A stretch of DNA of 64,000 bases from Shinella daejeonensis (GTDB taxonomy: Bacteria; Pseudomonadota; Alphaproteobacteria; Rhizobiales; Rhizobiaceae), in the NCBI RefSeq assembly GCF_024281235.1, contig NZ_JAHWXY010000001.1, positions 806,001-870,000 on the forward strand, read 5' to 3'. A model generated the notes under the pieces. The model was not told where the DNA came from. It did no database searches and was given only the letters and a program-made list of their open reading frames with translations. Position numbers and translations under genes: made by a program. Of this stretch, positions 1 through 64,000 are shown piece by piece; the stretch's first letter is position 1; each line of letters begins with the position of its first letter.

Positions 1-557
1 TCCGCGCGCAGATCGACGTCGGTGACCGCCTCGTCCTCCCCTTCCGGCGGAAAAACGCGCTCCTCGCCGAGGGCTGCGACGATAGCGTCGCGCAGGTCCA
101 GCATGCCCTGGCCATGTTCGGCGGAGATCGGCGTCGGATCGCCGAGCCCGAGCGTGAAGGCATCGTAAAATCCGCCGTCGGAGCCCCGCGCTTCCGCCTT
201 GTTGGCGACCAGAACGACGGGCTTGCCCTTGCGCCGCAGCATCTCGGCCAGCGACTGGTCGACCGGGGTCAGCCCGGTCTTGGCGTCCACCACGAACAGC
301 GAAAGATCCGCCTCGTCGATCGCCATCTCGGTCTGGGCGCGCATGCGGCCCTGCAACGTTTCGGGCGCGGCCTCCTCGAGACCCGCCGTATCGACGATGC
401 GGAATTTCAGGTCGATCAGGCGCGCGTCGCCCGGCCGGCGGTCGCGCGTGACGCCGGGCGTGTCGTCGACCAGCGCGAGCTTCTTGCCCACCAGCCTGTT
501 GAACAGCGTGGATTTGCCGACATTGGGGCGTCCGACAATGGCGACTGTGAAGCTCAT
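1..557 (-). CDS. der: Ribosome-associated GTPase Der (EngA), 5' part only
   Basis: The ATG lies at 555-557 and the gene runs off the left edge, so only about 185 residues are seen. They carry the first G domain: P-loop [15 protein letters not shown] switch I, DTAG (G3), NKAE (G4) and a SAEHG-type G5. Der has two tandem GTPase domains and a KH-like domain and acts in 50S ribosome assembly; the second domain should lie outside the window. The gene follows a TPR membrane protein on the same strand with a 35-nt gap, an arrangement common in Rhizobiales, and the two are probably cotranscribed. The family call is secure. Confidence 0.95.
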
Positions 558-592
558 GTCAGGTTCCGTTTCGATGACCGGCGCAGGCCGGT

Positions 593-1267
593 TCAGGAGG
601 AAATCTTGCCGCTCGCCGTCATCAGGTCGAGCAGCATCTGCGCCCGGTTGGCGACGTTGCGCGGGGTCTCGGCGTCAGCCAGAATAGCCTCGAACCATTC
701 CCTGGCCCGCGCGAAATCCTCATGACGATAAGCGGAAAGGCCAAGGACCTCGCGGGCCGAATGACGCATCGCGCCCTGCGGCGTCGCCAGTTGCTCGGCC
801 TCGGCCGAAACCTGCTCGTAGCTGCCGGCGTCCACCAGCAGATAGGCCGCGCGCAGACGCGCCGCGTCCCTGAGCGCCGCCGGCACAGACGTATCCTTGG
901 CGATCGCCGTGAAAGCGGCAACCGCACCGTCGACATCGCCGCCTTCGGCCTTCAGCGAGGCGGTGCGCATGCGCGCAAGCACCGGATAGGCGCCGAAGCC
1001 CTCCTTTTCGAGCTTGTCGAGCGCCGCCATGGCCTCGTCGCTCTTGCCTTGATCGGCAAGCGTCAGCGCGATGAGGAATTCGTCGCCGGCAGCCGAGGTC
1101 TTGCTGTCGCGCCAGTAATCGTAGCTCACCTTGCCGATGGTGCCGACGACGACAAGCACGGCGGCCCCGATGAGGATGCGGCCGAAGCGTCGCCAGATCA
1201 GCCGCATCTGATCGGAGCGGAGTTCCTCATTGACCTCGCGGATGAAGCTGTCGTCCTGGTGTACCAT
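593..1267 (-). CDS. TPR-like membrane protein (YfgM-type)
   Basis: A 224-residue protein with a short basic cytoplasmic N-terminus, one membrane segment at about residues 30-50 ([15 protein letters not shown]) and a helical, alanine-rich C-terminal domain of tetratricopeptide-like repeats. It matches the YfgM-like family, ancillary single-span proteins that associate with the Sec translocon and periplasmic chaperones. It sits directly upstream of der, as in many alphaproteobacteria. The family assignment is by overall pattern and genome position; the precise function in rhizobia is not established. Confidence 0.75.
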
Positions 1268-1355
1268 TCCCTGCCCGGCTCTTGCTGACGATTGGAGTTC
1301 GCGCCTTCTACCCCATTTTTACCCGCTTGTAAGGGGGCAGCGGCGAAAAGGAACG

Positions 1356-1940
1356 TCAGGCCATCGGGCTGACGCCGATCAGCCATTCATGCAGCTTGAG
1401 CACGATGGCGAGGTAGAGCACCAGACCGGCCGCCGCGGCCATGATGTCGTAGCGGGCGGAGACGAAGACCGGCAGCAGCGTCTCGCCGGAAGCGATGCGC
1501 TTTTTCAGCGATATCCGCAGCACGACCGCCCAGGCGAGGATGGTGACGAAAAGCAGCACCGAATAGCTTTCGCCATTGGCGAGAAGATGCGCCAGCGCCC
1601 AGATCTTCACCGACACGAGGACCGGGAACTTCAGCCGCGTCCGGATATGGCCCGCCGGCAGCAGGCCGGCGACGAAACAGATCGAGGCGATCAGCATCAG
1701 CGTCAGCGCGATATGGGCCATGAAGGTCGGCGGTGTATAGAGCATCTCACCGCCGGAATCGCGCGCCATCACGAAGCCGCAGACGATCATCGCCAGACTG
1801 GCAAGCGAGGCAAGGCCATGCAGGGTCATCCAGCCCGGCTTGCCGATCCTGGCGATACCGGCGGCGCGAAGCCCCGGCGCGAAGGGGCGGATGAGGTGGG
1901 TGACGAGAAAGAGAACGAGACCGGCGACAAGCAAGGCCAT
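1356..1940 (-). CDS. NnrU family membrane protein
   Basis: The ATG at 1938-1940 gives 194 residues; longer in-frame upstream sequence looks non-coding and overlaps the divergent deacetylase. Five or six hydrophobic segments fill the protein, and the early MALLVAGLVLFLVTHLIRPFAPGLR stretch (shown here only by its ends, MALL...PGLR) with a downstream GWMTLHGLAS is typical of NnrU. NnrU was found near nitric-oxide/nitrite reductase genes in denitrifiers, but paralogues such as this one occur without denitrification genes. Its biochemical role is unknown. It is transcribed away from the deacetylase at 2092. Confidence 0.75.
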   Translation of the reverse strand: MALLVAGLVLFLVTHLIRPFAPGLRAAGIARIGKPGWMTLHGLASLASLAMIVCGFVMARDSGGEMLYTPPTFMAHIALTLMLIASICFVAGLLPAGHIRTRLKFPVLVSVKIWALAHLLANGESYSVLLFVTILAWAVVLRISLKKRIASGETLLPVFVSARYDIMAAAAGLVLYLAIVLKLHEWLIGVSPMA

Positions 1941-2091
1941 GAAAGTGCTCCTGAAAGAAAGGACCGGCGGAAAGCCGTTCATCATGGAATAGCCGCGGTT
2001 CGGCGAGAACGCCACCCCGTTCGGGGGCAGATCAAAGGATTGCCGCATTCGGAAGGAATAGGACACCCCTAGCAAATTGTCGCGGGTGCCC

Positions 2092-3117
2092 ATGCTTTCC
2101 CTCCTTCGCCTCCCCTCCGCCTCGAAATCTCTCGCCTGCCTGCTTACGGCGACTGCCGCCGGCATGCCGGCCCTCGCCGCAAACGAGCCCGCCAGCCCGC
2201 AAAAGCCGCGGCAACTGGTGATCGTCTCTTTCGACGGCGCGCATGACAATCTGCTATGGGAAAAGAGCCGCGCCATGGCGAAGCGGACCGGCGCGCATTT
2301 CACCTATTTCCTGTCCTGCACCTTTCTGTTCCCGAAGGCCGAGCGCGCCGGCTATCAAGCCCCGCACGAAAAGCGCGGCCGCTCCAATGTCGGCTTTGCC
2401 CCGGACAGGGAGGATGTGCTGTTGCGGCTGGGAGAAATCTGGCTTGCGCGGCTGGAGGGGCACGAGATCGGCAGTCACGCCTGCGGCCATTTCGACGGCG
2501 GCAAATGGAGCGCCGCCGACTGGACGGCCGAATTCGCCTTCTTTCGCAAATCTCTCGAGAACGGCTGGAAGAATATCGGCGCAGGCGAGCGCGAGCCGGC
2601 CGGCTGGGCGGACTTCGCCCAAAGCGCCATCAAGGGATTTCGCGCGCCCTATCTCTCCGCCGGCCCCGGCCTCGTGAAGGCGCTGGAGGACGGGGGCTTC
2701 ACCTATGATGCGAGCCTCGTTTCCAACGGGCCGGCCATGCCGGTGACCAGCGGCGGCCTCCGCCGCTTCGCCTTGCCGCTGATCCCCGAAGGACCGGCGA
2801 AAAGGCCCGTCATCGCCATGGATTACAATCTCTTCGTTCGCCATTCGAAGGGCAAGGAGACGCCGCAGGAGAGCGCCGCTTTCGAGGAACGTACGCTCGC
2901 CGCCTTCCGCTCCGCCTTCGAGGCGCAATATGCCGGGGAAAGGATCCCGCTCCAGCTCGGCTTCCACTTCGTCGAAATGAACGCCGGCGCCTATTGGCGC
3001 GCCCTCGACCGCTTCCTGGCGGAAACCTGCAAGCGCGAGCAGGTTGCCTGCGTCAGCTACGCCGAGGCGCTGGATATCCTCGACAGCGAGGAGAAGACGG
3101 CGAAACCCGCCCTGTAG
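2092..3117 (+). CDS. Exported polysaccharide deacetylase family protein
   Basis: The ATG at 2092 begins a clear signal peptide (MLSLLRLP..., cleavage near PALA|ANEPA at about residue 29); a TTG at 2077 is less likely. The mature region has NodB-homology features: VIVSFDGAHD near the start supplies the Asp, HEIGSHACGH supplies the metal-binding His pair, and RAPY is present further on. Such enzymes remove N- or O-acetyl groups from polysaccharides in a metal-dependent reaction. The substrate cannot be read from the sequence; cell-wall or exopolysaccharide is an inference. The gene is convergent with bacA/sbmA, with stop codons 7 nt apart. Confidence 0.8.
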   Translation: MLSLLRLPSASKSLACLLTATAAGMPALAANEPASPQKPRQLVIVSFDGAHDNLLWEKSRAMAKRTGAHFTYFLSCTFLFPKAERAGYQAPHEKRGRSNVGFAPDREDVLLRLGEIWLARLEGHEIGSHACGHFDGGKWSAADWTAEFAFFRKSLENGWKNIGAGEREPAGWADFAQSAIKGFRAPYLSAGPGLVKALEDGGFTYDASLVSNGPAMPVTSGGLRRFALPLIPEGPAKRPVIAMDYNLFVRHSKGKETPQESAAFEERTLAAFRSAFEAQYAGERIPLQLGFHFVEMNAGAYWRALDRFLAETCKREQVACVSYAEALDILDSEEKTAKPAL

Positions 3118-3124
3118 GGCGGCC

Positions 3125-4390
3125 TCAGCCGGCCAGTTCCTCCTTGCCGCCGACATCCATGAACTGCTGGTCGATGCTCGGCAGTTCCACCCCGTCGATA
3201 GCCGCTTCGAAGGCCTTCAGACGCTTGTGGATCGACTGGAGTTCGATGATCGTCGACCATGAGTTGACGAGATACTGGAACGAGCCGGACACCTGCCCGA
3301 AGGCGGTGAGGATCTGTTGCAGGATGCCGTAGGTGATCTTGCCGCTGACGATCGTTGGCACGAGGATGAAATAGACGAAGAGATTGTCCGCCTGGAGGTA
3401 GAAGGATCGGGCGATGTTGAAATAGAGATAGTGGAAATAGAGGCGGAAATAATTGCGCCGGACGTTGTCGAACAGCTCGCGCACCGTCGGAGGCTGGGCT
3501 TTCGACCCATCGTCCTCGCCATAGACCAGTTCCTTGCGATAGGCCGCCTCGACGCGCTGGTTGCGGAACTCCAGCCCCGGCAGCTTGATGCCGACGGTGG
3601 CGAGAAGCCCCGTTCCGAACGCCGACCAGAGGATCGCAGCCCAGAACAGCGCATGCGGCACCGCCCCGAAGACCGGCAGCGTCGAGACATGGCTGGAGAG
3701 CGCGAAAAGCACCGGCAGGAAGGCGATCAGCGTCATCACCGCATCGATCAGGCTGACGCCCAGGCCTTCGGCGATATTGGCGAAGCGCATGGTATCTTCC
3801 TGCACGCGCTGCGAGGCCCCTTCGATATGGCGCACACGGTTCCACAGCGACATGTAGTAATTGTTCATGGCGGTGCGCCAGCGGAAGACGTAGTGGCTGA
3901 CGAAGAACCGGGTGACGACATAGACGAAGACGCTGATGAAGGCGATCTGGCAGAAAATCAGCATCAGGTCGAAGAAATCCTGCGTGGTGACGCCGTTCGT
4001 GCCCTGGAGCGCGTTCTGGAGCGTATCGCCGAAGGGACGCCGCCAGTTGTTGATCGCCAGCGACACCTGCACGCTGAAATAGGTCGAGAAGATGATAAAG
4101 GCCGAACCCCAGATCGACCAGGGAGTCCATGGATTGTCCTTCGCCTTCACCTGCCAGAAGGCTCCGAACAGCAGGGTACAGGTCAGGAAGTAGAGATAGA
4201 ACCAGATGTTGTCGGAGGTGACGAAATAGCCGAGCCCGACCGGCGGATCCGTTCCTTCCGGCAGTGGCGGCAGTCCGATCACCGCGCCAAAATCCGCGCC
4301 GACCGTGTACCACACCCCGATGGCGAAAAGCGTCCAGGCGACCAGGGAGGAAAAGAACAGCTTCGGCTGCGGGAAGAACGAATGGAACAA
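3125..4390 (-). CDS. bacA: BacA/SbmA-family peptide transporter, TTG start
   Basis: A 421-residue polytopic inner-membrane protein. From [15 protein letters not shown] onward it matches the rhizobial BacA pattern, including [29 protein letters not shown] and [21 protein letters not shown] (cited by its parts). BacA/SbmA import proline-rich and nodule-specific cysteine-rich peptides using the proton gradient, and BacA is needed for bacteroid survival in some legumes. No ATG fits: the conserved N-terminus begins at a TTG (4388-4390), and a longer frame reaches another TTG at 4471 without conserved sequence. No strong Shine-Dalgarno precedes 4390. Whether this is the symbiotic orthologue or a paralogue is not decidable here. 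Confidence 0.88.
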
Positions 4391-4699
4391 GGGGTGAGAC
4401 TTTCGATGATGGAAGGAGCGGCCATGCCGCCGGTTCGCGCCGAAACTAGAGGACTTTCGGCACGCCGCCAATCACCGCCGGCCCGCCTTACCGAGATTTA
4501 ATGAAAGGCCGGAACGCTCTCGCCCCAGCCTTAAGAGCACCCGATAAAGCCTCCGGGCGGAGGATGGCCGAGGGATTTTAGTTCGCCTGCAAGGAGCCAA
4601 CCGCAGTCGATGCCGGAGGCATCGGCGAGGATTGACGACACGGCGGGCGACGAAAAGAACCGGCCAGCCGACCCCATGAGGTTTGTCAGGTGCTCCAAG

Positions 4700-5452
4700 T
4701 CAGCCCGGCAGCGTCAGGATCAGCGGTCCGTCGCGGGTCACCGCCACGGTATGTTCGAACTGCACGGTCGGCGCCTTCGGCTCGCTGTAGAGCGTCCATT
4801 CATCGGCTTCGCCATTGTCGGCCCACTGGCCGCCGAGCGACAGGAACGGCTCGACCGTGAAGACGAGCCCCTCGTTCATGTGGCGCTTTTCATGCGGATC
4901 CGGCCAGGTCGGAACCTCGGAAGGGTCCTCGTGCAGGCTGCGGCCGACGCCGTGGCTCGCAAGATTGGTGATCAGCGTATAGCGGTTCTTGCGGGCGAAG
5001 GCGCCGATGGCGTTGCCGATGCCGGCGAGCGGCCGGCCCGTCCTGACCTCCTTCAGCCCGACCCACATGGCGCGCTTTCCGTCGCGGCAGAGACGCTCCA
5101 CCGCCGGCGTGGCGCGCCCGACCACGAAGGATGCGCCGGTATCGGCGAAATAGCCGTCGAGTTCGGCCGAAACATCGATATTGACGAGATCGCCCTCACG
5201 GATGACCCGGTCGCCCGGAATGCCGTGGGCCACTTCCTCGTTGACGCTGATGCAGGTCGCCCCGGGAAAGCCGTAGCATTGCTCGGGAGCGGAGCGCGCG
5301 CCCGCCGCTTCCATCATCCGGCGGCCGATCAGATCGAGTTCCGCCGTCGTCATTCCGGGTCGCATGGCGCTCGCCATATGCTGGAGCACATTCGCGCAAA
5401 TGCGGCCGATGGCCTTCATGCCTTGCAGGTCGTCGTCGTTTCCAAGCGTCAT
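4700..5452 (-). CDS. map: Methionine aminopeptidase, type I
   Basis: The ATG at 5450-5452 is preceded by GGAAAGG, giving 250 residues, normal for type I. The five metal ligands are visible: Asp in NIDVSAE, Asp in YFADTG, His in LASHGVG, Glu in FTVEPF and Glu in VQFEHT. It removes N-terminal methionine from nascent proteins in the cytosol. It lies alone between bacA and glpK rather than in the usual ribosomal context, and rhizobia often have more than one map copy, so this may be a secondary paralogue. There is about 300 bp between its start and the bacA start, with no other gene visible. Confidence 0.93.
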   Translation of the reverse strand: MTLGNDDDLQGMKAIGRICANVLQHMASAMRPGMTTAELDLIGRRMMEAAGARSAPEQCYGFPGATCISVNEEVAHGIPGDRVIREGDLVNIDVSAELDGYFADTGASFVVGRATPAVERLCRDGKRAMWVGLKEVRTGRPLAGIGNAIGAFARKNRYTLITNLASHGVGRSLHEDPSEVPTWPDPHEKRHMNEGLVFTVEPFLSLGGQWADNGEADEWTLYSEPKAPTVQFEHTVAVTRDGPLILTLPG

Positions 5453-5554
5453 TCGTCGTTCCTTTCCCGGCCCGCATAGCACGGCCGGACGACGCTGTCA
5501 GGCGGGCGACCGGCGCAAGCTTTCCCTGTCCGGCGGATTTTTTCGCGCGCCCTT

Positions 5555-7048
5555 TCAGTTCACGCTGAGCGTGCGCCGCACGGCGTCCTTCCAGCCGCGA
5601 ACCTTCGCGGCGCGTGTCCTGTCGTCCATCTGCGGCTCGAAGCGGGTGTCCCGCGCCCAGGATTTCGCAAAGCCCTCGCGGCCGGGCCAGACGCCGGCGC
5701 GCTGTCCGGCAAGCCAGGCCGCGCCCAGCGCCGTCGTCTCCGCGATGGTCGGGCGGTCGACAGGCGCGTCCAGAATGTCGGCGAGGCGCTGCATCGTCCA
5801 GTCGGACGCGACCATGCCGCCATCGACGCGCAGCACCGTTTCCTTGCCGTCGCTCTTCCAGTCCTTGTGCATCGCGTCGAGCAGGTCGCGCGTCTGATAG
5901 CAGACGGCTTCCAGCGCCGCGCGGGCGAATTCCGCCGGCCCGGTGTTCCGCGTCATGCCGTAGATCGCCGCGCGCGCATCGGGATCCCAGTGCGGCGCGC
6001 CAAGACCCGTGAAGGCCGGCACCAGATAGACCGCCTGCGCCGGATCGGCCTGCGCCGCCAGTTCGCCGGTGTCGGCGGCCGAGCGGATGATCTTCAGTCC
6101 GTCGCGCAGCCACTGCACCGCCGCCCCGGCGATGAAGATCGAGCCTTCCAGCGCATAGGTCGTCTCGCCGTCGAGCCGGTAGGCGATGGTGGTGAGCAGA
6201 CGGTTTTTCGAGCGCACCATGTCGGGACCGGTATTGAGCAACGCGAAACAGCCGGTGCCATAGGTGGATTTCAACATGCCTGGCTCAAAGCATGCCTGGC
6301 CGATGGTGGCCGCCTGCTGGTCGCCGGCGACACCGAGGATCGGGATTGCCGCGCCGAACAATCCCTTCTCCGTCACGCCGAAATCGGCGGCGCAATCGAG
6401 CACCGCAGGCAGCATCGCCTTCGGCACCCGCAGAATATCCAGAAGCTCGTCGTCCCATTCGTTCGCCGCGATATTGTACATCAGCGTGCGGCTGGCGTTG
6501 GTGGCGTCCGTGACGAAGGATTTCCCTCCCGTCAGCCGCCAGATCAGGAACGTGTCGATCGTGCCGAAGCAGAGTTCTCCCTTGGCCGCGCGCGCCCGTG
6601 CGCCCTTGACGTTGGACAGCAGCCAGGAAAGCTTCGTGCCGGAGAAATAAGGGTCGAGCAGCAGGCCGGTCTTCTTCGTGAAGGTCTTTTCCAGATCCTG
6701 CTTCTTCAGCTTCTCGCAATAGGAAGCGGTGCGCCGGTCCTGCCAGACGATGGCGTTATGAAGGGGCCGGCCGCTTTCCCGCTCCCAGACGACGACCGTC
6801 TCGCGCTGGTTGGTAATGCCGATGGCGGCGATGTCGGAGGCCTTGAGGCCGGCGCTCCTGAGCGCCGTCTCGACGGACCACACCACGCTTTGCCAGATTT
6901 CCTCCGGATCGTGCTCGACCCAGCCGGAACGGGGAAAATGCTGGGTGAACTCCTTCTGGCCGGAACCGACCGCCTTCCGGTTTTCGTCAAAGACGATCGC
7001 CCGGCTCGAGGTCGTGCCCTGATCGATCGCGAGAACATATCCGCCCAT
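5555..7048 (-). CDS. glpK: Glycerol kinase
   Basis: A 497-residue FGGY-family kinase. The N-terminus has the phosphate-1 loop [14 protein letters not shown], followed by GITNQRET and the substrate-site [10 protein letters not shown]; the C-terminal domain has GGMVASD and [11 protein letters not shown]. It phosphorylates glycerol to sn-glycerol 3-phosphate with ATP. Length and motifs are those of true GlpK. It stands without glpF or glpD here, and its promoter must lie in the 264-bp divergent gap shared with the 3-hydroxybutyrate dehydrogenase gene. Confidence 0.95.
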
Positions 7049-7312
7049 GCGTTCCTCCCCTGCCTGCGGCCGCTCCCATGGCCTTCAAAATCTTCAATAC
7101 GACATGGATTCGAATGTCAAAAGAAAATAAACCGAAAGTCCATGCCGCGCCGACGCGGATGCGAATCCGCCGGCCCCTCTTCCGGCCGGAGCCTAGACCA
7201 TGTCCGCCAGGGGTGGAAAGCCGATTGTCATGGGCCGGGGTTTGCGCTTAGGCTACCGCAGCGCACCATGCTCCGGCAGCGCCGGAAATCCACGAGCGGG
7301 AGAAAGAGGACC

Positions 7313-8086
7313 ATGAAGAGCGTTATCGTCACCGGCTCCACCAGCGGCATCGGTCTGGCTATCGCCACCGCTTTTGCGGGCAGCGGCGCCAACGTCATTC
7401 TCAACGGCTTCGGCGAGGCCGGCGAGATCGAGGCGGTTCGCGCGCGGCTCGATGGCCTCGGCGAAGGTCGCGTTCTCTATCATCCGGCCGACATGACCAG
7501 GCCGGAGGAGATCGCCGACCTGATCGGGACGGCCGCCGAAGAATTCGGCGGACCCGATATCCTCGTCAACAACGCCGGTATCCAGCATGTGGAACGGATC
7601 GAGGACTTCCCGGTCGACCAGTGGGACCGGATCATCGCGATCAACCTGTCCAGTTCCTTCCATACGATCCGGGCCGCCGTTCCGCACATGAAGCGGAAGG
7701 GCTGGGGACGCATCGTCAATGTCGCCTCGGCCCACGGCCTCGTCGCATCGCCCTTCAAATCCGCCTATGTCGCCGCAAAGCACGGTATCATGGGCCTGAC
7801 GAAGACCGTGGCGCTGGAAATCGCCGAAAACGGCATCACCGCTAACGCCATCTGCCCCGGCTATGTGCTGACGCCGCTCGTCGAGAAGCAGATCCCCGAC
7901 ACGGCGCGCGCCCGCGGCATCAGCGAGACCGAGGTGAAGAACGACGTCATGCTGAAGCTCCAGCCGACCAAGGAATTCGTCGCCGTCGAGGAGGTCGCCG
8001 CAATTGCGATGTTCCTGGCCAGCGACGCGGCGAAGTCGATCAACGGCACGCATATCTCCGTGGACGGCGGCTGGACGGCGCAATAG
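7313..8086 (+). CDS. bdhA: D-3-hydroxybutyrate dehydrogenase (SDR)
   Basis: The ATG at 7313 follows AGAAAGAGGA, giving 257 residues. It is a classical short-chain dehydrogenase: TGSTSGIG dinucleotide motif, NNAG, an active-site Ser in NVASAHG, YVAAK (Tyr-Lys) and ICPGYVLTPLVEKQI. The pattern closely fits rhizobial BdhA, which oxidises D-3-hydroxybutyrate to acetoacetate in polyhydroxybutyrate turnover. It is divergent from glpK and no other PHB-cycle gene is adjacent. Substrate assignment rests on family resemblance. Confidence 0.88.
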   Translation: MKSVIVTGSTSGIGLAIATAFAGSGANVILNGFGEAGEIEAVRARLDGLGEGRVLYHPADMTRPEEIADLIGTAAEEFGGPDILVNNAGIQHVERIEDFPVDQWDRIIAINLSSSFHTIRAAVPHMKRKGWGRIVNVASAHGLVASPFKSAYVAAKHGIMGLTKTVALEIAENGITANAICPGYVLTPLVEKQIPDTARARGISETEVKNDVMLKLQPTKEFVAVEEVAAIAMFLASDAAKSINGTHISVDGGWTAQ

Positions 8087-8224
8087 CGCCCGCAATACCT
8101 CACCGCCTTTTCCCGCCGGCTTGCCCGCAAGGCTTCCGGCGGATGCACAACATGCTACCATGCCCCAAATCGACAGACGCCCGCAGCGCTTCGCAAGCCC
8201 GGGGGAAAGAATGGAGTCCGGACA

Positions 8225-8707
8225 TTGAGCGTCGCCTTCATGAAGGAAGAAAGTGCCGAAACCGCATCGGAAACCCTTTTGCCCGACCGGCCGATCTCTC
8301 CCCATCCCAATCTCGTCACGGCAACCGGACTGGCCGCGCTGGAAGCGCAGCTTGCCGAGGCCCGCACGGCTTACGAAGCGGCGAATGCCATCGAGGACGC
8401 CAACGAACGCCGCCGTCAGGCGGCCGGCCCCTTGCGCGACGTGCGCTACCTTGTCGAGCGGCTTCGCACGGCACAGGTCGTTTCCGAGCCGGCATCCAGC
8501 GAAATCGTCGCCTTCGGCAGCAAGGTGGCCTTCAGCCGCGACGACGGCCGCGTGCAGACCTATCGCATCGTCGGAGAGGATGAGGCCGATCCGAAGGCCG
8601 GCTCGATTTCCTACGTTTCCCCCGTCGCCAAAGTCCTCATGGGCAAGGCCGTCGGCGAGATCGCCAGCCTCGGCGACCAGGAACTCGAAATCCTGACCAT
8701 CGCCTGA
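8225..8707 (+). CDS. GreA/GreB-family transcription factor
   Basis: About 160 residues with a TTG start at 8225 (GGAG 8 nt upstream) or an ATG at 8240. An N-terminal helical hairpin (about residues 32-85) is followed by a GreA C-terminal FKBP-like domain containing VAFGSKVAF, YRIVGEDEADP and SPVAKVLMGKAVGE. Gre factors stimulate transcript cleavage by stalled RNA polymerase. The hairpin tip does not show the usual DLSEN acidic motif, so this may be a paralogue with altered activity (Rnk/GreA-like) rather than the housekeeping GreA. It is a single gene convergent with the LysE exporter. Confidence 0.8.
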   Translation: MSVAFMKEESAETASETLLPDRPISPHPNLVTATGLAALEAQLAEARTAYEAANAIEDANERRRQAAGPLRDVRYLVERLRTAQVVSEPASSEIVAFGSKVAFSRDDGRVQTYRIVGEDEADPKAGSISYVSPVAKVLMGKAVGEIASLGDQELEILTIA

Positions 8708-8726
8708 AAGCGACGCATCGCGCGCG

Positions 8727-9341
8727 TCACCGCGACCAGAGCAGGCGGCCTCCCAGCACGATCAGGGTTGCGCCCATCACGCGTTCGATGCCGGTCCTGA
8801 AGCGCAGGAAGCACGCCGACACGCGCGGATTGGAAAAGAACAGCGCCATGCCGCAATACCAGAGCATCGACATGGTGAAACAGGTAAGCGCGACCGTCAC
8901 ATAGAACCAGATCGGCGCCTGCGCGGGAATGACCAGCGCGAAGATGCTGCCGAAGAAGGCAAAGGATTTCGGATTGGTCATGCTGACGATATAGGCGCGC
9001 CGCATCGCCGCCCGCCAGTCTATCGCGGCGGCGGCGAGCGCATTTTCCGGCCGCGCCGCCTGGCGGATCATCCTGATGCCGAGCCATACGAGATAAAGCG
9101 CACCGACGACCTGCAAGGCGAGATGCAGCCAGGCGAAATGCGCAAGCAGGAAACCCAGCCCCGCCATCGCCGTCACGGCCCAGGTGAGCGAGGCGCAGGC
9201 AAGACCGAGCCCCGCAAACAGCCCGGCCGCCCGCGACACCGTCATGCTGGTGCTGGTGACGATGATGAAATTCGGCCCGGGGCTGACGAGAGAAACGAAA
9301 TAGACGCCGACCAGCAGGATGAATGAATTGACGTCGTCCAT
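8727..9341 (-). CDS. LysE/RhtB family amino-acid exporter
   Basis: The ATG at 9339-9341 is preceded by GGAAGG, giving 204 residues. It has six hydrophobic segments and the LysE signature near the N-terminus (SPGPNFIIV), followed by GLACASLTWA and SMTNPKSFAFFGS. These inner-membrane proteins export amino acids or derivatives such as threonine, homoserine or lysine. The substrate is not predictable. Upstream of the start lies a short imperfect tandem repeat (9350-9404). Confidence 0.88.
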   Translation of the reverse strand: MDDVNSFILLVGVYFVSLVSPGPNFIIVTSTSMTVSRAAGLFAGLGLACASLTWAVTAMAGLGFLLAHFAWLHLALQVVGALYLVWLGIRMIRQAARPENALAAAAIDWRAAMRRAYIVSMTNPKSFAFFGSIFALVIPAQAPIWFYVTVALTCFTMSMLWYCGMALFFSNPRVSACFLRFRTGIERVMGATLIVLGGRLLWSR

Positions 9342-9349
9342 CGCACCTT

Positions 9350-9404
9350 CCCGTTTCGCTGGCCCGTTTTCACTGGCCCGTTTTTGCTGGCCCGCCGTCG
9401 CTGG
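9350..9404. repeat. 14-bp imperfect tandem repeat, four copies
   Basis: Four consecutive copies of a unit close to CCCGTTTTCGCTGG run from 9350 to 9404, each differing at two or three positions. They lie about 10 bp upstream of the lysE-type start codon, inside its leader. The remainder of the 292-bp gap to guaD (9342-9633) shows no other gene. Confidence 0.75.
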
Positions 9405-9633
9405 CGATGTCGCAGCAATACGTCGAATCGGCGCTTTCCGGAAGAGGAAAGACCGCCCGTGGAACGCACGCCGCCATTCCGCGATCTTCGAACGCAGAGA
9501 TTGCGTTCTCCGCCCATGCGATCTATCCCGGACGGGATGCAACCCGTGCCGTGCGGCGACCCGCCGGCAGGGCGGAGGGCGTGGTCCCTCATCGCCACGG
9601 GCGTGAGACAACCGTCGACGGGAGTTTACCGAT

Positions 9634-10941
9634 ATGAGCGCCACCCTGATCCGCGCGCGCCTGCTTTCCTTCCTGCGGCGCCCGCAATCGCGCGACGACA
9701 CGTCAAGCTATCGCTATGAGGAGGATGGCGGCCTTCTCGTCGAGGCCGGGCGCATCGCCGCCGTCGGCCCCTATGCGCGGGTGCGCGCCGACGCCCCCGC
9801 CGGGACGGAGGAAATCGACCACCGGCCGCAGCTGCTGCTTCCCGGCTTCATCGACGCGCATCTGCACTTCCCGCAGATGCAGGTGATCGGCGCCTATGCC
9901 GCCGACCTGCTCGAATGGCTGAACACCCACACGTTTCCCGAGGAATGCCGGTTTGTCGAAAGCGAGCATGCCGCCCGCATCGCCCGGCATTTCTACGACG
10001 AGATGATCCGCCACGGCACGACGACGGGCGCGGCCTATTGCTCCGTTCACAAGGCCTCGGCCGACGCCTATTTCGCCGAGGCGCTCCGGCGCGGCATGTG
10101 CATGATCGGCGGCAAGGTGATGATGGATCGCAACGCCCCGCAGGGCCTGCTCGATACGCCGGAAACGGGCTATGACGAAACCCGGGCGGTGATTTCCGAA
10201 TGGCACGGCAAGGGCCGCAACCATGTCGCCATCACGCCGCGCTTCGCCATCACCTCGACGCCGGCGCAGATGGAAATGGCCGGCGCACTCGCCCGCGAGT
10301 TTCCCGACCTGCACATCCAGACGCATCTTTCGGAAAACCACGAGGAGATCCGCGTCACCTGCGAGCTTTATCCCGAAGCCGTCGACTATACCGATATCTA
10401 TGCCCACTACGGCCTGCTCGGTCCGAAAAGCCTGTTCGGCCATTGTATCCATCTCTCCGGGCGCGAGGCCGACGCGATGAGCGAGGCGGGCGCGGTGGCG
10501 GTGCATTGCCCCACCTCGAACCTCTTCCTCGGCTCCGGCCTGTTTCCCCTGAAAGACCTTCTGCGGCGCGAAAAGCCGGTGCGCGTCGCCGTCGCCACCG
10601 ATGTCGGCGGCGGCACGAGCTATTCCATGCTGAAGACGATGGACGAGGCCTACAAGATCCAGCAACTGCTGGGCGAGCGGTTGAACCCCTTCGAGAGTTT
10701 CCACCACATGACGCTCGGCAATGCCGAGGCGCTGTCGCTTGCCGACCGGATCGGCACGCTGGAGGTCGGCATGGACGCCGATTTCGTGGTGCTGGACGCC
10801 GCCGCCACGCCCGCCATGGCGCTGCGGATGGAGGTCGTCCGCTCGCTTGCCGACGAACTTTTCCTGCTCCAGACCATGGGCGACGATCGCGCCGTGCGCG
10901 AGACCTACGTTGCCGGGAGACCGATGAAAACCGGCCTGTAG
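9634..10941 (+). CDS. guaD: Guanine deaminase
   Basis: A 435-residue amidohydrolase. The metal-binding motif and guanine-deaminase signature appear together in PGFIDAHLHFPQMQVIGAY, with DLLEWLNTHTFPEE following. Further ligands are the His in QTHLSEN, the His in LFGHCIHLS and the Asp in VAVATDVGGG. It hydrolyses guanine to xanthine and ammonia. It is divergent from no gene but convergent with the allA-uraD-puuE operon, and together they form a purine-degradation neighbourhood; xanthine dehydrogenase and uricase are not in the window. Confidence 0.94.
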   Translation: MSATLIRARLLSFLRRPQSRDDTSSYRYEEDGGLLVEAGRIAAVGPYARVRADAPAGTEEIDHRPQLLLPGFIDAHLHFPQMQVIGAYAADLLEWLNTHTFPEECRFVESEHAARIARHFYDEMIRHGTTTGAAYCSVHKASADAYFAEALRRGMCMIGGKVMMDRNAPQGLLDTPETGYDETRAVISEWHGKGRNHVAITPRFAITSTPAQMEMAGALAREFPDLHIQTHLSENHEEIRVTCELYPEAVDYTDIYAHYGLLGPKSLFGHCIHLSGREADAMSEAGAVAVHCPTSNLFLGSGLFPLKDLLRREKPVRVAVATDVGGGTSYSMLKTMDEAYKIQQLLGERLNPFESFHHMTLGNAEALSLADRIGTLEVGMDADFVVLDAAATPAMALRMEVVRSLADELFLLQTMGDDRAVRETYVAGRPMKTGL

Positions 10942-10969
10942 ACAAAAGCCACAAGGCTGTCCGTGTCGC

Positions 10970-11479
10970 TCATACCGTCGTTTCTTCGGGACCGTCGATG
11001 ACGAAGGGCCTGTCGTAATAATATTCCTCCAGATTGAGGCCCTCGCCCGCCCGGTCGACGACGATGAAATCGCTGCGCCCGCCCACCGCGACCAGCGGAT
11101 GGTGCCAGACGTTGCGGCGATAATTGACGCCCTGTCGCCCGCCGGCGAGAAACGCCTGCGGCCGGCCCGGCCGGCCGTCTTCGTCGGCAGCCACCACGAC
11201 CAGCCACGGCCGGTCGTCGACCGGCGAGAAACTCTGGCTGCCGAAGGGGTGCCGCTCCATCATGTCGACCTGATAGGGAAAGGCGCGCGGGGTGGCGCGG
11301 AAGATGTTGATGATCACCGTCGCACCCGCCCCCGCTGCCTCCACCTCGGCCAGCGCATGATAGCGCTCGGTCGTGCCGTTGTTGATGAGACGCAGGGTGG
11401 ACGGCGCGGTCTCGATGACCGTGCCGAAGGGCGCGAAGGCCTCCGGCGTCAGCGGGAGGATGGAAAGCCGTTCGTTCAT
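10970..11479 (-). CDS. allA: Ureidoglycolate lyase
   Basis: The ATG at 11477-11479 gives 169 residues; a TTG two codons earlier is possible. The cupin-like fold pattern with [20 protein letters not shown], an NVWHHPL histidine motif and [18 protein letters not shown] (each cited by part) is typical of AllA. It splits ureidoglycolate to glyoxylate and urea, the last step of allantoin breakdown in many rhizobia. It is third in the operon puuE-uraD-allA, with 81 nt separating it from uraD. Confidence 0.92.
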
Positions 11480-11560
11480 CGGCAACCTGCCTTCCGGCGA
11501 CGGCCCACCGGGAAAATCGAAAAGAGAGGCCGGCCGACGGGCTGCGCGGCCGGTGAAATG

Positions 11561-12067
11561 TCATACATGGCCGTCTCCGGGGATGAGGGCTTGCAGCCGC
11601 AGGAGCGCGATACGCTCCACCTGCGCCTTCGCCGTCTCGAACTCCTGTTCGGGGCTATTGTCGATACGTCGCTCGAAAGCCGCAAGGATATCGGCTTTTC
11701 CGAGGCCTTTCACGGCGATGATGAAGGGAAAGCCGAATTTCTCGCCATAGGCGCTGTTGAGCGCCGTGAAGCGGGCGTGTTCTTCCGGCGTCAGCCGGTC
11801 GAGGCCGGCGCCCGCCTGCTCCTTGCGGCTGTCCTCGGTCAGTTCACCGGCGATCGCCAGCTTGCCCGCAAGGTCCGGATGGGCGCGGAGCACGCCGAGC
11901 TGTTCTTCCCGCGTCGCTTGCCGGAATGCGGTCGTCAGCGCGGCATGCACGGTCGCGGCGCTGAAAGGCGGCGTCACCGCGCCGGCGTCGAGCGCCCGTT
12001 CGGCGATGAAGGGCGAATGTTCGAAGACGCCGCCGTAGCGGGCGAGAAAGTCCGGCCTGTCGATCAT
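11561..12067 (-). CDS. uraD: OHCU decarboxylase
   Basis: A 168-residue helical protein with the UraD features FEHSPFIAERA, LGVLRAHPDLAGKLA (catalytic His in AHPDL), LTPEEHARFTALN and FPFIIAVKG. It decarboxylates 2-oxo-4-hydroxy-4-carboxy-5-ureidoimidazoline to S-allantoin, between urate oxidase and allantoinase. Its ATG overlaps the puuE stop codon by 4 nt (12064-12067), so the two are translationally coupled. Confidence 0.93.
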   Translation of the reverse strand: MIDRPDFLARYGGVFEHSPFIAERALDAGAVTPPFSAATVHAALTTAFRQATREEQLGVLRAHPDLAGKLAIAGELTEDSRKEQAGAGLDRLTPEEHARFTALNSAYGEKFGFPFIIAVKGLGKADILAAFERRIDNSPEQEFETAKAQVERIALLRLQALIPGDGHV

Positions 12068-12993
12068 GCCGCATCCCCCCTGTCCGGATGATGATGCTCG
12101 ATCCAGTGCCGGGCGATGTCGATACGGCGCGGCGCCCAGACCTTCTCATGCCCGAGGACGTAATCGACGAAGCGGGCGAGCGCCGCCGCCCGGCCGGGAC
12201 GGCCGGCCAGCCGGCAGTGAAGCCCGATATTCAGCATCTTCGGGCTGCCCTCCCGGCCTTCCTCGTAGAGCACGTCGAAGGCGTCCTTCAGATAGGCGAA
12301 GAACTGGTCGCCCGAATTGAACCCCTGTGCGGTGGCGAAACGCATGTCGTTGGTTTCGAGCGCATAGGGAATGATCAGGAAGGGCTTGCCGTCGGGGCCG
12401 GGGACCCAATAGGGCAGATCGTCGGCGTAGGAATCGGAGGAATAGACGAAACCGCCCTCTTCCATGACGAGCCGCAGGGTATTGCCGGAAGGCTTGCCCT
12501 GATACAGGCCGAGCGGATGCGATCCGGTCAGCTCCGTGTGAAGCCGCACCGCATCGCGAATGTGCTGGCGCTCCACTTCTTCCGGAACGTCCTTGTATTC
12601 CAGCCAGCGGTAACCGTGGCTGGCGATCTCCCAGCCCGCCTCCTTCATCGCGGCGACGGCTTCCGGATTGCGCGCCATGGCGAGCGTCACCCCATAGACG
12701 GTGACCGGCACGTTGCGGCGCGTGAAAAGCCGCCACAGCCGCCAGAAGCCGGCCCGTGCGCCATACTCGTAGATCGATTCCATATTGAGGTTACGCTGGC
12801 CCTGCCAGGGCTGCGCGCCGACGATCTCCGACAGCAGGCATTCCGAGGCCGGATCGCCGTCGAGAATGCAGCTTTCCCCGCCCTCCTCGTAATTGACCAC
12901 GAACTGCACGGCGATGCGCGCGTCACCCGGCCAGCGGACGTTCGGCGGCGTGCGGCCATAGCCGACGAGGTCACGCGGATATGTCTCTGTCAT
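12064..12993 (-). CDS. puuE: Allantoinase, polysaccharide-deacetylase type (PuuE)
   Basis: The ATG at 12991-12993 gives 309 residues. It has the NodB-like fold pattern of cofactor-independent allantoinases: RDLVGYGRTPPNVRWPGDAR near the start, NYEEGGE, EIASHGYRWLEY, and LNIGLHCRLAGRPGR near the end. It hydrolyses allantoin to allantoate and belongs with uraD and allA downstream. The start codon shares bases with an ATG on the opposite strand (12992), but that opposite frame is not thought to be the PRC-barrel start. Confidence 0.93.
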   Translation of the reverse strand: MTETYPRDLVGYGRTPPNVRWPGDARIAVQFVVNYEEGGESCILDGDPASECLLSEIVGAQPWQGQRNLNMESIYEYGARAGFWRLWRLFTRRNVPVTVYGVTLAMARNPEAVAAMKEAGWEIASHGYRWLEYKDVPEEVERQHIRDAVRLHTELTGSHPLGLYQGKPSGNTLRLVMEEGGFVYSSDSYADDLPYWVPGPDGKPFLIIPYALETNDMRFATAQGFNSGDQFFAYLKDAFDVLYEEGREGSPKMLNIGLHCRLAGRPGRAAALARFVDYVLGHEKVWAPRRIDIARHWIEHHHPDRGDAA

Positions 12994-13084
12994 GAAAGCC
13001 CCTCTGCGAATAGTCGCGACGGTAGCACTCAGGCCGCGAAAGTCGAGCAAAATCGGACCCATAGCCCCGATCCTCGCCCTCTTT

Positions 13085-13109
13085 GGAACCGATCGGCCAC
13101 CTCACCGTT
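13085..13109 (+). promoter_or_regulatory. EcfG-type promoter GGAAC-N16-CGTT for the PRC-barrel gene
   Basis: GGAAC at 13085-13089 and CGTT at 13106-13109 are separated by exactly 16 bp, a perfect match to the alphaproteobacterial EcfG/RpoE2 consensus. Transcription should begin near 13115-13120, just ahead of an AAGGAG Shine-Dalgarno at 13126-13131. The ecfG gene itself is in this window at 56.2 kb. Confidence 0.75.
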
Positions 13110-13138
13110 CTCCTTTTATCGCAACAAGGAGAACCATC

Positions 13139-13513
13139 ATCGCCATTCAGGACGCCAATATCCGGGAGACCCACGAACTCATCGCCAGCGACAAGGTGGA
13201 AGGCACCAGCGTCTACGGCGGCGACGGCAAGCATATCGGCGCGATCGAGCGGCTGATCCTCGACAAGCGCAGCGGCCGCGTGTCCTATGCCGTGCTGAGC
13301 TTCGGCGGGTTCCTGGGGATCGGCCACGATCACTATCCCCTGCCCTGGGGCAAGCTGAACTACGATGAGGATCTCGGCGGCTACCGCGTCGACGTGACCA
13401 AGGAGCAGGTCGAAAATGCCCCGCATTACGGCAACGATGCCGACTATGAATGGGACCGCAAGAACGGCAAGGTGATCCACGACTATTATGGCGTGCCGCC
13501 TTACTGGATGTGA
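13139..13513 (+). CDS. PRC-barrel domain stress protein, apparent ATC start
   Basis: About 124 residues from 13139. The PRC-barrel domain is clear: LIASDKVEGTSVYG, IGAIERLILDKRSGRVSYAVLS (by parts), FGGFLGIGHDHYPLPW, VDVTKEQ and a DYYG-containing tail. Family members are small soluble proteins, often stress induced, with no known enzymatic role. The only in-frame ATG is at 12992, but it lies upstream of the predicted EcfG promoter and would add 48 unrelated residues. An AAGGAG at 13126-13131 sits 7 nt before ATC at 13139 (another ATC is at 13136 and ATT at 13145), and no ATG, GTG or TTG lies between. I chose 13139 on spacing. The frame is certain, the start is not. Confidence 0.8.
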   Translation: MAIQDANIRETHELIASDKVEGTSVYGGDGKHIGAIERLILDKRSGRVSYAVLSFGGFLGIGHDHYPLPWGKLNYDEDLGGYRVDVTKEQVENAPHYGNDADYEWDRKNGKVIHDYYGVPPYWM

Positions 13514-13517
13514 GCGG

Positions 13518-14699
13518 TCAGGCGAGGCCGGCTTTTGCCAGATGCGCCTCGACAGTGAAGGAGGACGGCAGGCCGGAAGGGCCGCCGTCCCCTATCTGGC
13601 CTGTCACCACGCGGGCGAGCGCGGCGGCAAGCCCGAAGCTCACCTTGAAGCCGCCGGTCATCAGGCTGACAGCGGGATGGTCCGGATGCCGCCCGACCAT
13701 GGGATCGCGGCCGATCGCCTTGGGGCGAAGGCCGGCCCAACGCTCGACGACCGGCGCTTTCTCCAGAAGCGGAGTCAGTTGCCGCGCCCGCGCGATCAGG
13801 TCTTCCAGTTGCTCATCGGTGGTAAACGCGGTCTCGAACGCATTTTCACTGGTACTGCCCACCGCCACGAGGCCGTTTTCATGCGGCACGATATACAGGC
13901 CATTGGCAAACAGCAGCGGCAGCGCCGGATCGATATCCGCGCGCAAGAGCGCCGCCTGCCCCTTCACGGCGAAACCCGCCGGCCGCTTCAGCGCCGGCCC
14001 GAGTGTTGCGAGCAGATCGAAGGTCTCCACCCCCGCCGCCAGCACGCAATGTCCGTAGTTGCAGGTACCGCCATCCTCGAAAAAGGCGGTCTGCGTCCCG
14101 GGATCGAGCCGCGCGAGACCCGCGCCTTCGCAAAGCGTGACGTGAGGCAGACGGGAAAGCGCCGCCACAAGTGCCGCAAGAAGGCCGCGCGGCGAGACGC
14201 GGGCGGCCAGCCCGTCAAAGGCGACGCCGTTTTCCATGGCATTTTCCGCCGGCCAGTTTACGACCGGCGGCCGGTCGCGCACATCGAAGGAAAACGCGCG
14301 CCCGCCGCTTTGCCAGAGCGTCGCCGCAGCCGCCGCACAGCCAAGGGCGAGGCCGCGATGATGCGCTTTCGGCAGCGGTATCAGCCGGCCCGACCGGCGA
14401 TAGCCGGTCGACAGGCCGGTTTCGGCCTCCAGGCCGGCGATCTCGGCCTCCAGCGCCACCAGCGACTCGAACTGGAAGGCTGTCTTGGCGTCCCAGCGGT
14501 CCGGCAGATGCGGCATCAGCGCGCCGAGCATGCCGCCGCTTGCGCCGGCGCCGATCCGCCGACGCTCGGCAAGCAATACAGAAAGGCCGGAACGGGCCGC
14601 GAAATATGCCGTCCACAGCCCCATGATCCCGCCGCCCGCCACCAGCAGGTCCACCGCCGGTTGACCCGCAGGCCGGCTGGGCCTATCGCCATGCTCCAT
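13518..14699 (-). CDS. FAD-dependent oxidoreductase (MnmC oxidase-domain/DAO type)
   Basis: A 393-residue DAO-family flavoprotein: dinucleotide-binding LLVAGGGIMGLWTAYFAARSG near residue 18 (by parts), GASGGMLGALMPH, and a C-terminal RWAGLRPKAIGRDPMVG followed by MTGGFKVSFGLA. It is back to back with mnmD, and start codons overlap by 2 nt (14698-14699). In Escherichia coli the MnmC protein fuses a methyltransferase and an FAD oxidase that removes the carboxymethyl group from cmnm5s2U34 in tRNA. The adjacency suggests this is the separated oxidase, but generic DAO enzymes (glycine oxidase/ThiO) look alike. Assignment to tRNA modification is an inference. Confidence 0.8.
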   Translation of the reverse strand: MEHGDRPSRPAGQPAVDLLVAGGGIMGLWTAYFAARSGLSVLLAERRRIGAGASGGMLGALMPHLPDRWDAKTAFQFESLVALEAEIAGLEAETGLSTGYRRSGRLIPLPKAHHRGLALGCAAAAATLWQSGGRAFSFDVRDRPPVVNWPAENAMENGVAFDGLAARVSPRGLLAALVAALSRLPHVTLCEGAGLARLDPGTQTAFFEDGGTCNYGHCVLAAGVETFDLLATLGPALKRPAGFAVKGQAALLRADIDPALPLLFANGLYIVPHENGLVAVGSTSENAFETAFTTDEQLEDLIARARQLTPLLEKAPVVERWAGLRPKAIGRDPMVGRHPDHPAVSLMTGGFKVSFGLAAALARVVTGQIGDGGPSGLPSSFTVEAHLAKAGLA

Positions 14700-15423
14700 G
14701 GTTGATCACAATCCTGAACCCTCGCCGCAATCCACCGCGATGCTTGAATGGCACGACGGCGATATGCCTTATTCGCGAGCCTTTGACGATCATTTTTATT
14801 GCCGCAGCGACGGCCGCCTCGAATGCGGACATGTCTTTCTGGCCGGCAACGGACTGCCGCGGCGCTGGCATCAGCCGGGCCATTTCCGCATCGGCGAACT
14901 CGGCTTCGGCACGGGCCTGAACTTCTGCGAGACCTGGCGGCAATGGCGCAGCGCCGCCCCGGCCGGAGCCTGCCTCCACTTCACGTCCTTCGAACTCTTC
15001 CCGATGCGGGCCGACGATATCGGCCGCGCTCTCTCACACTGGCCGGAGATCGAAAGGGAGCGCGCCGCCTTGCTCGACGCCTGGCCGGAAAACCCGGAAG
15101 GGCGGATCACAATCGCGCTCGCTCCGGACATCCGCTTGACCGTCGTATGCGGGGCGGCCCTTGCGGGCCTTCTTGCGGAGGAAAGCTGTTTCGACGCCTG
15201 GTTTCTCGACGGTTTCGCGCCCGCTCGCAATCCGGAGATGTGGTCGGCGGAGCTGATGGCCGCCGTCTTCCGTCACACGGTCCCCGGCGGGAGTTTCTCC
15301 ACCTATGCCGCCGCCGGATTCGTCCGGCGCAACCTCCTTGCTGCCGGCTTCACGGTGGAACGCCGCGCAGGCTTTGCCGGCAAGCGGGAGATGCTGTGCG
15401 GAACGCGGCCTGCGGCGGACTGA
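14698..15423 (+). CDS. mnmD: tRNA (mnm5s2U34) methyltransferase, MnmC N-domain type
   Basis: A 241-residue stand-alone methyltransferase equal to the N-terminal half of MnmC. It has the SAM-binding RIGELGFGTGLNF motif and the hallmark DAWFLDGFAPARNPEMW, with a late GGSFSTYAAAGFVRR. It methylates 5-aminomethyl-2-thiouridine at tRNA wobble position 34. The start codon overlaps that of the divergent FAD oxidoreductase, so each promoter must lie within the other's coding region. Confidence 0.92.
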   Translation: MVDHNPEPSPQSTAMLEWHDGDMPYSRAFDDHFYCRSDGRLECGHVFLAGNGLPRRWHQPGHFRIGELGFGTGLNFCETWRQWRSAAPAGACLHFTSFELFPMRADDIGRALSHWPEIERERAALLDAWPENPEGRITIALAPDIRLTVVCGAALAGLLAEESCFDAWFLDGFAPARNPEMWSAELMAAVFRHTVPGGSFSTYAAAGFVRRNLLAAGFTVERRAGFAGKREMLCGTRPAAD

Positions 15424-15426
15424 AGC

Positions 15427-18400
15427 CTATCGCAGGCTCCCCTGCGCCGGCACCGGCCCATGCCCGGAAAGCCAGCGCTCCAGCATTTCCTCCAGCCGGT
15501 CGGCGCTGATCGGCTTGGTGAGGATATCGTCCATGCCTGCGGCCAGGCAGGCGTCGCGATCGTCTTCCAGCACATGCGCTGTCACCGCGACGATGGGCAC
15601 GCGGCGCTTGCCTGCCGGCTCCGCGCTTTCGCCTTCGATGTCCCGGATCTTCCGGCTTGCCTCGAGGCCGTTCATGACCGGCATGGACACATCCATCAAA
15701 ATCATGCGCGGGGCGCTTTCCCGGAAAGCCGCCACCGCCTCCGCACCATTGCCGACAAGGCGGAAACGCAAGCCGGCCAGGTGCAGAAGCTGCGTGAAAA
15801 GAATGCCGTTGACCTCGTTGTCCTCCGCGACAAGCACATCGAGCAGCCCATCGGCCGAAGCCGCCGCGACCGGCGCCGGACGCAGCGGCAGCACGGTGCC
15901 GGGCCTTGCCGGCGCAGTATGCATGCGCCTTTCCCGAACCACGTCGCAAAGGGTTTCGCGCAGCAGCGCCGCCCGCACCGGCTTCATCAGATGCGCCTCG
16001 ATATGCTGCACGCAAAGGAGAGCGTCGTCCTCACCCCCGCCGATCGCGGCCAGCCCGACGATGGCGAGATGCGCAGCCCACGGCAGGGTGCGAAGCGTCC
16101 GCACGATCTCGCCGGCTTCCGGCACCGCCTGATCGAGCACCACCGCATCGACGCTCACGCCCATGTCTTCGGCCGCCACCGCCACGGCGAAAGCCTCCGC
16201 CGCCGATCCGACCGCCGTCGCGTCGAAACCCCATCCCGTCAGCATCTCGCAGGTGGCCTGGCGCGACACCGGATGGGCGTCCACGATCAGGACGCGCGCG
16301 CCGGAGAGGTCGGCCGGCAGCGGCCGCTCGGGGAAGACGGTGACCGATTGCGTCATCGGCAGGCGCACGGTGAATACGGATCCCTTGCCCACCGTGCTTT
16401 CCGCCGACAGCGTGCCGCCGAACAGGCGCACCAGACCGTCGGTGATGGCGAGCCCCAGGCCCGTTCCCTCGTGGCGGCGCGTGGACGATGTATCGATCTG
16501 CGAGAATTTCTCGAAGATCGCCGTCATCTTGTCCGCCGCGATGCCGACGCCCGTGTCCTCGACCCGAAGGACGATCTCGATATCGCGCACCGTGCCCGGC
16601 CGCGCCTCCATGTCGATCAGCACATGGCCGCGATCGGTGAATTTCACGGCATTGCCGACGAGATTGGTGACGATCTGGCGGAAACGCCCGGCGTCGCCGA
16701 CGACGCTCTGCGGCATGTTGCCGGCGCCCCTGACAACCAGCGCCACGTTCTTTTCCGCCGCCTTCGCCGACAGCAGCGTCGCCACATCCTCAACCGCCTC
16801 GACGGGGTTGAACGGCATATCGCGCAGCGTCATCTGACCGGCGTCGATCCTGGAGAAATCGAGAATATCGTTGATGATCGTCAGGAGCGAATTGCCGGAC
16901 TTCACCATGATGTCGATGAAGGTCTTCTGCCGCGTATCGAGGTCCGACTTCGCCAGAAGCTCGGCCATGCCGAGAACACCGTTCATCGGCGTGCGGATCT
17001 CATGGCTCATATTGGCGAGGAATTCCGACTTGACCCGGTCGGCCGTCTCCGCCCGCTCGACAAGCCGGCGAAGCTCCTCCTCCCGGCTTTTCAGGTCCGT
17101 GATATCGGTGAAGACGAGCACGCTGCGATCATAACCCGTCGACGTGGCGTCCAGCCGGATCCAGCGTCCCGCCGCGCTCCGGAGCGTCAGCGAAAGGCTC
17201 TCGCCGGCCAGAACCCGCGCCGGGAACTGCGACGCCTCCACCAGTCCTTCGTCCTGCCGGCCGGCCGGAACACCGCATGCGGCGCAATAATCCAGAATGG
17301 CGCCGACGTCGTTGCCCGGCGCAAGCAGCGCGGGCGACATGGCGATCATTTCCAGCAGCGCCGGGTTCGACAGCACCACCTCCCGGCCCTCGACGATGAG
17401 CAGTCCCTGGCTCATGGAGGAAACCGCATCTTTCACCAGGCTCCCGACATCCGCCAGGGCGCTGCGCGCCTCCAGCACCTCGCGCTCGCGCTGGCGGCTC
17501 TCGGTGATGTCGATATAGGTCAGAAGGCAGCGATCGCCGGAGATGGGGCGTCCCGCCTCGATCAGGACGCGACCATCGGCATAGGCCACCTCGCAGGTCG
17601 CCATCCGGCCGGCCCTGATCGTTTCCAGCCGCTCTCGCGCCGTCTCCGGCCCGGATAACGGCCCGCTCTCGCCGGCCTTCGGCTCGCGTTCGCTCTGGAA
17701 CCGCAGGAGATCCGCGAAGGACTGTCCGGCGACGGGTGGCGAGACGCCTTGCCACAGCGCCTCGAAGGCGTCGTTCACATGCTCGATCCTGCCCGCCGCA
17801 TCGACCACGACGATGCCGACAGGAAGCGATTCGACGACGCTGCGCAGATCGGACTGGACCGCCTCGGCCTGCCGCTGCGCTTCCATGAGCTGATTTTCGC
17901 GCGACCGCAACACCGTGGTATCGGTCACCGAACCCATGAGATAGCGCTTTCCGTCAAGCGTCGTGACGCCGCATATCCGGGCGACCGTCGGCACGGTGCT
18001 CCCGTCCGGGCGCTCGAAACTGATCTCGGCTTCCAGCATTTCGCCGCTTTCGAGCGCCCGCTGATTATGACCGTGCAGGACGGCACCCATGCCGCCATGC
18101 ATCTCGCGCGTGGTGCGGCCGAGGATATCCGCGGTGTTTACCCGCATCAGGTCCCTGTAAGCCCGGTTGGCGAAGACCAGCCGCTGCGCCTCATCGCGGA
18201 CGAAGCTCGCGACGGGCAACGCATCGAGCAGCGCCCGATAGAGACCGATCTCCCCTGCCGGTTCGGCGATCGGCATGAAAACGGCGATCAGCACGGCATG
18301 GCCCCCGGCCAGCCGGTCGCGCCGGAAGGAGATATCGAAGCAGCCGCCTTCCGGATGCACATAGCGGAAACGGGCCGCTGCGCCGAAAATCAGGCAACGC

Positions 18401-18609
18401 TTCTCGCGCTCGGCGATGTCCTCGTCTTCTGCGCCTTCGAAGCCTTCCGAAGGGTCCCCGCCAAAAAGCGCCTTATAGGCTTCATTGACCGCAAGGCAGC
18501 GCAGGTCGCTGCCCTTCACATAGGCCGGGTGGGGATTTTCCCGGATATGCGCGCAGGCAGCCGCCAGCAATTCGTCGTGTTCGTCAGCCACGCGGCGTTC
18601 CCCGGGCAT
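15427..18609 (-). CDS. Hybrid sensor histidine kinase with multiple PAS and two REC domains
   Basis: A 1060-residue soluble-looking sensor. Four PAS-like segments (roughly 10-110, 125-235, 250-365 and 385-500) precede HisKA with NMSHEIRTPMNG (phospho-acceptor His536), HATPase with NLVGNAVKF and EDTGVGI, then REC1 (Asp826 in VVLDQAVP) and REC2 (Asp973 in MILMDVSMP, with AEDN and KPIS). REC1 lacks the paired acidic residues of an ordinary receiver (VDAH). There are no clear membrane spans, suggesting a cytoplasmic signal such as redox or ligand. An ATG starts at 18609 without a good ribosome-binding site; a GTG at 18591 preceded by GGGGA is an alternative. No cognate regulator is adjacent. Confidence 0.9.
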   Translation of the reverse strand: MPGERRVADEHDELLAAACAHIRENPHPAYVKGSDLRCLAVNEAYKALFGGDPSEGFEGAEDEDIAEREKRCLIFGAAARFRYVHPEGGCFDISFRRDRLAGGHAVLIAVFMPIAEPAGEIGLYRALLDALPVASFVRDEAQRLVFANRAYRDLMRVNTADILGRTTREMHGGMGAVLHGHNQRALESGEMLEAEISFERPDGSTVPTVARICGVTTLDGKRYLMGSVTDTTVLRSRENQLMEAQRQAEAVQSDLRSVVESLPVGIVVVDAAGRIEHVNDAFEALWQGVSPPVAGQSFADLLRFQSEREPKAGESGPLSGPETARERLETIRAGRMATCEVAYADGRVLIEAGRPISGDRCLLTYIDITESRQREREVLEARSALADVGSLVKDAVSSMSQGLLIVEGREVVLSNPALLEMIAMSPALLAPGNDVGAILDYCAACGVPAGRQDEGLVEASQFPARVLAGESLSLTLRSAAGRWIRLDATSTGYDRSVLVFTDITDLKSREEELRRLVERAETADRVKSEFLANMSHEIRTPMNGVLGMAELLAKSDLDTRQKTFIDIMVKSGNSLLTIINDILDFSRIDAGQMTLRDMPFNPVEAVEDVATLLSAKAAEKNVALVVRGAGNMPQSVVGDAGRFRQIVTNLVGNAVKFTDRGHVLIDMEARPGTVRDIEIVLRVEDTGVGIAADKMTAIFEKFSQIDTSSTRRHEGTGLGLAITDGLVRLFGGTLSAESTVGKGSVFTVRLPMTQSVTVFPERPLPADLSGARVLIVDAHPVSRQATCEMLTGWGFDATAVGSAAEAFAVAVAAEDMGVSVDAVVLDQAVPEAGEIVRTLRTLPWAAHLAIVGLAAIGGGEDDALLCVQHIEAHLMKPVRAALLRETLCDVVRERRMHTAPARPGTVLPLRPAPVAAASADGLLDVLVAEDNEVNGILFTQLLHLAGLRFRLVGNGAEAVAAFRESAPRMILMDVSMPVMNGLEASRKIRDIEGESAEPAGKRRVPIVAVTAHVLEDDRDACLAAGMDDILTKPISADRLEEMLERWLSGHGPVPAQGSLR

Positions 18610-18727
18610 TGCGGTACGTCATGATTTTACCGTCCCGCACTAACACCGAACCGCTGAACGGTTGGTTAATATTTCGTTGCCGGATATCGCGCCCGCCCGC
18701 TGGAACAGGCCAGCGGACGGGCGGCGC

Positions 18728-19180
18728 TCAGGCGTCGAACATGATCGAGCGGACCGACGAAATGAGCTTGTCGGTGGGCAGGCTGCTGAAGTTCTTGTCG
18801 ATTTCGGCCGTCGTCAGCGTGCGGACACGATCCGAGAGCCTGCCGCGCAGGTCGCCGAGCGTCTGCGGCGCCGCGCACAGCACCAGCCGGTCAAATTCCC
18901 CTTTCGCCGCATAGTCGTCGATCCTGTCGGCGATCTCGGCGGCGAACCTCTGCTGTTCCTCGCGAACGGGATCGCTCGGGTAATCCATCGCCGAGCGGCC
19001 GGGGCCGACGGAAGAATGGCTTCGGCCGGGTCTGTCGGTCATGATATCCTGCGCCTTGCGGACCTCCGTGCGGAAAATTTCCTGTTCGGGATTCTGACGC
19101 CCGTCCTTGATGAGGTTCACCCCCTTGAGCAAGCGGGCCTGGGTGCCATCGGCTGCGAGAATCCAAGTCGTACCGGTCAT
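18728..19180 (-). CDS. Host attachment protein family
   Basis: A 150-residue protein with a good AAGGGAG ribosome-binding site. It shows the family pattern of an N-terminal WILAADGTQARLL strand-helix, a central FAAEIADRIDDYAAKGEFDRLVL (by parts) and CAAPQTLGDLR, and a C-terminal TTAEIDKNFSSLP. It belongs to the family annotated as required for attachment to host cells after studies in Agrobacterium; the fold resembles an eRF1/Pelota-type domain and the molecular function is uncertain. It is monocistronic, followed by the hybrid kinase start 118 nt on. Confidence 0.85.
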   Translation of the reverse strand: MTGTTWILAADGTQARLLKGVNLIKDGRQNPEQEIFRTEVRKAQDIMTDRPGRSHSSVGPGRSAMDYPSDPVREEQQRFAAEIADRIDDYAAKGEFDRLVLCAAPQTLGDLRGRLSDRVRTLTTAEIDKNFSSLPTDKLISSVRSIMFDA

Positions 19181-19579
19181 CTTTCACTCCCTTGGTGAGG
19201 TTCAGGTCGGTGCACAGACGCAAAACTGCGCCTGCAAGCATCCAACAGGATTGTGGCAGGATGATCCTTGAGACGGCGCAATCCGCCCTCCGGTGCCGCT
19301 GTCGCAAAAACGCCGCTTGACTTTTACGGGCGGAAAGACGACATGAAGCCCGCAAGCGTCGCCCTTCGGCCGCCGCGTGAGCGTGCCTAGCGATATCCCG
19401 GATATGGGACGCGAAGAAGGAAAAGCGCAGGGATACCCAATCCGCCCTTTGGCGGAAGACTGCGCCAGACGAAAGCGACCAACCCACAAGTTCCCATTTC
19501 ACGCGGGGTTCTTGACGCCAGACGGAACCGGAAGTGCATGCCGCCTTCCGGCGAAAGACGTTTGGTGCCCCCGAAAGGT
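19181..19579. other. 399-bp intergenic region, divergent promoters and helicase leader
   Basis: It separates the divergent host-attachment gene and the DEAD-box helicase. I see no convincing gene. Part of it probably forms a long leader for the helicase; it contains small hairpins such as TCCGCC-CTTT-GGCGGA at 19441-19456. RNA helicase genes are often autoregulated through leaders, but no known riboswitch was recognised. Confidence 0.5.
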
Positions 19580-21019
19580 ATGACATTGACCACTTTCCAC
19601 GACCTCGGCCTCTCGAAGACCATCGTCGACACGCTTTCCGCACTCGGTTTTTCCACTCCGACCCCGATCCAGGAAAAGGCCATCCCGCTCGTTCTCGATG
19701 GCAGCGACCTGATCGGTCTCGCCCAGACCGGCACCGGCAAGACGGCCGCTTTCGGCCTGCCGATGATCGAGAAGCTGCTGGCCGACAGCCGTCGGCCCGA
19801 CCCGCGCAATATCCGCGCCCTGATCCTCGCCCCGACCCGTGAACTGGTGAACCAGATCGCCGACAATCTGCGCGATTTCGTGAAGAAGACGCCGCTGCGC
19901 GTCGTCACCGTCGTCGGCGGCGCCTCGATCCACAAGCAGACGCAAATGCTCGACCGCGGCACCGACATCCTCGTCGCGACCCCCGGCCGCCTGCTCGATC
20001 TCATTGCCCGCAAGGCCGTGACGCTGACGCAGGCCCGTTATCTGGTGCTCGACGAAGCCGACCAGATGCTCGACCTCGGCTTCATCCACGACCTGCGCAA
20101 GATTTCCAGGCTGGTGCCGAAGAACCGCCAGACACTGCTGTTTTCGGCCACCATGCCGAAGCTGATCGCGGAGCTTGCCGGCGAATACCTCGTCAACCCG
20201 AAGAAGGTCGAAGTGGCCCCGCCCGGCAAGGCCGCCGACAAGGTGGAGCAATATGTCCACTTCGTGCCCGGCAAGGATCAGAAGACGCAGATCCTCAAGC
20301 AGACCCTGACGGATAATCCGGACGGCCTGTCGCTGGTTTTTTCCCGAACCAAGCACGGCGCGGAAAAGCTGATGAAGCACCTCGACCACGTCGGCTTCAA
20401 GGCGGCCTCGATCCACGGAAACAAGAGCCAGGGCCAGCGTGAGCGCGCGCTGAAGGCCTTCCGCGACGGCGAGATACGTGTTCTCGTCGCCACCGATGTC
20501 GCCGCGCGCGGCATCGATATTCCCGGCGTCACCCATGTCTATAATTACGACCTGCCGGAAGTCCCAGACGCTTATGTGCACCGCATCGGTCGCACCGCCC
20601 GCAATGGCCGCGACGGCATCGCCATCGCCTTCTGCACGCCCGACGATGTCCATCTGCTGCGCGATATCGAACGGCTGATGGGCATCAGCATCGCGGTGGC
20701 CAGCGGCGACGTCCCGGCCGGCAATCTTCCCGGCGCCGGCGGCAAGTCGAAGAAGGGCCGCAACGGCCGGGGCGGCGGCCAGCACGCCGCCAACGGCCGC
20801 GCCGGCAAGCGTCCGCAGCGCCAGTCCTTCGGCGATCGCGGCCAGCCGACGGCCGAGGGTGGCGCCGACGCCGGCAAGCGCGCATCCGGCCGTCCGCCGC
20901 AAAAGCAGGGCGAACGCCACAACCGCAACCATGCCGGTAACGCAACCGGCCAGCCCGGCCGCCCGCCACGCCAGGGCCGGCAGCGCCGGCCGGAAGGCCA
21001 GCATCGCGAACAGGCCTGA
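19580..21019 (+). CDS. DEAD-box ATP-dependent RNA helicase (RhlE-like)
   Basis: The ATG at 19580 (or TTG at 19586) gives about 479 residues. All helicase motifs are present in order: Q motif FSTPTPIQ, I AQTGTGKTA, Ia PTRELV, Ib TPGR, II DEAD, III SAT, V ATDVAARGIDIP and VI HRIGRTAR. A basic, Gly/Arg/Gln-rich disordered tail of about 110 residues follows, typical of RhlE-type proteins and probably RNA binding. It unwinds structured RNA in ribosome assembly, decay or cold adaptation. A strong terminator follows at 21042. Confidence 0.92.
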   Translation: MTLTTFHDLGLSKTIVDTLSALGFSTPTPIQEKAIPLVLDGSDLIGLAQTGTGKTAAFGLPMIEKLLADSRRPDPRNIRALILAPTRELVNQIADNLRDFVKKTPLRVVTVVGGASIHKQTQMLDRGTDILVATPGRLLDLIARKAVTLTQARYLVLDEADQMLDLGFIHDLRKISRLVPKNRQTLLFSATMPKLIAELAGEYLVNPKKVEVAPPGKAADKVEQYVHFVPGKDQKTQILKQTLTDNPDGLSLVFSRTKHGAEKLMKHLDHVGFKAASIHGNKSQGQRERALKAFRDGEIRVLVATDVAARGIDIPGVTHVYNYDLPEVPDAYVHRIGRTARNGRDGIAIAFCTPDDVHLLRDIERLMGISIAVASGDVPAGNLPGAGGKSKKGRNGRGGGQHAANGRAGKRPQRQSFGDRGQPTAEGGADAGKRASGRPPQKQGERHNRNHAGNATGQPGRPPRQGRQRRPEGQHREQA

Positions 21020-21041
21020 TCGGGCCTGCATATAGATCGGG

Positions 21042-21072
21042 AAACGGCGGCCTTCGGGCCGCCGTTTCTTCT
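21042..21072 (+). terminator. Rho-independent terminator of the helicase gene
   Basis: An 11-bp perfect stem (21042-21052 with 21057-21067) closed by a TTCG tetraloop and followed by TTTCTTCTT. It begins 22 nt after the helicase stop codon. Confidence 0.9.
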
Positions 21073-21082
21073 TGCGCCATCG

Positions 21083-21979
21083 TCAGGCCCGATCCGCAGC
21101 CGTCACGCCCGTATCGCGACGATTGGTGAGATAGACCCCGACCGCCACGATGACGGCCCCGAGGATCATCGACGTCGTCAGCTCTTCGCCGAGGATGACG
21201 GCGGCCTGCAAGGCCGCGATGGGCGGGACGAGATAGATCAGCGACGCCGCCCGCGAAACCTGCCCGCGCCGCAGAAGATAAAGCAGCAGCAGGATCGCCC
21301 CCATCGAGATCCCGAAGACCGACCAGAGCAGCACGGCGAGGAAGCCGAAACCCCAGTCGACATGAAAATCCTCCAGCATGAACGCCAGCGGCAAGGTCAC
21401 GATCAGCGCGCCGGCATATTGCAGCGTGGCGATGGCGCGGATATCCCCGGCAGGCAGATACTGCTTCTGATAGATCGTGCCATAGGTCACGGCCGCCATG
21501 CCGAGGATATTGACGACGATGGCGAAGACGGGAATTTCAGCAGAGCCATGACCGAAGAATTTCGGCAACACGGCGATCAGCACTCCGAAAAAGCCGAGAC
21601 AGAGCCCCCCTTTCTGCATTCCGCTCAACCGTTCGCCGATGAGGAAGGACGCGGCAAGCGCCGTCATCAGCGGCTGGAGCGCGGCGATGATCGAGGAAAG
21701 CGCCGCCGGCACGCCCTGACCGATCGCCCACCAGACGGCGGCAAGATAAATGCCGTGCAGAAACATGCCCGAAACCACCGCATGCACGATCACCCGCCGC
21801 TCGCGCGGCCAGGTCACCCCGGAAAGCCGGCAGAAGGCCGTAAAGGCGAGCGCCGCCACCACATAGCGGATCGTCAGGAAGGTCAGCGGCTCGGAGACGA
21901 GTGTCCCGAACTTGGCGACGACCCAGCCCGTGGACCACAGCAGGACGAAAATGGCCGGAGCCAGGCGATCGAGGGTCAT
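21083..21979 (-). CDS. DMT superfamily (EamA) transporter
   Basis: A 298-residue inner-membrane protein with ten predicted spans in two EamA repeats. It opens with IFVLLWSTGWVVAKFG and its second repeat ends LVPPIAALQAAVILGEEL (by parts). EamA proteins export or import small metabolites, and the substrate is unknown. It is convergent with the helicase gene and is not linked by operon to the arabonate genes, which lie upstream on the same strand behind a large hairpin. Confidence 0.88.
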   Translation of the reverse strand: MTLDRLAPAIFVLLWSTGWVVAKFGTLVSEPLTFLTIRYVVAALAFTAFCRLSGVTWPRERRVIVHAVVSGMFLHGIYLAAVWWAIGQGVPAALSSIIAALQPLMTALAASFLIGERLSGMQKGGLCLGFFGVLIAVLPKFFGHGSAEIPVFAIVVNILGMAAVTYGTIYQKQYLPAGDIRAIATLQYAGALIVTLPLAFMLEDFHVDWGFGFLAVLLWSVFGISMGAILLLLYLLRRGQVSRAASLIYLVPPIAALQAAVILGEELTTSMILGAVIVAVGVYLTNRRDTGVTAADRA

Positions 21980-22077
21980 GGATGCTCCGGCGCGGCAAGA
22001 GGAACCCGAGCGTTAGATCCTGCCCTTCGGAAGATCAAAACAATTCGCCTGATACTAAGGTTCAATGCACAGCAAGC

Positions 22078-22119
22078 GGCCATGACGCGGCGCGGCGGAA
22101 ACCGCACCGCGTCATGGCC
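22078..22119. terminator. 13-bp perfect inverted repeat after the arabonate dehydratase gene
   Basis: GGCCATGACGCGG at 22078-22090 pairs with its exact complement at 22107-22119 across a 16-nt loop. It lies a few bases past the stop of the arabonate dehydratase gene. No long T tract follows on the minus strand, so it may act as a stabilising hairpin or a weak terminator at the operon end. Confidence 0.6.
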
Positions 22120-22125
22120 GTCGCC

Positions 22126-23871
22126 TCAGTGGCTGTCGCGGTCCATCGGGATCCGCGAGCCGCGCTGGCCGACGAGGAAGTCGAGATCCGCGCCGGTATC
22201 GGCCTGCATCACCGTCTTGACGTAGAGACCGCCGTAGCCGCCGACGAGCGGCTGGACGGGATTGACCCAGGCCGCCCGGCGGCGGGCCAATTCCTCATCC
22301 GGAACCTTCAGTTCCAGCTTGCGGGCGGGGATATCCACTTCGATGATATCGCCGTTCTCCACCAGCGCCAGCGGGCCGCCGTCGGCGGCTTCCGGCGCGG
22401 TATGCAGGATGACCGTGCCATAGGCGGTGCCGGACATGCGGGCGTCCGAAATGCGGATCATGTCGGTGATCCCTTTCTTCAGCACCTTGGGCGGCAGGCC
22501 CATGTTGCCGACCTCGGCCATGCCCGGATAGCCCTTCGGCCCGCAATATTTCAGCACCATGATGCAGGTCTCGTCGATATCGAGATCGTCGCGGTTGATG
22601 CGGGCGTGATAGTCCTCGATGCTTTCAAACACCACGGCGCGGCCGGTGTGCTGCATAAGATGCGGCGAGGCGGCCGACGGTTTCAGCACCGCCCCCTTCG
22701 GCGCGAGGTTGCCGCGCAGCACGACGATGCCGCCCGAAGAGGTCAGCGCCTTGTCGGCCGGCAGGATCACGTCCTCGTTCCAGTTGACGACGTCCTTGAC
22801 CTCGTCCCATACCGTCTCGCCGGAGACCGTCAGCGCGTCCTTGTGCAGGAGGCCGGCCTCGCCGAGGCGCTTCAGCACGACGGGCAGGCCGCCGGCATAG
22901 AAGAACTCCTCCATCAGGTACTTGCCCGACGGCATCAGGTTGACGATGGTCGACACGTCGCGGCCGCAGCGGTCCCAGTCGTCCAGTGTCAGATCGATGC
23001 CGACGCGGCCGGCGATGGCGAGCAGGTGGATCACCGCATTGGTCGAGCCGCCGATGGCGGCATTGGTGCGGATGGCGTTCTCGAAGGCCTGCCTGGTCAT
23101 GACCTCGGAGGGCTTCAGATCGTCCTTGACCATCTGGACGATGCGCCGGCCAGTCAGTTGCGCCATGACCCGGCGACGGGAATCGACCGCCGGGATCGCG
23201 GCGTTGCCGGAAAGCGCCATGCCCAGCGCCTCGGCCATCGACGCCATGGTGGAGGCGGTGCCCATGGTGTTGCAGGTGCCGGACGAGCGGCTCATCGAGG
23301 CTTCCGCCTCAAGGAACTCGGCCTGCGTCATCTCGCCGGCCTTCACCATTTCGGAGAATTTCCACAGATGCGTGCCCGAGCCGACGCGCTCACCGCGGAA
23401 ATAGCCGTTGAGCATCGGCCCGCCGGTGACGACGATCGAGGGCAGGTCGACCGAGGCCGCGCCCATCAGCAGCGACGGGGTGGTCTTGTCGCAGCCGACC
23501 AGCAGCACACAGCCATCCATCGGCTGGCCGCGGATCACCTCCTCGACCGCCAGCGCGGCGAGATTGCGGAACATCATCGCCGTGGGGCGGAAGGTGTTTT
23601 CCGACGCCGAGAAGACGGGCACCTCCATCGGGAAGCCGCCCGCCTCCCACACACCGGCCTTCACCTTCTCGGCAAGCTCGCGCAGGTGGCCGTTGCACGG
23701 CGTCATGTCCGACCAGGTGTTGAGGATGCCGATCACCGGGCGACCGTCAAACAGGTCGTTCGGATAGCCCTGGTTCTTCAGCCAGCCACGGTGGTAGATC
23801 GCATCGCGACTGGTGCCGCCGAACCATTCCTGCGATCTCAGCTTGCGCGGCCATTCTGCTTTCTTCGTCAT
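22126..23871 (-). CDS. araC: L-arabonate dehydratase (IlvD/Edd family)
   Basis: The ATG at 23869-23871 gives 581 residues starting MTKKAEWPRKLRSQEWFGG, which resembles the characterised Rhizobium leguminosarum L-arabinonate dehydratase closely along its length as I recall it. [2Fe-2S] cysteines sit in GCDKTTPS and SSGTCNTMGT; the catalytic region SDARMSGTAYGTV is intact. It dehydrates L-arabonate (and some other sugar acids) to 2-keto-3-deoxy-L-arabonate in the non-phosphorylative pathway to 2-oxoglutarate. It is last in the chvE-ggu operon, 53 nt after the aldehyde dehydrogenase. The symbol follows the pentose-oxidation usage and is unrelated to the AraC regulator. Confidence 0.88.
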   Translation of the reverse strand: MTKKAEWPRKLRSQEWFGGTSRDAIYHRGWLKNQGYPNDLFDGRPVIGILNTWSDMTPCNGHLRELAEKVKAGVWEAGGFPMEVPVFSASENTFRPTAMMFRNLAALAVEEVIRGQPMDGCVLLVGCDKTTPSLLMGAASVDLPSIVVTGGPMLNGYFRGERVGSGTHLWKFSEMVKAGEMTQAEFLEAEASMSRSSGTCNTMGTASTMASMAEALGMALSGNAAIPAVDSRRRVMAQLTGRRIVQMVKDDLKPSEVMTRQAFENAIRTNAAIGGSTNAVIHLLAIAGRVGIDLTLDDWDRCGRDVSTIVNLMPSGKYLMEEFFYAGGLPVVLKRLGEAGLLHKDALTVSGETVWDEVKDVVNWNEDVILPADKALTSSGGIVVLRGNLAPKGAVLKPSAASPHLMQHTGRAVVFESIEDYHARINRDDLDIDETCIMVLKYCGPKGYPGMAEVGNMGLPPKVLKKGITDMIRISDARMSGTAYGTVILHTAPEAADGGPLALVENGDIIEVDIPARKLELKVPDEELARRRAAWVNPVQPLVGGYGGLYVKTVMQADTGADLDFLVGQRGSRIPMDRDSH

Positions 23872-23924
23872 GTCTCTTACTGCCCCTGAACGGACCGACC
23901 GGCCGAAGCCGGTCGGCCTGCGCC

Positions 23925-25358
23925 TCACGCCATCGTGTAGGCGGTCTTGACGGTTGTGTAGAATTCGCTGGCGTATCTGCCCTGCTCGCGCGGCCCGTAG
24001 GAAGAGCCCTTGCGGCCGCCGAAGGGCACATGGAAATCGACGCCCGCCGTCGGCAGGTTGACCATCACCATGCCGGCCTCGGAATTGCGCTTGAAATGCG
24101 TGGCGTGCTTGAGGCTCGTCGTGGCGATGCCGGAGGAAAGGCCGAAGGCCGTGTCATTGGCGACGGCAAGGGCCTCATCGTAGTCCTTGACGCGGATAAC
24201 GGCCGCGACCGGGCCGAAGATTTCCTCGCGGGAAATCCGCATCTGGTTCGTCGCCTCGGTGAAGAGCGCCGGTTGCAGGTAGAAGCCGGGATTGTCGCGC
24301 TCCAGCCGCTCGCCGCCGAAGGCGAGCTTCGCGCCCTCCTGCCGGCCGATCTCGATATAGTCGGTATCCTGCTTGAGCTGGCTCTCGTCGACGACCGGGC
24401 CGACATGCGTGCCGGCCTTCAGCGCGTCGTCGACGACGACGCCTTTCAGCCGCTCGATGGCCGCCGCCACGAAGCGGTCGTGAATACCCTCGGTGACGAT
24501 GACGCGCGAGGATGCCGTGCAGCGTTGGCCCGTCGAGAAGAAGGCCGAATTGACAGCGGCCTCGACCGCCACGCCGATATCCGCGTCGTCGAGCACGACG
24601 AAGGGGTTCTTGCCGCCCATTTCGAGCTGGAACTTGCGGTTATGCTCGATGGAGGCGGCCGCGACGCGCTTGCCGGTTCCGGTCGAGCCGGTAAACGTGA
24701 TGGCGTCGACGTCGGGGCTGTCGAGGATCGTCTGGCCGACCACGGAGCCGCGTCCCATGACGAGGTTCAGGACGCCGCCGGGCAGGCCGGCGCGCACGAG
24801 GATGTCAACGATCGCCCAGGAACTGCCGGGAACCAGATCGGCCGGCTTGAAGACCACGGTGTTGCCGTAGCAGAGCGCCGGCGCGATCTTCCAGGCGGGG
24901 ATGGCGATCGGAAAATTCCACGGCGTGATGATGCCGACGACGCCGACCGGCTCGCGGGTGACCTCGACGCCGACCCCCGGCCGCACCGACGGCAGCGTCT
25001 CGCCGGCCAGTCGCAGGCATTCGCCGGCGAAGAAATCGAAGATCTGCCCGGCGCGCACCGTCTCGCCGATGCCTTCGGCGAGCGTCTTGCCCTCCTCACG
25101 CGAAAGCAGCCGGCCGAGTTCGTCCTTGCGGGCGAGGATCTCGTCGGCGGTCTTGCGGAGAATGGCGTGGCGTTCGAGGACGCCGGAGCGCGACCAAGCC
25201 GGGAACGCCGCCTTCGCCGCGGCGATCGCCGCCTTGGTGTCTTCTGCGGAAGCACGGGCGTATTCGCCCACGACGTCGTTGGTGTTCGACGGGTTGATGT
25301 TCTTCGACGCATCCGTGCCGACCCACTCGCCGGCGATGAGGTTCTGGTGAATTGTCAT
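23925..25358 (-). CDS. Aldehyde dehydrogenase, probable 2-oxoglutarate semialdehyde dehydrogenase
   Basis: A 477-residue NAD(P)-dependent aldehyde dehydrogenase with IITPWNFPIAIPAWK, FTGSTGTGKRV, catalytic Glu in FQLEMGGKNP and catalytic Cys in STGQRCTASS. It sits between gguC and L-arabonate dehydratase, so oxidation of 2-oxoglutarate semialdehyde (the last step of L-arabinose/D-xylose oxidation) is the natural assignment. The substrate is inferred from context; a related role with succinate semialdehyde is possible. Confidence 0.85.
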   Translation of the reverse strand: MTIHQNLIAGEWVGTDASKNINPSNTNDVVGEYARASAEDTKAAIAAAKAAFPAWSRSGVLERHAILRKTADEILARKDELGRLLSREEGKTLAEGIGETVRAGQIFDFFAGECLRLAGETLPSVRPGVGVEVTREPVGVVGIITPWNFPIAIPAWKIAPALCYGNTVVFKPADLVPGSSWAIVDILVRAGLPGGVLNLVMGRGSVVGQTILDSPDVDAITFTGSTGTGKRVAAASIEHNRKFQLEMGGKNPFVVLDDADIGVAVEAAVNSAFFSTGQRCTASSRVIVTEGIHDRFVAAAIERLKGVVVDDALKAGTHVGPVVDESQLKQDTDYIEIGRQEGAKLAFGGERLERDNPGFYLQPALFTEATNQMRISREEIFGPVAAVIRVKDYDEALAVANDTAFGLSSGIATTSLKHATHFKRNSEAGMVMVNLPTAGVDFHVPFGGRKGSSYGPREQGRYASEFYTTVKTAYTMA

Positions 25359-25409
25359 GGTGTCATGTCTCCTGTCACTGGCGGCCAGGCAGGCCGACCG
25401 CCTTGCGAA

Positions 25410-26405
25410 TTACAGCTGGCGAACGACGATCTCTTCCTCGGAAGCGACGGCCAGCGGATTGCGCAGCGGCAGCCCGAAGCCTTCCGCACCGATCTCGAAG
25501 ACGTCGCCCGCTTCCGTACGGATCCCGTCGCCGAAAGACAACGTCGCCGTGCCGAACATATGGACATGCACATCGCCGGGCGCACGGAAAAGCCCGTATT
25601 TGAAATGGTGATACTCAAGATTGGCGAAGCTGTGCGACATGTTCGCCTCCCCCGATACGAAGGGTTTTTCCCACAGAAGCTTGCCGCCGCGCAGGATACG
25701 CGAGAAGCCGCGGATATCCTCCGGCGGCGCGCCGATACGGATTTCCGGACCGAAGCTCGCCTGCCGCAGCTTCGAATGGGCGAGATAGAGATAGTTGATC
25801 CGCTCCGTCACGTGATCGGAAAACTCGTTCGAAACGGCAAAGCCCACGCGGAAGGGCGTCCCGTCGTCGGCGATCACATAGATACCCGCCATTTCCGGTT
25901 CCTCGCCGCCGTCGAGCGCGAAGGAGGGCGAGGTGAGCGCCGCGCCGGGCGCGACGGCCTGCGTGCCGTTGCCCTTGTAGAACCACTCCGGCTGCACGCC
26001 CTTCTCACCGGCCGCCGGCTTGCCGTTTTCGAGGCCCATGCGGAACATCTTCATCGAATCGGTCAGCGTCTCCTCGGCCGCTTCCGTCGTCTTCTTGTGC
26101 ATGGAATCGCGCGTCGCCGCCGAGCCGAGATGGGTGAGCCCCGTGCCGGTGAGGTGCAGATGCGCGGGATCCGGATGGGTGATCGGCGCAAGCATCCGCC
26201 CCTCGCCGTAGGCGGCCTCAAGGTCCACGGCCTCGCCCAGCCCCTTCGCCTCGATCACCGCGGCGAGAGAGCGGCCGCTGTTCGCCGCCTCGAGCGCCAG
26301 CGCATGGACGCTTTGCGCGCCCTTCACCGCCCGGGCGGGCCCGCCCTCCTCGCGCATTGCTACGGTGATGGAGCCATCGGCATTGCGGATCTGCGATATC
26401 AGCAT
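25410..26405 (-). CDS. gguC: GguC/AraD1 family protein (FAH superfamily)
   Basis: The ATG at 26403-26405 gives 331 residues. The C-terminal half has the fumarylacetoacetate-hydrolase-like pattern with FAVSNEFSDHVTE, LRQASFGPEIRIG and GDVHVHMFGTATLSFGDG. GguC is the fourth gene of the Agrobacterium chvE-gguA-gguB-gguC operon. Related proteins have been proposed as 2-keto-3-deoxy-L-arabonate dehydratases. Here it lies between the transporter and the two arabonate-pathway enzymes, fitting the missing dehydratase step. Function is inferred. Confidence 0.85.
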   Translation of the reverse strand: MLISQIRNADGSITVAMREEGGPARAVKGAQSVHALALEAANSGRSLAAVIEAKGLGEAVDLEAAYGEGRMLAPITHPDPAHLHLTGTGLTHLGSAATRDSMHKKTTEAAEETLTDSMKMFRMGLENGKPAAGEKGVQPEWFYKGNGTQAVAPGAALTSPSFALDGGEEPEMAGIYVIADDGTPFRVGFAVSNEFSDHVTERINYLYLAHSKLRQASFGPEIRIGAPPEDIRGFSRILRGGKLLWEKPFVSGEANMSHSFANLEYHHFKYGLFRAPGDVHVHMFGTATLSFGDGIRTEAGDVFEIGAEGFGLPLRNPLAVASEEEIVVRQL

Positions 26406-26510
26406 GGTGTCGTCTTCCTTCCCGGACGCCGGCCCGCAGCCTGAGCGTCCCTTTACCCGGCGTCGCCGCCGTTCAACAGTCAATTGGTCGTGGGGACCGA
26501 CCGCTTCGGA

Positions 26511-27719
26511 TCAGCCCTTGTTCTTATTGTAGACGTCGAAGAACACGGCGGCGAGCAATACCAGACCCTTGATGAGTTGCTGATAGTCGATGCCGATGCC
26601 CACGATCGACATGCCGTTGTTCATGACGCCCATGATGAAAGCGCCGATGACCGCGCCGGTGATCTTGCCCACGCCGCCCGACGCCGATGCGCCGCCGATG
26701 AAACAGGCCGCGATCACGTCCAGCTCGAAGCCGACGCCGGCTTTCGGCGTCGCCGAGTTGAGGCGCGCCGCAATGATCATGCCGGCAAGGGCGGCAAGCG
26801 CTCCCATGTTGACGAAGGCATAGAAGGTCAGCCGCTCAGTGTTGATGCCCGACAGTTTCGCCGCCTTCTCGTTGCCGCCCATGGCGTAGATGCGACGGCC
26901 GACGGTCGTGCGGGTGGTGACGAAAGTATAAAGGGCGATCAGGACGCCCATCACGACCAGCACGTTGGGCAGCCCCCGGTAGGTGGCGAGCTGGAAGCCG
27001 ATGAAGATCGCGACCGCACCCATCACGCCCATCTGCACGAGAAAGAAGCCGAAGGGCTCGTTCTCGCTGCCGTGCTGCTCGTTCACCCGACGTTCGCGCA
27101 GCCCGGCATAGACGGCATAGGCCACCAGCGCGACGACCGCCACGAGCGCCACATAGTTCTTGATGACGCTCGTGGCGGGGTCGGTGAACGACAGGAAATC
27201 CGGGATGAAGCCGGTGGAAAGAACCTGGAAGTCCTTCGGGAACGGTCCCACGGGGCGGCCGCCGAGCACGACATAGGTCATGCCGCGGAAGACGAGCATG
27301 CCGGCGAGCGTGACGATGAAGGAGGGAATCTTCTGATAGGCCACCCAGTAGCCCTGCGCCGCCCCCATCAGTGCGCCGGCCATGATGCACAGCGGCACGA
27401 CGGCGATGGCCGGCAATTGCCATTTCACCAGCATGATCGCCGATATCGCGCCGATGAAGGCGACGATCGAGCCGACCGACAGATCGATATGCCCCGCCAC
27501 GATGATCAGCAGCATGCCGAGCGCCATGATGACGATGAACGAATTCTGGAGCACGAGATTGGTGATGTTGACCGGGCGGAAGAGCACGCCGTTCGTGACG
27601 ACCTGGAAGAAGATCATGATCATCACCAGCGCCACGAGCAGGCCGTATTCGCGGATGTTCCTCTTGAGATAGTCCCCGACAGAGGGCTGTTTTTTCGGAA
27701 GCGTCGTGTCGGTGGCCAT
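26511..27719 (-). CDS. gguB: Sugar ABC transporter permease GguB
   Basis: A 402-residue polytopic permease of the ribose/xylose type with VAGHIDLSVGS in the early part, IPSFIVTLAGMLVFRG and GGNEKAAKLSGIN. It forms the membrane channel for the ChvE-GguA system that imports glucose, galactose, arabinose and xylose in agrobacteria. The start codon overlaps the gguA stop by one base (TAATG), implying translational coupling. Confidence 0.93.
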   Translation of the reverse strand: MATDTTLPKKQPSVGDYLKRNIREYGLLVALVMIMIFFQVVTNGVLFRPVNITNLVLQNSFIVIMALGMLLIIVAGHIDLSVGSIVAFIGAISAIMLVKWQLPAIAVVPLCIMAGALMGAAQGYWVAYQKIPSFIVTLAGMLVFRGMTYVVLGGRPVGPFPKDFQVLSTGFIPDFLSFTDPATSVIKNYVALVAVVALVAYAVYAGLRERRVNEQHGSENEPFGFFLVQMGVMGAVAIFIGFQLATYRGLPNVLVVMGVLIALYTFVTTRTTVGRRIYAMGGNEKAAKLSGINTERLTFYAFVNMGALAALAGMIIAARLNSATPKAGVGFELDVIAACFIGGASASGGVGKITGAVIGAFIMGVMNNGMSIVGIGIDYQQLIKGLVLLAAVFFDVYNKNKG

Positions 27720-29254
27720 TAATGTTTCTCCCCGGAGCGCATGATGGCGCGCATGATCGATTCCTGGCTGGCTTCCTCCCGCGAAAGCTCCGCCACGATC
27801 CGTCCTTCGTTCATGACATAGATGCGGTCGCAGGTCCCCAGCAGTTCCGGCATTTCCGACGAGATCATCAGAATGCCTTTTCCTTCGGCCGCAAGCTGGT
27901 TGATGATGGTGTAGATCTCATATTTGGCGCCGATATCGATGCCGCGCGTCGGCTCGTCGAGGATCAGCACCTCGGGATTGGTGAACAGCCATTTCGACAG
28001 GACGACCTTCTGCTGGTTGCCGCCCGAAAGATTGACCGCCTCCTGATAGATCGAATGCGAGCGGATGCGCAGCTTCGAGCGATAGCCGGTGGCGACCTGC
28101 GCCTCCTTGCGTTCGTCGATGATGGCGTTGCGCGACACATCCTTGAGATTGGCGAGCGTGGTGTTGTGCATGATGTTGTTGATCAGCACGAGGCCGAGTT
28201 CCTTGCGGTCCTCGGTCACATAGGCAAGCCCCGCCTTCACCGCCTTCTCGATGGTCGAGACGTCGACGGGCTTGCCGCGCATCCGCACCTCGCCGGTGAT
28301 CTTGTGACCCCAGGAGCGGCCGAAAAGGCTCATCGCCGTTTCCGTGCGCCCCGCCCCCATCAGGCCGGCGATGCCGACGACCTCGCCGGCGCGCACGCTG
28401 AAGGAGACATCGTGCAGGAACTGCCGGTCGCGATGCTGCTGGTGGTAGACGTTCCAGTTCTTCACCTCCAGCAGGGTCTCGCCGATCCGCGGCTCGCGCG
28501 GGGGATAGCGATCCTCCATGTCGCGGCCGACCATGCCCTTGATGATCCGGTCCTCGCTGATGTCCTGCCCGTGACAGTCGAGCGTCTCCACGGTGCCGCC
28601 GTCGCGCAGGATGGTGATCTGGTCGGCCACCTTCTTGATCTCGTTCAGCTTGTGGGAAATGATGATGGAGGTGAGGCCCTGCGTGCGGAATTCCGTCAGG
28701 AGCTTCAGCAGCGCATCGGAATCCTTTTCGTTGAGCGACGCGGTCGGCTCGTCGAGGATGAGCAGGCGCACCTTCTTGGAGAGCGCCTTGGCGATCTCGA
28801 CGAGCTGTTGCTTGCCCACCCCGATATCGGTGATCAGCGTGGAGGGCATTTCCCGCAGCCCGACCTTGTCGAGCAGTTCCTGCGTGCGCTTGAAGGTCTG
28901 CGGCCAGTTGATGACGCCATTCGTCGCCACCTCGTTGCCGAGGAAGATGTTTTCGGCGATGGAGAGCAGTGGCACCAGCGCCAGTTCCTGATGAATGATG
29001 ATGACGCCGAGATGCTCGCTATCGGAAATCGTGGAAAAGCGGCGGACCTCGCCGTCGAAATGGATTTCGCCCTCGTAGGTGCCGGCCGGATAGACGCCGC
29101 TCAACACTTTCATGAGGGTCGACTTGCCGGCCCCGTTTTCCCCGACAAGCGCATGGATCTCGCCTTCGCGGACCTTCAGGTTGACATTGTCGAGCGCCTT
29201 CACGCCCGGAAACGTCTTCGTGATTTCCCGCATTTCGAGAAGAATTCTGCTCAT
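27719..29254 (-). CDS. gguA: Sugar ABC transporter ATPase GguA
   Basis: The ATG at 29252-29254 with GGAAG upstream gives 511 residues; a TTG two codons earlier is less likely. It has tandem ABC domains: Walker [10 protein letters not shown] and Walker [11 protein letters not shown] in the first, and [15 protein letters not shown] with [14 protein letters not shown] in the second, as in XylG/RbsA/MglA. The second domain lacks a canonical Walker A (GLMGAGRTE), normal for the family. It energises uptake of ChvE-bound sugars. Confidence 0.94.
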
Positions 29255-29331
29255 GTGCAAGCTTCCAGTGACCGTCTCCCGGCCGTTCCGATCGGATTGG
29301 GCCGGCCTTCCGGCGGCATATCCGGGATGAA

Positions 29332-29359
29332 GCGGGCCCGCGCGGCAACGCGAGCCCGC
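29332..29359 (-). other. Intercistronic hairpin between chvE and gguA
   Basis: An 11-nt stem with one mismatch (29332-29342 with 29349-29359, loop CGGCAA) begins just past the chvE stop. GC-rich hairpins at this site commonly stabilise binding-protein mRNA and reduce read-through into the ATPase gene, giving excess binding protein. Confidence 0.65.
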
Positions 29360-29369
29360 CGGACGGCGA

Positions 29370-30440
29370 TCAGTTGTCGATCTGGTCTTCCGTATAATAG
29401 CCGGCGCCGACCAGGATGTCCTTGGCGTTGGACTTGTCCACGGCGACGGGCTTCAGCAGGTAGGACGGAACGACCTTGACGCCGTTGTCATAGGTCTCGG
29501 TGTCGTTCACTTCCGGCTCCTTGCCCTCCATGACCGCGTTGACCATGTTGACAGCGACCTTTGCCAGTTCGCGCGTGTCCTTGAACACGGTCGAATACTG
29601 CTCGTCGGCAAGGATCGACTTGACCGAGGGCAGTTCCGCATCCTGGCCGGTGACGACCGGCATGAGCATGTCGCCGGAGCCGTAACCGACACCCTTCAGC
29701 GCCGAGAGGATGCCGATGGAAAGACCGTCGTAAGGCGAAAGAACGCCATCGACGCGACCGTCGGTATAGGTCGAGGACAGGAGGTTTTCCATGCGCGCCT
29801 GGGCGACCGAGCCATCCCAGCGCAGCGTGCCGACCGTCTCCATGCCGCTCTGGCCGGATTTGACGACGATGTCGCCGCTGTCGATCATCGGCTGAAGCAC
29901 GGACATCGCGCCGTCGTAGAAGAAGAAGGCGTTATTGTCGTCCGGCGAACCGCCGAACAGTTCGACGTTCCAGGGCTTGGTGTCGGGGAAGCGGGCCTTC
30001 AGCCCTTCCACGAGGCTGCTCGCCTGAAGCACGCCGACCTGGAAATTGTCGAAGGTGGCATAATAGTCGACATTGCCGGAATCGCGGATCAGGCGGTCAT
30101 AGGCGATGATCCTGACGCCGGAATCGGCCGCCTTCTGGAGAATGTCGGACAGCGTCGTGCCGTCGATCGCGCCGATGACCAGAACCTTGGCGCCCTTGGT
30201 CACCATATTCTCGATCTGCGCGAGCTGGTTTGGAATATCGTCATCGGCAAATTGCAGGTCCGGCTGGTAGCCGGCCTCCTCGAAAAGCTTTTCCATCGTC
30301 TCGCCGTCGGAAATCCAGCGGGTCGAGGTCTTGGTCGGCATGGAAATGCCCACCATGCCCTTGTCCTGGGCGAAGGTCGGGGCCGCAAACGATGCCACGC
30401 TGATGGCCGCCGCGGCGAGGAGCGAAGTGATGCGTTTCAT
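29370..30440 (-). CDS. chvE: Periplasmic multiple-sugar-binding protein ChvE
   Basis: The ATG at 30438-30440 gives 356 residues beginning with a signal peptide ([19 protein letters not shown], cut near TFAQ|DKG). The mature part has the class I sugar-binding fold pattern ([17 protein letters not shown] by parts, [37 protein letters not shown]) typical of ChvE. ChvE binds aldoses for uptake through GguAB, and in Agrobacterium it also signals to VirA; no virA is visible here. It is first in its operon and divergent from the LysR regulator gbpR. Confidence 0.94.
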
Positions 30441-30623
30441 ATAGAGGTCTCTCCCTTGTACTGCGCCGGCCGGAAATAGCGGCCGGGCAAGAATGCGTGC
30501 GCAAGGGCTTGAAAACCGTCTCCCGGGCAGCCGGCACAGAGCCACCCCTCCCGGCCCGAGCGCACATTCGCGCAAACTGATACGAATTGCCATAACTGTC
30601 AAATGCAATAAACTTCTCAATCC

Positions 30624-30660
30624 ATATCGGAATAGATATATAAAGAGTGATATGTCATAT
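30624..30660. promoter_or_regulatory. Paired dyads in the chvE-gbpR promoter region
   Basis: In an AT-rich island within the 236-bp divergent gap lie ATATC-N6-GATAT (30624-30639) and the perfect palindrome ATATGTCATAT (30650-30660), 10 bp apart and ending 16 bp before gbpR. LysR-type regulators bind such adjacent dyads in divergent promoters. That these are GbpR sites is inferred. Confidence 0.5.
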
Positions 30661-30676
30661 TTTTAGGGGACTGGCG

Positions 30677-31687
30677 ATGCGCGGTATCCATGACGACCTT
30701 ACCGAACGGCTCTTTTCCGACGAAAGCAGCAAGACCCTCCAGGCCACCGGCCTGTTGCGCAGCGGCCTCAAGCTCAGCCACCTGCGCCTTGTCGTGGCCA
30801 TCGAGGAACACAAGCAGGTGAGCGCGGCGGCCGAAGTGCTGAACATTTCCCAGCCCGCCGCCTCGCGCATGCTTCATGAAGTGGAGACGATCCTCAAGGC
30901 TTCGCTTTGCGAACGGGTTCCCCGCGGCGTCGCGCTGACGGAGGCCGGCCGCGCCTTCGCACGACGCGCCCGCACCATCCTCCTCGAACTGCGGGAGGTG
31001 GACCGCGAACTGTCGGCGCTGAAGTCCGGAACCGGCGGCTCGGTGCATCTCGGCTCCGTCACCGCCCCCGCCATCAGCCTCGCCGTGCCCGCGATCCAGC
31101 AGGTGAGCGCGGTCTATCCGGGCATAGAGATCAATGTACGGATCGAGACGAGCAACATACTCGCCCGGGAATTGCTCGCCGCACGGCAGGATTTCATCAT
31201 CGCCCGCGTGCCGGACGATCTCAATCCGCGGCTTTTCAATGTTACCGAGATCGGTATCGAGACGGCCTGCCTCATCGTGCGCAAGGGCCATCCGCTGCTG
31301 GAAAAGCCGAAGGTCGGCCTTGCCGACCTGCCGCAATACGACTGGGTGTTCCAGCCGGTCGGCAGCCTGTTGCGGCGACGGGTCGAGGAACTGTTCATCG
31401 CCGAGGGCGTGCCGCTGCCATCGACCGTCGTCAACACCTCTTCCGTTCTCTTCACCATGGCGATCGTCTGCGGCTCCAACGCCATCGCCCCCGTTGCCCG
31501 CGACATGGCCGCCTTCATCGCGCAGAACGGCGGCAAGGCCGGCGAGATCGCCATTCTCGACACCGACTTCGAGATCCGGATAAAGCCCTACAGCCTGATT
31601 TCGGCGAAGGGACGGGACCTGCCGCCGAGCGCCAAACTGCTCTATGATCTCATCCTGCAACGCAGCCGGACACTGTCGCCGGACTGA
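30677..31687 (+). CDS. gbpR: LysR-family regulator GbpR
   Basis: The ATG at 30677 follows AGGGGA and gives 336 residues; 10 further in-frame codons upstream are not conserved-looking. The N-terminal winged helix contains LRLVVAIEEHKQVSAAAEVLNISQPAASRML (by parts) and the LysR effector domain follows, with TAPAISLAVPAIQQ and FQPVGSLLRRRVEELF. GbpR is the sugar-responsive regulator divergent from chvE in agrobacteria, and position and domain structure match. Confidence 0.87.
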   Translation: MRGIHDDLTERLFSDESSKTLQATGLLRSGLKLSHLRLVVAIEEHKQVSAAAEVLNISQPAASRMLHEVETILKASLCERVPRGVALTEAGRAFARRARTILLELREVDRELSALKSGTGGSVHLGSVTAPAISLAVPAIQQVSAVYPGIEINVRIETSNILARELLAARQDFIIARVPDDLNPRLFNVTEIGIETACLIVRKGHPLLEKPKVGLADLPQYDWVFQPVGSLLRRRVEELFIAEGVPLPSTVVNTSSVLFTMAIVCGSNAIAPVARDMAAFIAQNGGKAGEIAILDTDFEIRIKPYSLISAKGRDLPPSAKLLYDLILQRSRTLSPD

Positions 31688-31702
31688 AACAACGGGTTTC
31701 CC

Positions 31703-32188
31703 ATGATGTTCGGCATGTCGGTCTTCGAATCGGTACTGGAACGGCTGAGGCAAGAGGCCGACGAAGGCATGTCGAAGGAGGGGACGGCGGCGGACAGCCG
31801 GGAACCCGCCGGCCGGCGCAGTCCTTCAGGCGGCTTTACCGGCCTTGGAACGGGAGCGCCCTTCGTCTCGGGACGGCAGGCGGATGCCGCCTATCGCGAG
31901 ATCGGGGAGCCGGCCACGCCCGCCCCTGCGCCCCCGCCCGAAGCGCCGCCACCGCATCTTCTGCGCATTGCGCCGGAAGAGATCGCGGCCGACCTTGCGC
32001 TGACGGGAAAGGAAACCGTCGAAGCCCTGCTGGCCCGCCGTCGCGCGTTTGCGCGCGACAACCATCCCGACCGCGCACCGGCGGCACTGCGGGCGAACGC
32101 CACCTTGCGCATGAAGATCGCCAACATGCTGATCGACGAAACCATCCGGCGAAGCGGACCGGGGAGCGGCGCGAAGGCCGAACGCTGA
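31703..32188 (+). CDS. J-domain-like protein
   Basis: About 161 residues. The first 85 are low-complexity and rich in Pro, Gly and Ala. The C-terminal 60 form a degenerate J domain with the HPD motif in FARDNHPDRAP and following helix RMKIANMLIDETIRR. J domains stimulate Hsp70 ATPase, so a DnaK partnership is inferred. Start choices are ATG at 31703, 31706 or 31715. It begins 15 nt after gbpR and could be cotranscribed with it. Confidence 0.75.
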   Translation: MMFGMSVFESVLERLRQEADEGMSKEGTAADSREPAGRRSPSGGFTGLGTGAPFVSGRQADAAYREIGEPATPAPAPPPEAPPPHLLRIAPEEIAADLALTGKETVEALLARRRAFARDNHPDRAPAALRANATLRMKIANMLIDETIRRSGPGSGAKAER

Positions 32189-32218
32189 AAACCCGTGGCG
32201 ACAAAGGCCACGCCGGGT

Positions 32219-32446
32219 TCAGGATTTCTCCTTGCTCTCCTCCTCCGGCTTCGCCACGCCGTCGGACGGCTTGTAGAACAGCAGCAGCTGGGCGAAGGCG
32301 TAGGCTGCGACGATCAGGAAGATCGTGCCCCAGGCCTGTTCGCCGTTGTAGAATTCGACCGCCGTCCAGCCGGAACAGATGCCGACAAGCAGCAGCCGCA
32401 CCCAGAGCGGACGATAAAACGGATGGTTGGGATCGATGAACTTCAT
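32219..32446 (-). CDS. Small two-span membrane protein, unknown function
   Basis: 75 residues beginning MKFIDPNHPFYRPLWVR, then two hydrophobic segments (LLLVGICSGWTAVEF and TIFLIVAAYAFAQLLLF) and a charged tail ending in EEESKEKS. Similar short DPxHPFY proteins are common in Rhizobiales. No function is known to me. It is convergent with the J-domain gene and 62 nt upstream of nothing else on its strand. Confidence 0.7.
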   Translation of the reverse strand: MKFIDPNHPFYRPLWVRLLLVGICSGWTAVEFYNGEQAWGTIFLIVAAYAFAQLLLFYKPSDGVAKPEEESKEKS

Positions 32447-32508
32447 GAATGTCTCCTCGCGCCGGACGCGCCTACATAGGCGGTTTTATCACGCGGGAAA
32501 ACCCGACT

Positions 32509-33303
32509 TCATCCATCCAGCCGCGCAAGAAAGGCGGATAGTTCCTCTTCCGCGATGCCGACCAGATGCTGCCGGGCCGGATAGGCGCCCGAACGCACAT
32601 CCTCGACATACTCACGGAACGCGGCGATCCGCTCCTGCTGCAAGCGATCGTATTCGGCGGCGAAGTCGCGGTAGACCTTGGCATGGCGTGGATAATGGCC
32701 GCGATGCTCGCCGAGCACGTCCTCCGCGAAGAGATATTGCGCATCACATCCCGTTCCCGCGCCCATCGACAGCATCAGCAACGACGTTCGCGCGCTGATC
32801 GCCGAGGCGACCTCACCGGGAACGACCTCGATTTCCGCCGCGAAGGCTCCGGCCTCTTCCAGCGCCTTCACCTGCCGCCAGATTTCCAGCGCGCTCTCCG
32901 CCGTCTTGCCGACCGCGCGAAAGCCGCCGGTCCAGGTGGCCTTGGAAGGAATGAGACCGACATGGCCGCAGACGGGAATCCCCTCTTCCCGCAGCCGGCG
33001 CACCGTCGAAAGCCCGGCGACGCAATAGACGGCGTCGCCGCCGGCCTGCATCGCCCGGAACGCGCCGCGCAGATAATCGTCGGTCGTGACGAAATCGCCG
33101 TAATCCAGCCCCGGGAAGGCGAAGACCGAAGGAGCGGCCTCGCGGAAGGCCGGCCCGAGCAGCGACGGCGGCACGGAAACAAGATCGACACCCGCCCGTT
33201 CGGCAGCTTCCGCCGCCTCGAGGGTGACGACGCGCAGCATGGAAAGCTGGCGTTTGCCCTTGATCGCCAGCAGATCGGCGACAGTCGGCCGCTTGGTCTT
33301 CAT
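32509..33303 (-). CDS. PanB-fold protein lacking metal ligands
   Basis: A 264-residue TIM-barrel protein aligned by eye with ketopantoate hydroxymethyltransferase. Shared parts are IPVCGHVGLIPS (His114), AGVDLVSV, IEVVPGEVA (Glu159, matching catalytic Glu181 of E. coli), GAGTGCDAQ and YVEDVRSGAYPARQH. The three Mg2+ ligands of E. coli PanB are missing: Asp45 is Pro46, Asp84 is Gly65 and Glu114 is Val95; Lys112 is Tyr93. It is therefore unlikely to make ketopantoate. It starts 22 nt after the mocF-like gene and ends that operon, suggesting a role in demethylase products. Function unknown; automated pipelines would call it panB. Confidence 0.8.
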   Translation of the reverse strand: MKTKRPTVADLLAIKGKRQLSMLRVVTLEAAEAAERAGVDLVSVPPSLLGPAFREAAPSVFAFPGLDYGDFVTTDDYLRGAFRAMQAGGDAVYCVAGLSTVRRLREEGIPVCGHVGLIPSKATWTGGFRAVGKTAESALEIWRQVKALEEAGAFAAEIEVVPGEVASAISARTSLLMLSMGAGTGCDAQYLFAEDVLGEHRGHYPRHAKVYRDFAAEYDRLQQERIAAFREYVEDVRSGAYPARQHLVGIAEEELSAFLARLDG

Positions 33304-33325
33304 CTCATTCTCCCGAAAACGCCGT

Positions 33326-34564
33326 TCACGCGGCGAGCAGTTTCTTCAATTTCGTATCCGGCGAGGCGAGGTCCGCGGGATTGGCGCGCACGCCGGCGGC
33401 GATCAGCATTTCCGCCAGCCGGATATCGCGCGCCACCGCATTGCCCGGGCCGATGCCGCTTGCGGCGATCAGCCGTCCGTCGGCGGCGAGATGGAACAGG
33501 ATGAAGGCACCCTCCCCCATATCGCGGCGCACCGTTTGCGCCGCATCGTCCGCAAGGCCGGCGATCTGCAAGGTCAGGTCATATTGATCCGACCAGAACC
33601 ACGGCACCGCCGACGCCGGCTCGTCGCCCCCCAGCATGTTCGCTGCCGCGAGAATGCCCTGTTCCTGCGCATTGCGCCAGGATTCCAGCCGCACCCGACG
33701 GCCGCCGTAGAGCGGCAGCGGATAGGACGTGCAGTCGCCTGCGGCGAAGATATCCGGATCGGAGGTGCGAAGGTGGCCGTCGACGGCAATGCCGTTGTCG
33801 ACGGCAAGACCGGCCGCCGCCGCCAGTTCCGCATTGGGGATCGCCCCGATGCCGACGACGAGCAGGCTCGCCGGGACGACACGGCCGTCCGAAAGCCGCA
33901 CCCGGACTTCGCCGGGCGTTTCCTCGACGGCCGCGACCGTGGCGCCGCACAGGATCTCGACCCCTTCGGCGGCATGCCGCTCGGCGACGCGACCGGCGAT
34001 CTCCACCGGCACGCCGCGCGTCAGGATGCGCGGAAGTCCCTCAAGCAGCGTCACCGTCGCGCCCAGCCGGCGGGCGCTGGCCGCCAGTTCCAGGCCGATG
34101 AAGCCCCCGCCGAGAATGGCGACATGGCTGCCCCGGGAAAGATGGCCGCGGATGGCGACGGCATCGTCGTGGCTGCGCAGCGCCCGGATACGCCCGGCGG
34201 AAAAGGGCGCGCCGGGCAGTGCGCGCGGCCGTGCGCCGGTCGCCAGCAACAGCCGGTCGTAGGGAAAGGCCGCGCCATCCGAAAGCACGACACGCCGCCC
34301 GGCCCGGTCGATCGAGGCCACCGTACGGCCGCAGACGAGCGCGATGCCCGCCTCGCCGTAACGCTCCGCCTCGGCGACGAGTTTCGGCCCCGCGCCCGCG
34401 ACGAGCGCGTCCTTCGACAGCGGCGGGCGTTCGTAGGGAAGATGGGTTTCCGAGCCGATCAGCGTGATCGTCCCGTCGAACCCCCTGTCGCGCAGGGCGA
34501 AAGCCGCGCGTGCGCCGCATTCACCGGCGCCGACGATGACGAAATCCGTCATGGAAACCCTCAT
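33326..34564 (-). CDS. mocF: MocF-like ferredoxin reductase
   Basis: A 412-residue FAD/NAD(P)H oxidoreductase of the rubredoxin/ferredoxin-reductase type: N-terminal FVIVGAGECGARAAFALR (by parts), YERPPLSK, LLLATGARPRALPG, NAD-binding VAILGGGFIGLELAA, and DIFAAGDC. A C-terminal reductase domain follows. The ATG at 34564 overlaps the mocE stop by 4 nt (ATGA); a second ATG is at 34552. It would pass electrons from NAD(P)H to the adjacent Rieske ferredoxin, matching the MocD-MocE-MocF demethylase of rhizopine catabolism in Sinorhizobium meliloti L5-30. Confidence 0.82.
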   Translation of the reverse strand: MRVSMTDFVIVGAGECGARAAFALRDRGFDGTITLIGSETHLPYERPPLSKDALVAGAGPKLVAEAERYGEAGIALVCGRTVASIDRAGRRVVLSDGAAFPYDRLLLATGARPRALPGAPFSAGRIRALRSHDDAVAIRGHLSRGSHVAILGGGFIGLELAASARRLGATVTLLEGLPRILTRGVPVEIAGRVAERHAAEGVEILCGATVAAVEETPGEVRVRLSDGRVVPASLLVVGIGAIPNAELAAAAGLAVDNGIAVDGHLRTSDPDIFAAGDCTSYPLPLYGGRRVRLESWRNAQEQGILAAANMLGGDEPASAVPWFWSDQYDLTLQIAGLADDAAQTVRRDMGEGAFILFHLAADGRLIAASGIGPGNAVARDIRLAEMLIAAGVRANPADLASPDTKLKKLLAA

Positions 34565-34878
34565 GAAATCGAGATGAAGACCGTGCCGCTCTCGACCTTG
34601 ACGGGATAGGTCCTGAGATTGATGCAGACGGGCGCGCCCTTGGCTTCGCCGGTCTTGTAATCGAAGCGGCCGTTATGCTTGGGACATTCGATGATGTTGT
34701 CCATCACCAGCCCGTCGGCGAGATGGATCTTCTCGTGCGTGCAGAGCCCGTCGGTGGCGTGATAGGTGTCCTCCGGGCTGCGGTAGATCGCGAAGGTGCG
34801 TCCGTCGTGATCGAAACGGATCACGTCTTCCTCATCGATCTCCCCGGCGTCGCAAACCTCGATCCAGTTATCGCTCAT
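34561..34878 (-). CDS. mocE: MocE-like Rieske ferredoxin
   Basis: About 105 residues from ATG 34878, which has GGAGG at ideal spacing (an ATG at 34884 is too close to it). The Rieske [2Fe-2S] motif is complete: CTH at one end and CPKH 17 residues on, with GRFDYKTGEAKGAP after it. It resembles bacterial Rieske ferredoxins that feed oxygenases, and lies between the reductase and oxygenase genes in the order mocD-mocE-mocF. An electron-carrier role is well supported; the rhizopine link is contextual. Confidence 0.85.
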   Translation of the reverse strand: MSDNWIEVCDAGEIDEEDVIRFDHDGRTFAIYRSPEDTYHATDGLCTHEKIHLADGLVMDNIIECPKHNGRFDYKTGEAKGAPVCINLRTYPVKVESGTVFISIS

Positions 34879-34916
34879 GGTCATCTCCTCCAGAGTGTTT
34901 CCGTTGCGCCGGCCGG

Positions 34917-36008
34917 TTATTCGGCCGCCTGCGCGACCGGGTCGGCGTGAAAGTCTTCCTTGTAGGGGCGCGCGGTCGGCGGCAGTTCGCGCTTGAGGAA
35001 ATAGTCCTCATTGCGAAGCTGGCGCAGGAAGGCCGGAAGCATTTCCCTGTAGCCGTTCCAGATCGACGGATTGGGCGCGGGCAGGTCATGCCGGATCATG
35101 GCATGCAGCCGCGGCAGCGCGTGATAGGGCACCATGGGGAACATGTGATGCTCCACATGATAATTCATGTTCCAGTAGATGAAGCGGCTGACCGGATTCA
35201 TAAGGACGGTGCGGCTGTTCAGCCGGTGGTCGACGACGTTGTCGGCAAGCCCTCCATGCTGCAACAGGCCGGTCATCACGTGATGCCAGGCGCCATAGAG
35301 GCGCGGCAGGCCGATCAGCATGGCCGGCAGGATCGATCCCATGAAGAAACAGAGCGCGATCGTCGCGGCATAGATGGCCAGCCAGACGCGGGCGATACGG
35401 ATCGCCTTCGGCCATTCGGATTCCGGCACGAAGGTCTTTTCCGCCGCGCTCATGACACCGGCCGCGTTGCGAAGCATGTCGACCATCGCATACCAGGCAT
35501 CGAGGATGCCGAAGAAATTGAGCGCGAGGCGCGCCAGATCCGGCGGCCGCATGACCGCGATCTCCGGGTCGCGGCCGACGATGACCGTATCGGTGTGATG
35601 GCGGGTATGGCTCCAGCGCCAGGTCACCGGATTGCGCATGATCATGAAGCAGGCGATCTGATAGACGACATTGTTCATCCACATCGTCCTGAAAGCCGTG
35701 CCATGGCCGCATTCATGCCAGCGGGAATCGGACGCCGAGCCGTAGAGCACGCCGTAGACGAGGAAGAAGGGCACCGCCCACCAGCTTCCCCACAACCAGA
35801 CGCCGAGCCCTCCCGAGACGACCATGGCACCGAGCCAGATCACGGTATCGCGAATCGCCGGCCCGTCGGCGCGCTGCATCAGCGCCTTCATCTCCTTGCG
35901 CGCGACATCCGTATGATACCATTCGGCGGCGGCAAGACCGCTTGCAACCGATGCCTCGGCATCCCGGCCGAGAAGGCTGTAGTCCCGTTTCGAAGGCGTC
36001 ATCGCCAT
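34917..36008 (-). CDS. mocD: MocD-like membrane di-iron oxygenase
   Basis: The ATG at 36006-36008 behind GGAGGATG gives 363 residues. Membrane di-iron histidine boxes are clear: HECGH, HTRHHTDT and HVEHHMF, with hydrophobic hairpins between. These define the fatty-acid desaturase/alkane hydroxylase superfamily, to which MocD belongs. In rhizopine catabolism MocD with MocE and MocF is needed to demethylate 3-O-methyl-scyllo-inosamine. The linked Rieske ferredoxin, reductase and inositol genes favour an O-demethylase here over a lipid desaturase, but substrate is inferred. First gene of its operon, divergent from a LacI-type regulator. Confidence 0.8.
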   Translation of the reverse strand: MAMTPSKRDYSLLGRDAEASVASGLAAAEWYHTDVARKEMKALMQRADGPAIRDTVIWLGAMVVSGGLGVWLWGSWWAVPFFLVYGVLYGSASDSRWHECGHGTAFRTMWMNNVVYQIACFMIMRNPVTWRWSHTRHHTDTVIVGRDPEIAVMRPPDLARLALNFFGILDAWYAMVDMLRNAAGVMSAAEKTFVPESEWPKAIRIARVWLAIYAATIALCFFMGSILPAMLIGLPRLYGAWHHVMTGLLQHGGLADNVVDHRLNSRTVLMNPVSRFIYWNMNYHVEHHMFPMVPYHALPRLHAMIRHDLPAPNPSIWNGYREMLPAFLRQLRNEDYFLKRELPPTARPYKEDFHADPVAQAAE

Positions 36009-36102
36009 GTCATCCTCCTCCTTGGCACGACGGCCCGCAAGCCGCATGCCTCACTCGTTGCAAGGATGATAGCCTTCCCGCTTGCGCGCCTCAATCCAGC
36101 CG

Positions 36103-36127
36103 TGATAGATTACATCAAATACTATCA
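36103..36127. promoter_or_regulatory. 25-bp dyad in the mocD-lacI divergent promoter
   Basis: TGATAG at 36103-36108 and CTATCA at 36122-36127 form an inverted repeat with a 13-bp spacer in an AT-rich stretch between the divergent mocD-like gene and the LacI-family gene. It is a candidate operator for that regulator. It is not the compact CG-centred palindrome usual for LacI proteins. Confidence 0.45.
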
Positions 36128-36172
36128 TATTCATTCATTAGCGCATGATGGAATCGTCTCAGGGAGGAGATC

Positions 36173-37204
36173 ATGGCCTCAAGGCCCACCATTGCCGATC
36201 TCGCCCGGGCCGCAGGCGTCAGCGTGGCGACCGTCGACCGGGTCCTGAACGGCCGTCATCGCGTCCGCGAGGAGACCGCGCGCCGCGTCTATGACGCCGC
36301 CAACGCGATCGGCTATCACGCCATAGGCCTCCTGCGCCAACGGGTCTTCGAGGATCTGCCGCAGTACCGGCTGGGCTTCTGCTTCCAGCGGCCGGGCCAG
36401 GCCTTCTACCAGAATTTCGCCCGCGAGGTGGAGGCCGCCTGCAACGCCTTCACCGCGGCGCGGATCGTCCCCCAGATCGACTTCATCCCCACCCAGACGC
36501 CGGCCGCCATGGCGGAAATGCTGCGCGGCCTCGGCCTGCGAAACCAGGCGCTGGCGGTCGTCGCACCCGATTATCCCGGCACCACCACCATGGTGGAGGA
36601 CCTGAAAAACCGGGGAATACCCGTCTTCTGCCTGCTGTCCGACTTCGCCATCGACGTCCGCCAGGGCTATATCGGCCTCAACAATCTGAAGGTCGGCCGC
36701 ACGGCCGCCTGGATGATCGCCAGAGGCGCGAAGCGGCCGGGCAAGGTGGCGATCTTCGTCGGCAGTCACCGGTTCCACGGCCACGAATTGCGCGAGATCG
36801 GCTTCCGCTCCTTTTTCCGGGAGAAGGGTCCGGGTTTCGAAGTGCTGGACACATTGGTCAATCTGGACACCAGCGAGATCACCCATGAGGCGACGGCGAA
36901 CCTTCTGGCGCAGCATCCTGATCTGGTCGGCCTCTATGTCGCCGGCGGCGGCATGGAAGGCGCCATATCGGCGGTGCGGGAAGAGGGCTTTGCCGGGCGA
37001 ATCCAGCTCGTCGTCAACGAACTGACAGCGGAATCGCGCGCGGGCCTTGCCGAAGACATCGCGACCATGGTCATTCACACACCGCTTCCCGCGCTCTGCC
37101 GCGAACTCGTCGCGCTGATGGTGGCCGCCATCGAAAAAGGCGATGGCGCGGTCGCCGGCCAGACCTTTCTGCCCTTCGACATCTTCACGCCCGAGAATAT
37201 CTGA
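36173..37204 (+). CDS. LacI-family regulator of the moc-like genes
   Basis: A 343-residue protein with a normal LacI DNA-binding head (IADLARAAGVSVATVDRVLNGRHRV, given by its parts IADLARAAGVS and VATVDRVLNG) and a periplasmic-binding-protein-like effector domain. The GFCFQRPGQAFYQNF start of that domain and the binding-pocket spacing resemble sugar/inositol sensors. It is divergent from mocDEF and upstream of the MocC-like gene. The known moc locus of S. meliloti L5-30 uses MocR of the GntR family, so control here appears rewired. Ligand identity (rhizopine, inosose or inositol) is inferred from neighbours. Confidence 0.85.
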   Translation: MASRPTIADLARAAGVSVATVDRVLNGRHRVREETARRVYDAANAIGYHAIGLLRQRVFEDLPQYRLGFCFQRPGQAFYQNFAREVEAACNAFTAARIVPQIDFIPTQTPAAMAEMLRGLGLRNQALAVVAPDYPGTTTMVEDLKNRGIPVFCLLSDFAIDVRQGYIGLNNLKVGRTAAWMIARGAKRPGKVAIFVGSHRFHGHELREIGFRSFFREKGPGFEVLDTLVNLDTSEITHEATANLLAQHPDLVGLYVAGGGMEGAISAVREEGFAGRIQLVVNELTAESRAGLAEDIATMVIHTPLPALCRELVALMVAAIEKGDGAVAGQTFLPFDIFTPENI

Positions 37205-37209
37205 CCAGT

Positions 37210-37227
37210 ATGAGGGAATTCCCTCAT
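37210..37227. promoter_or_regulatory. 18-bp perfect palindrome after the LacI-family gene
   Basis: ATGAGGGAATTCCCTCAT is fully self-complementary and starts 6 bp past the regulator's stop codon, 133 bp before the MocC-like start. Without a loop it is unlikely to be a terminator. A protein-binding site controlling the downstream gene is the better guess. Confidence 0.5.
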
Positions 37228-37360
37228 GGCCTCGCTACAAAAATCGCACGAATGATGGCGTCATCGCGTCTCTACGCTTTGACGCCCGGCGCCGGTATCC
37301 CGATCCTCGCACGCGCATACGAGGCCCGCCCCGCGGCCTGCGACCGGAGGAACACCACCC

Positions 37361-38173
37361 ATGCCGTCCCTGACTTTCGCCCTCAACCATATGACCGCGC
37401 CGGCGCTGACGCTGGACGCCTTCTTCGCCCTTTCCGTATCGCTGGGCATCAGGGCCGTCGAGATCCGCAACGATCTTGCCGGAAACGCCATCCTTGACGG
37501 CACCACGCCGGAGGCCGTGGCCGCGCTGGCGGAACGCCACGGCGTGACGATCATCTCGATCAATGCGCTCCAGCGTTTCAACGAATGGTCGCCCGCCCGC
37601 GCCGGGGAGGCCGGGGCGCTGATCGATTATGCCGCCGCCTGCGGCGCCCACGCCCTCGTGCTCGTTCCGAAGAACGACGGGACGGGGCAGGCCGACGGCG
37701 AACGGCAGGCAAATCTGCGCGAAGCGCTCACCGCCCTGAAGCCGATGCTCGACGCCGCCGGCCTGATCGGCCTGGTCGAGCCGCTCGGCTTCGAGATCTG
37801 CTCGCTGCGCTCCAAGCGTGAGGCCGTGGAGGCGATCCAGGCCATCGGCGGCGAGGAGACCTTCCGTCTCGTCCACGACACGTTCCACCATCACCTTGCC
37901 GGCGAACAGGCGCTGTTTCCCGAATTCACCGGTCTGGTCCATATTTCGGGCGTCGAAGACCCGGCAATCGCCGTTTCCGACATGCTCGACGACCACCGCG
38001 TGCTGGTCGGCCCCGCAGACCGGCTGGCGAACATCGACCAGATCAGGGCGCTCCGCACGGCGGGCTATGACGGCCCCCTGTCCTTCGAGCCGTTCTCCCC
38101 GGCCGTCCACGCCGCGATCGATCCCGCAGCCGCGATCACCGAAAGCATCGGCCATATCCGTGCGGCCCTGTGA
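37361..38173 (+). CDS. MocC/IolI-like sugar isomerase (TIM barrel)
   Basis: A 270-residue AP-endonuclease-2-type TIM barrel. It opens LTFALNHMTAPALTLDAFF, then GIRAVEIRNDL, NALQRFN, VEPLGFEI and VHDTFHHHLAGE, carrying the expected Glu, Asp and His metal ligands. The NHMT start and EIRNDL motif are characteristic of IolI (2-keto-myo-inositol isomerase) and of MocC from rhizopine loci. It probably isomerises or dehydrates an inosose. It is followed directly by a strong terminator, so it forms a unit with the LacI-family gene. Confidence 0.8.
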   Translation: MPSLTFALNHMTAPALTLDAFFALSVSLGIRAVEIRNDLAGNAILDGTTPEAVAALAERHGVTIISINALQRFNEWSPARAGEAGALIDYAAACGAHALVLVPKNDGTGQADGERQANLREALTALKPMLDAAGLIGLVEPLGFEICSLRSKREAVEAIQAIGGEETFRLVHDTFHHHLAGEQALFPEFTGLVHISGVEDPAIAVSDMLDDHRVLVGPADRLANIDQIRALRTAGYDGPLSFEPFSPAVHAAIDPAAAITESIGHIRAAL

Positions 38174-38180
38174 TCGGGCG

Positions 38181-38210
38181 GACCGGCGGATTTTCCGCCG
38201 GTCGTTTTCC
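38181..38210 (+). terminator. Rho-independent terminator after the MocC-like gene
   Basis: A perfect 10-bp GC-rich stem (38181-38190 with 38194-38203) with a TTT loop, followed by GTTTTCC. It starts 7 nt after the stop codon and separates the regulator/isomerase unit from the transporter operon. Confidence 0.88.
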
Positions 38211-38272
38211 CCAGGCAGAGCACGGCGCGCGCCGATGAAGAATGGATCAGCTTGACGCCGCAAAAAGAAAAT

Positions 38273-38286
38273 GGAATAAACATTCC
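38273..38286. promoter_or_regulatory. GGAA-N6-TTCC site (putative IolR operator)
   Basis: GGAATAAACATTCC lies in an AT-rich promoter region 134 bp before the substrate-binding-protein gene. It matches exactly the GGAA-N6-TTCC motif proposed for IolR, the RpiR-family repressor of inositol genes in Sinorhizobium meliloti. This supports inositol control of the transporter-idhA operon. iolR itself is not in the window. Confidence 0.65.
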
Positions 38287-38420
38287 GTAAATAGAAAAAA
38301 TCGGTCTTTTTATTCTGTCTTCGTTCCACGCCTCCGGGGAGGAGCAGGGACAGGACATCGAAAGACCGGCATCCGGATCCGTTTGTGGCGCCCCGGACGC
38401 CGTATGAGGAGGAGAACGAC

Positions 38421-39350
38421 ATGAAGAAAATGCTTATGGGCGCCGCGCTTGCCGCCATGATGTCCACGGCCGCCCATGCCGAGACGATCGGCGTTTCGAT
38501 GGCCCTGTTCGACGACAACTTCCTGACCGTCCTGCGCGGCGGCATGTCCGAATATGCCGAAACGCTCGATGGCGTCACATTGCAGATCGAGGACGCCCAG
38601 AACGACGTCGCCAAGCAGCAGAGCCAGATCCAGAACTTCATCGCTTCCGGCGTCGACGCCATCATCGTCAATCCGGTCGACACCGACGCCACGACCGCCC
38701 TGTCCAAGGCCGCCACCGAAGCCGGCATTCCGCTGGTCTATGTCAACCGCGAGCCGATCAACATCGACGACCTGCCGGAAAAGCAGGCTTTCGTCGCCTC
38801 CAACGAAAAGGAATCCGGCACGCTCCAGACGCAGGAAGTCTGCCGCCTGCTGGAAGGCAATGGCAAGGTCGTGGTCATGATGGGCGAACTGTCCAACCAG
38901 GCCGCCCGCGTGCGCACCCAGGATATCCACGACGTCCTCGCCACGGATGAATGCAAGGGTCTTGAGATCGTCGAGGAACAGACCGCAAACTGGCAGCGTA
39001 CGCAGGGCCAGGACCTGATGACCAACTGGCTCTCCGCCGGACTGGAATTCGACGCGGTGATCTCCAACAACGACGAGATGGCCATCGGCGCGGTCCAGGC
39101 CCTGAAGGCCGCCGGACGCACGATGGACAGCGTCGTCATCGCCGGCATCGACGCCACCCAGGACGCGCTTGCCGCCATGGCCGCAGGCGACCTCGATGTC
39201 ACGGTGTTCCAGGATGCCGCCGGCCAGGGCAAGGGATCGGTCGACACCGCCCTCAAGCTCGCCCGCGGCGAAGCGGTGGAAACGCGCGTCTATATTCCCT
39301 TCCAGCTCGTGACTCCGGCCAATATCGCCGACTTCCAGGCCAAGAACTGA
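38421..39350 (+). CDS. Inositol/rhizopine-type periplasmic binding protein
   Basis: The ATG at 38421 follows GGAGGAGAACGAC and gives 309 residues with a signal peptide ending AAHA|ETIGV. The mature protein is a class I (ribose-type) binding protein: VSMALFDDNFLTVLRGG, DAQNDVAKQQSQIQNF, NPVDTDATT and SNNDEMAIGAVQALK. Family members with this start include MocB and the inositol-binding proteins IbpA/IntA. Substrate preference (myo-inositol, scyllo-inosamine or its methyl ether) is inferred from the idhA gene in the same operon and the mocDEF genes upstream. Confidence 0.87.
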   Translation: MKKMLMGAALAAMMSTAAHAETIGVSMALFDDNFLTVLRGGMSEYAETLDGVTLQIEDAQNDVAKQQSQIQNFIASGVDAIIVNPVDTDATTALSKAATEAGIPLVYVNREPINIDDLPEKQAFVASNEKESGTLQTQEVCRLLEGNGKVVVMMGELSNQAARVRTQDIHDVLATDECKGLEIVEEQTANWQRTQGQDLMTNWLSAGLEFDAVISNNDEMAIGAVQALKAAGRTMDSVVIAGIDATQDALAAMAAGDLDVTVFQDAAGQGKGSVDTALKLARGEAVETRVYIPFQLVTPANIADFQAKN

Positions 39351-39372
39351 CCGGCCGCAGGCCGCTCGGTAG

Positions 39373-39402
39373 CGGGCGCGCGCCCGAACGGATGCGCGCC
39401 CG
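39373..39402 (+). other. Intercistronic hairpin after the binding-protein gene
   Basis: CGGGCGCGC at 39373-39381 pairs with GCGCGCCCG at 39394-39402 across a 12-nt loop, between the binding-protein and ATPase genes. It parallels the chvE-gguA hairpin and probably raises the ratio of binding protein to ATPase. Confidence 0.65.
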
Positions 39403-39441
39403 ACGTTTCGTTTCAACTTGCTTCGGAGGGAGGAGGAGACG

Positions 39442-40980
39442 ATGGTCAGCCCGACCACCATGGCCGCGATCCGCACGAGCGGCGCTGCCCCCAACGCCGA
39501 ATATCTCCTGACTGCGGAAGGAATCCGCAAGGAGTTCCCGGGCGTCGTGGCGCTCGACGATGTCCAGTTCCGGCTGAAGCGCGGCACCGTGCATGCCCTG
39601 ATGGGCGAGAACGGTGCGGGAAAATCCACGCTGATGAAGATACTTGCCGGCATCTACACGCCGGACAAGGGCGACATCCGCCTCAAGGGCCAGGCGATCC
39701 GACTCGATTCGCCGCTCGACGCGCTCGAAAACGGTATCGCCATGATCCATCAGGAACTGAACCTGATGCCCTTCATGACGGTCGCCGAGAACATCTGGAT
39801 CCGCCGGGAGCCGAAGAACCGCTTCGGCTTCGTCGACCACGCGGAAATGCGCCGGCTCACCGCCGACCTCTTCGCACGGCTGAAGATCGCCATCGACCCC
39901 GAGACCCAGGTGCGCGACCTCTCCGTCGCCAACCGTCAGATGGTCGAGATCGCCAAGGCCGTCTCCTATGAATCCGACGTGCTGATCATGGACGAACCCA
40001 CCTCCGCGCTCACCGAACGGGAGGTCGCGCATCTCTTCGAGATCATTCGGGACCTGCGCCGCCAGGGCATCGGCATCGTCTACATCACCCACAAGATGAA
40101 CGAACTGTTCGAGATCGCCGACGAGTTCTCGGTGTTCCGCGACGGCAAGTATATCGGCACCCATGCCTCGACGGACGTGACCCGCGACGACATCATCCGC
40201 ATGATGGTCGGCCGCGAGATCACCCAGATGTTTCCGAAGGAGGACGTGCCGATCGGCGATGTCGTGCTGTCGGTGGAGAACCTCACGCTCGACGGCGTCT
40301 TCCACGACGTTTCCTTCGAGGTGCGGGCCGGCGAAATCCTCGGCGTGGCCGGCCTCGTCGGCTCCGGCCGCTCGAATGTCGCCGAAACGCTCTTCGGCGT
40401 GACGCCCGCCAGCTCCGGGACCATCCGCATCCACGGCAAGCCCACCGTCATCGACAGTCCCAATACCGCGATCCGCAACCGCATGGCGTTTCTCACGGAG
40501 GACCGCAAGGAGACCGGCTGTCTCCTGATCCTCGACATTCTGGACAACATGCAGGTCGCCGTCTTGCAGGACAAGTTCGTCAGGAACGGTTTCGTTTCGG
40601 AAAAGGAACTGATGCGGGTCTGCGAGGACATGAGCCGCCGGTTGCGCGTCAAGACGCCGAACATGCACGAACGCATCGAGAACCTGTCGGGCGGCAACCA
40701 GCAGAAAGTGCTGATCGGCCGCTGGCTGCTCACCGATCCGCGCATCCTGATTCTCGACGAGCCGACGCGGGGGATCGATGTCGGCGCCAAGGCGGAAATT
40801 CACCGCCTCGTCACGGAACTCGCCCGCAACGGCGTCGCCGTCATCATGATCTCCTCGGAAATGCCCGAGGTGCTCGGCATGAGCGACCGCATCATGGTCA
40901 TGCACGAAGGTCACGTCACCGGCTTCCTCGACCGTTCGGAAGCGACCCAGATCAAGGTCATGGAACTGGCTGCCCAGTAG
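39442..40980 (+). CDS. Inositol-type ABC transporter ATPase
   Basis: The ATG at 39442 follows GGAGGAGACG and gives 512 residues. It has tandem ABC domains: [21 protein letters not shown] in the first; [23 protein letters not shown] and [11 protein letters not shown] in the second. It is the IatA/RbsA type and energises the importer formed with the flanking genes. Confidence 0.93.
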
Positions 40981-41017
40981 GAACCGGGGCCGCAAGACGG
41001 CTGTAATGGAGGTAAAC

Positions 41018-42037
41018 ATGAGCACGAATTCCGCCGCGCAGGCCCAGGTCGCCGCGCAGAAAACGGCCCGCCGGCTACCGCCGGAAATCAGTATCTTTCT
41101 CGTCCTCGTCGGTATCGCGCTGATCTACGAGATCCTCGGCTGGATCTTCATCGGCCAGAGCTTTCTGCTCAATCCCCAGCGCCTGACGATCATGATCCTC
41201 CAGGTCTCCGTCATCGGCATCATCGCCGTCGGCGTGACGCAGGTGATCATCACCGGCGGCATCGACCTGTCCTCCGGTTCGATGGTCGGCATGACGGCAA
41301 TGATCTCGGCGAGTTTCGCGCAGGCCTCCACCTGGCCGCGCGCGCTCTATCCGTCCCTCACCGACCTGCCCTTCATCGTGCCGGTAGCCGTCGGCATCGG
41401 CATCGGGCTATTGGCCGGCCTCATCAACGGCCAGCTCATCGCCCGGACGAAGATCCCGCCCTTCATCGCCACCCTCGGCATGATGGTGTCGGCGCGCGGC
41501 GTCTCCAAATGGTATACGAAGGGCCAGCCTGTCTCTGGTCTCTCCGAACAGTTCACGTTCATCGGCACCGGCGTCTGGCCCGTCGTCATCTTCCTCGTCG
41601 TGGCGCTCATCTTCCACATCGCCCTGCGCTACACCCGCTACGGCAAGTTTACCTATGCGATCGGCGCGAACGTCCAGGCCGCCCGCGTCTCCGGCATCAA
41701 TGTCGAATCCCATCTGGTGAAGGTCTACGCCATCGCCGGTGCGCTTGCCGGCCTTGCCGGCGTCGTCACCGCCGCCCGCGCCCAGACGGCGCAGGCCGGC
41801 ATGGGCGTGATGTACGAACTGGACGCCATCGCCGCGACGGTCATCGGCGGCACCTCGCTGGCCGGCGGCGTCGGCCGCATCACCGGCACGGTCATCGGCA
41901 CGATCATCCTCGGCGTCATGACATCGGGCTTCACCTTCCTGCGTGTCGATGCGTATTATCAGGAAATCGTCAAGGGACTGATCATCGTTGCCGCCGTCGT
42001 CGTCGACGTCTACCGGCAGAAGAAACGCAAGACCTGA
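41018..42037 (+). CDS. Inositol-type ABC transporter permease
   Basis: The ATG at 41018 is preceded by GGAGG, giving 339 residues; an ATG at 41006 overlaps that site. It is a polytopic permease with ITGGIDLSSGSMVGM, IPPFIATLGMMVSARG and GANVQAARVSGIN, matching the IatP/RbsC family. It completes the binding protein-ATPase-permease set. Confidence 0.93.
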   Translation: MSTNSAAQAQVAAQKTARRLPPEISIFLVLVGIALIYEILGWIFIGQSFLLNPQRLTIMILQVSVIGIIAVGVTQVIITGGIDLSSGSMVGMTAMISASFAQASTWPRALYPSLTDLPFIVPVAVGIGIGLLAGLINGQLIARTKIPPFIATLGMMVSARGVSKWYTKGQPVSGLSEQFTFIGTGVWPVVIFLVVALIFHIALRYTRYGKFTYAIGANVQAARVSGINVESHLVKVYAIAGALAGLAGVVTAARAQTAQAGMGVMYELDAIAATVIGGTSLAGGVGRITGTVIGTIILGVMTSGFTFLRVDAYYQEIVKGLIIVAAVVVDVYRQKKRKT

Positions 42038-42137
42038 CGCCTGTTCCGCGAGGCTCCGCGGCGCCTTTGCGGGGCGGGCGCCACGCGCCCCGCACTTCCC
42101 GGCAGGCTCCGCCTGCGTCACCACAGAGAGAATGAAG

Positions 42138-43130
42138 ATGACTGTGAGATTTGGTCTTCTCGGCGCAGGCCGCATCGGCAAGGTCCATGCGAAAGCCGTC
42201 ACCGGCAATCCCGACGCGACGCTGGTCGCCGTCGCCGACGCGTTTCCCGCCGCCGCCGAGGCAATTGCCGCGCAATATGGCTGCGCGGTCCGCACCATCG
42301 AGGAAATCGAGGCAGCCGGCGACATCGACGCCGTCGTCATCTGCACGCCCACCGACACCCATGCCGACCTGATCGAACGGTTCTCCCGCGCCGGCAAGGC
42401 GATCTTCTGCGAAAAGCCGATCGATCTCGACGTCGACCGCGTCAAGGCCTGCATGAAGGTGGTCGAGGAGACCGGCGGCAAGCTGATGGTCGGCTTCAAC
42501 CGCCGCTTCGACCCGCATTTCATGGCCGTTCGCAAGGCCATCGACGACGGCCGCATCGGCGATGTCGAGATGGTGACGATCACCTCGCGCGATCCCGGCG
42601 CCCCGCCGGTGGACTACATCAAGCGCTCCGGCGGCATCTTCCGCGACATGACGATCCACGATTTCGACATGGCCCGCTTCCTGCTCGGCGAGGAGGTCGT
42701 CTCGGTCTCGGCGACGGCCGCCGTGCTGGTCGACCCGGAAATCGGCAAGGCCGGCGACTATGACAGCGTCTCCGTCATCCTCCAGACGAAGTCCGGCAAG
42801 CAGGCGATCATCTCGAATTCGCGGCGCGCCACCTACGGCTACGACCAGCGCATCGAGGTGCATGGCTCCATGGGGATGGTGGCGGCCGAAAACCAGCGCC
42901 CCGTCTCCATCGAGGTCGCCAATGGCGATGGCTATACCCGTCCGCCGCTGCACGACTTCTTCATGACCCGCTACACCGAAGCCTATGCCAACGAGATTGC
43001 AAGCTTCATCGCGGCCATCGAGAAGGGCGCCGCCATCTCGCCATCCGGCGCAGACGGCCTTGCTGCCCTCGCCCTTGCCGATGCGGCCGTGAAATCGGTC
43101 GAGGAAAAGCGCCAGATCGCCGTCGCCTGA
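42138..43130 (+). CDS. idhA: myo-Inositol 2-dehydrogenase
   Basis: ATGs at 42132 and 42138; the second gives 330 residues starting MTVRFGLLGAGRIGKVHAK, as in S. meliloti IdhA. It is a Gfo/Idh/MocA protein with the EKP motif (FCEKPIDLD), KRSGGIFRDMTIHDFDM (catalytic Asp and His) and an NRRFDP loop. It oxidises myo-inositol, and probably scyllo-inositol derivatives, to inososes with NAD. Rhizopine breakdown requires IdhA as well as moc functions, which fits its place after the importer. Last gene of the operon, followed by a terminator. Confidence 0.93.
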   Translation: MTVRFGLLGAGRIGKVHAKAVTGNPDATLVAVADAFPAAAEAIAAQYGCAVRTIEEIEAAGDIDAVVICTPTDTHADLIERFSRAGKAIFCEKPIDLDVDRVKACMKVVEETGGKLMVGFNRRFDPHFMAVRKAIDDGRIGDVEMVTITSRDPGAPPVDYIKRSGGIFRDMTIHDFDMARFLLGEEVVSVSATAAVLVDPEIGKAGDYDSVSVILQTKSGKQAIISNSRRATYGYDQRIEVHGSMGMVAAENQRPVSIEVANGDGYTRPPLHDFFMTRYTEAYANEIASFIAAIEKGAAISPSGADGLAALALADAAVKSVEEKRQIAVA

Positions 43131-43181
43131 CCGACCTTCCCGGGATGGCGCGGTCGGCCGGCATGCCCGACCGCAGGCCGC

Positions 43182-43215
43182 TGACAACCCCCGTCGCTTT
43201 TCGGCGGGGTTTGTC
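43182..43215. terminator. Hairpin terminator after idhA
   Basis: An inverted repeat GACAACCCCCGTCG...CGGCGGGGTTTGTC spans 43182-43215 with a short T-rich loop, 50 bp past idhA. It lies between idhA and the convergent oxidoreductase gene and could serve both strands. Confidence 0.75.
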
Positions 43216-43341
43216 ATGTTCGATTGTCGACGTCGGATTTCGGATACAGGCGATGGCTGGCGGCGGGAGGATGCGTCCTCATGCCGCCGCCCGGATCATT
43301 CGCGGCTCTGACCGGCTCTCGTCCCGCCCGAATTTCCCGCC

Positions 43342-44385
43342 TCAGACCTCCATCTCGCGGCGCTCCCGCTCCGTCTCGATGGCAAGATCGAGGACCTTCT
43401 GCAACCCCGCCGCATATCGGAAGCCGGGCTCCAGCTGCACGCCCGCCACCACGGCGGCTGCGAAACGCTGGTAGTTGGTGGGAACGACATCCGCCTCGAT
43501 ATCCCGCCAGACCGCAAGCTCCACGTCTTCCCCGAGACAGCCGCGCAACGACGAGGCTTCGGGCGTATGAATCACTTCCAGCGCGCCCCTGTCGCCATGA
43601 AGCCGCAGGCGCAATTCGTTGAGATGACCCGTCGCCCAGCGGCTGGCATGAATGACCCCCAGCGCACCATTGGCAAAATCGGCCGTCATGGCGAAACTGT
43701 CGTTGGCGTCGAGTTCGTATTCGCCGATACGATTGTCCGGCGCCTTGTCGAAGGCCCGCAGTCTCGCGAAGATGCGGATGACATCGCTTGCCGCCGCATA
43801 GCTTGCGAAATCCAGGATATGGATACCGACGTCGCCGAGCACGCCATTGGAGCCGTGCCGCGTGGACAGCCGCCAGAGCCACTGGCTTTCCGTCGTCCAG
43901 TCACCCCAGGCTTTCGAAACGAGCCAGCTTTGCAGATAGGACGCCTCGACATGGCGCACCCGGCCGATCTCGCCGGCGAGCACCAGCGCGCGCGCCGCCT
44001 GGAGCGGGGCGACGTTTCGATAGGTGAGATTGACCATGGTGACGAGGCCGACCGCCTCGGCGGCCCGCGCCATGTCCTCGGCCATCGCAGCATTCTCCGC
44101 CAGCGGCTTCTCGCAGAACACATGCTTGCCGGCCGCCAGGAGGGCAAGCGTCGTGGAATGGTGCGCACGATCGGGCGTGACGTTTGCCGCCGCATCGAAG
44201 CCGTCCCAGGCGATCGCCTCCTCCAGCGAGGAGAAGACATGAGCAATGCCGTAGCGATCGGCAAAGGCCTTTGCACGCTCCGCGTCGACATCGACGGCGC
44301 CCGCCAGTTCGACACCGCCGATGGCCGCGAAATGCTGGGCATGGGTGCGGGCCATGCCGCCCGTTCCGAGAATGAGAAGACGCAT
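43342..44385 (-). CDS. Gfo/Idh/MocA family oxidoreductase (ThuB-like)
   Basis: The ATG at 44383-44385 gives 347 residues: Rossmann LLILGTGGMARTHAQHF, EKPLAENAAMAEDMA and catalytic-region GDVGIHILDFASY. It follows a ThuA-domain gene by 7 nt, as thuB follows thuA in the rhizobial trehalose-utilisation operon. ThuAB-type enzymes process 3-keto-disaccharides. The substrate of this pair is unknown, and proximity to the inositol genes leaves an inosose substrate open. Confidence 0.82.
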   Translation of the reverse strand: MRLLILGTGGMARTHAQHFAAIGGVELAGAVDVDAERAKAFADRYGIAHVFSSLEEAIAWDGFDAAANVTPDRAHHSTTLALLAAGKHVFCEKPLAENAAMAEDMARAAEAVGLVTMVNLTYRNVAPLQAARALVLAGEIGRVRHVEASYLQSWLVSKAWGDWTTESQWLWRLSTRHGSNGVLGDVGIHILDFASYAAASDVIRIFARLRAFDKAPDNRIGEYELDANDSFAMTADFANGALGVIHASRWATGHLNELRLRLHGDRGALEVIHTPEASSLRGCLGEDVELAVWRDIEADVVPTNYQRFAAAVVAGVQLEPGFRYAAGLQKVLDLAIETERERREMEV

Positions 44386-44392
44386 GCAGGCC

Positions 44393-45178
44393 TCAGCGAT
44401 AGCCGGCTTCGCCGGGCTGGTGAAGTTTCGGCCCCCGTTCGACGATGGGCTCGGGCGCACGATCCACCGGCACATTGGGCGCCTCGTGGATGCCGGTATG
44501 AGCCGCCTGCGGATTGAAAGCCCATTTCACGCCGTTGACGAGCACCCTTTGAACCGTCGTGTCATGATAGGTCGGATAGGTCTCGTGGCCGGGGCGGAAA
44601 TAGAAGACATGGCCCGCGCCGCGCCGCCAGGTCATGCCGGAACGGCATACTTCCCCGCCGGCGAACCAGGAGATGAAAACGGTCTCCAGCGGCTCGGGAA
44701 CCGAGAAGGGCTCGCCGTACATCTCCTCATGCTCGAGAACGAAATGATCGCCGAGCCCGGACGCTATGGGATGGCCCGGATCGACCACCCAGATACGCTC
44801 GCGCTCGCCGGCCTCGCGCCATTTCAGCGCGCAGGGCGTGCCCATCAATCGCTTGAAGATCTTCGAGAAATGGCCCGAATGCAGCACCAGGAGCCCCATT
44901 CCCTCGTAGACGCGCCGCGCCACCCGCTCGACCACGGCGTCCTCGACTGCGCCATGGTCCTTGTGGCCCCACCAGACCAGCACGTCGGTCTCCGTCAGCC
45001 GGGCTTCGCCAAGGCCATGCTCCGGTTCCGCAAGCGTTGCGGTCGTCGCGCTGATCGACGGATCGCGGTTAAGTGTGGCGGCGATGGTGTTGTGCATGCC
45101 GTCCGGGTAGATCGAGCGAACGATCGCATTGGTCTGCTCGTGGATATTCTCCCCCCATACGACAGTGCGTATCGTCAT
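44393..45178 (-). CDS. ThuA domain protein
   Basis: The ATG at 45176-45178 gives 261 residues with a glutamine-amidotransferase-like fold: [38 protein letters not shown] and [13 protein letters not shown]. This matches ThuA proteins of sugar catabolism, found with Gfo/Idh dehydrogenases in Sinorhizobium. The trehalose transporter genes thuEFGK are absent here, so the substrate may differ. Confidence 0.85.
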
Positions 45179-45325
45179 GGCTTTCTCCTCGTGAGCGAGC
45201 GGCGCGGGCTGCAACCGCGCCTGCAATCGCTTTCCATATGTGTCCCGACCGGTCCGCCGACAAGCCGTTCCGCCTGCGAAAACTGCCCCCTGTATCCGTG
45301 GATCGCCCGCTTGCGCGCCTTGACA

Positions 45326-45667
45326 TCAATGGAAGGTCGACTTCGAAAACAGATTGAGAACCAGCACGCCGGCGATGATCAGGCCGAGGCCGAGCATGGC
45401 GGCCAGATCGAGCTTCTGTCCGAAGACGAAGACACCGACGAGGGAGATCAGCACGATGCCGAGACCGCTCCAGATCGCATAGGCGATCCCGACCGGCACA
45501 TAGCGCAGGCTCCAGGACAGGAAAAAGAAGGCGACGCCGTAACAGACGATCATGGTGATCGTCGGCACAAGGCGGGTGAAATGTTGCGCGGCCTGCATGG
45601 CCGAGGTGCCAAGCACCTCGAAAACGATGGCCACGATCAGGATGGCGTAGACGGTCGTCATGTTCAT
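45326..45667 (-). CDS. SMR-family multidrug efflux protein
   Basis: 113 residues with four membrane spans. The conserved membrane Glu is in span 1 (VAIVFEVLGTSAMQAA), with GIAYAIWSGLG in span 3 and GLGLIIAGVLVLNL in span 4. SMR proteins are proton-coupled dimers exporting cationic compounds or guanidinium. The gene is 61 nt behind a TetR-family gene, its likely repressor. The 147-bp gap to thuA shows no other gene. Confidence 0.9.
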   Translation of the reverse strand: MNMTTVYAILIVAIVFEVLGTSAMQAAQHFTRLVPTITMIVCYGVAFFFLSWSLRYVPVGIAYAIWSGLGIVLISLVGVFVFGQKLDLAAMLGLGLIIAGVLVLNLFSKSTFH

Positions 45668-45728
45668 TGGAAGGTCTCCGGCTCGCCGCGCGGCGATATC
45701 TGCACCCCGAGCAAGGATCGAGGCGGGG

Positions 45729-46289
45729 TCACGAATGGGTCAGGGCGATAAGCTTTTCTCGCAGCACCTGTCGCTGCATGGGCTCCAGAACCGGCGCTCC
45801 CAGCAGATCGGCAAGCCACAGGCCGTCGATCGCGCAGCGCGCCAGCACGGCGTCCGGCGAGGAATCCGTTCCGACATGCCGCGTCAACCGGTCCTCCGTC
45901 CAGCGGCGCATCCGCTCGCGCAGATGCGGCTCCGAAAGCAGGGCGGTCGTCAGGACCATCCAGCCGTCCCGTTCCTGTTCATCCTGAGCGTCGAAACAGG
46001 CGGAAAGATAGGCCCGGGTGAAGCGCCCGTGCGGCTCAGGATCAGCCGTCATCCTCTCCGCCAGCGCCCGGTCGAATTTCGCCGTCAGATCGTCGAACAG
46101 CCCGTCCATCAGCGACAGCTTGTTGGGAAAATGGTGCAGCAGCCCGCCCTTGCTGACGCCCGCCGCCTGCGACACCGCATCGAGGGTGACGCTGCCCGGC
46201 CCCTTTTCCAGCGACAGTTTCGCCGCAACCTCCAGCAATTGCTGGCGGACGGCCTCCGGCTGCTTCTTGCGATGATAAGCCTTGCTCAT
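45729..46289 (-). CDS. TetR-family regulator
   Basis: 186 residues with a TetR helix-turn-helix: RQQLLEVAAKLSLEKG, VTLDAVSQAAGVSKGGLLHHFPNK (by parts). The C-terminal ligand domain is of the TetR_C type seen in QacR/AcrR-like repressors. It is cotranscribed with the SMR efflux gene, and a palindromic operator lies 10 bp upstream of its start. Confidence 0.9.
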   Translation of the reverse strand: MSKAYHRKKQPEAVRQQLLEVAAKLSLEKGPGSVTLDAVSQAAGVSKGGLLHHFPNKLSLMDGLFDDLTAKFDRALAERMTADPEPHGRFTRAYLSACFDAQDEQERDGWMVLTTALLSEPHLRERMRRWTEDRLTRHVGTDSSPDAVLARCAIDGLWLADLLGAPVLEPMQRQVLREKLIALTHS

Positions 46290-46299
46290 GACAAAACAT

Positions 46300-46313
46300 A
46301 CCGTCTGGACGGT
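46300..46313. promoter_or_regulatory. Palindromic operator upstream of tetR-SMR
   Basis: ACCGTC-TG-GACGGT is a 14-bp palindrome centred 17 bp upstream of the TetR-family ATG. Its position fits an autoregulatory operator. Confidence 0.65.
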
Positions 46314-46409
46314 TTCTCGTCAACGAATATGCGGGCGCTTCGCCGCAGCCGGCGGCCATTGCCTGTCGCCCCGGCGAACGGTAAGACCGGCCGGACAAGG
46401 AGAGAGATC

Positions 46410-46541
46410 ATGGCGGAGCGGCCAGCGGGCGGAGATGACGAAAGCGGCGCGACGATGCTCCATGAGGCGATCGCCGACCACGAACCGGTGACGCCGGCGA
46501 CACGGCTTGCCCGTCACATGCAGAACACCCAATCCGATTGA
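46410..46541 (+). CDS. 43-residue hypothetical protein
   Basis: A short frame from ATG 46410 with an excellent ribosome-binding site (AAGGAGAGAGATC). The product is acidic and hydrophilic (ATMLHEAIADHEPVTPATRL) with no recognised domain. It ends 20 nt before the DUF423 gene on the same strand, suggesting one operon. Confidence 0.55.
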   Translation: MAERPAGGDDESGATMLHEAIADHEPVTPATRLARHMQNTQSD

Positions 46542-46561
46542 CCCTTTTCAAGGACAGGATC

Positions 46562-46927
46562 ATGACCTTCACGACCCGCTCGCTGACGCTTCTCATCGCC
46601 GGCCTCATGGGCTTCACCGGCGTCGTCACCGCAGCCGCCGCCTCCCATGGCGCCGACCCGCGCCTCATGGCCGGCGCCTCCGCCATGTGCCTTGCCCACG
46701 CTCCGGCGCTGATCGCCCTTCATGCCGTCTGGCAGACGATGCGCAGCGCCGCCCTCGCCGCGTTGCTGCTGGCGATCGGCACGGCGCTGTTTGCAGGCGA
46801 CCTCGTCTTCCGCCATTGGAACGGCCACGGGCTCTTTCCGATGTCGGCCCCGACCGGCGGCATGATCATGATGGCGGGCTGGCTGGCGGTGGCGGCCGGA
46901 GCGTTTCTGCCGCGCCGGCCGGAGTGA
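46562..46927 (+). CDS. DUF423 family membrane protein
   Basis: The ATG at 46562 follows AGGACAGG and gives 121 residues with four hydrophobic segments. The N-terminal GLMGFTGVVTAAAASHG and C-terminal APTGGMIMMAGWLAVAAGAF match the DUF423/YwdK family. Function unknown. It ends exactly where the convergent 91-residue gene ends. Confidence 0.8.
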   Translation: MTFTTRSLTLLIAGLMGFTGVVTAAAASHGADPRLMAGASAMCLAHAPALIALHAVWQTMRSAALAALLLAIGTALFAGDLVFRHWNGHGLFPMSAPTGGMIMMAGWLAVAAGAFLPRRPE

Positions 46928-47203
46928 TCAGGCGCTTTCCCGCCCGCAGCGTCTGCGCCCGGAAGGCGGGAAGGCCACGATGTTGTCGCTGCGCCCGCCG
47001 TCCGGCGCGCCACTCCCGGAAACCGGCGGGCGAGGAACGCGCGCCGGGAAAGCCACGACCGCAGCCGCAGGCCCGCCTGTGGTTTCCGCATGCGCCCTCT
47101 CCGTCAGCAGGGCGAGAAGCTCGGGCACGAGGCCGTCGCCGTTCGGCGCCGCCAGGCCATGCAGGCCAAGCAGCGTGAAATCCGGCATTTCCTTGTCGTT
47201 CAC
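46928..47203 (-). CDS. 91-residue hypothetical protein coupled to the DUF2325 gene
   Basis: GTG at 47201-47203 overlaps the DUF2325 stop (GTGA, 4 nt), so translation is probably coupled. The product starts VNDKEMPDFTLLGLHGLAAP, has GDGLVPELLALLTERAHAE, then a Pro/Gly/Arg-rich tail with two VAFP repeats (VVAFPAR and NIVAFPPS). No domain recognised. It shares the iron-type operator upstream of its partner. Confidence 0.6.
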   Translation of the reverse strand: MNDKEMPDFTLLGLHGLAAPNGDGLVPELLALLTERAHAETTGGPAAAVVAFPARVPRPPVSGSGAPDGGRSDNIVAFPPSGRRRCGRESA

Positions 47204-47805
47204 TGCCTGTCGTTCCCTTCGCTCAGCGTCTGAAGCGCGCGCTCGAAGGAGGATTTGCTGCCGTTGCGCAGCGGCACGAAGGCCTTTTCCCACTTCTTAC
47301 AGCCCGTCTTCACCCGGATACAGGCATCATGACTGATACAGTCGATGGGGCAGAAAACGCAGTCGACCGACGGCAGCACGTTATCGATGCGGGACACCGC
47401 CTCGCGAAGACCGCCGTCATGATGGATGAGATTGGCACCGTAGGAACTGGCGATCTGGCGCAGATGGGCCACCTGGCAATCCCGCCCGCCGACATAGAGA
47501 AAGCTGCGGCCTTCCAGGCTCGCCCTGCTTTCGCTGTCCAGCGTTTCCGGCTCCCGGTCCATCGCCTGCCGCTGACGGCGCTTTTCCCGTATTGCCTTTC
47601 TTTCGGCTTCGCCGGTCCGCCGCTTGACGCGCGTAACCTCGATGCTGCGCGGCGGCGGGGACGCTCCGGCAACGGCCTCCCGCCGGCCTTCGGACTGTCG
47701 CCGCACATCGGCAAGCTGACGTTCGAGATCGGCAATACGCCTGTCACGCTCGGCGATCATCGCCCTGAAAACCGCATCCGTACGGTTGGAGATTGTCGAG
47801 GTCAT
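47200..47805 (-). CDS. DUF2325 family protein
   Basis: The ATG at 47803-47805 gives 201 residues. A charged coiled-coil N-terminal half (AERDRRIADLERQLADV) is followed by the DUF2325 domain: FLYVGGRDCQVAHLR, LIHHDGGLRE and VFCPIDCISHDACIRVKTGC (by parts). Several conserved Cys/His residues (CPIDC, HDAC) suggest metal or Fe-S binding. Function unknown. A perfect TGA-N9-TCA dyad 83 bp upstream indicates iron-dependent control. Confidence 0.85.
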   Translation of the reverse strand: MTSTISNRTDAVFRAMIAERDRRIADLERQLADVRRQSEGRREAVAGASPPPRSIEVTRVKRRTGEAERKAIREKRRQRQAMDREPETLDSESRASLEGRSFLYVGGRDCQVAHLRQIASSYGANLIHHDGGLREAVSRIDNVLPSVDCVFCPIDCISHDACIRVKTGCKKWEKAFVPLRNGSKSSFERALQTLSEGNDRQ

Positions 47806-47887
47806 GCAGATTCCCTTTCCTGCTGCGCGCTGCATCGGCGCCCGGCACCGGCCAACCCTACAAAACATGAGTTTCATAGTAAAGTAT

Positions 47888-47912
47888 AAACATGACTGAA
47901 ATTATCATGTTT
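47888..47912. promoter_or_regulatory. RirA-type iron operator upstream of the DUF2325 gene
   Basis: AAACATGA (47888-47895), a 9-bp spacer and TCATGTTT (47905-47912) form a perfect 8-bp-arm inverted repeat containing TGA-N9-TCA, the iron-responsive operator pattern described for rhizobial RirA. A further half site AAACATGA is at 47863-47870. Confidence 0.7.
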
Positions 47913-47916
47913 AAAC

Positions 47917-47951
47917 GCAAAAAATATCCCGCCGGGCCGGGGCGCGGCGGG
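47917..47951 (-). terminator. Rho-independent terminator of tonB
   Basis: On the minus strand CCCGCCG and CGGCGGG (47945-47951 with 47928-47934) form a hairpin followed by ATATTTTTTGCG. It lies 9 nt past the tonB stop. Confidence 0.82.
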
Positions 47952-47959
47952 AAACCGGT

Positions 47960-48853
47960 TCAGTTAAAGACGATGGGAACGTTGAAGGGCCAGTTGGAGC
48001 GGCCAGCCGCATCGGGAATACGCGCGAAAGGCGCCGCGCGACGGACCGAATCGACGGCCGCCTGATCAAGCGCCGGCTGGCCGGAACTGCGCGCGATGCG
48101 GATGGCGTTCGCCTCCCCGCCGGCGCCGACGACAAAGCTGACGACGACGCTGCCGCGGCCGCCGCCCGGAACACGCCGCTTGGCGCGGTTGATCTTGTTG
48201 CGCACCTTGCCGGGATAGTTGCTGACGGCAGCGTTGCCGGCCCGTGAGGACGTGCCCTTGTTCTGGCCGCCAAGCGAGGCCGTCTTCGCGTTTGCCGATC
48301 CATCCACCTGCCCGCGCGACGCCGTCTGCTTCGCCTTGCCTTCCTCGCCGGCCTTGCGCACCGGCTTGCGCTTCGGCTTCTTCTCCTCGACCTTCTTGAC
48401 CGGCTTTTCCTTGCGGATCTCCGGAACCGGCTGGATGCTTTCCTCGGGAACGATCTCCGGCTTGATTTCCGGAATGGGAATGGCGGCGATCTCGATTTCC
48501 GCAGACGGCACCGTCAGGATCTCCTCCGGTTCGGCGATGACGGGCTCCGCCTCCACGGGCCGCATATCCTCGACGATCTCCGGCTCGATTTCCTGCGGCT
48601 GTATCTCCGTCACCTCCGGCTCGACCATGTCGGGCGCTATCGCCTCGGGTGTGATCGTTTCCTGCGGATTGCCCGATTCCACCATCTCGAAGGCGCTGCT
48701 GCCAAGCATCGCCACTTCCGAGACGACTCCGCCGGCGATCAGCGCCTCCTCGCTTTCCTGCGACGGAGACATCGTGAGAATTGCGGCGGCACCCGCATGC
48801 CCCAGCAGTGACAGGACGACCGCGCTACCCCACAACCACCTGCTTCCAGCCAT
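47960..48853 (-). CDS. tonB: Energy transducer TonB
   Basis: An ATG at 48853 gives 297 residues (a GTG three codons earlier is possible). One N-terminal membrane anchor (WLWGSAVVLSLLGHAGAAAIL by parts) precedes a long Pro/Glu/Ile-rich periplasmic spacer with alternating acidic and Lys-rich stretches. The C-terminal TonB domain has VVVSFVVGAGGEANAIRI, SSGQPALDQAAVDSVRRAAPF (by parts) and FNVPIVF. It couples the proton motive force to outer-membrane receptors for heme and siderophores. It lies 60 nt after a small exported-protein gene and back to back with hmuSTUV, as in R. leguminosarum. Confidence 0.92.
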   Translation of the reverse strand: MAGSRWLWGSAVVLSLLGHAGAAAILTMSPSQESEEALIAGGVVSEVAMLGSSAFEMVESGNPQETITPEAIAPDMVEPEVTEIQPQEIEPEIVEDMRPVEAEPVIAEPEEILTVPSAEIEIAAIPIPEIKPEIVPEESIQPVPEIRKEKPVKKVEEKKPKRKPVRKAGEEGKAKQTASRGQVDGSANAKTASLGGQNKGTSSRAGNAAVSNYPGKVRNKINRAKRRVPGGGRGSVVVSFVVGAGGEANAIRIARSSGQPALDQAAVDSVRRAAPFARIPDAAGRSNWPFNVPIVFN

Positions 48854-48913
48854 GTTTTTCACCCGTCTTTATCAATCCGCACCGTAGGCGGCCTCATGCC
48901 GCCCCGGCTCCGT

Positions 48914-49345
48914 TCAGCCTTCGAGCCCGGCCTCGGTCTTCGAACGCGTCACGATCCCGTCCATGCAGCGGCCCTCGGCAACGCCCTCGCCCTGGCAGAC
49001 CGGCGCATCGTTGATCAGCAACGACTTCACACCCTCGCAGCTGATGCCCGGAACGTCGAACTGGCGCACCTTGGACTTGCCCGCAGGCAGGTCGCGAAAA
49101 TCGAGAAGCGCCAGCCGCTCCACCGTTCCCTGCGCGTTGAAGATGACGAATTCGAACGAAACTTTCGAAAGGTCCTGCTCCAGTCCGCTGGCCGCGACGA
49201 AGGTGAACTTGCAGCCCTTGTCCGTCGAGGCCAGTCCGTTAAGCTCGATCTCCAGCCCCTTGGCCGGCGCGGGGTCTTGCGCCATGGCCACGCCGGTTGC
49301 CCCGGTCGCCAGGACCATGGAGAGGAAAAGGGTTCGCGCGATCAT
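48914..49345 (-). CDS. Small exported protein of the tonB-hmu locus, unknown function
   Basis: The ATG at 49343-49345 gives 143 residues with a signal peptide (ARTLFLSMVLATGATGVAMA, cut at AMA|QDP). The mature region includes CKFTFVAASGLEQDLS, a beta-strand-rich EFVIFNAQGTVERL segment and three Cys (CKF, SCEG, VCQG) that could form disulfides. No domain recognised. It precedes tonB and shares the divergent promoter with hmuS, so a role in iron or heme uptake is inferred. Confidence 0.7.
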   Translation of the reverse strand: MIARTLFLSMVLATGATGVAMAQDPAPAKGLEIELNGLASTDKGCKFTFVAASGLEQDLSKVSFEFVIFNAQGTVERLALLDFRDLPAGKSKVRQFDVPGISCEGVKSLLINDAPVCQGEGVAEGRCMDGIVTRSKTEAGLEG

Positions 49346-49445
49346 CAGCCTGCCTGTCCTTGAAACTTCCTCACCGCCGAGCCATCGCTGGCGGCGGACA
49401 ATTAACATGAGTTTTATACGCCGGTATTGCCTGCATAGGCAAATA

Positions 49446-49460
49446 TGAGTAAGAAAGTCA
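49446..49460. promoter_or_regulatory. TGA-N9-TCA iron operator between hmuS and the tonB operon
   Basis: TGA at 49446-49448 and TCA at 49458-49460 flank exactly 9 bp, in the 221-bp gap between the divergent hmuS and tonB-operon genes. This fits a RirA-type operator controlling both. A half-site TTAACATGA is at 49403-49411. Only the six core bases are conserved, so chance is possible. Confidence 0.55.
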
Positions 49461-49566
49461 AGATACAAGTGGCGAAAATTCCTGCAACTGCCTGTTTTTC
49501 CTCGGGCTTTGCGCAGGAATGCCGTCGACAGCACGGAAACAGCTTTCCACAACCAAGGCCAGACTC

Positions 49567-50613
49567 ATGACTGAAACGACTTGTCCCTCTCCTTCCGAAA
49601 TCCGCGCCTTCCGCGCCGAGAACCCCAAGATGCGCGAGCGTGACATCGCCGCCCAGCTCGGCATTTCCGAAGCCGCACTCGTTGCGGCGGAAGTCGGGCT
49701 GACGGCCGTTCGCATCGATGGTAGCGCCAACCGTTTTCTGGAGCGCGCCGCCGAACTCGGCGAGGTCATGACGCTGACCCGCAACGAAAGCGCCGTCCAC
49801 GAGAAGATCGGCCCCTTCGAGAAGGTGACGACCGGCAAGCACGCTTCGATCGTGCTCGGCGAACAGATCGACCTGCGCATTTTCCCCGGCACCTGGGCGC
49901 ATGGCTTCGCCGTGACCAAGACCGACGGAGAGACGATCCGCCGCAGCCTCCAGTTCTTCGACAAGACCGGCAACGCCGTGCATAAGGTGCACCTGCGCCC
50001 GGCTTCCGATCTTTCCGCCTATGAAGCGATCGTCGCCGATTTCCGCCTGGAGGACCAGTCGCAGGAATTCGTCGCCGCCCCCGCCGGAAAGAGCGCCGAA
50101 ACAGGCCCGGTCGATGTTGCGGCCCTGCGTGAAAGCTGGAGCAACATGACCGATACGCACCAGTTCTTCGGCATGCTGAAGAAGCTGAAGATCGCCCGTC
50201 AGGACGCCGTTCGCAGCGTCGGCGAGGATTTCGCCTATCAGGTCCGCCAGGATGCCGCCGACGCAATCATGCGCACCGCCGCCGAACGCAAGACCGACAT
50301 CATGTGCTTCGTCGGCAACAACGGTACGGTCCAGATCCATACCGGCCCGGTGGAGAAGATCCAGCAGATGGGTCCCTGGCTCAACGTGCTGGACCCGACG
50401 TTCCACCTGCATCTGCGCACCGATCACATCCACGAGTGCTGGATCGTGCGCAAGCCGACGAAGGATGGCCACATCACGTCTCTGGAGGCCTATGACGCCG
50501 CCGGCGAAATGATCATCCAGTTCTTCGGCAAGCGCAAGGAAGGCAACGCCGAAAGCGAAGAATGGCGGGCGATCGTCGACAGCCTGCCGCGTCAGGAAAG
50601 CGCCGCCGCCTGA
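49567..50613 (+). CDS. hmuS: Heme-handling protein HmuS (HemS family)
   Basis: The ATG at 49567 gives 348 residues with two HemS-like repeats. Features are IRAFRAENPKMRERDIAAQLG (by parts), ASIVLGEQIDLRIFPGTWAHGF, then HQFFGMLKKLKIARQDA, and IHTGPVEKIQQMGPWLNVLDP. The family binds and degrades or traffics heme in the cytoplasm. It is the first gene of the hmuSTUV operon; the small hmuP gene that precedes hmuS in other rhizobia is not found. Confidence 0.92.
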   Translation: MTETTCPSPSEIRAFRAENPKMRERDIAAQLGISEAALVAAEVGLTAVRIDGSANRFLERAAELGEVMTLTRNESAVHEKIGPFEKVTTGKHASIVLGEQIDLRIFPGTWAHGFAVTKTDGETIRRSLQFFDKTGNAVHKVHLRPASDLSAYEAIVADFRLEDQSQEFVAAPAGKSAETGPVDVAALRESWSNMTDTHQFFGMLKKLKIARQDAVRSVGEDFAYQVRQDAADAIMRTAAERKTDIMCFVGNNGTVQIHTGPVEKIQQMGPWLNVLDPTFHLHLRTDHIHECWIVRKPTKDGHITSLEAYDAAGEMIIQFFGKRKEGNAESEEWRAIVDSLPRQESAAA

Positions 50614-50639
50614 AGACGAAACCGCGAGGGACCATAACC

Positions 50640-51584
50640 ATGCGCACAGCCCATCCCATCCGCCGGGCCCGGCAGGCGGCCCTTGCGGCATTCGCCCTTT
50701 CGGCCACTATCTTGCTATCCCCGGCGGTGCCGGGACTTCACGGTTTCGCTTCGCCGGCCTTCGCCGACGAAGCGGCTGCGATCGATACCTCGCGCCTCGT
50801 CTCTATCGGCGGCGCGGTGACCGAGATCGTCTACGCCTTGCAGGAAGGCGACCGGCTGGTGGCGCGCGATTCCACCAGCCTCTATCCGCCGGAAGCCGAA
50901 AAGCTCCCCGATGTCGGCTATATGCGGGCGCTCTCCCCCGAAGGGGTGATCGCCCTCAATCCCTCGGCGATCCTGGCGGTCGAAGGCAGCGGCCCGCCCG
51001 AGGCGCTCGCCGTCCTGAAGGATGCCGGCGTTCCCTTCGTGACCGTGCCGGAAGGCTATGACCGCGAGACGATCCTCAGGAAGATCACCGTCGTCGGCGA
51101 GGCCCTGGGCGTTCCGGACAAGGCGAAGGCCCTTGTCGACACGGTCTCCGCCGATCTCGACCAGGCCATCGCCCTTGCCGCCGCGCGGCCGGAAAGCGAG
51201 CGCAAGCGGGTCCTCTTCGTCCTGAGTTTCCAGGGCGGGAAGATCCTGGCGGCGGGCAGCCATACGGCGGCCGACGGCATCATCCGTCTCGCCGGTGCCA
51301 TCAACGCCACCGACGACACGTTCCAGGGCTACAAGCCGCTTTCCGACGAGGCCGTCATTAACGCCAGTCCCGATGTCATCCTGATGATGAACCGCGGCGC
51401 GGAGGAGAATATCGACACGGAACTGCTCGCCCATCCGGCCGTCGCGCTGACGCCGGCCGCCGCCAACAAGGCGGTCCTGCGGTTCGACGGCCTGCATCTG
51501 CTCGGCTTCGGCCCGCGGACGGCGTCGGCTGTCCGCGGCCTCAACGAAGCGCTTTACGACAAGAACGACCATGTCCCTCAATGA
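50640..51584 (+). CDS. hmuT: Periplasmic heme-binding protein HmuT
   Basis: The ATG at 50640 gives 314 residues with a long signal peptide ending AFADEA. The class III binding-protein pattern includes RLVSIGGAVTEIVYAL, ARDSTSLYPPEAEKLPDVGYMRALS (by parts) and SPDVILMM. It hands heme to the HmuUV importer. Its 3' end overlaps hmuU by 14 nt. Confidence 0.93.
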   Translation: MRTAHPIRRARQAALAAFALSATILLSPAVPGLHGFASPAFADEAAAIDTSRLVSIGGAVTEIVYALQEGDRLVARDSTSLYPPEAEKLPDVGYMRALSPEGVIALNPSAILAVEGSGPPEALAVLKDAGVPFVTVPEGYDRETILRKITVVGEALGVPDKAKALVDTVSADLDQAIALAAARPESERKRVLFVLSFQGGKILAAGSHTAADGIIRLAGAINATDDTFQGYKPLSDEAVINASPDVILMMNRGAEENIDTELLAHPAVALTPAAANKAVLRFDGLHLLGFGPRTASAVRGLNEALYDKNDHVPQ

Positions 51585-52692
51585 AGCCCTGGGCGACAAG
51601 CCCGTGCACCGTTCCCGCATACCCCGCGCCTCGGCCCGCCGGGCGGATGGCGACCGCACCGCCATCGCGCGGCTGACGCTTGTGCTGTTGCTGGTGTTGT
51701 CCGTGGTTTCCCTGTTGCTGTCCGTCGCCACAGGCGCATCCGACGCCTCCGTTCTCGGCGTCCTCAAGGCGCTACTGACCGGCGCGGAGGACACCGTGCT
51801 CAGCATGCGCGACCGCATCATCGTGTTCGACATCCGCCTGCCCCGCGCACTGCTCGGTTTCCTCATCGGCGCCGCCCTCGCCATGTCGGGCACCGTGATG
51901 CAGGGTCTTTTCCGCAATCCGCTCGCCGATCCCGGGCTGGTGGGCATTTCCTCCGGTTCGGCGCTCGGCGCGGTGCTCGTGATCGTGCTCGGCAGCAGCC
52001 TGCCGGCCGGCATCGTCTTCACGCTCGGCGCCTATACACTCCCGATCGCCGCTTTCGGGGGCGGTCTCGCCACCACGCTCCTGCTCTACCGGATCGCCAC
52101 CCGGGGCGGCCAGACGTCCATCGCCACCATGCTGCTCGCCGGCATCGCCATCGCCGCCCTGGCCGGCGCCGTCACCGGCATCCTCGTCTATATGGCCGAC
52201 GACAAGCAGTTGCGCGACGTCACCTTCTGGGGCCTCGGCTCGCTCGCCGGCATGACCTGGCTCAAGGTATTCACCGCCGGCCCCCTCATTCTGCTGTCGC
52301 TGCTCGTCGTGCCGTTCCTGGCGCGCGGCCTCAATGCCGTGACGCTCGGGGAGGCGGCGGCCTTCCATATGGGCGTCAAGGTCCAGCGCCTGAAATACAT
52401 CGCGGTGGTGACCGTGGCGGCGGCCGTCGGCGCCTCCGTCGCCGTCAGCGGCGGCATCGGGTTCGTCGGCATCGTGGTGCCGCATCTCCTGCGCCTCGTC
52501 ATCGGACCGGATCACCGCTATCTGCTGCCCGCTTCCGCCCTTCTCGGCGGCGTGCTGCTTTTGGCGGCCGACATGCTGGCGCGCACCATCGTCGCCCCCG
52601 CCGAACTGCCGATCGGCATCATCACCGCCCTGGCCGGCGCGCCCTTCTTCCTCTGGGTGCTGCTGCGCGACCGCGCGCGCAGCGGCTGGTGA
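51571..52692 (+). CDS. hmuU: Heme ABC transporter permease HmuU
   Basis: A 373-residue FecCD-family permease with about ten spans: FDIRLPRALLGFLIGAALA, GTVMQGLFRNPLADPGLVGISSG (by parts) and SGGIGFVGIVVPHLLRL. The ATG at 51571 lies inside hmuT, so the genes overlap. It forms the inner-membrane heme channel. Confidence 0.94.
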   Translation: MSLNEALGDKPVHRSRIPRASARRADGDRTAIARLTLVLLLVLSVVSLLLSVATGASDASVLGVLKALLTGAEDTVLSMRDRIIVFDIRLPRALLGFLIGAALAMSGTVMQGLFRNPLADPGLVGISSGSALGAVLVIVLGSSLPAGIVFTLGAYTLPIAAFGGGLATTLLLYRIATRGGQTSIATMLLAGIAIAALAGAVTGILVYMADDKQLRDVTFWGLGSLAGMTWLKVFTAGPLILLSLLVVPFLARGLNAVTLGEAAAFHMGVKVQRLKYIAVVTVAAAVGASVAVSGGIGFVGIVVPHLLRLVIGPDHRYLLPASALLGGVLLLAADMLARTIVAPAELPIGIITALAGAPFFLWVLLRDRARSGW

Positions 52693-52703
52693 GGGAGCCC
52701 GCC

Positions 52704-53504
52704 ATGGAAAACCACATGATCCGCGCAAGCAACCTCACCGTCCGCCTGTCCGGCAAGACCATCGTGCAAGGCGTCTCGCTGGAGGCCCGGGCGGGCCAGA
52801 TCACGGCGATCGTCGGCCCGAACGGTTCCGGCAAGACGACGACCCTCAAGGCGGTGGCGGGAGAAATCGCAAGCGAAGGCGCTATCACGCTCAACGGCCG
52901 CGACATCCGCGCCCTGGAGCCCTGGCAGCTCGCCGTTCGCCGGGCGGTGCTGCCGCAGGCGGCCGTGGTCGCCTTTCCCTTCACCGTACGCGAGATCGTC
53001 CGCCTCGGCCTTTCGGTCGGCCCGAACCGTCACGCCGAACGCGTCGAGACCATCACCTCGGCAGCGCTTGCCGCCGTCGACCTGGCAGGCTTTGCCGGCC
53101 GCTTCTACCAGGAGCTTTCCGGCGGCGAGCAGCAACGGGTGCAGCTTGCCCGCGTGCTGTCGCAGATATGGGAACCGGTGCTTGACGGCGAACCCTGCTT
53201 CCTGTTGCTGGACGAGCCGGTTTCCGCCCTCGACATCCGTCACCAGCTCGCCGTCATGCGGCTGGCCAAACGCTATTGCGAAGGCGGCGGCGGCGTCATC
53301 GCCGTCTTGCACGACCTCAACCTCACCGCCCTCTTCGCCGATCACATGGTGATGATGCGCGGCGGCAGGGTGGTCGAGGCCGGGCCGCCCGTCTCCGTCA
53401 TGACGGACGACGCCATGGAAGCGGTTTTCGGTTGCCGCATGTGCGTGAACGGCGTTCCCTCGCATGGCATTCCCTTCGTTCTCCCCCAGACCGCCCGCGT
53501 CTGA
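52704..53504 (+). CDS. hmuV: Heme ABC transporter ATPase HmuV
   Basis: The ATG at 52704 follows GGGAG, giving 266 residues. It has Walker A VGPNGSGKTT, signature LSGGEQQRVQLAR, Walker B LLLDEPVSALD and switch His in AVLHDLN. It powers HmuU. The operon ends here; the next gene has its own stress-type promoter. Confidence 0.94.
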   Translation: MENHMIRASNLTVRLSGKTIVQGVSLEARAGQITAIVGPNGSGKTTTLKAVAGEIASEGAITLNGRDIRALEPWQLAVRRAVLPQAAVVAFPFTVREIVRLGLSVGPNRHAERVETITSAALAAVDLAGFAGRFYQELSGGEQQRVQLARVLSQIWEPVLDGEPCFLLLDEPVSALDIRHQLAVMRLAKRYCEGGGGVIAVLHDLNLTALFADHMVMMRGGRVVEAGPPVSVMTDDAMEAVFGCRMCVNGVPSHGIPFVLPQTARV

Positions 53505-53524
53505 TACAACCCTTGCAGGCGGCC

Positions 53525-53549
53525 GGAACTTTTCCCCGTGCCATCCGTT
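53525..53549 (+). promoter_or_regulatory. EcfG-type promoter GGAAC-N16-CGTT for the DUF883 gene pair
   Basis: GGAAC at 53525-53529 and CGTT at 53546-53549 with a 16-bp spacer, 98 bp ahead of the DUF883 start and just past hmuV. It is a perfect EcfG/RpoE2 consensus match. Confidence 0.75.
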
Positions 53550-53646
53550 GAAGAGCGGACAACCGTTCCGCGAAAGATGCGGGACGGCCCACCCCTGTGC
53601 GTTTCAGGACATACCTGCGCATTCCAGGATACAAAGGAGATACGGC

Positions 53647-54045
53647 ATGGCCACTGGACGGCTTTCATCACGCGGAAAATCCCTTCGGGACGGACTTCAG
53701 GACGACGCAAAGGCGGCACAGCAGCAGATCGACGAACTCCGGGAGGAAATCGCCGCGCTGACAAGCCTGCTCGCCCGCGACGCATCGGAGGGCGCAGGCA
53801 AGGTGAAGTCGAAAGTCAGGGCCGCCGGCGCACGCGCACGTGACGCCGCCGAGGACCTCAAGGGACGCGCCGAGGACGATTTCAGCGACCTGATCTCGGC
53901 AGGCGAGGATTTCCTGTCCGACTTGCAGAAGCGCTATCAGGATTCGGGCCAGAGGCTTTGCGAGACGGTTCGCGAACGTCCCCTCGCCACGCTCGGCCTT
54001 GCCGCCGCCGCCGGCTTCCTCCTCGCCTCGCTCTGGCGGCGCTGA
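53647..54045 (+). CDS. DUF883 (ElaB/YqjD-type) membrane protein
   Basis: The ATG at 53647 follows AAAGGAGAT, giving 132 residues. A long amphipathic helical region (AKAAQQQIDELREEIAALTS, by parts) precedes a C-terminal membrane anchor RPLATLGLAAAAGFLLASLWRR (by parts), as in YqjD/ElaB, which tether to the inner membrane and can bind ribosomes under stress. It pairs with the YqjE-like gene downstream. A stress-sigma promoter lies upstream and a 30-bp tandem repeat covers its stop codon. Confidence 0.87.
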   Translation: MATGRLSSRGKSLRDGLQDDAKAAQQQIDELREEIAALTSLLARDASEGAGKVKSKVRAAGARARDAAEDLKGRAEDDFSDLISAGEDFLSDLQKRYQDSGQRLCETVRERPLATLGLAAAAGFLLASLWRR

Positions 54046-54130
54046 GGCAAAGCCGAAAAACCCAAGCAACGCTGAGGCGAAGCCGAAAAGCTCAGGCAAC
54101 GCCGAGGCGAAGCCGAAAACACGAAACCGC
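54041..54130. repeat. 30-bp tandem repeat, three copies
   Basis: Units at 54041-54070, 54071-54100 and 54101-54130 share a core GAGGCGAAGCCGAAAA with a few substitutions. The first unit contains the DUF883 stop codon and the third ends 6 bp before the next gene's earliest start, so the array fills the whole gap between the two genes. Confidence 0.85.
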
Positions 54131-54135
54131 GCGGG

Positions 54136-54615
54136 ATGCGTCAGGCATCCCGCATGAACAGGCGGAGTTTCATCGCGATGCTGTCACTGGCGGCCGTTCT
54201 CTTTCAAAATCTCTTCACCCGGGTCGGCGATCGCGTCGAGGAAACGGTCGCGGTCGCAAGGCGCAATGCGATCGCCTTCGCGCTGATCGGCCTGATGATC
54301 CTCACCGCCTACGTGCTGGCCGTCGTCGCAGGTTGCATCCTGCTTGCCGAGCGCTACGGGGCAGTGCCTGCGCTATTCGGCCTTGCCGGCGGCTTTGTCG
54401 TGCTGGCGCTGATCGTTTACGGTGTTCTGGCAGCCGCCAACCGCCGCGAGCGGGAACTGGCCCGCCTGCGCCGGGAACGGCTCGACAACCGGCGCGATCT
54501 TCTCGCCACGGCGGCGGCGCTGACCGGGCGCAAGCCGCTGGCGGCGACCGGCCTGGCGCTGGCGATCGGCTTCCTGCTCGCACCGAAATCGCGCCGCCGA
54601 TCCGGCGGGGATTAA
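54136..54615 (+). CDS. YqjE-like (phage-holin-family) membrane protein
   Basis: Up to 159 residues (ATG 54136; also 54154 and 54178). It has two adjacent membrane spans (IAFALIGLMILTAYVLAVVAG and ALFGLAGGFVVLALIVYGVL, by parts) and a basic Arg-rich C-terminus with a third weaker segment. It resembles YqjE, the usual partner of DUF883 proteins. Function unknown; envelope stress is inferred from the promoter. Confidence 0.7.
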   Translation: MRQASRMNRRSFIAMLSLAAVLFQNLFTRVGDRVEETVAVARRNAIAFALIGLMILTAYVLAVVAGCILLAERYGAVPALFGLAGGFVVLALIVYGVLAAANRRERELARLRRERLDNRRDLLATAAALTGRKPLAATGLALAIGFLLAPKSRRRSGGD

Positions 54616-54636
54616 GAAACCGGCAGCGCAGGGCGG

Positions 54637-56151
54637 TCAGATCGGCCCCAGCGGCAGCCGCACCACGGCGGTCAGGCCCTGGGGCAGATATTCCACATGC
54701 ACCACGCTGCCGAGAATCTTGTCGAGGCTACGCTCGATCAGGATCGAGCCGAAACCGCGATGCTTCGGCGGCAGAACCGGCGGCCCGCCGATTTCGTGCC
54801 AGGTCATGTTCAAGACGCGCTGGCCATCCTCGGCAATGACCCGGGCGGTGATCACCACCTTGCCCTCGGCGCGCGAAAGCGATCCGTACTTGCGGGCATT
54901 GGTGACCAGTTCATGCAGCACCAGCCCGAGGCCCACGGCCTGATCCGGCCCGAGTTCGACCTCGTCCTTGTGGATTTCCACCTGTTTTTCGTAGTCGGTC
55001 ACATAGGGATAAAGCTGCTTGTGCAGAAGGATCTTGAGGTGGATCACGCCCCACTCGTGATCGCTGAGCAGGGCATGGGCGTCCGAGAGCGATTGCAGGC
55101 GTCCCGCAAAGGCGGTCATGAACTCGACCGGATCGCTGGTCTGGCGCAGGGTCTGGCGGGCCAGCGACTGGAGCATGGCGAGCGTGTTCTTCACCCGGTG
55201 GTTCAGTTCCCGCAACAGGAGCCGCGTGCGCTGCGAGGCAAGCTGGGCGTCGGTCACATCGATATTGACACCGACGAACAGGGTTGGCCGGCCGGTCGCA
55301 TCCCATTCATGCACCCGGCCGCGCGCCAGCAGCCACCGGCCGGTCTTCGCCGCCTGGAACAGGCCGTCATATTCCTGTCCGCTGGCCAGCGCTTCACGCA
55401 GCCGCTCCATCGTCACCTTCCGGTTGGCCGCATGCACGGCCGTGAAGAAGCGTCGCGCCTTCATCGGCCGCGCGGCCGGCACGCCGAGCATGCGATAGAA
55501 GGTCTCGTTGCCGGAAACGTAGCCGGTCGACAGATCCCACTGCCAGCTTGCGACATTGGCCGCATCGAGCGCCAGCACATGCCGTTGTCCTTCCTGCCGG
55601 GAGACCTCGACGGCCTGCGCACGGCGACGGGCTTCCTCCTTCAGCCGCAACAGCGACGCCGCAAGCGCCGCAAGCCGGACCAGCCGCTCAAGGGCGGCCG
55701 GCGGAGGAACATCGCGCGGTTCGGTATCGAAAACGCAGACGGTTCCCACCGCCTGGCCATCCATCAGGATGGGTGCACCGGCATAAAAGCGCAGATGCGG
55801 CGCGTCGATCACGCCCGGAAGATGCGAAAATCCCGGATGCAGCGTGGCGTCCCCGACAGCAAGCGGCCGCTGGCCGGATGCAGCAAGCATCCGCACGCAA
55901 AAGGAATCGCGCGACGGCGCCCTTATATCGCTTGTGCCGACGCGGGCGAGAAACCATTGATCCTCGGGACCGAGCACCGTGACGAGCGCGAGCGGAACCT
56001 CGAACTGTTCCGCCGCAAGCGCGGCGATGTCGTCGAAATCCGGATCCGGCCCCGGCCGTACGGGCAACGCCGCCTCCAGTCCGGCAAGCCGGTCGGGGGC
56101 ATTCAGCGTCCTCTCGACCTCGGACCAGGATATGGCGTTTTTCTTTCCCAT
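54637..56151 (-). CDS. GAF-PAS-HWE sensor histidine kinase
   Basis: The ATG at 56149-56151 gives 504 residues. A GAF domain (about 30-165, with LALVTVLGPEDQWFL, VCVFD) and a PAS domain (about 190-295, ending FVGVNIDVTDAQ) precede an HWE/HisKA_2 kinase with LRELNHRVKNTLAML (phospho-acceptor His318), GLGLVLHELVTNARKYG and GFGSILIERSL. No membrane span is seen. Kinases of this class phosphorylate PhyR in the alphaproteobacterial general stress response, and it lies beside ecfG-nepR-phyR, so it is a PhyK-like candidate. The longer in-frame extension upstream overlaps ecfG and is not coding. Confidence 0.9.
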   Translation of the reverse strand: MGKKNAISWSEVERTLNAPDRLAGLEAALPVRPGPDPDFDDIAALAAEQFEVPLALVTVLGPEDQWFLARVGTSDIRAPSRDSFCVRMLAASGQRPLAVGDATLHPGFSHLPGVIDAPHLRFYAGAPILMDGQAVGTVCVFDTEPRDVPPPAALERLVRLAALAASLLRLKEEARRRAQAVEVSRQEGQRHVLALDAANVASWQWDLSTGYVSGNETFYRMLGVPAARPMKARRFFTAVHAANRKVTMERLREALASGQEYDGLFQAAKTGRWLLARGRVHEWDATGRPTLFVGVNIDVTDAQLASQRTRLLLRELNHRVKNTLAMLQSLARQTLRQTSDPVEFMTAFAGRLQSLSDAHALLSDHEWGVIHLKILLHKQLYPYVTDYEKQVEIHKDEVELGPDQAVGLGLVLHELVTNARKYGSLSRAEGKVVITARVIAEDGQRVLNMTWHEIGGPPVLPPKHRGFGSILIERSLDKILGSVVHVEYLPQGLTAVVRLPLGPI

Positions 56152-56218
56152 AAGCCTTCGGTAGGTAATTCCGCGCGCATCTTCACGCTCTGCCGGCTGG
56201 CCTCGATCAGATCGCGGC

Positions 56219-56773
56219 TCAGGAAACGAATGCCCGCGACGTGACCGGGGCGGAAACCGCATCGGGACCGTAATCGCTCTCGCCATCCACTTGCAACAGT
56301 TCCTGCAAGCGCTGGCGGGCGCGATTGACGCGGCTCTTGATCGTACCGAGCGCGCAACCGCAGATTTCGGCCGCCTCTTCATAGGAAAAGCCCGACGCCC
56401 CGACCAGAATGATCGCCTCGCGCTGTTCGTCCGACAGCTTTTCCAGCGCCTTCTTGAAATCCTGCATGTCCATCGACCCGTATTGGGCCGGATGCTGGGC
56501 AAGATTTTCCGTGAAGACGCCGTCGCTGTCCTGCACCTCGCGGCCACGCTTGCGAAGCTTGCTGTAAAGCTCGTTGCGCAGGATGGTGAACAGCCAGGCC
56601 TTCATGTTCGTTCCCATTTCGAACTGTTCCTGCTTCGCCCAGGCCTTCATGATCGTGTCCTGCACCAGATCGTCCGCCTGGTCATGCCGTCCTGTCAGCG
56701 ATATGGCGAAAGCCCGAAGGCTGGGAAGAACCGCAAGCAGTTCCCGCTTGAAATTGGTCTGCTCCTGAACCAT
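56219..56773 (-). CDS. ecfG: General stress ECF sigma factor EcfG (RpoE2-type)
   Basis: The ATG at 56771-56773 gives 184 residues. Region 2 has LTGRHDQADDLVQDTIMKAW and MKAWLFTILRNELYSKLRK; region 4 has LEKLSDEQREAIILVGASGFSYEEAAEICG (by parts) and GTIKSRVNRAR. This is the EcfG pattern. It directs transcription from GGAAC-N16-CGTT promoters and is held by NepR, released by phosphorylated PhyR. It lies 7 nt after nepR in one operon. Confidence 0.95.
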   Translation of the reverse strand: MVQEQTNFKRELLAVLPSLRAFAISLTGRHDQADDLVQDTIMKAWAKQEQFEMGTNMKAWLFTILRNELYSKLRKRGREVQDSDGVFTENLAQHPAQYGSMDMQDFKKALEKLSDEQREAIILVGASGFSYEEAAEICGCALGTIKSRVNRARQRLQELLQVDGESDYGPDAVSAPVTSRAFVS

Positions 56774-56780
56774 CAACCCC

Positions 56781-56972
56781 TCACTCGGTCCGTTGCGCGC
56801 CGCGTTCAACGGCATCCAGCTTTTCCAGAAGTTCCAGAAACCGCCGCGGAATAGTTTCCTCTTGCGCGGACTGGTAGAATTTCTTTAGCCTTAACGCAAT
56901 CTGAGCGTTTGGATCGTTGGGTTTCGCCGAGTCCTCGGCCACTGACATCTTCTTTCTGTTCACGCTTGCCAC
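56781..56972 (-). CDS. nepR: Anti-sigma factor NepR
   Basis: 63 residues: a short disordered start and a helical core LRLKKFYQSAQEETIPRRFLELLEKLD (by parts FYQSAQEETIP and RFLELLEKLD), the conserved NepR signature. It binds EcfG in unstressed cells and the sigma-like domain of phosphorylated PhyR under stress. It precedes ecfG and is divergent from phyR, the conserved arrangement. Confidence 0.95.
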   Translation of the reverse strand: MASVNRKKMSVAEDSAKPNDPNAQIALRLKKFYQSAQEETIPRRFLELLEKLDAVERGAQRTE

Positions 56973-57025
56973 TTTCCGGCTACCATCCTCACTATACCGC
57001 AGATTTCTGCATTGCTCCGGCCGGA

Positions 57026-57050
57026 AATGCGCGGAGGGAAAAAAAGTTCC
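57026..57050 (-). promoter_or_regulatory. Near-consensus EcfG promoter for nepR-ecfG
   Basis: On the minus strand GGAAC (57050-57046), 16 bp and CATT (57029-57026): one mismatch from CGTT. It lies 54 bp upstream of the nepR start and fits autoactivation of the sigma operon. Confidence 0.5.
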
Positions 57051-57057
57051 CTAAACC

Positions 57058-57082
57058 GGAACTGAAAATCGGCTCAGGCGTT
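57058..57082 (+). promoter_or_regulatory. EcfG-type promoter GGAAC-N16-CGTT for phyR
   Basis: GGAAC at 57058-57062 and CGTT at 57079-57082 with a 16-bp spacer, 46 bp before the phyR start. Positive feedback of EcfG on phyR is known in the family. Confidence 0.8.
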
Positions 57083-57127
57083 TCCCGTCCAGAATAATCG
57101 ATCGAATAATGAAACAGGGAACATATC

Positions 57128-57916
57128 ATGTCGCTTTCCGACCGTATCGGCCCGCATCTGCCGGCCCTCCGTCGCTACGCGCGCGCGCTGACGGGCACCC
57201 AGTCTTCCGGCGATGCCTATGTCGCCGCAACGCTTGAGACCATCCTCGTCGACCCGGGCGCGATGCCGCAGGACGGCGATGACAAGACCGTATTGTTCGG
57301 TCTGCTGAGCCGTATCATCGCATCCTTTCCGATCTCGATGACCCGCGGCGCGGTCGTCCCCGGCGGGGAAGCCCCCTTCGATCTTTCCGGCGTGCCGCCC
57401 ATCGGCCGCCAGGCCCTGCTTCTCGCCACCGTCGAGGGCTTTGGCGTCGAGGAAACCGCCCATATCCTGGACAGCGACGGGGCAACGATCCGCGGCCTGC
57501 TCGACGGCGCCTTCGCCGAAATCGCCGCGCAGGCGCAGACCGGCATCATGATCATCGAGGACGAGCCGCTGATCGCCCTGGACCTCGCCCATATGGTCAA
57601 CGGCATGGGCCACCGGGTCACCGGCATCGCCCGTACGCAGGCCGAAGCCGAAGCCCTCTGGGCCCACAGTCATCCGGGTCTGGTGCTCGCCGACGTGAAA
57701 CTGGCGGATGGCAGTTCCGGCATCAGCGCCGTCAACACCATCCTGTCGCGAACCAATATCCCGGTGATCTTCATCACCGCCTATCCCGAGCGCCTGCTGA
57801 CAGGCGAGTGCCCCGAACCGGCTTTTCTCGTCTCCAAGCCGTTCAACACCGAGCAGGTGAAGGTCCTCATCAATCAGGCGCTGCTTTTCACGCCCCAGAC
57901 CCACGCGGCGGCCTGA
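57128..57916 (+). CDS. phyR: Anti-anti-sigma response regulator PhyR
   Basis: 262 residues. An N-terminal sigma-like domain (about 1-130, LRRYARALTGTQSSGDAYV, RQALLLATVEGFGVEETAHIL by parts) is fused to a C-terminal receiver with IIEDEPLIALDLAHMV, phospho-acceptor Asp189 in VLADVKLADG and KPFNTEQV. On phosphorylation the sigma-like domain binds NepR and frees EcfG. It is divergent from nepR-ecfG. Confidence 0.96.
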   Translation: MSLSDRIGPHLPALRRYARALTGTQSSGDAYVAATLETILVDPGAMPQDGDDKTVLFGLLSRIIASFPISMTRGAVVPGGEAPFDLSGVPPIGRQALLLATVEGFGVEETAHILDSDGATIRGLLDGAFAEIAAQAQTGIMIIEDEPLIALDLAHMVNGMGHRVTGIARTQAEAEALWAHSHPGLVLADVKLADGSSGISAVNTILSRTNIPVIFITAYPERLLTGECPEPAFLVSKPFNTEQVKVLINQALLFTPQTHAAA

Positions 57917-58022
57917 CCCTCCTCCCGGTAGCCCCGCGCGGCGGTCGGCGGCGGCAGGCTTCGGCCTCGCCGCCGCCGCCTTTGTCTCCCGTCGAGGAAG
58001 AATTCGACGTTCGCCTAACGAA

Positions 58023-58050
58023 ACAGCCAGCGCCGGGAAGCGCTGGCTGT
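58023..58050. terminator. Bidirectional hairpin between phyR and the FGGY kinase gene
   Basis: ACAGCCAGCG (58023-58032) pairs exactly with CGCTGGCTGT (58041-58050) with an 8-nt loop. It lies between convergent genes. No strong T tract, so efficiency is uncertain. The rest of the 298-bp gap 57917-58214 shows no gene. Confidence 0.65.
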
Positions 58051-58214
58051 CTTCAATTCCACGGACCGGAGGGGGAACGGTATCGTGGTTATGTCTGCGG
58101 CCGAGGGCCTCGCATCGGGGGAATGCGCTGGCCGCGACACCTTTAAAACCCGTCCGCCCGCGCTTTGTTCCCGCTGCGATAAAATTCTTCGAGATCCGTC
58201 CGTCACCCGGTTCC

Positions 58215-59801
58215 TCAGTTGATCGCCTCCAGTTCGCGGCGATGGCGATGGAGCGTGAGGAAGCGGCGGTAGTCGCGATCGTAGCCGGCCTTGCGGCCGG
58301 GATCCGGAAAAAGCGTCCGGCCGCCCGGATACATCGCCGCTCCGGCAGCGGCGAGATCGGAATAGAGCCCACCCGCGACGGCCGCCGTCATAGCCGTTCC
58401 GAGCAGCATCCCATCGCCCTCATGCGTCACCACGAGCGGACGGCCCGTGACGTCGCGGTAGAGTTCCGTCAGGAGGGGGTTACGCAAGTGCCCCCCGGTC
58501 AGATGAAGCGCCTCGGGCGCATAGCCGCAGGCTTCGAACTGTTCAAGGACATGACGGATACCAAGCGCGATGGCGATGGCGCTACGCCAGTAAAGCCGGC
58601 AGAGCCCGTCGAAGGAGGCATCGAGCGTCAGGCCGCTGATCACGCCCAGCGCATGGGGATCGCCAAACGGCGAGCGATTGCCGTGGAAATCGGGGAGAAC
58701 GTGCAGCCGCGCCGCGAAAGCCGCCCCCTCCTCCCGCCGTAACGCCGCGATCCGCGCCACGATCTCCGCATGCCGGGCCGCAGTCGGCTCGCCGCCGGCG
58801 CTGTGGCCGCGCACGAGATGATCGAGCAGCGCGCCCGCCGCCGATTGCCCGCCTTCCATCAGCCAGAAGCCGGGAAGCGCGGCTTCGTAATAGGGGCCCC
58901 AGAGCCCGAAGCCCGGCTTCATCTGCCGCGACAGCGCGACGATGCAGCTCGACGTGCCGCCGACCAGCGCGAACTGGCGCTCCAATACGTCCGGCGTGCC
59001 GGCATAGGGACCGAGAACGCCGAGCGCGCCCGCATAGGCATCGATGAGGCCGGCGCCGGCCACCACGCCGTCATCGAGGCCGAGTTCCGCCGCCGCTTCG
59101 CGGGTCAGCCGCCCCACCGGCCGGCCGGCCGGCAGCGTCTCCGTCGGCAGCCCGCCCCGCCCGGTCAGATCGGACAACCCGATCGCCGCAAGGAAGCTTT
59201 CGTTCCAAGGCTGCGCCTCATGCGCCAGATAGTTCCATTTCGCCGTGGTGGTGCAGCGCGATCTCGCGGGCGAACCCGTCGCCCGCCAGGTCACGAAATC
59301 CGCAAGATCGAAGAAATAGCCGGCCCGCGCCCATTGCTCCGGTCGGTTCCGCTTCAGCCACATCAGCTTCGGCATCTGCATTTCGGGCGACATGACCTCG
59401 CCGGCATGAAGGAGGGCGGGGTGCCGGGTCGCCGTGCAGAAATCGGCCTCCGCCAGCGCCCGATGATCAAGCCAGACGATGGTGTCCCAGCGCTCGTCGC
59501 CGTCTTCGGAAACGGCCAGCGGCCGGCCGGCCCGGTCGCGCACGACGAGCGAGCAGGTGGCGTCGAAACCGATCGCCGCCACGCGTCCCGCCGCCACGCC
59601 GGCCAGCCCGCAGGCCTCGCGCACCGAGGCGCAGACGGCGCGCCAGATATCCTCGGAATCGTGGTCGGCATGATTTTCGCGCGGCCGGCGCATGGCGATG
59701 GGACGATCCGCCCGCGCGAGCATCGCGCCGCCCCGGTCGAACACCCCCGCCCGCGCGCTAGCTGTGCCGATATCCACCGCCACGATCAGATCGCGCATCA
59801 A
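58215..59801 (-). CDS. FGGY carbohydrate kinase, probable ribulokinase
   Basis: 528 residues. The N-terminus IVAVDIGTASARAGVFD, GFDATCSLV and VWLDHRA, with the C-terminal HLTGGHLRNPLLTELYRDVTG (by parts), follow the D-ribulose kinase branch of FGGY kinases (FGGY_RBK), unlike xylulokinase. It ends the smoK-smoS-mtlK-HAD-kinase unit, starting 20 nt after the HAD gene. Oxidation of ribitol or arabinitol by the upstream dehydrogenases would give the pentulose it phosphorylates. Substrate inferred. Confidence 0.83.
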   Translation of the reverse strand: MMRDLIVAVDIGTASARAGVFDRGGAMLARADRPIAMRRPRENHADHDSEDIWRAVCASVREACGLAGVAAGRVAAIGFDATCSLVVRDRAGRPLAVSEDGDERWDTIVWLDHRALAEADFCTATRHPALLHAGEVMSPEMQMPKLMWLKRNRPEQWARAGYFFDLADFVTWRATGSPARSRCTTTAKWNYLAHEAQPWNESFLAAIGLSDLTGRGGLPTETLPAGRPVGRLTREAAAELGLDDGVVAGAGLIDAYAGALGVLGPYAGTPDVLERQFALVGGTSSCIVALSRQMKPGFGLWGPYYEAALPGFWLMEGGQSAAGALLDHLVRGHSAGGEPTAARHAEIVARIAALRREEGAAFAARLHVLPDFHGNRSPFGDPHALGVISGLTLDASFDGLCRLYWRSAIAIALGIRHVLEQFEACGYAPEALHLTGGHLRNPLLTELYRDVTGRPLVVTHEGDGMLLGTAMTAAVAGGLYSDLAAAGAAMYPGGRTLFPDPGRKAGYDRDYRRFLTLHRHRRELEAIN

Positions 59802-59821
59802 TCGTCTTTCCTGCCGCCCTG

Positions 59822-60490
59822 TTACCGGCCGACAAACTGTAACAAATCCCGCATGTCGTCAAACAGGGCGTCCGGAGTAAGCGCGCGCAGCGTCGCGCGA
59901 TGGCGATCGTTGCGGGCATGCGACCCGCCGGCGAAGGCGACGACGCGCATGCCGGCCGCCTTTGCCGCCTCGATGCCGGCCGGACTGTCTTCCACGACGA
60001 CGCAACGTTCCGGCGGCGCGCCCATGGCGGCGGCGGCGTGAAGGAAGAGGTCGGGCGCGGGCTTGCCGTGCGTCACCATGGTGGCGCTGAAGATATGCGG
60101 CTCGAAGCGAGCCAGCAGTCCCGTGACCGTGAGGGAAAGGCGAATCCGCTCCGGTTGGCTCGACGAGGCGACGCAACAGGCGACCGGCAGCCGATCGACG
60201 GTCTCGGCCAGTCCCTCGATCGGCTTCAACTCGGCGCGGAAGCGCTCGTAGAGCCGCTGGCGCATCCTGTCGAGGAACCGCGCGTCGACGGAAAGCCCGT
60301 GCTCGTCGCGCAGGATTTCCGACATGCTCTTGAGGCTGCGGCCGAGAAAGCGCTCATAGGCTTCCTCCTCGCTCATCTCCACGCCGGCCGCCGCCAGCGC
60401 CTCGACCAGCACGGCGACGGAAATCGGCTCGCTGTCGACCAGCACGCCGTCGCAGTCGAAAATCACCAGTTCCGTCGTGCGCGCATCCAT
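59822..60490 (-). CDS. HAD-superfamily phosphatase
   Basis: 222 residues with HAD motif I IFDCDGVLVDSEP, motif II region CCVASSSQP, motif III Lys in VTHGKPAPD and motif IV VVVEDSPAGIEAA. This is the beta-phosphoglucomutase/sugar-phosphatase branch. In polyol operons such enzymes probably hydrolyse pentulose or hexitol phosphates. It sits between mtlK (36 nt) and the FGGY kinase. Confidence 0.87.
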   Translation of the reverse strand: MDARTTELVIFDCDGVLVDSEPISVAVLVEALAAAGVEMSEEEAYERFLGRSLKSMSEILRDEHGLSVDARFLDRMRQRLYERFRAELKPIEGLAETVDRLPVACCVASSSQPERIRLSLTVTGLLARFEPHIFSATMVTHGKPAPDLFLHAAAAMGAPPERCVVVEDSPAGIEAAKAAGMRVVAFAGGSHARNDRHRATLRALTPDALFDDMRDLLQFVGR

Positions 60491-60526
60491 TCCCTCACTC
60501 CGTTGCCGCCCGGATCGGCCGGGTTC

Positions 60527-62011
60527 CTATCCGGCCAGTCCGCCGCCGATATAGAGCTTCAGGGTCTCGCGCGTTCCCTTTTCGTAAAGCGTGCGCAGGG
60601 CATGGGCGAAGCGCCGCCGGAACAGGGTGGAGCCCGCGACCTCGCCGAAAATATCGGAAAGCGCGAGGAAGGCGTCCGGATCGTCCTGCGCCTTCAGCGC
60701 CGCCGCCTGTAGCCGTTCGGCGTTGGCGTCGTTGAAAGCGATGGCCCTGCCGCTATCGGTGGTGCCGGCCGAATAGCGGCACCACAGCGCCGAGACCAGC
60801 GCCAGGCCGACGACATCCTCGCCCCGGGAAAGCCGGTCGGCGGTCGACGGCAGAATGAATTTCGGCTGCCGGTTGGAACCGTCCTGGGCAAGCCGCGGAA
60901 TGGTGTCGCCGATCTTCGGATTGGAAAAGCGCCGCTCGATCAGATCGAAATAGTCGCCGAGATCGGTATCGGGAACCGGGGGAATGACCGGAATGATCTC
61001 CTCATGCTCCAGCTTGGCGAGAAAGGCGCGGATATCCGCGTCCTCCATCGCCTCATGCACGAAATGGATGTCGAGCAGTGCCGCCGGATAGGCGATGGCC
61101 GCATGGCCGCCGTTGAGGATGCGGATCTTCATGTGCTCGTAGGGAGCCACGTCCGGCACGAACTGCACGCCGACCTTTTCCAGCGCGGGCCGGCCCTGCG
61201 GGAAGCGGTCTTCCAGAACCCACTGCTTGAACTCCTCGCAGAAGACCGGCCATTGATCATCGATGCCGTATTGCGAGGCGACGATGCCGATTTCCCGTTC
61301 GCCCGTGGCCGGAGTGATGCGGTCGACCATGCCGTTCGGAAAGGCGACATTCGCATCGATCCAGTCGGCAAGTGCGGGGTCGGACAGGCGGGCAAGCCCC
61401 GTCACGGCCGCATGGGTCACCTCGCCGTTGCCGGGAATATTGTCGCAGGACATGACGGTGAAGGGCGCGATGCCCTGGTCTCTGCGGGCCTTGAGCCCGG
61501 CGGCGATGAGGCCGAAAACCGTCTTCGGCGCGGACGGGGCGGCGGCGTCGGCGACGATCGCCGGATGGGCCGGATTGAAGACCCCCGAGGCAGGATCGAT
61601 GAAATAACCGCCCTCGGTGATCGTCAGGGAGACGATGCGGATCGCCGGGTCGGAAAGCTGTCCGACGATCGCCGCCACGTCGCCCGGCTGGAGATAGCCG
61701 ATCATCGCCCCGGTGATGCGCGCGCCGCTGCGGTTGTTGTCCTGCTCGACCACCGTGGTCAGCAGGTCCTGGGCCGTCAGCTTGTCGCGCATCGCCGCGT
61801 CCGACGGCAGGACACCGGCGCCCACGATGGCCCAGTCGTGATCTTCGCCGAGGTTGAATAGATCGTCGAGATAGACCGCCTGATGCGCCCGATGGAAATT
61901 GCCGATGCCGAAATGCACGATACCGGCCCTGAGCGCGGAACGGTCATAGGCCGGAACGCCCGCTTTCTGCGCAATATCCTCAAGGTTGGCGAGCGACAGT
62001 TTCGTGGTCAT
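60527..62011 (-). CDS. mtlK: Mannitol 2-dehydrogenase family polyol dehydrogenase
   Basis: The ATG at 62009-62011 gives 494 residues, the standard length. Features are AGIVHFGIGNFHRAHQAVYLDDL (by parts), SLTITEGGY, TVMSCDNIPGNGEVT, the catalytic Lys in HMKIRILNGGHAAIAYP (by parts) and NRQPKFILPS. It oxidises D-mannitol to fructose, and relatives accept arabinitol or sorbitol. It follows smoS with a 190-bp gap holding two inverted repeats. Confidence 0.9.
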   Translation of the reverse strand: MTTKLSLANLEDIAQKAGVPAYDRSALRAGIVHFGIGNFHRAHQAVYLDDLFNLGEDHDWAIVGAGVLPSDAAMRDKLTAQDLLTTVVEQDNNRSGARITGAMIGYLQPGDVAAIVGQLSDPAIRIVSLTITEGGYFIDPASGVFNPAHPAIVADAAAPSAPKTVFGLIAAGLKARRDQGIAPFTVMSCDNIPGNGEVTHAAVTGLARLSDPALADWIDANVAFPNGMVDRITPATGEREIGIVASQYGIDDQWPVFCEEFKQWVLEDRFPQGRPALEKVGVQFVPDVAPYEHMKIRILNGGHAAIAYPAALLDIHFVHEAMEDADIRAFLAKLEHEEIIPVIPPVPDTDLGDYFDLIERRFSNPKIGDTIPRLAQDGSNRQPKFILPSTADRLSRGEDVVGLALVSALWCRYSAGTTDSGRAIAFNDANAERLQAAALKAQDDPDAFLALSDIFGEVAGSTLFRRRFAHALRTLYEKGTRETLKLYIGGGLAG

Positions 62012-62060
62012 GATCCAATCCTTCCGGACCGGGTCAAGGGCCGGTCCTGCCTTGATCGCG

Positions 62061-62162
62061 ATGAATTCGGGGCGGCTCGACCGGAATTCATGAACGCGAC
62101 CGATTCCAAAGTGATAGAACGGGATGCGGGCGGAAAACCGCGCTCCATTTCTCCGCATCCCG
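62061..62162. repeat. Two inverted repeats in the smoS-mtlK gap
   Basis: ATGAATTC (62061-62068) pairs with GAATTCAT (62084-62091). A second, stronger stem CGGGATGCGG (62120-62129) pairs with CCGCATCCCG (62153-62162) and encloses a small GCGG-AAAA-CCGC hairpin. They may stabilise or process the polyol mRNA. Confidence 0.65.
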
Positions 62163-62201
62163 CTCTGGTGTCGTCATGGCCTCGCCGCGCGCCCGCGCGG
62201 A

Positions 62202-62975
62202 TCAGCTCATCCAGTTGCCGCCGTCGACATTGTAGGTCTGGGCGACGATGTAATCGCTCTCGGCGGAAGCGAGGAAGACAGCCATGCCGGTCAGATCCGC
62301 AGCCGTCCCCATGCGACCGTAGGGAACGGCCTCGCCGACCAGCTTCTTCTTTTCGCCGGACGGCCGCTTCTCATATCTGGCGAAAAGCGCGTCGACGCCG
62401 TCCCAATGCTCGCCGTCGACCACGCCGGGGGCGATGGCGTTCACATTGATGCCGTGCCGGATCAGATTGAGCCCGGCCGACTGGGTGAGGCTGATCACCG
62501 CGGCCTTGGTGGCGCAGTAGACCGCCACAAGCGCCTCGCCACGCCGGCCGGCCTGGCTCGCCATGTTGATGATCTTGCCGCCACGGCCCTGCGCGATCAT
62601 CTGTTTCGCCACGGCCTGCATGGTGAACAGCGTACCGGACACATTGATGGCGAACAGCCGCTCGTAGCTCTCGCGGGTGATTTCGACGATCGGCGCGAGA
62701 TCGAACAGCGCGGCATTGTTGACGAGGATGTCGATGCCGCCGGCCTCGGCCACGCAGGCCGCGACCGCCGCGTCGATGGAGTCCTGCCGCGTCACATCCA
62801 TTTCCACCGCATAGGCGGCCGCGCCGATTTCACCGGCGCTCGCGCGCGCCCGCTCGATATTGATGTCGGCGATGGCGACGCGCGCGCCCTCGCGCACGTA
62901 GGCCTCGGCGAACGCCCGGCCGATGCCGCGCGCCGAACCGGTGATCAGCGCACTCCTGCCTTCCAGCCTTTTCAT
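62202..62975 (-). CDS. smoS: Sorbitol (polyol) dehydrogenase SmoS, SDR family
   Basis: 257 residues: [32 protein letters not shown] (Tyr-Lys), [14 protein letters not shown] and a C-terminal [11 protein letters not shown], as in the Rhodobacter sorbitol dehydrogenase. It oxidises sorbitol to fructose, also galactitol or L-iditol in relatives. Its ATG overlaps the smoK stop by 4 nt. Confidence 0.93.
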
Positions 62976-63973
62976 CGGATCGCCTTTCCGGCGGCGTCGA
63001 AGCGATGGATGCGGCTGTCCTCGGGATCGAGGAAAACGGTATCGCCGTGACTGCCGGTGAAATCGCCGGACGCCCGCACCGTGAGGATGCCGATCTCCCC
63101 GGCGTTGACATGCAGGAAGGTGTCGGAGCCCAGATGCTCGGCGACGCCGACGGTGCCTTTCCAGCGGCCGCTCTCCTTCGACAGGCGGATGTGCTCCGGC
63201 CGGATGCCGACCGTATGCGCGCCGAAGGGCTCGGCAGCACCACCCTTGACGAAATTCATCCGCGGCGACCCGATAAAGCCGGCCACGAACAGGTTGTCCG
63301 GCCGATTGTAGAGATCGAGCGGCGAGCCGACCTGCTCGATGTTGCCGGCGTTCAGCACGACGATCTTGTTCGCCATCGTCATGGCTTCCACCTGGTCGTG
63401 CGTGACATAGACCATCGTGGTCTTGAGGCTCTGGTGCAATTCGCTGATTTCCAGCCGCATCGTCCCACGCAGCGCCGCATCGAGGTTCGACAGCGGCTCG
63501 TCGAAGAGAAAGGCCGACGGCTCGCGCACGATCGCCCGGCCGATGGCCACGCGCTGGCGCTGCCCGCCCGACAGTTGTCCCGGCCGGCGCTCCAGATAGT
63601 CGGTGAGGTTCAGCACCCGGGCGGCCTCCGTCACCTTCCTGTCGATCACCTCGGGGCTCACCTTGGCCATCTTCAGCGGAAAGGCGATATTGTTCTTCAC
63701 CGACATATGCGGATAGAGCGCGTAGGACTGGAACACCATGGCCAGTCCCCGCCGGGCCGGAGCAGCGCTCGTCACATCCTTGCCGTCGATCTCGATTGTG
63801 CCGCCCGTCGTATCCTCAAGACCCGCGATGAGGCGGAGCAGCGTGGACTTGCCGCAGCCCGAGGGGCCGACGAAGACCACGAATTCTCCATCCTCGATCG
63901 TGAGGTCGATGCCCGGAATGACCTGTGTGGTGCCGAAGCTCTTGTTGACGTTTTTCAGGACGATCCTGCCCAT
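62972..63973 (-). CDS. smoK: Polyol ABC transporter ATPase SmoK (UgpC/MalK type)
   Basis: 333 residues with Walker [11 protein letters not shown], signature [14 protein letters not shown], Walker [13 protein letters not shown], switch [10 protein letters not shown] and a C-terminal TOBE/regulatory domain. It energises polyol import with binding protein and permeases (smoEFG) that should lie beyond the right edge. The ATG is at 63971-63973. Confidence 0.92.
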
Positions 63974-64000
63974 GGGTTCCCTCCCCGGTCGTTTGGCCGG

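Follow-up and report, generated by a model that had tools for sequence, protein, structure and literature searches.

At positions 32509-33303 of the window (the whole 64,000-nucleotide stretch of Shinella daejeonensis DNA analyzed here), the minus strand shows an ORF of 264 amino acid residues which, according to residue alignment, Pfam and an AlphaFold2 model, encodes a PanB-fold protein without the Mg2+ and keto-acid residues of PanB. We named this protein PANBL. Its gene is the last of an operon on the minus strand and lies 22 nt downstream of a mocF-like gene (33326-34564), which encodes a FAD-dependent ferredoxin reductase with Pyr_redox_2 and Reductase_C domains. The mocF-like gene overlaps by 4 nt a mocE-like gene (34561-34884) encoding a Rieske 2Fe-2S ferredoxin (TIGR02377, 179.6 bits against a cut-off of 136.15), and 32 nt separate the start of mocE from the end of a mocD-like gene (34917-36047), whose product is a membrane oxygenase of the fatty acid desaturase family (PF00487, 4.6e-36) and a presumed O-demethylase. 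Neither purU nor folD adjoins PANBL in this operon. On the plus strand, a LacI-type regulator (36173-37204, PF00356 and Peripla_BP_4) is divergent from the operon and is followed by genes for a mocC-like sugar/cyclitol isomerase-type TIM barrel (37361-38173, PF01261), a mocB-like sugar ABC substrate-binding protein (38385-39350, PF13407), a sugar-type ABC transporter ATPase (39418-40980, PF00005 in two stretches), a sugar-type ABC transporter permease (41006-42037, PF02653) and a mocA-like Gfo/Idh/MocA dehydrogenase (41988-43130, PF01408 and PF22725), whose true start is probably further in.

The rhizopine demethylase locus mocDEF, which PMC10107442 cites from Bahar 1998 and Rossbach 1994 and for which its available text names mocDEF, mocR, mocBA and mocC, shows the same order of mocD, mocE and mocF, and mocA-, mocB- and mocC-like genes lie nearby in the window as well. 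The window differs in its divergent LacI regulator and full ABC transporter, and no MocR is present there. The terms panB, hydroxymethyltransferase, purU, deformylase and folate do not occur in the main text of PMC10107442. Two small ORFs downstream of PANBL, at 32219-32446 and 31703-32188, have no Pfam match and are conserved at 65-78% and 49-62%, respectively, in 15 of 16 ortholog loci, the exception being locus L057. Further away, at 25410-26483, a 357-residue protein that we take to be GguC-like, and that gave no Pfam match at E 0.001, is encoded between an aldehyde dehydrogenase and a gguAB-chvE-type transporter.

A phmmer alignment with E. coli PanB (1m3u) pairs Asp84 with Gly65, Lys112 with Tyr93 and Glu114 with Val95 of PANBL, while His136 and Glu181 are retained as His114 and Glu159. 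Asp45 is beyond the local alignment, and its pairing with Pro46 was taken from a 134-row family alignment, in which this column shows Asp in 19 of 20 control PanB rows and one gap. Asp45, Asp84 and Glu114 of the E. coli enzyme are its Mg2+ ligands and Lys112 a residue used with the keto acid; the window protein has lost all four and keeps the His136 and Glu181 pair. The AlphaFold2 model (mean pLDDT of 92.4) predicts the PanB TIM-barrel, and its top PDB matches are ketopantoate hydroxymethyltransferases (3vav with Z 26.8 over 214 residues and rmsd 2.8; 1m3u with Z 25.1). The barrel fold is also common to the PEP mutase/isocitrate lyase superfamily, with 1s2w at Z 15.6 (197 residues, rmsd 4.2) and 2-methylisocitrate lyases at Z about 15. 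An earlier note on this DNA had described the ORF as closing a mocD-mocE-mocF-like series, had aligned these residues by eye and had suggested a structural comparison with PanB. Coordinates and spacer agree with that description, the four replacements (Pro46 through the family alignment) and the retained CGH-type histidine and Glu159 were reproduced, and the predicted structure bears out the fold.

The window protein matches the Pfam Pantoate_transf model with 142.3 bits (cut-off 28.7) and stays below both NCBIfam PanB models (128.6 bits against 272, and 108 against 207.55), as do all seven further PANBL proteins scanned. Three PF02548 matches were found in the source genome, with 342 bits (C11:538700), 133 bits (window PANBL) and 114 bits (contig C35). 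The first, with 360.2 and 324 bits, clears both NCBIfam PanB models, and the gene next to it exceeds the panC cut-off, so that the second, canonical panB with panC for which the earlier note had advised a search is present elsewhere in the genome. The match on contig C35 (L034:8235-9017) is a second PANBL, 46% identical to that of the window, and adjoins a PF04116 hydroxylase. An ordinary panB duplicate was ruled out by the residues, the NCBIfam cut-offs, a separate clade and the gene context. In all 11 annotated records read (L186-L196), PANBL is named 3-methyl-2-oxobutanoate hydroxymethyltransferase, and eight carry a pantothenate GO term, which is the misannotation that had been anticipated.

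Relatives of PANBL were collected by profile searches of overlapping genome samples at three taxonomic levels, scoring the best 6 or 8 candidates per genome, and extra PANBL copies may therefore be missed. The class search (385 genomes) gave 21 genomes with at least 25 places at 257 bits or more, the next place having 166.6; the order search (297 genomes) gave 30 genomes with at least 51 places at 289 bits or more, the next having 184; and the phylum search (398 genomes) gave 18 genomes with places at 332 bits or more, all inside the class, the next having 164. Long open frames in these searches were taken as stop-to-stop stretches rather than fusions. In a 72-row tree, a branch with 100/100 support splits the 29 PANBL rows off from canonical PanB and the other PanB paralogs; the control L170 groups with other PanB paralogs and not with the main canonical set. 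PANBL is a PanB-fold family distinct from PanB and, in this sampling, alphaproteobacterial. A viral scan confirmed no PANBL relative, and the 12 records from phage collections all have less than 60% identity to PANBL (the best 32.7% over 91% of the query). Among the open-access PMC matches listed, as judged by title and start of abstract, none describes a PANBL member or an enzyme condensing formaldehyde with tetrahydrofolate (THF).

Residue conservation was counted in 90 PANBL rows (88 loci, one tandem copy and the window) and 20 control PanB rows. The loss of the metal ligands and Lys112 holds across the whole clade: the Asp45 column shows Pro in 48 rows and Asp in three, with Phe, Gly and Ala next; the Asp84 column shows Gly in 74, Ser in nine, Ala in six and Asp in one, being lost in 89; the Lys112 column shows Tyr in 78, Met in 11, His in one and no Lys; and the Glu114 column shows Ala in 45, Ser in 21, Gln in 10 and others, with Glu in none. 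In the controls, Asp84, Lys112 and Glu114 are each present in 20 of 20 rows, and Asp45 in 19 with one gap. His136 and Glu181 are each found in all 90 PANBL rows. Furthermore, the family has residues of its own: Glu157 (90 of 90, Val in 20 of 20 controls), His207 (90 of 90, Phe in 19 of 20 controls), Phe192 (90), Arg225 (89) and Trp124 (87). PANBL may be metal-independent, or Glu157, His207 and other invariant residues could build a new metal site.

Orthologs of the window PANBL were found in 14 of 20 congeners, with 85-88% identity, and in two other genera, with 84%; in all 16 of these fetched loci mocD, mocE, mocF and PANBL are consecutive. The residue pattern exceeds chance, because it recurs throughout one clade and the linkage recurs in 16 of 16 fetched orthologs. 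Linkage as a by-product of shared synteny was considered and rejected: in L057 conservation is limited to the operon and the transporter side, and PANBL is still behind mocF. The flanks of congeners are conserved too; their loci alone therefore prove little, and a wider sample clustered at 70% identity was used, in which 88 loci (nine, the 16 orthologs, one S. meliloti record, 22 and 40) fall into 28 lineages. The last 40 loci come from 47 order-list places outside genomes G000, G057 and G130, of which seven were not counted; phylum-only places, the short duplicate stretches L096-L125 and the window locus were left out.

Of the 88 loci, 73 have an oxygenase within 5 kb of PANBL, and these represent 24 of the 28 lineages, in comparison with none of 20 control panB loci (Fisher p = 1.3e-9 for lineages against unclustered controls), and in 71 of the 73 loci the nearest one is on the PANBL strand. 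By overlapping types, 56 loci show a MocD-type oxygenase, 14 a PF04116 hydroxylase, five PhyH, three a Rieske oxygenase (two of these weak, 64-65 bits) and one TauD. MocE was found in 58 and MocF in 35 of the 88 loci within 5 kb, and two control loci show a partial reductase match. The oxygenase models were derived from PANBL neighbors, those of TauD and Rieske from one sequence each, and because of this possible bias a Pfam scan of the nearest genes was run, with five genes at one locus per lineage and six genes at each of the 20 controls. Among the 140 genes near PANBL, FA_desaturase is the commonest family (16), with FA_hydroxylase at six and PhyH at four, while pantoate ligase leads near control panB (8 of 120 genes); the three oxygenase families are absent from the 25 families listed near control panB, where single matches could be missed. 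No oxygenase was found within 5 kb in 15 loci and four lineages, including six of nine loci of one lineage. The 15 loci are L040, L061, L062, L063, L066, L068, L073, L074, L075, L077, L078, L127, L149, L153 and L155; in L062, L153 and L155 a PF04116 hydroxylase lies 7.4 to 9.5 kb from PANBL, and in L061 and L066 PANBL is less than 1 kb from the contig start. PANBL thus mostly sits in oxidative demethylase-type operons. The expectation that the clade would always be linked to mocDEF holds in the 16 fetched orthologs, but it is too narrow for the family, which pairs with several unrelated oxygenases. In this part the reading of the earlier note has to be widened; PanB fold, residue loss, mocDEF linkage in orthologs and mislabeling stand.

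Other common neighbor clusters are the sugar-type ABC ATPase (15 lineages), permease (13), binding protein (13) and LacI regulator (13), with MocD in 15, and the frequency of sugar ABC transporter and LacI genes suggests sugar-like substrates. Since the sugar ABC transporter genes are about as constant as the MocD-type oxygenase alone, the substrate class is an alternative common factor. MocA-type dehydrogenases and sugar isomerases form clusters of at most eight and five lineages. When the oxygenases were placed on the PANBL tree as a five-state label that includes "none detected", 16 changes were counted, an approximate number as long branches meet in this tree (L071 and L072). In the L071 operon, furthermore, three oxygenases (two desaturases and one PF04116 hydroxylase) accompany a single PANBL. 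These changes and this mixture make the one-carbon product of the oxygenase the likely common factor. Genome G221 (1.6 Mb, AT-rich; L070, L071 and L072) has four PANBL, two of which are in tandem and face two PhyH genes. In alphaproteobacterial genomes of 1.4 Mb with 30-32% GC (L064, L065 and L067), PANBL adjoins a MocD-type desaturase.

A third PanB-like set of 22 rows is mixed in its metal-site residues. Twelve of them (L082-L093) keep Asp45, Ser46 and Lys112, have Asp84 replaced by Cys (seven), Ser (four) or Ala (one) and Glu114 by Gln, and all show Glu157; of the remaining ten, nine keep the PanB residues and one is a gapped fragment. PhyH was found in nine of the 12 fetched L082-L093 regions. 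L088, which exceeds the PanB cut-off (297.6 against 272 bits), has PhyH, a PF04116 hydroxylase, TRAP transporter genes and a GntR regulator as neighbors. A partly dismantled PanB site therefore also goes with oxygenase operons. In the tree, the long branch separates L082-L093 from PANBL and leaves them with canonical PanB, and the Glu157 that they have in common with PANBL may therefore be old or convergent.

Folate genes accompany some PANBL operons. A purU gene lies within 5 kb in seven of 88 loci (three lineages) and within 8 kb in eight, both counts including L146 with its weak 45-bit fragment, and folD lies within 5 kb in three; neither was found at the 20 control panB loci. In L135, purU overlaps the end of PANBL by 4 nt. 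At an assumed rate of 2%, three or more of 28 lineages would be reached with a probability of 0.018, and the folate-gene trait requires five changes for five rows on the PANBL tree. In 33 PANBL genomes searched there are 28 purU copies over the cut-off, seven of them within 8 kb of PANBL (positions compared by hand), and 20 of these genomes have no purU over the cut-off; PurU is therefore no general part of the system. From at least 252 records at 1e-60 or better, 11 annotated plasmid regions were picked for annotation and spread. PANBL directly follows mocF in ten of them and mocE in one, purU comes next in four and folD follows purU in one, absences being soft since the plasmid gene table is incomplete. 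The plasmid of Agrobacterium tumefaciens HAMBI 105 shows the order mocD-mocE-mocF-PANBL-purU-folD. Phyllobacterium zundukense Tri-48 and Rhizobium indicum have mocB-like, MocR-type regulator, mocD, mocE, mocF, PANBL and purU genes, and S. meliloti RCAM1115 likewise has mocDEF-PANBL-purU with a MocR-type regulator. The annotation gives L186, L189 and L190 each a regulator of the PLP-dependent aminotransferase family, and GntR and aminotransferase domains were confirmed in L186 and L189. By gene content alone, the loci of P. zundukense Tri-48, R. indicum and S. meliloti RCAM1115 look like true rhizopine-type loci; Phyllobacterium Tri-38 is among the moc loci in the available text of PMC10107442. 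The mocD-like gene of S. meliloti RCAM1115 (L186:7209-8305) runs across two reading frames and is missing from the gene table.

We infer that formaldehyde is the substrate of PANBL and folate its acceptor: PANBL probably handles formaldehyde released by the partner oxygenases and possibly loads it onto folate. The oxidation of methyl ethers by hydroxylation, with release of formaldehyde, is established chemistry, and the oxygenase (here MocD with MocE and MocF) would in this manner hydroxylate an imported compound of sugar or cyclitol type at its O-methyl group. PANBL would then condense formaldehyde with THF to 5,10-methylene-THF, which corresponds to the PanB reaction minus its keto-acid partner; it would have no keto-acid (enolising) half and would keep the one-carbon half with the His136 and Glu181 pair. 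The methylene-THF may be used directly, or FolD may oxidize it and PurU may then release formate by cleavage. According to the available text of PMC7770189, the metal of PanB promotes conversion of the keto acid to its enol. A protein that lost the keto-acid half and kept the one-carbon half would be expected to lack the metal ligands and Lys112 and to retain His136 and Glu181. Oxygenases, although their fold varies, accompany PANBL more constantly than any other partner, and the product common to methyl-acting oxygenases would be formaldehyde, while purU and folD in some operons point to folate as the acceptor. In the glyA-soxBDAG-purU operons of PMC3691474 (available text), purU adjoins a sarcosine oxidase that yields methylene-THF.

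The available text of PMC7073904 gives an estimate by which spontaneous condensation of formaldehyde with THF is far too slow for growth, and weighs PanB itself as a side-catalyst. Formaldehyde-dependent growth of E. coli without panB and ltaE was unchanged, and canonical PanB therefore provides no such side activity there; according to the same text there was no sign of a condensing enzyme in E. coli, though the authors could not exclude one. The slow spontaneous reaction and the one-carbon and folate context led us to propose catalysis by PANBL. That PANBL is a one-carbon enzyme of oxidative demethylase modules which condenses formaldehyde with THF could about equally prove right or wrong. 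The earlier suggestion that it acts on formaldehyde or a keto product can be narrowed to favor formaldehyde, because the oxygenase is the most constant neighbor (24 of 28 lineages), isomerases and MocA-type dehydrogenases are less so, and purU or folD are present in some operons.

The main rival, which we nevertheless regard as unlikely, is a hydroxymethyl lyase: PANBL would speed the breakdown of R-O-CH2OH or R-N-CH2OH to R-OH and formaldehyde, or transfer the group directly to THF. Such a role agrees with the constant oxygenase partner and with the loss of the enolisation residues, and it has precedents in the available text of PMC12508155, where MgdL, acting after the dioxygenase MgdH, accelerates the fragmentation of N-(hydroxymethyl)guanidine and PAL in peptide amidation is also named. 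Methylguanidine demethylation is similar in that an oxygenase is followed by a dedicated second enzyme for the hydroxymethyl step; by description, MgdL differs from PANBL in being annotated as a hypothetical protein and in needing Asp49 and Arg51 (PMC12508155, available text, in which PanB and ketopantoate do not occur). One lyase would, however, need a broad substrate range to serve oxygenase folds, transporters and isomerases that vary among loci, and MgdL is reported as narrow in the same source; purU and folD would also be unexplained unless THF were the acceptor. An aldolase that is metal-independent or has its metal re-sited, adding formaldehyde to a keto compound of the pathway or cleaving it off, would fit the PanB fold and the retained His and Glu, and MocA-type dehydrogenases and isomerases could supply keto compounds. 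The residues with which PanB binds and enolises its keto acid are nevertheless lost clade-wide, and the enzymes that could form keto compounds accompany PANBL less constantly than the oxygenase does, so that we consider this quite unlikely.

It is improbable that PANBL is a non-catalytic partner, either a sensor or scaffold binding formaldehyde or folate or a stabilizer of the oxygenase complex. The known catalytic residues are lost and an oxygenase is frequently adjacent, but invariant His136 and Glu181 and (nearly) invariant Glu157, His207 and Arg225 point to an active site, and a shared docking role is less likely with partners of unrelated folds. Most improbable is a diverged pantothenate enzyme, still a ketopantoate hydroxymethyltransferase and close to mocDEF by chance. 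The label in 11 annotated records and the Pfam Pantoate_transf match would speak for it; against it are the scores below both NCBIfam PanB cut-offs, the lost metal and Lys residues, the canonical panB already beside panC in the genome, an oxygenase linkage far above that of panB controls, and panC itself, which is commonest near control panB (8 of 120) and outside the 25 commonest Pfam families near PANBL.

In comparison with PanB (1m3u, 3vav and 1oy0), PANBL shares the fold, His136, Glu181, several glycines and, as proposed, a reaction between a one-carbon unit and folate. It differs in the absence of Asp45, Ser46, Asp84, Lys112 and Glu114 from nearly all of the 90 rows, in the gain of Glu157, Phe192, His207 and Arg225, in its own clade and in its location, mostly in demethylase-type operons and not with panC. 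Fae and Gfa are not known to share the fold of PANBL, and the likeness drawn here is one of proposed function. According to the available text of a 2022 review (PMC8879981), the first step of the THF formaldehyde pathway is spontaneous, and Fae and Gfa serve the tetrahydromethanopterin and glutathione routes, where they speed an otherwise spontaneous condensation of formaldehyde with the cofactor; the same is proposed for PANBL, with THF as the different cofactor. The glyA-soxBDAG-purU operons also show a demethylating enzyme followed by purU, with methylene-THF as product when THF is present (PMC3691474, available text), but there the sarcosine oxidase performs the folate step itself, whereas PANBL would be a separate enzyme for several oxygenase types.

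In its full form, our reading is that PANBL may be a dedicated THF-dependent formaldehyde-activating enzyme that arose when PanB lost its keto-acid site. It would serve oxygenases of several unrelated folds and belong to rhizopine-type demethylation as a component not yet described; PurU and FolD, where present, would carry the methyl-ether carbon on to formate. This is put forward tentatively, as somewhat more apt to fail than to hold. PANBL is a concrete candidate for the enzyme that loads formaldehyde onto tetrahydrofolate. If this is true, it would settle where the methyl carbon goes in moc-type catabolism, correct an annotation error that assigns these proteins to pantothenate synthesis, and supply a part for engineered methanol or formaldehyde use. 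The finding is larger than the earlier note saw, as it concerns a whole PanB-fold family whose members are labeled as pantothenate enzymes in the records read.
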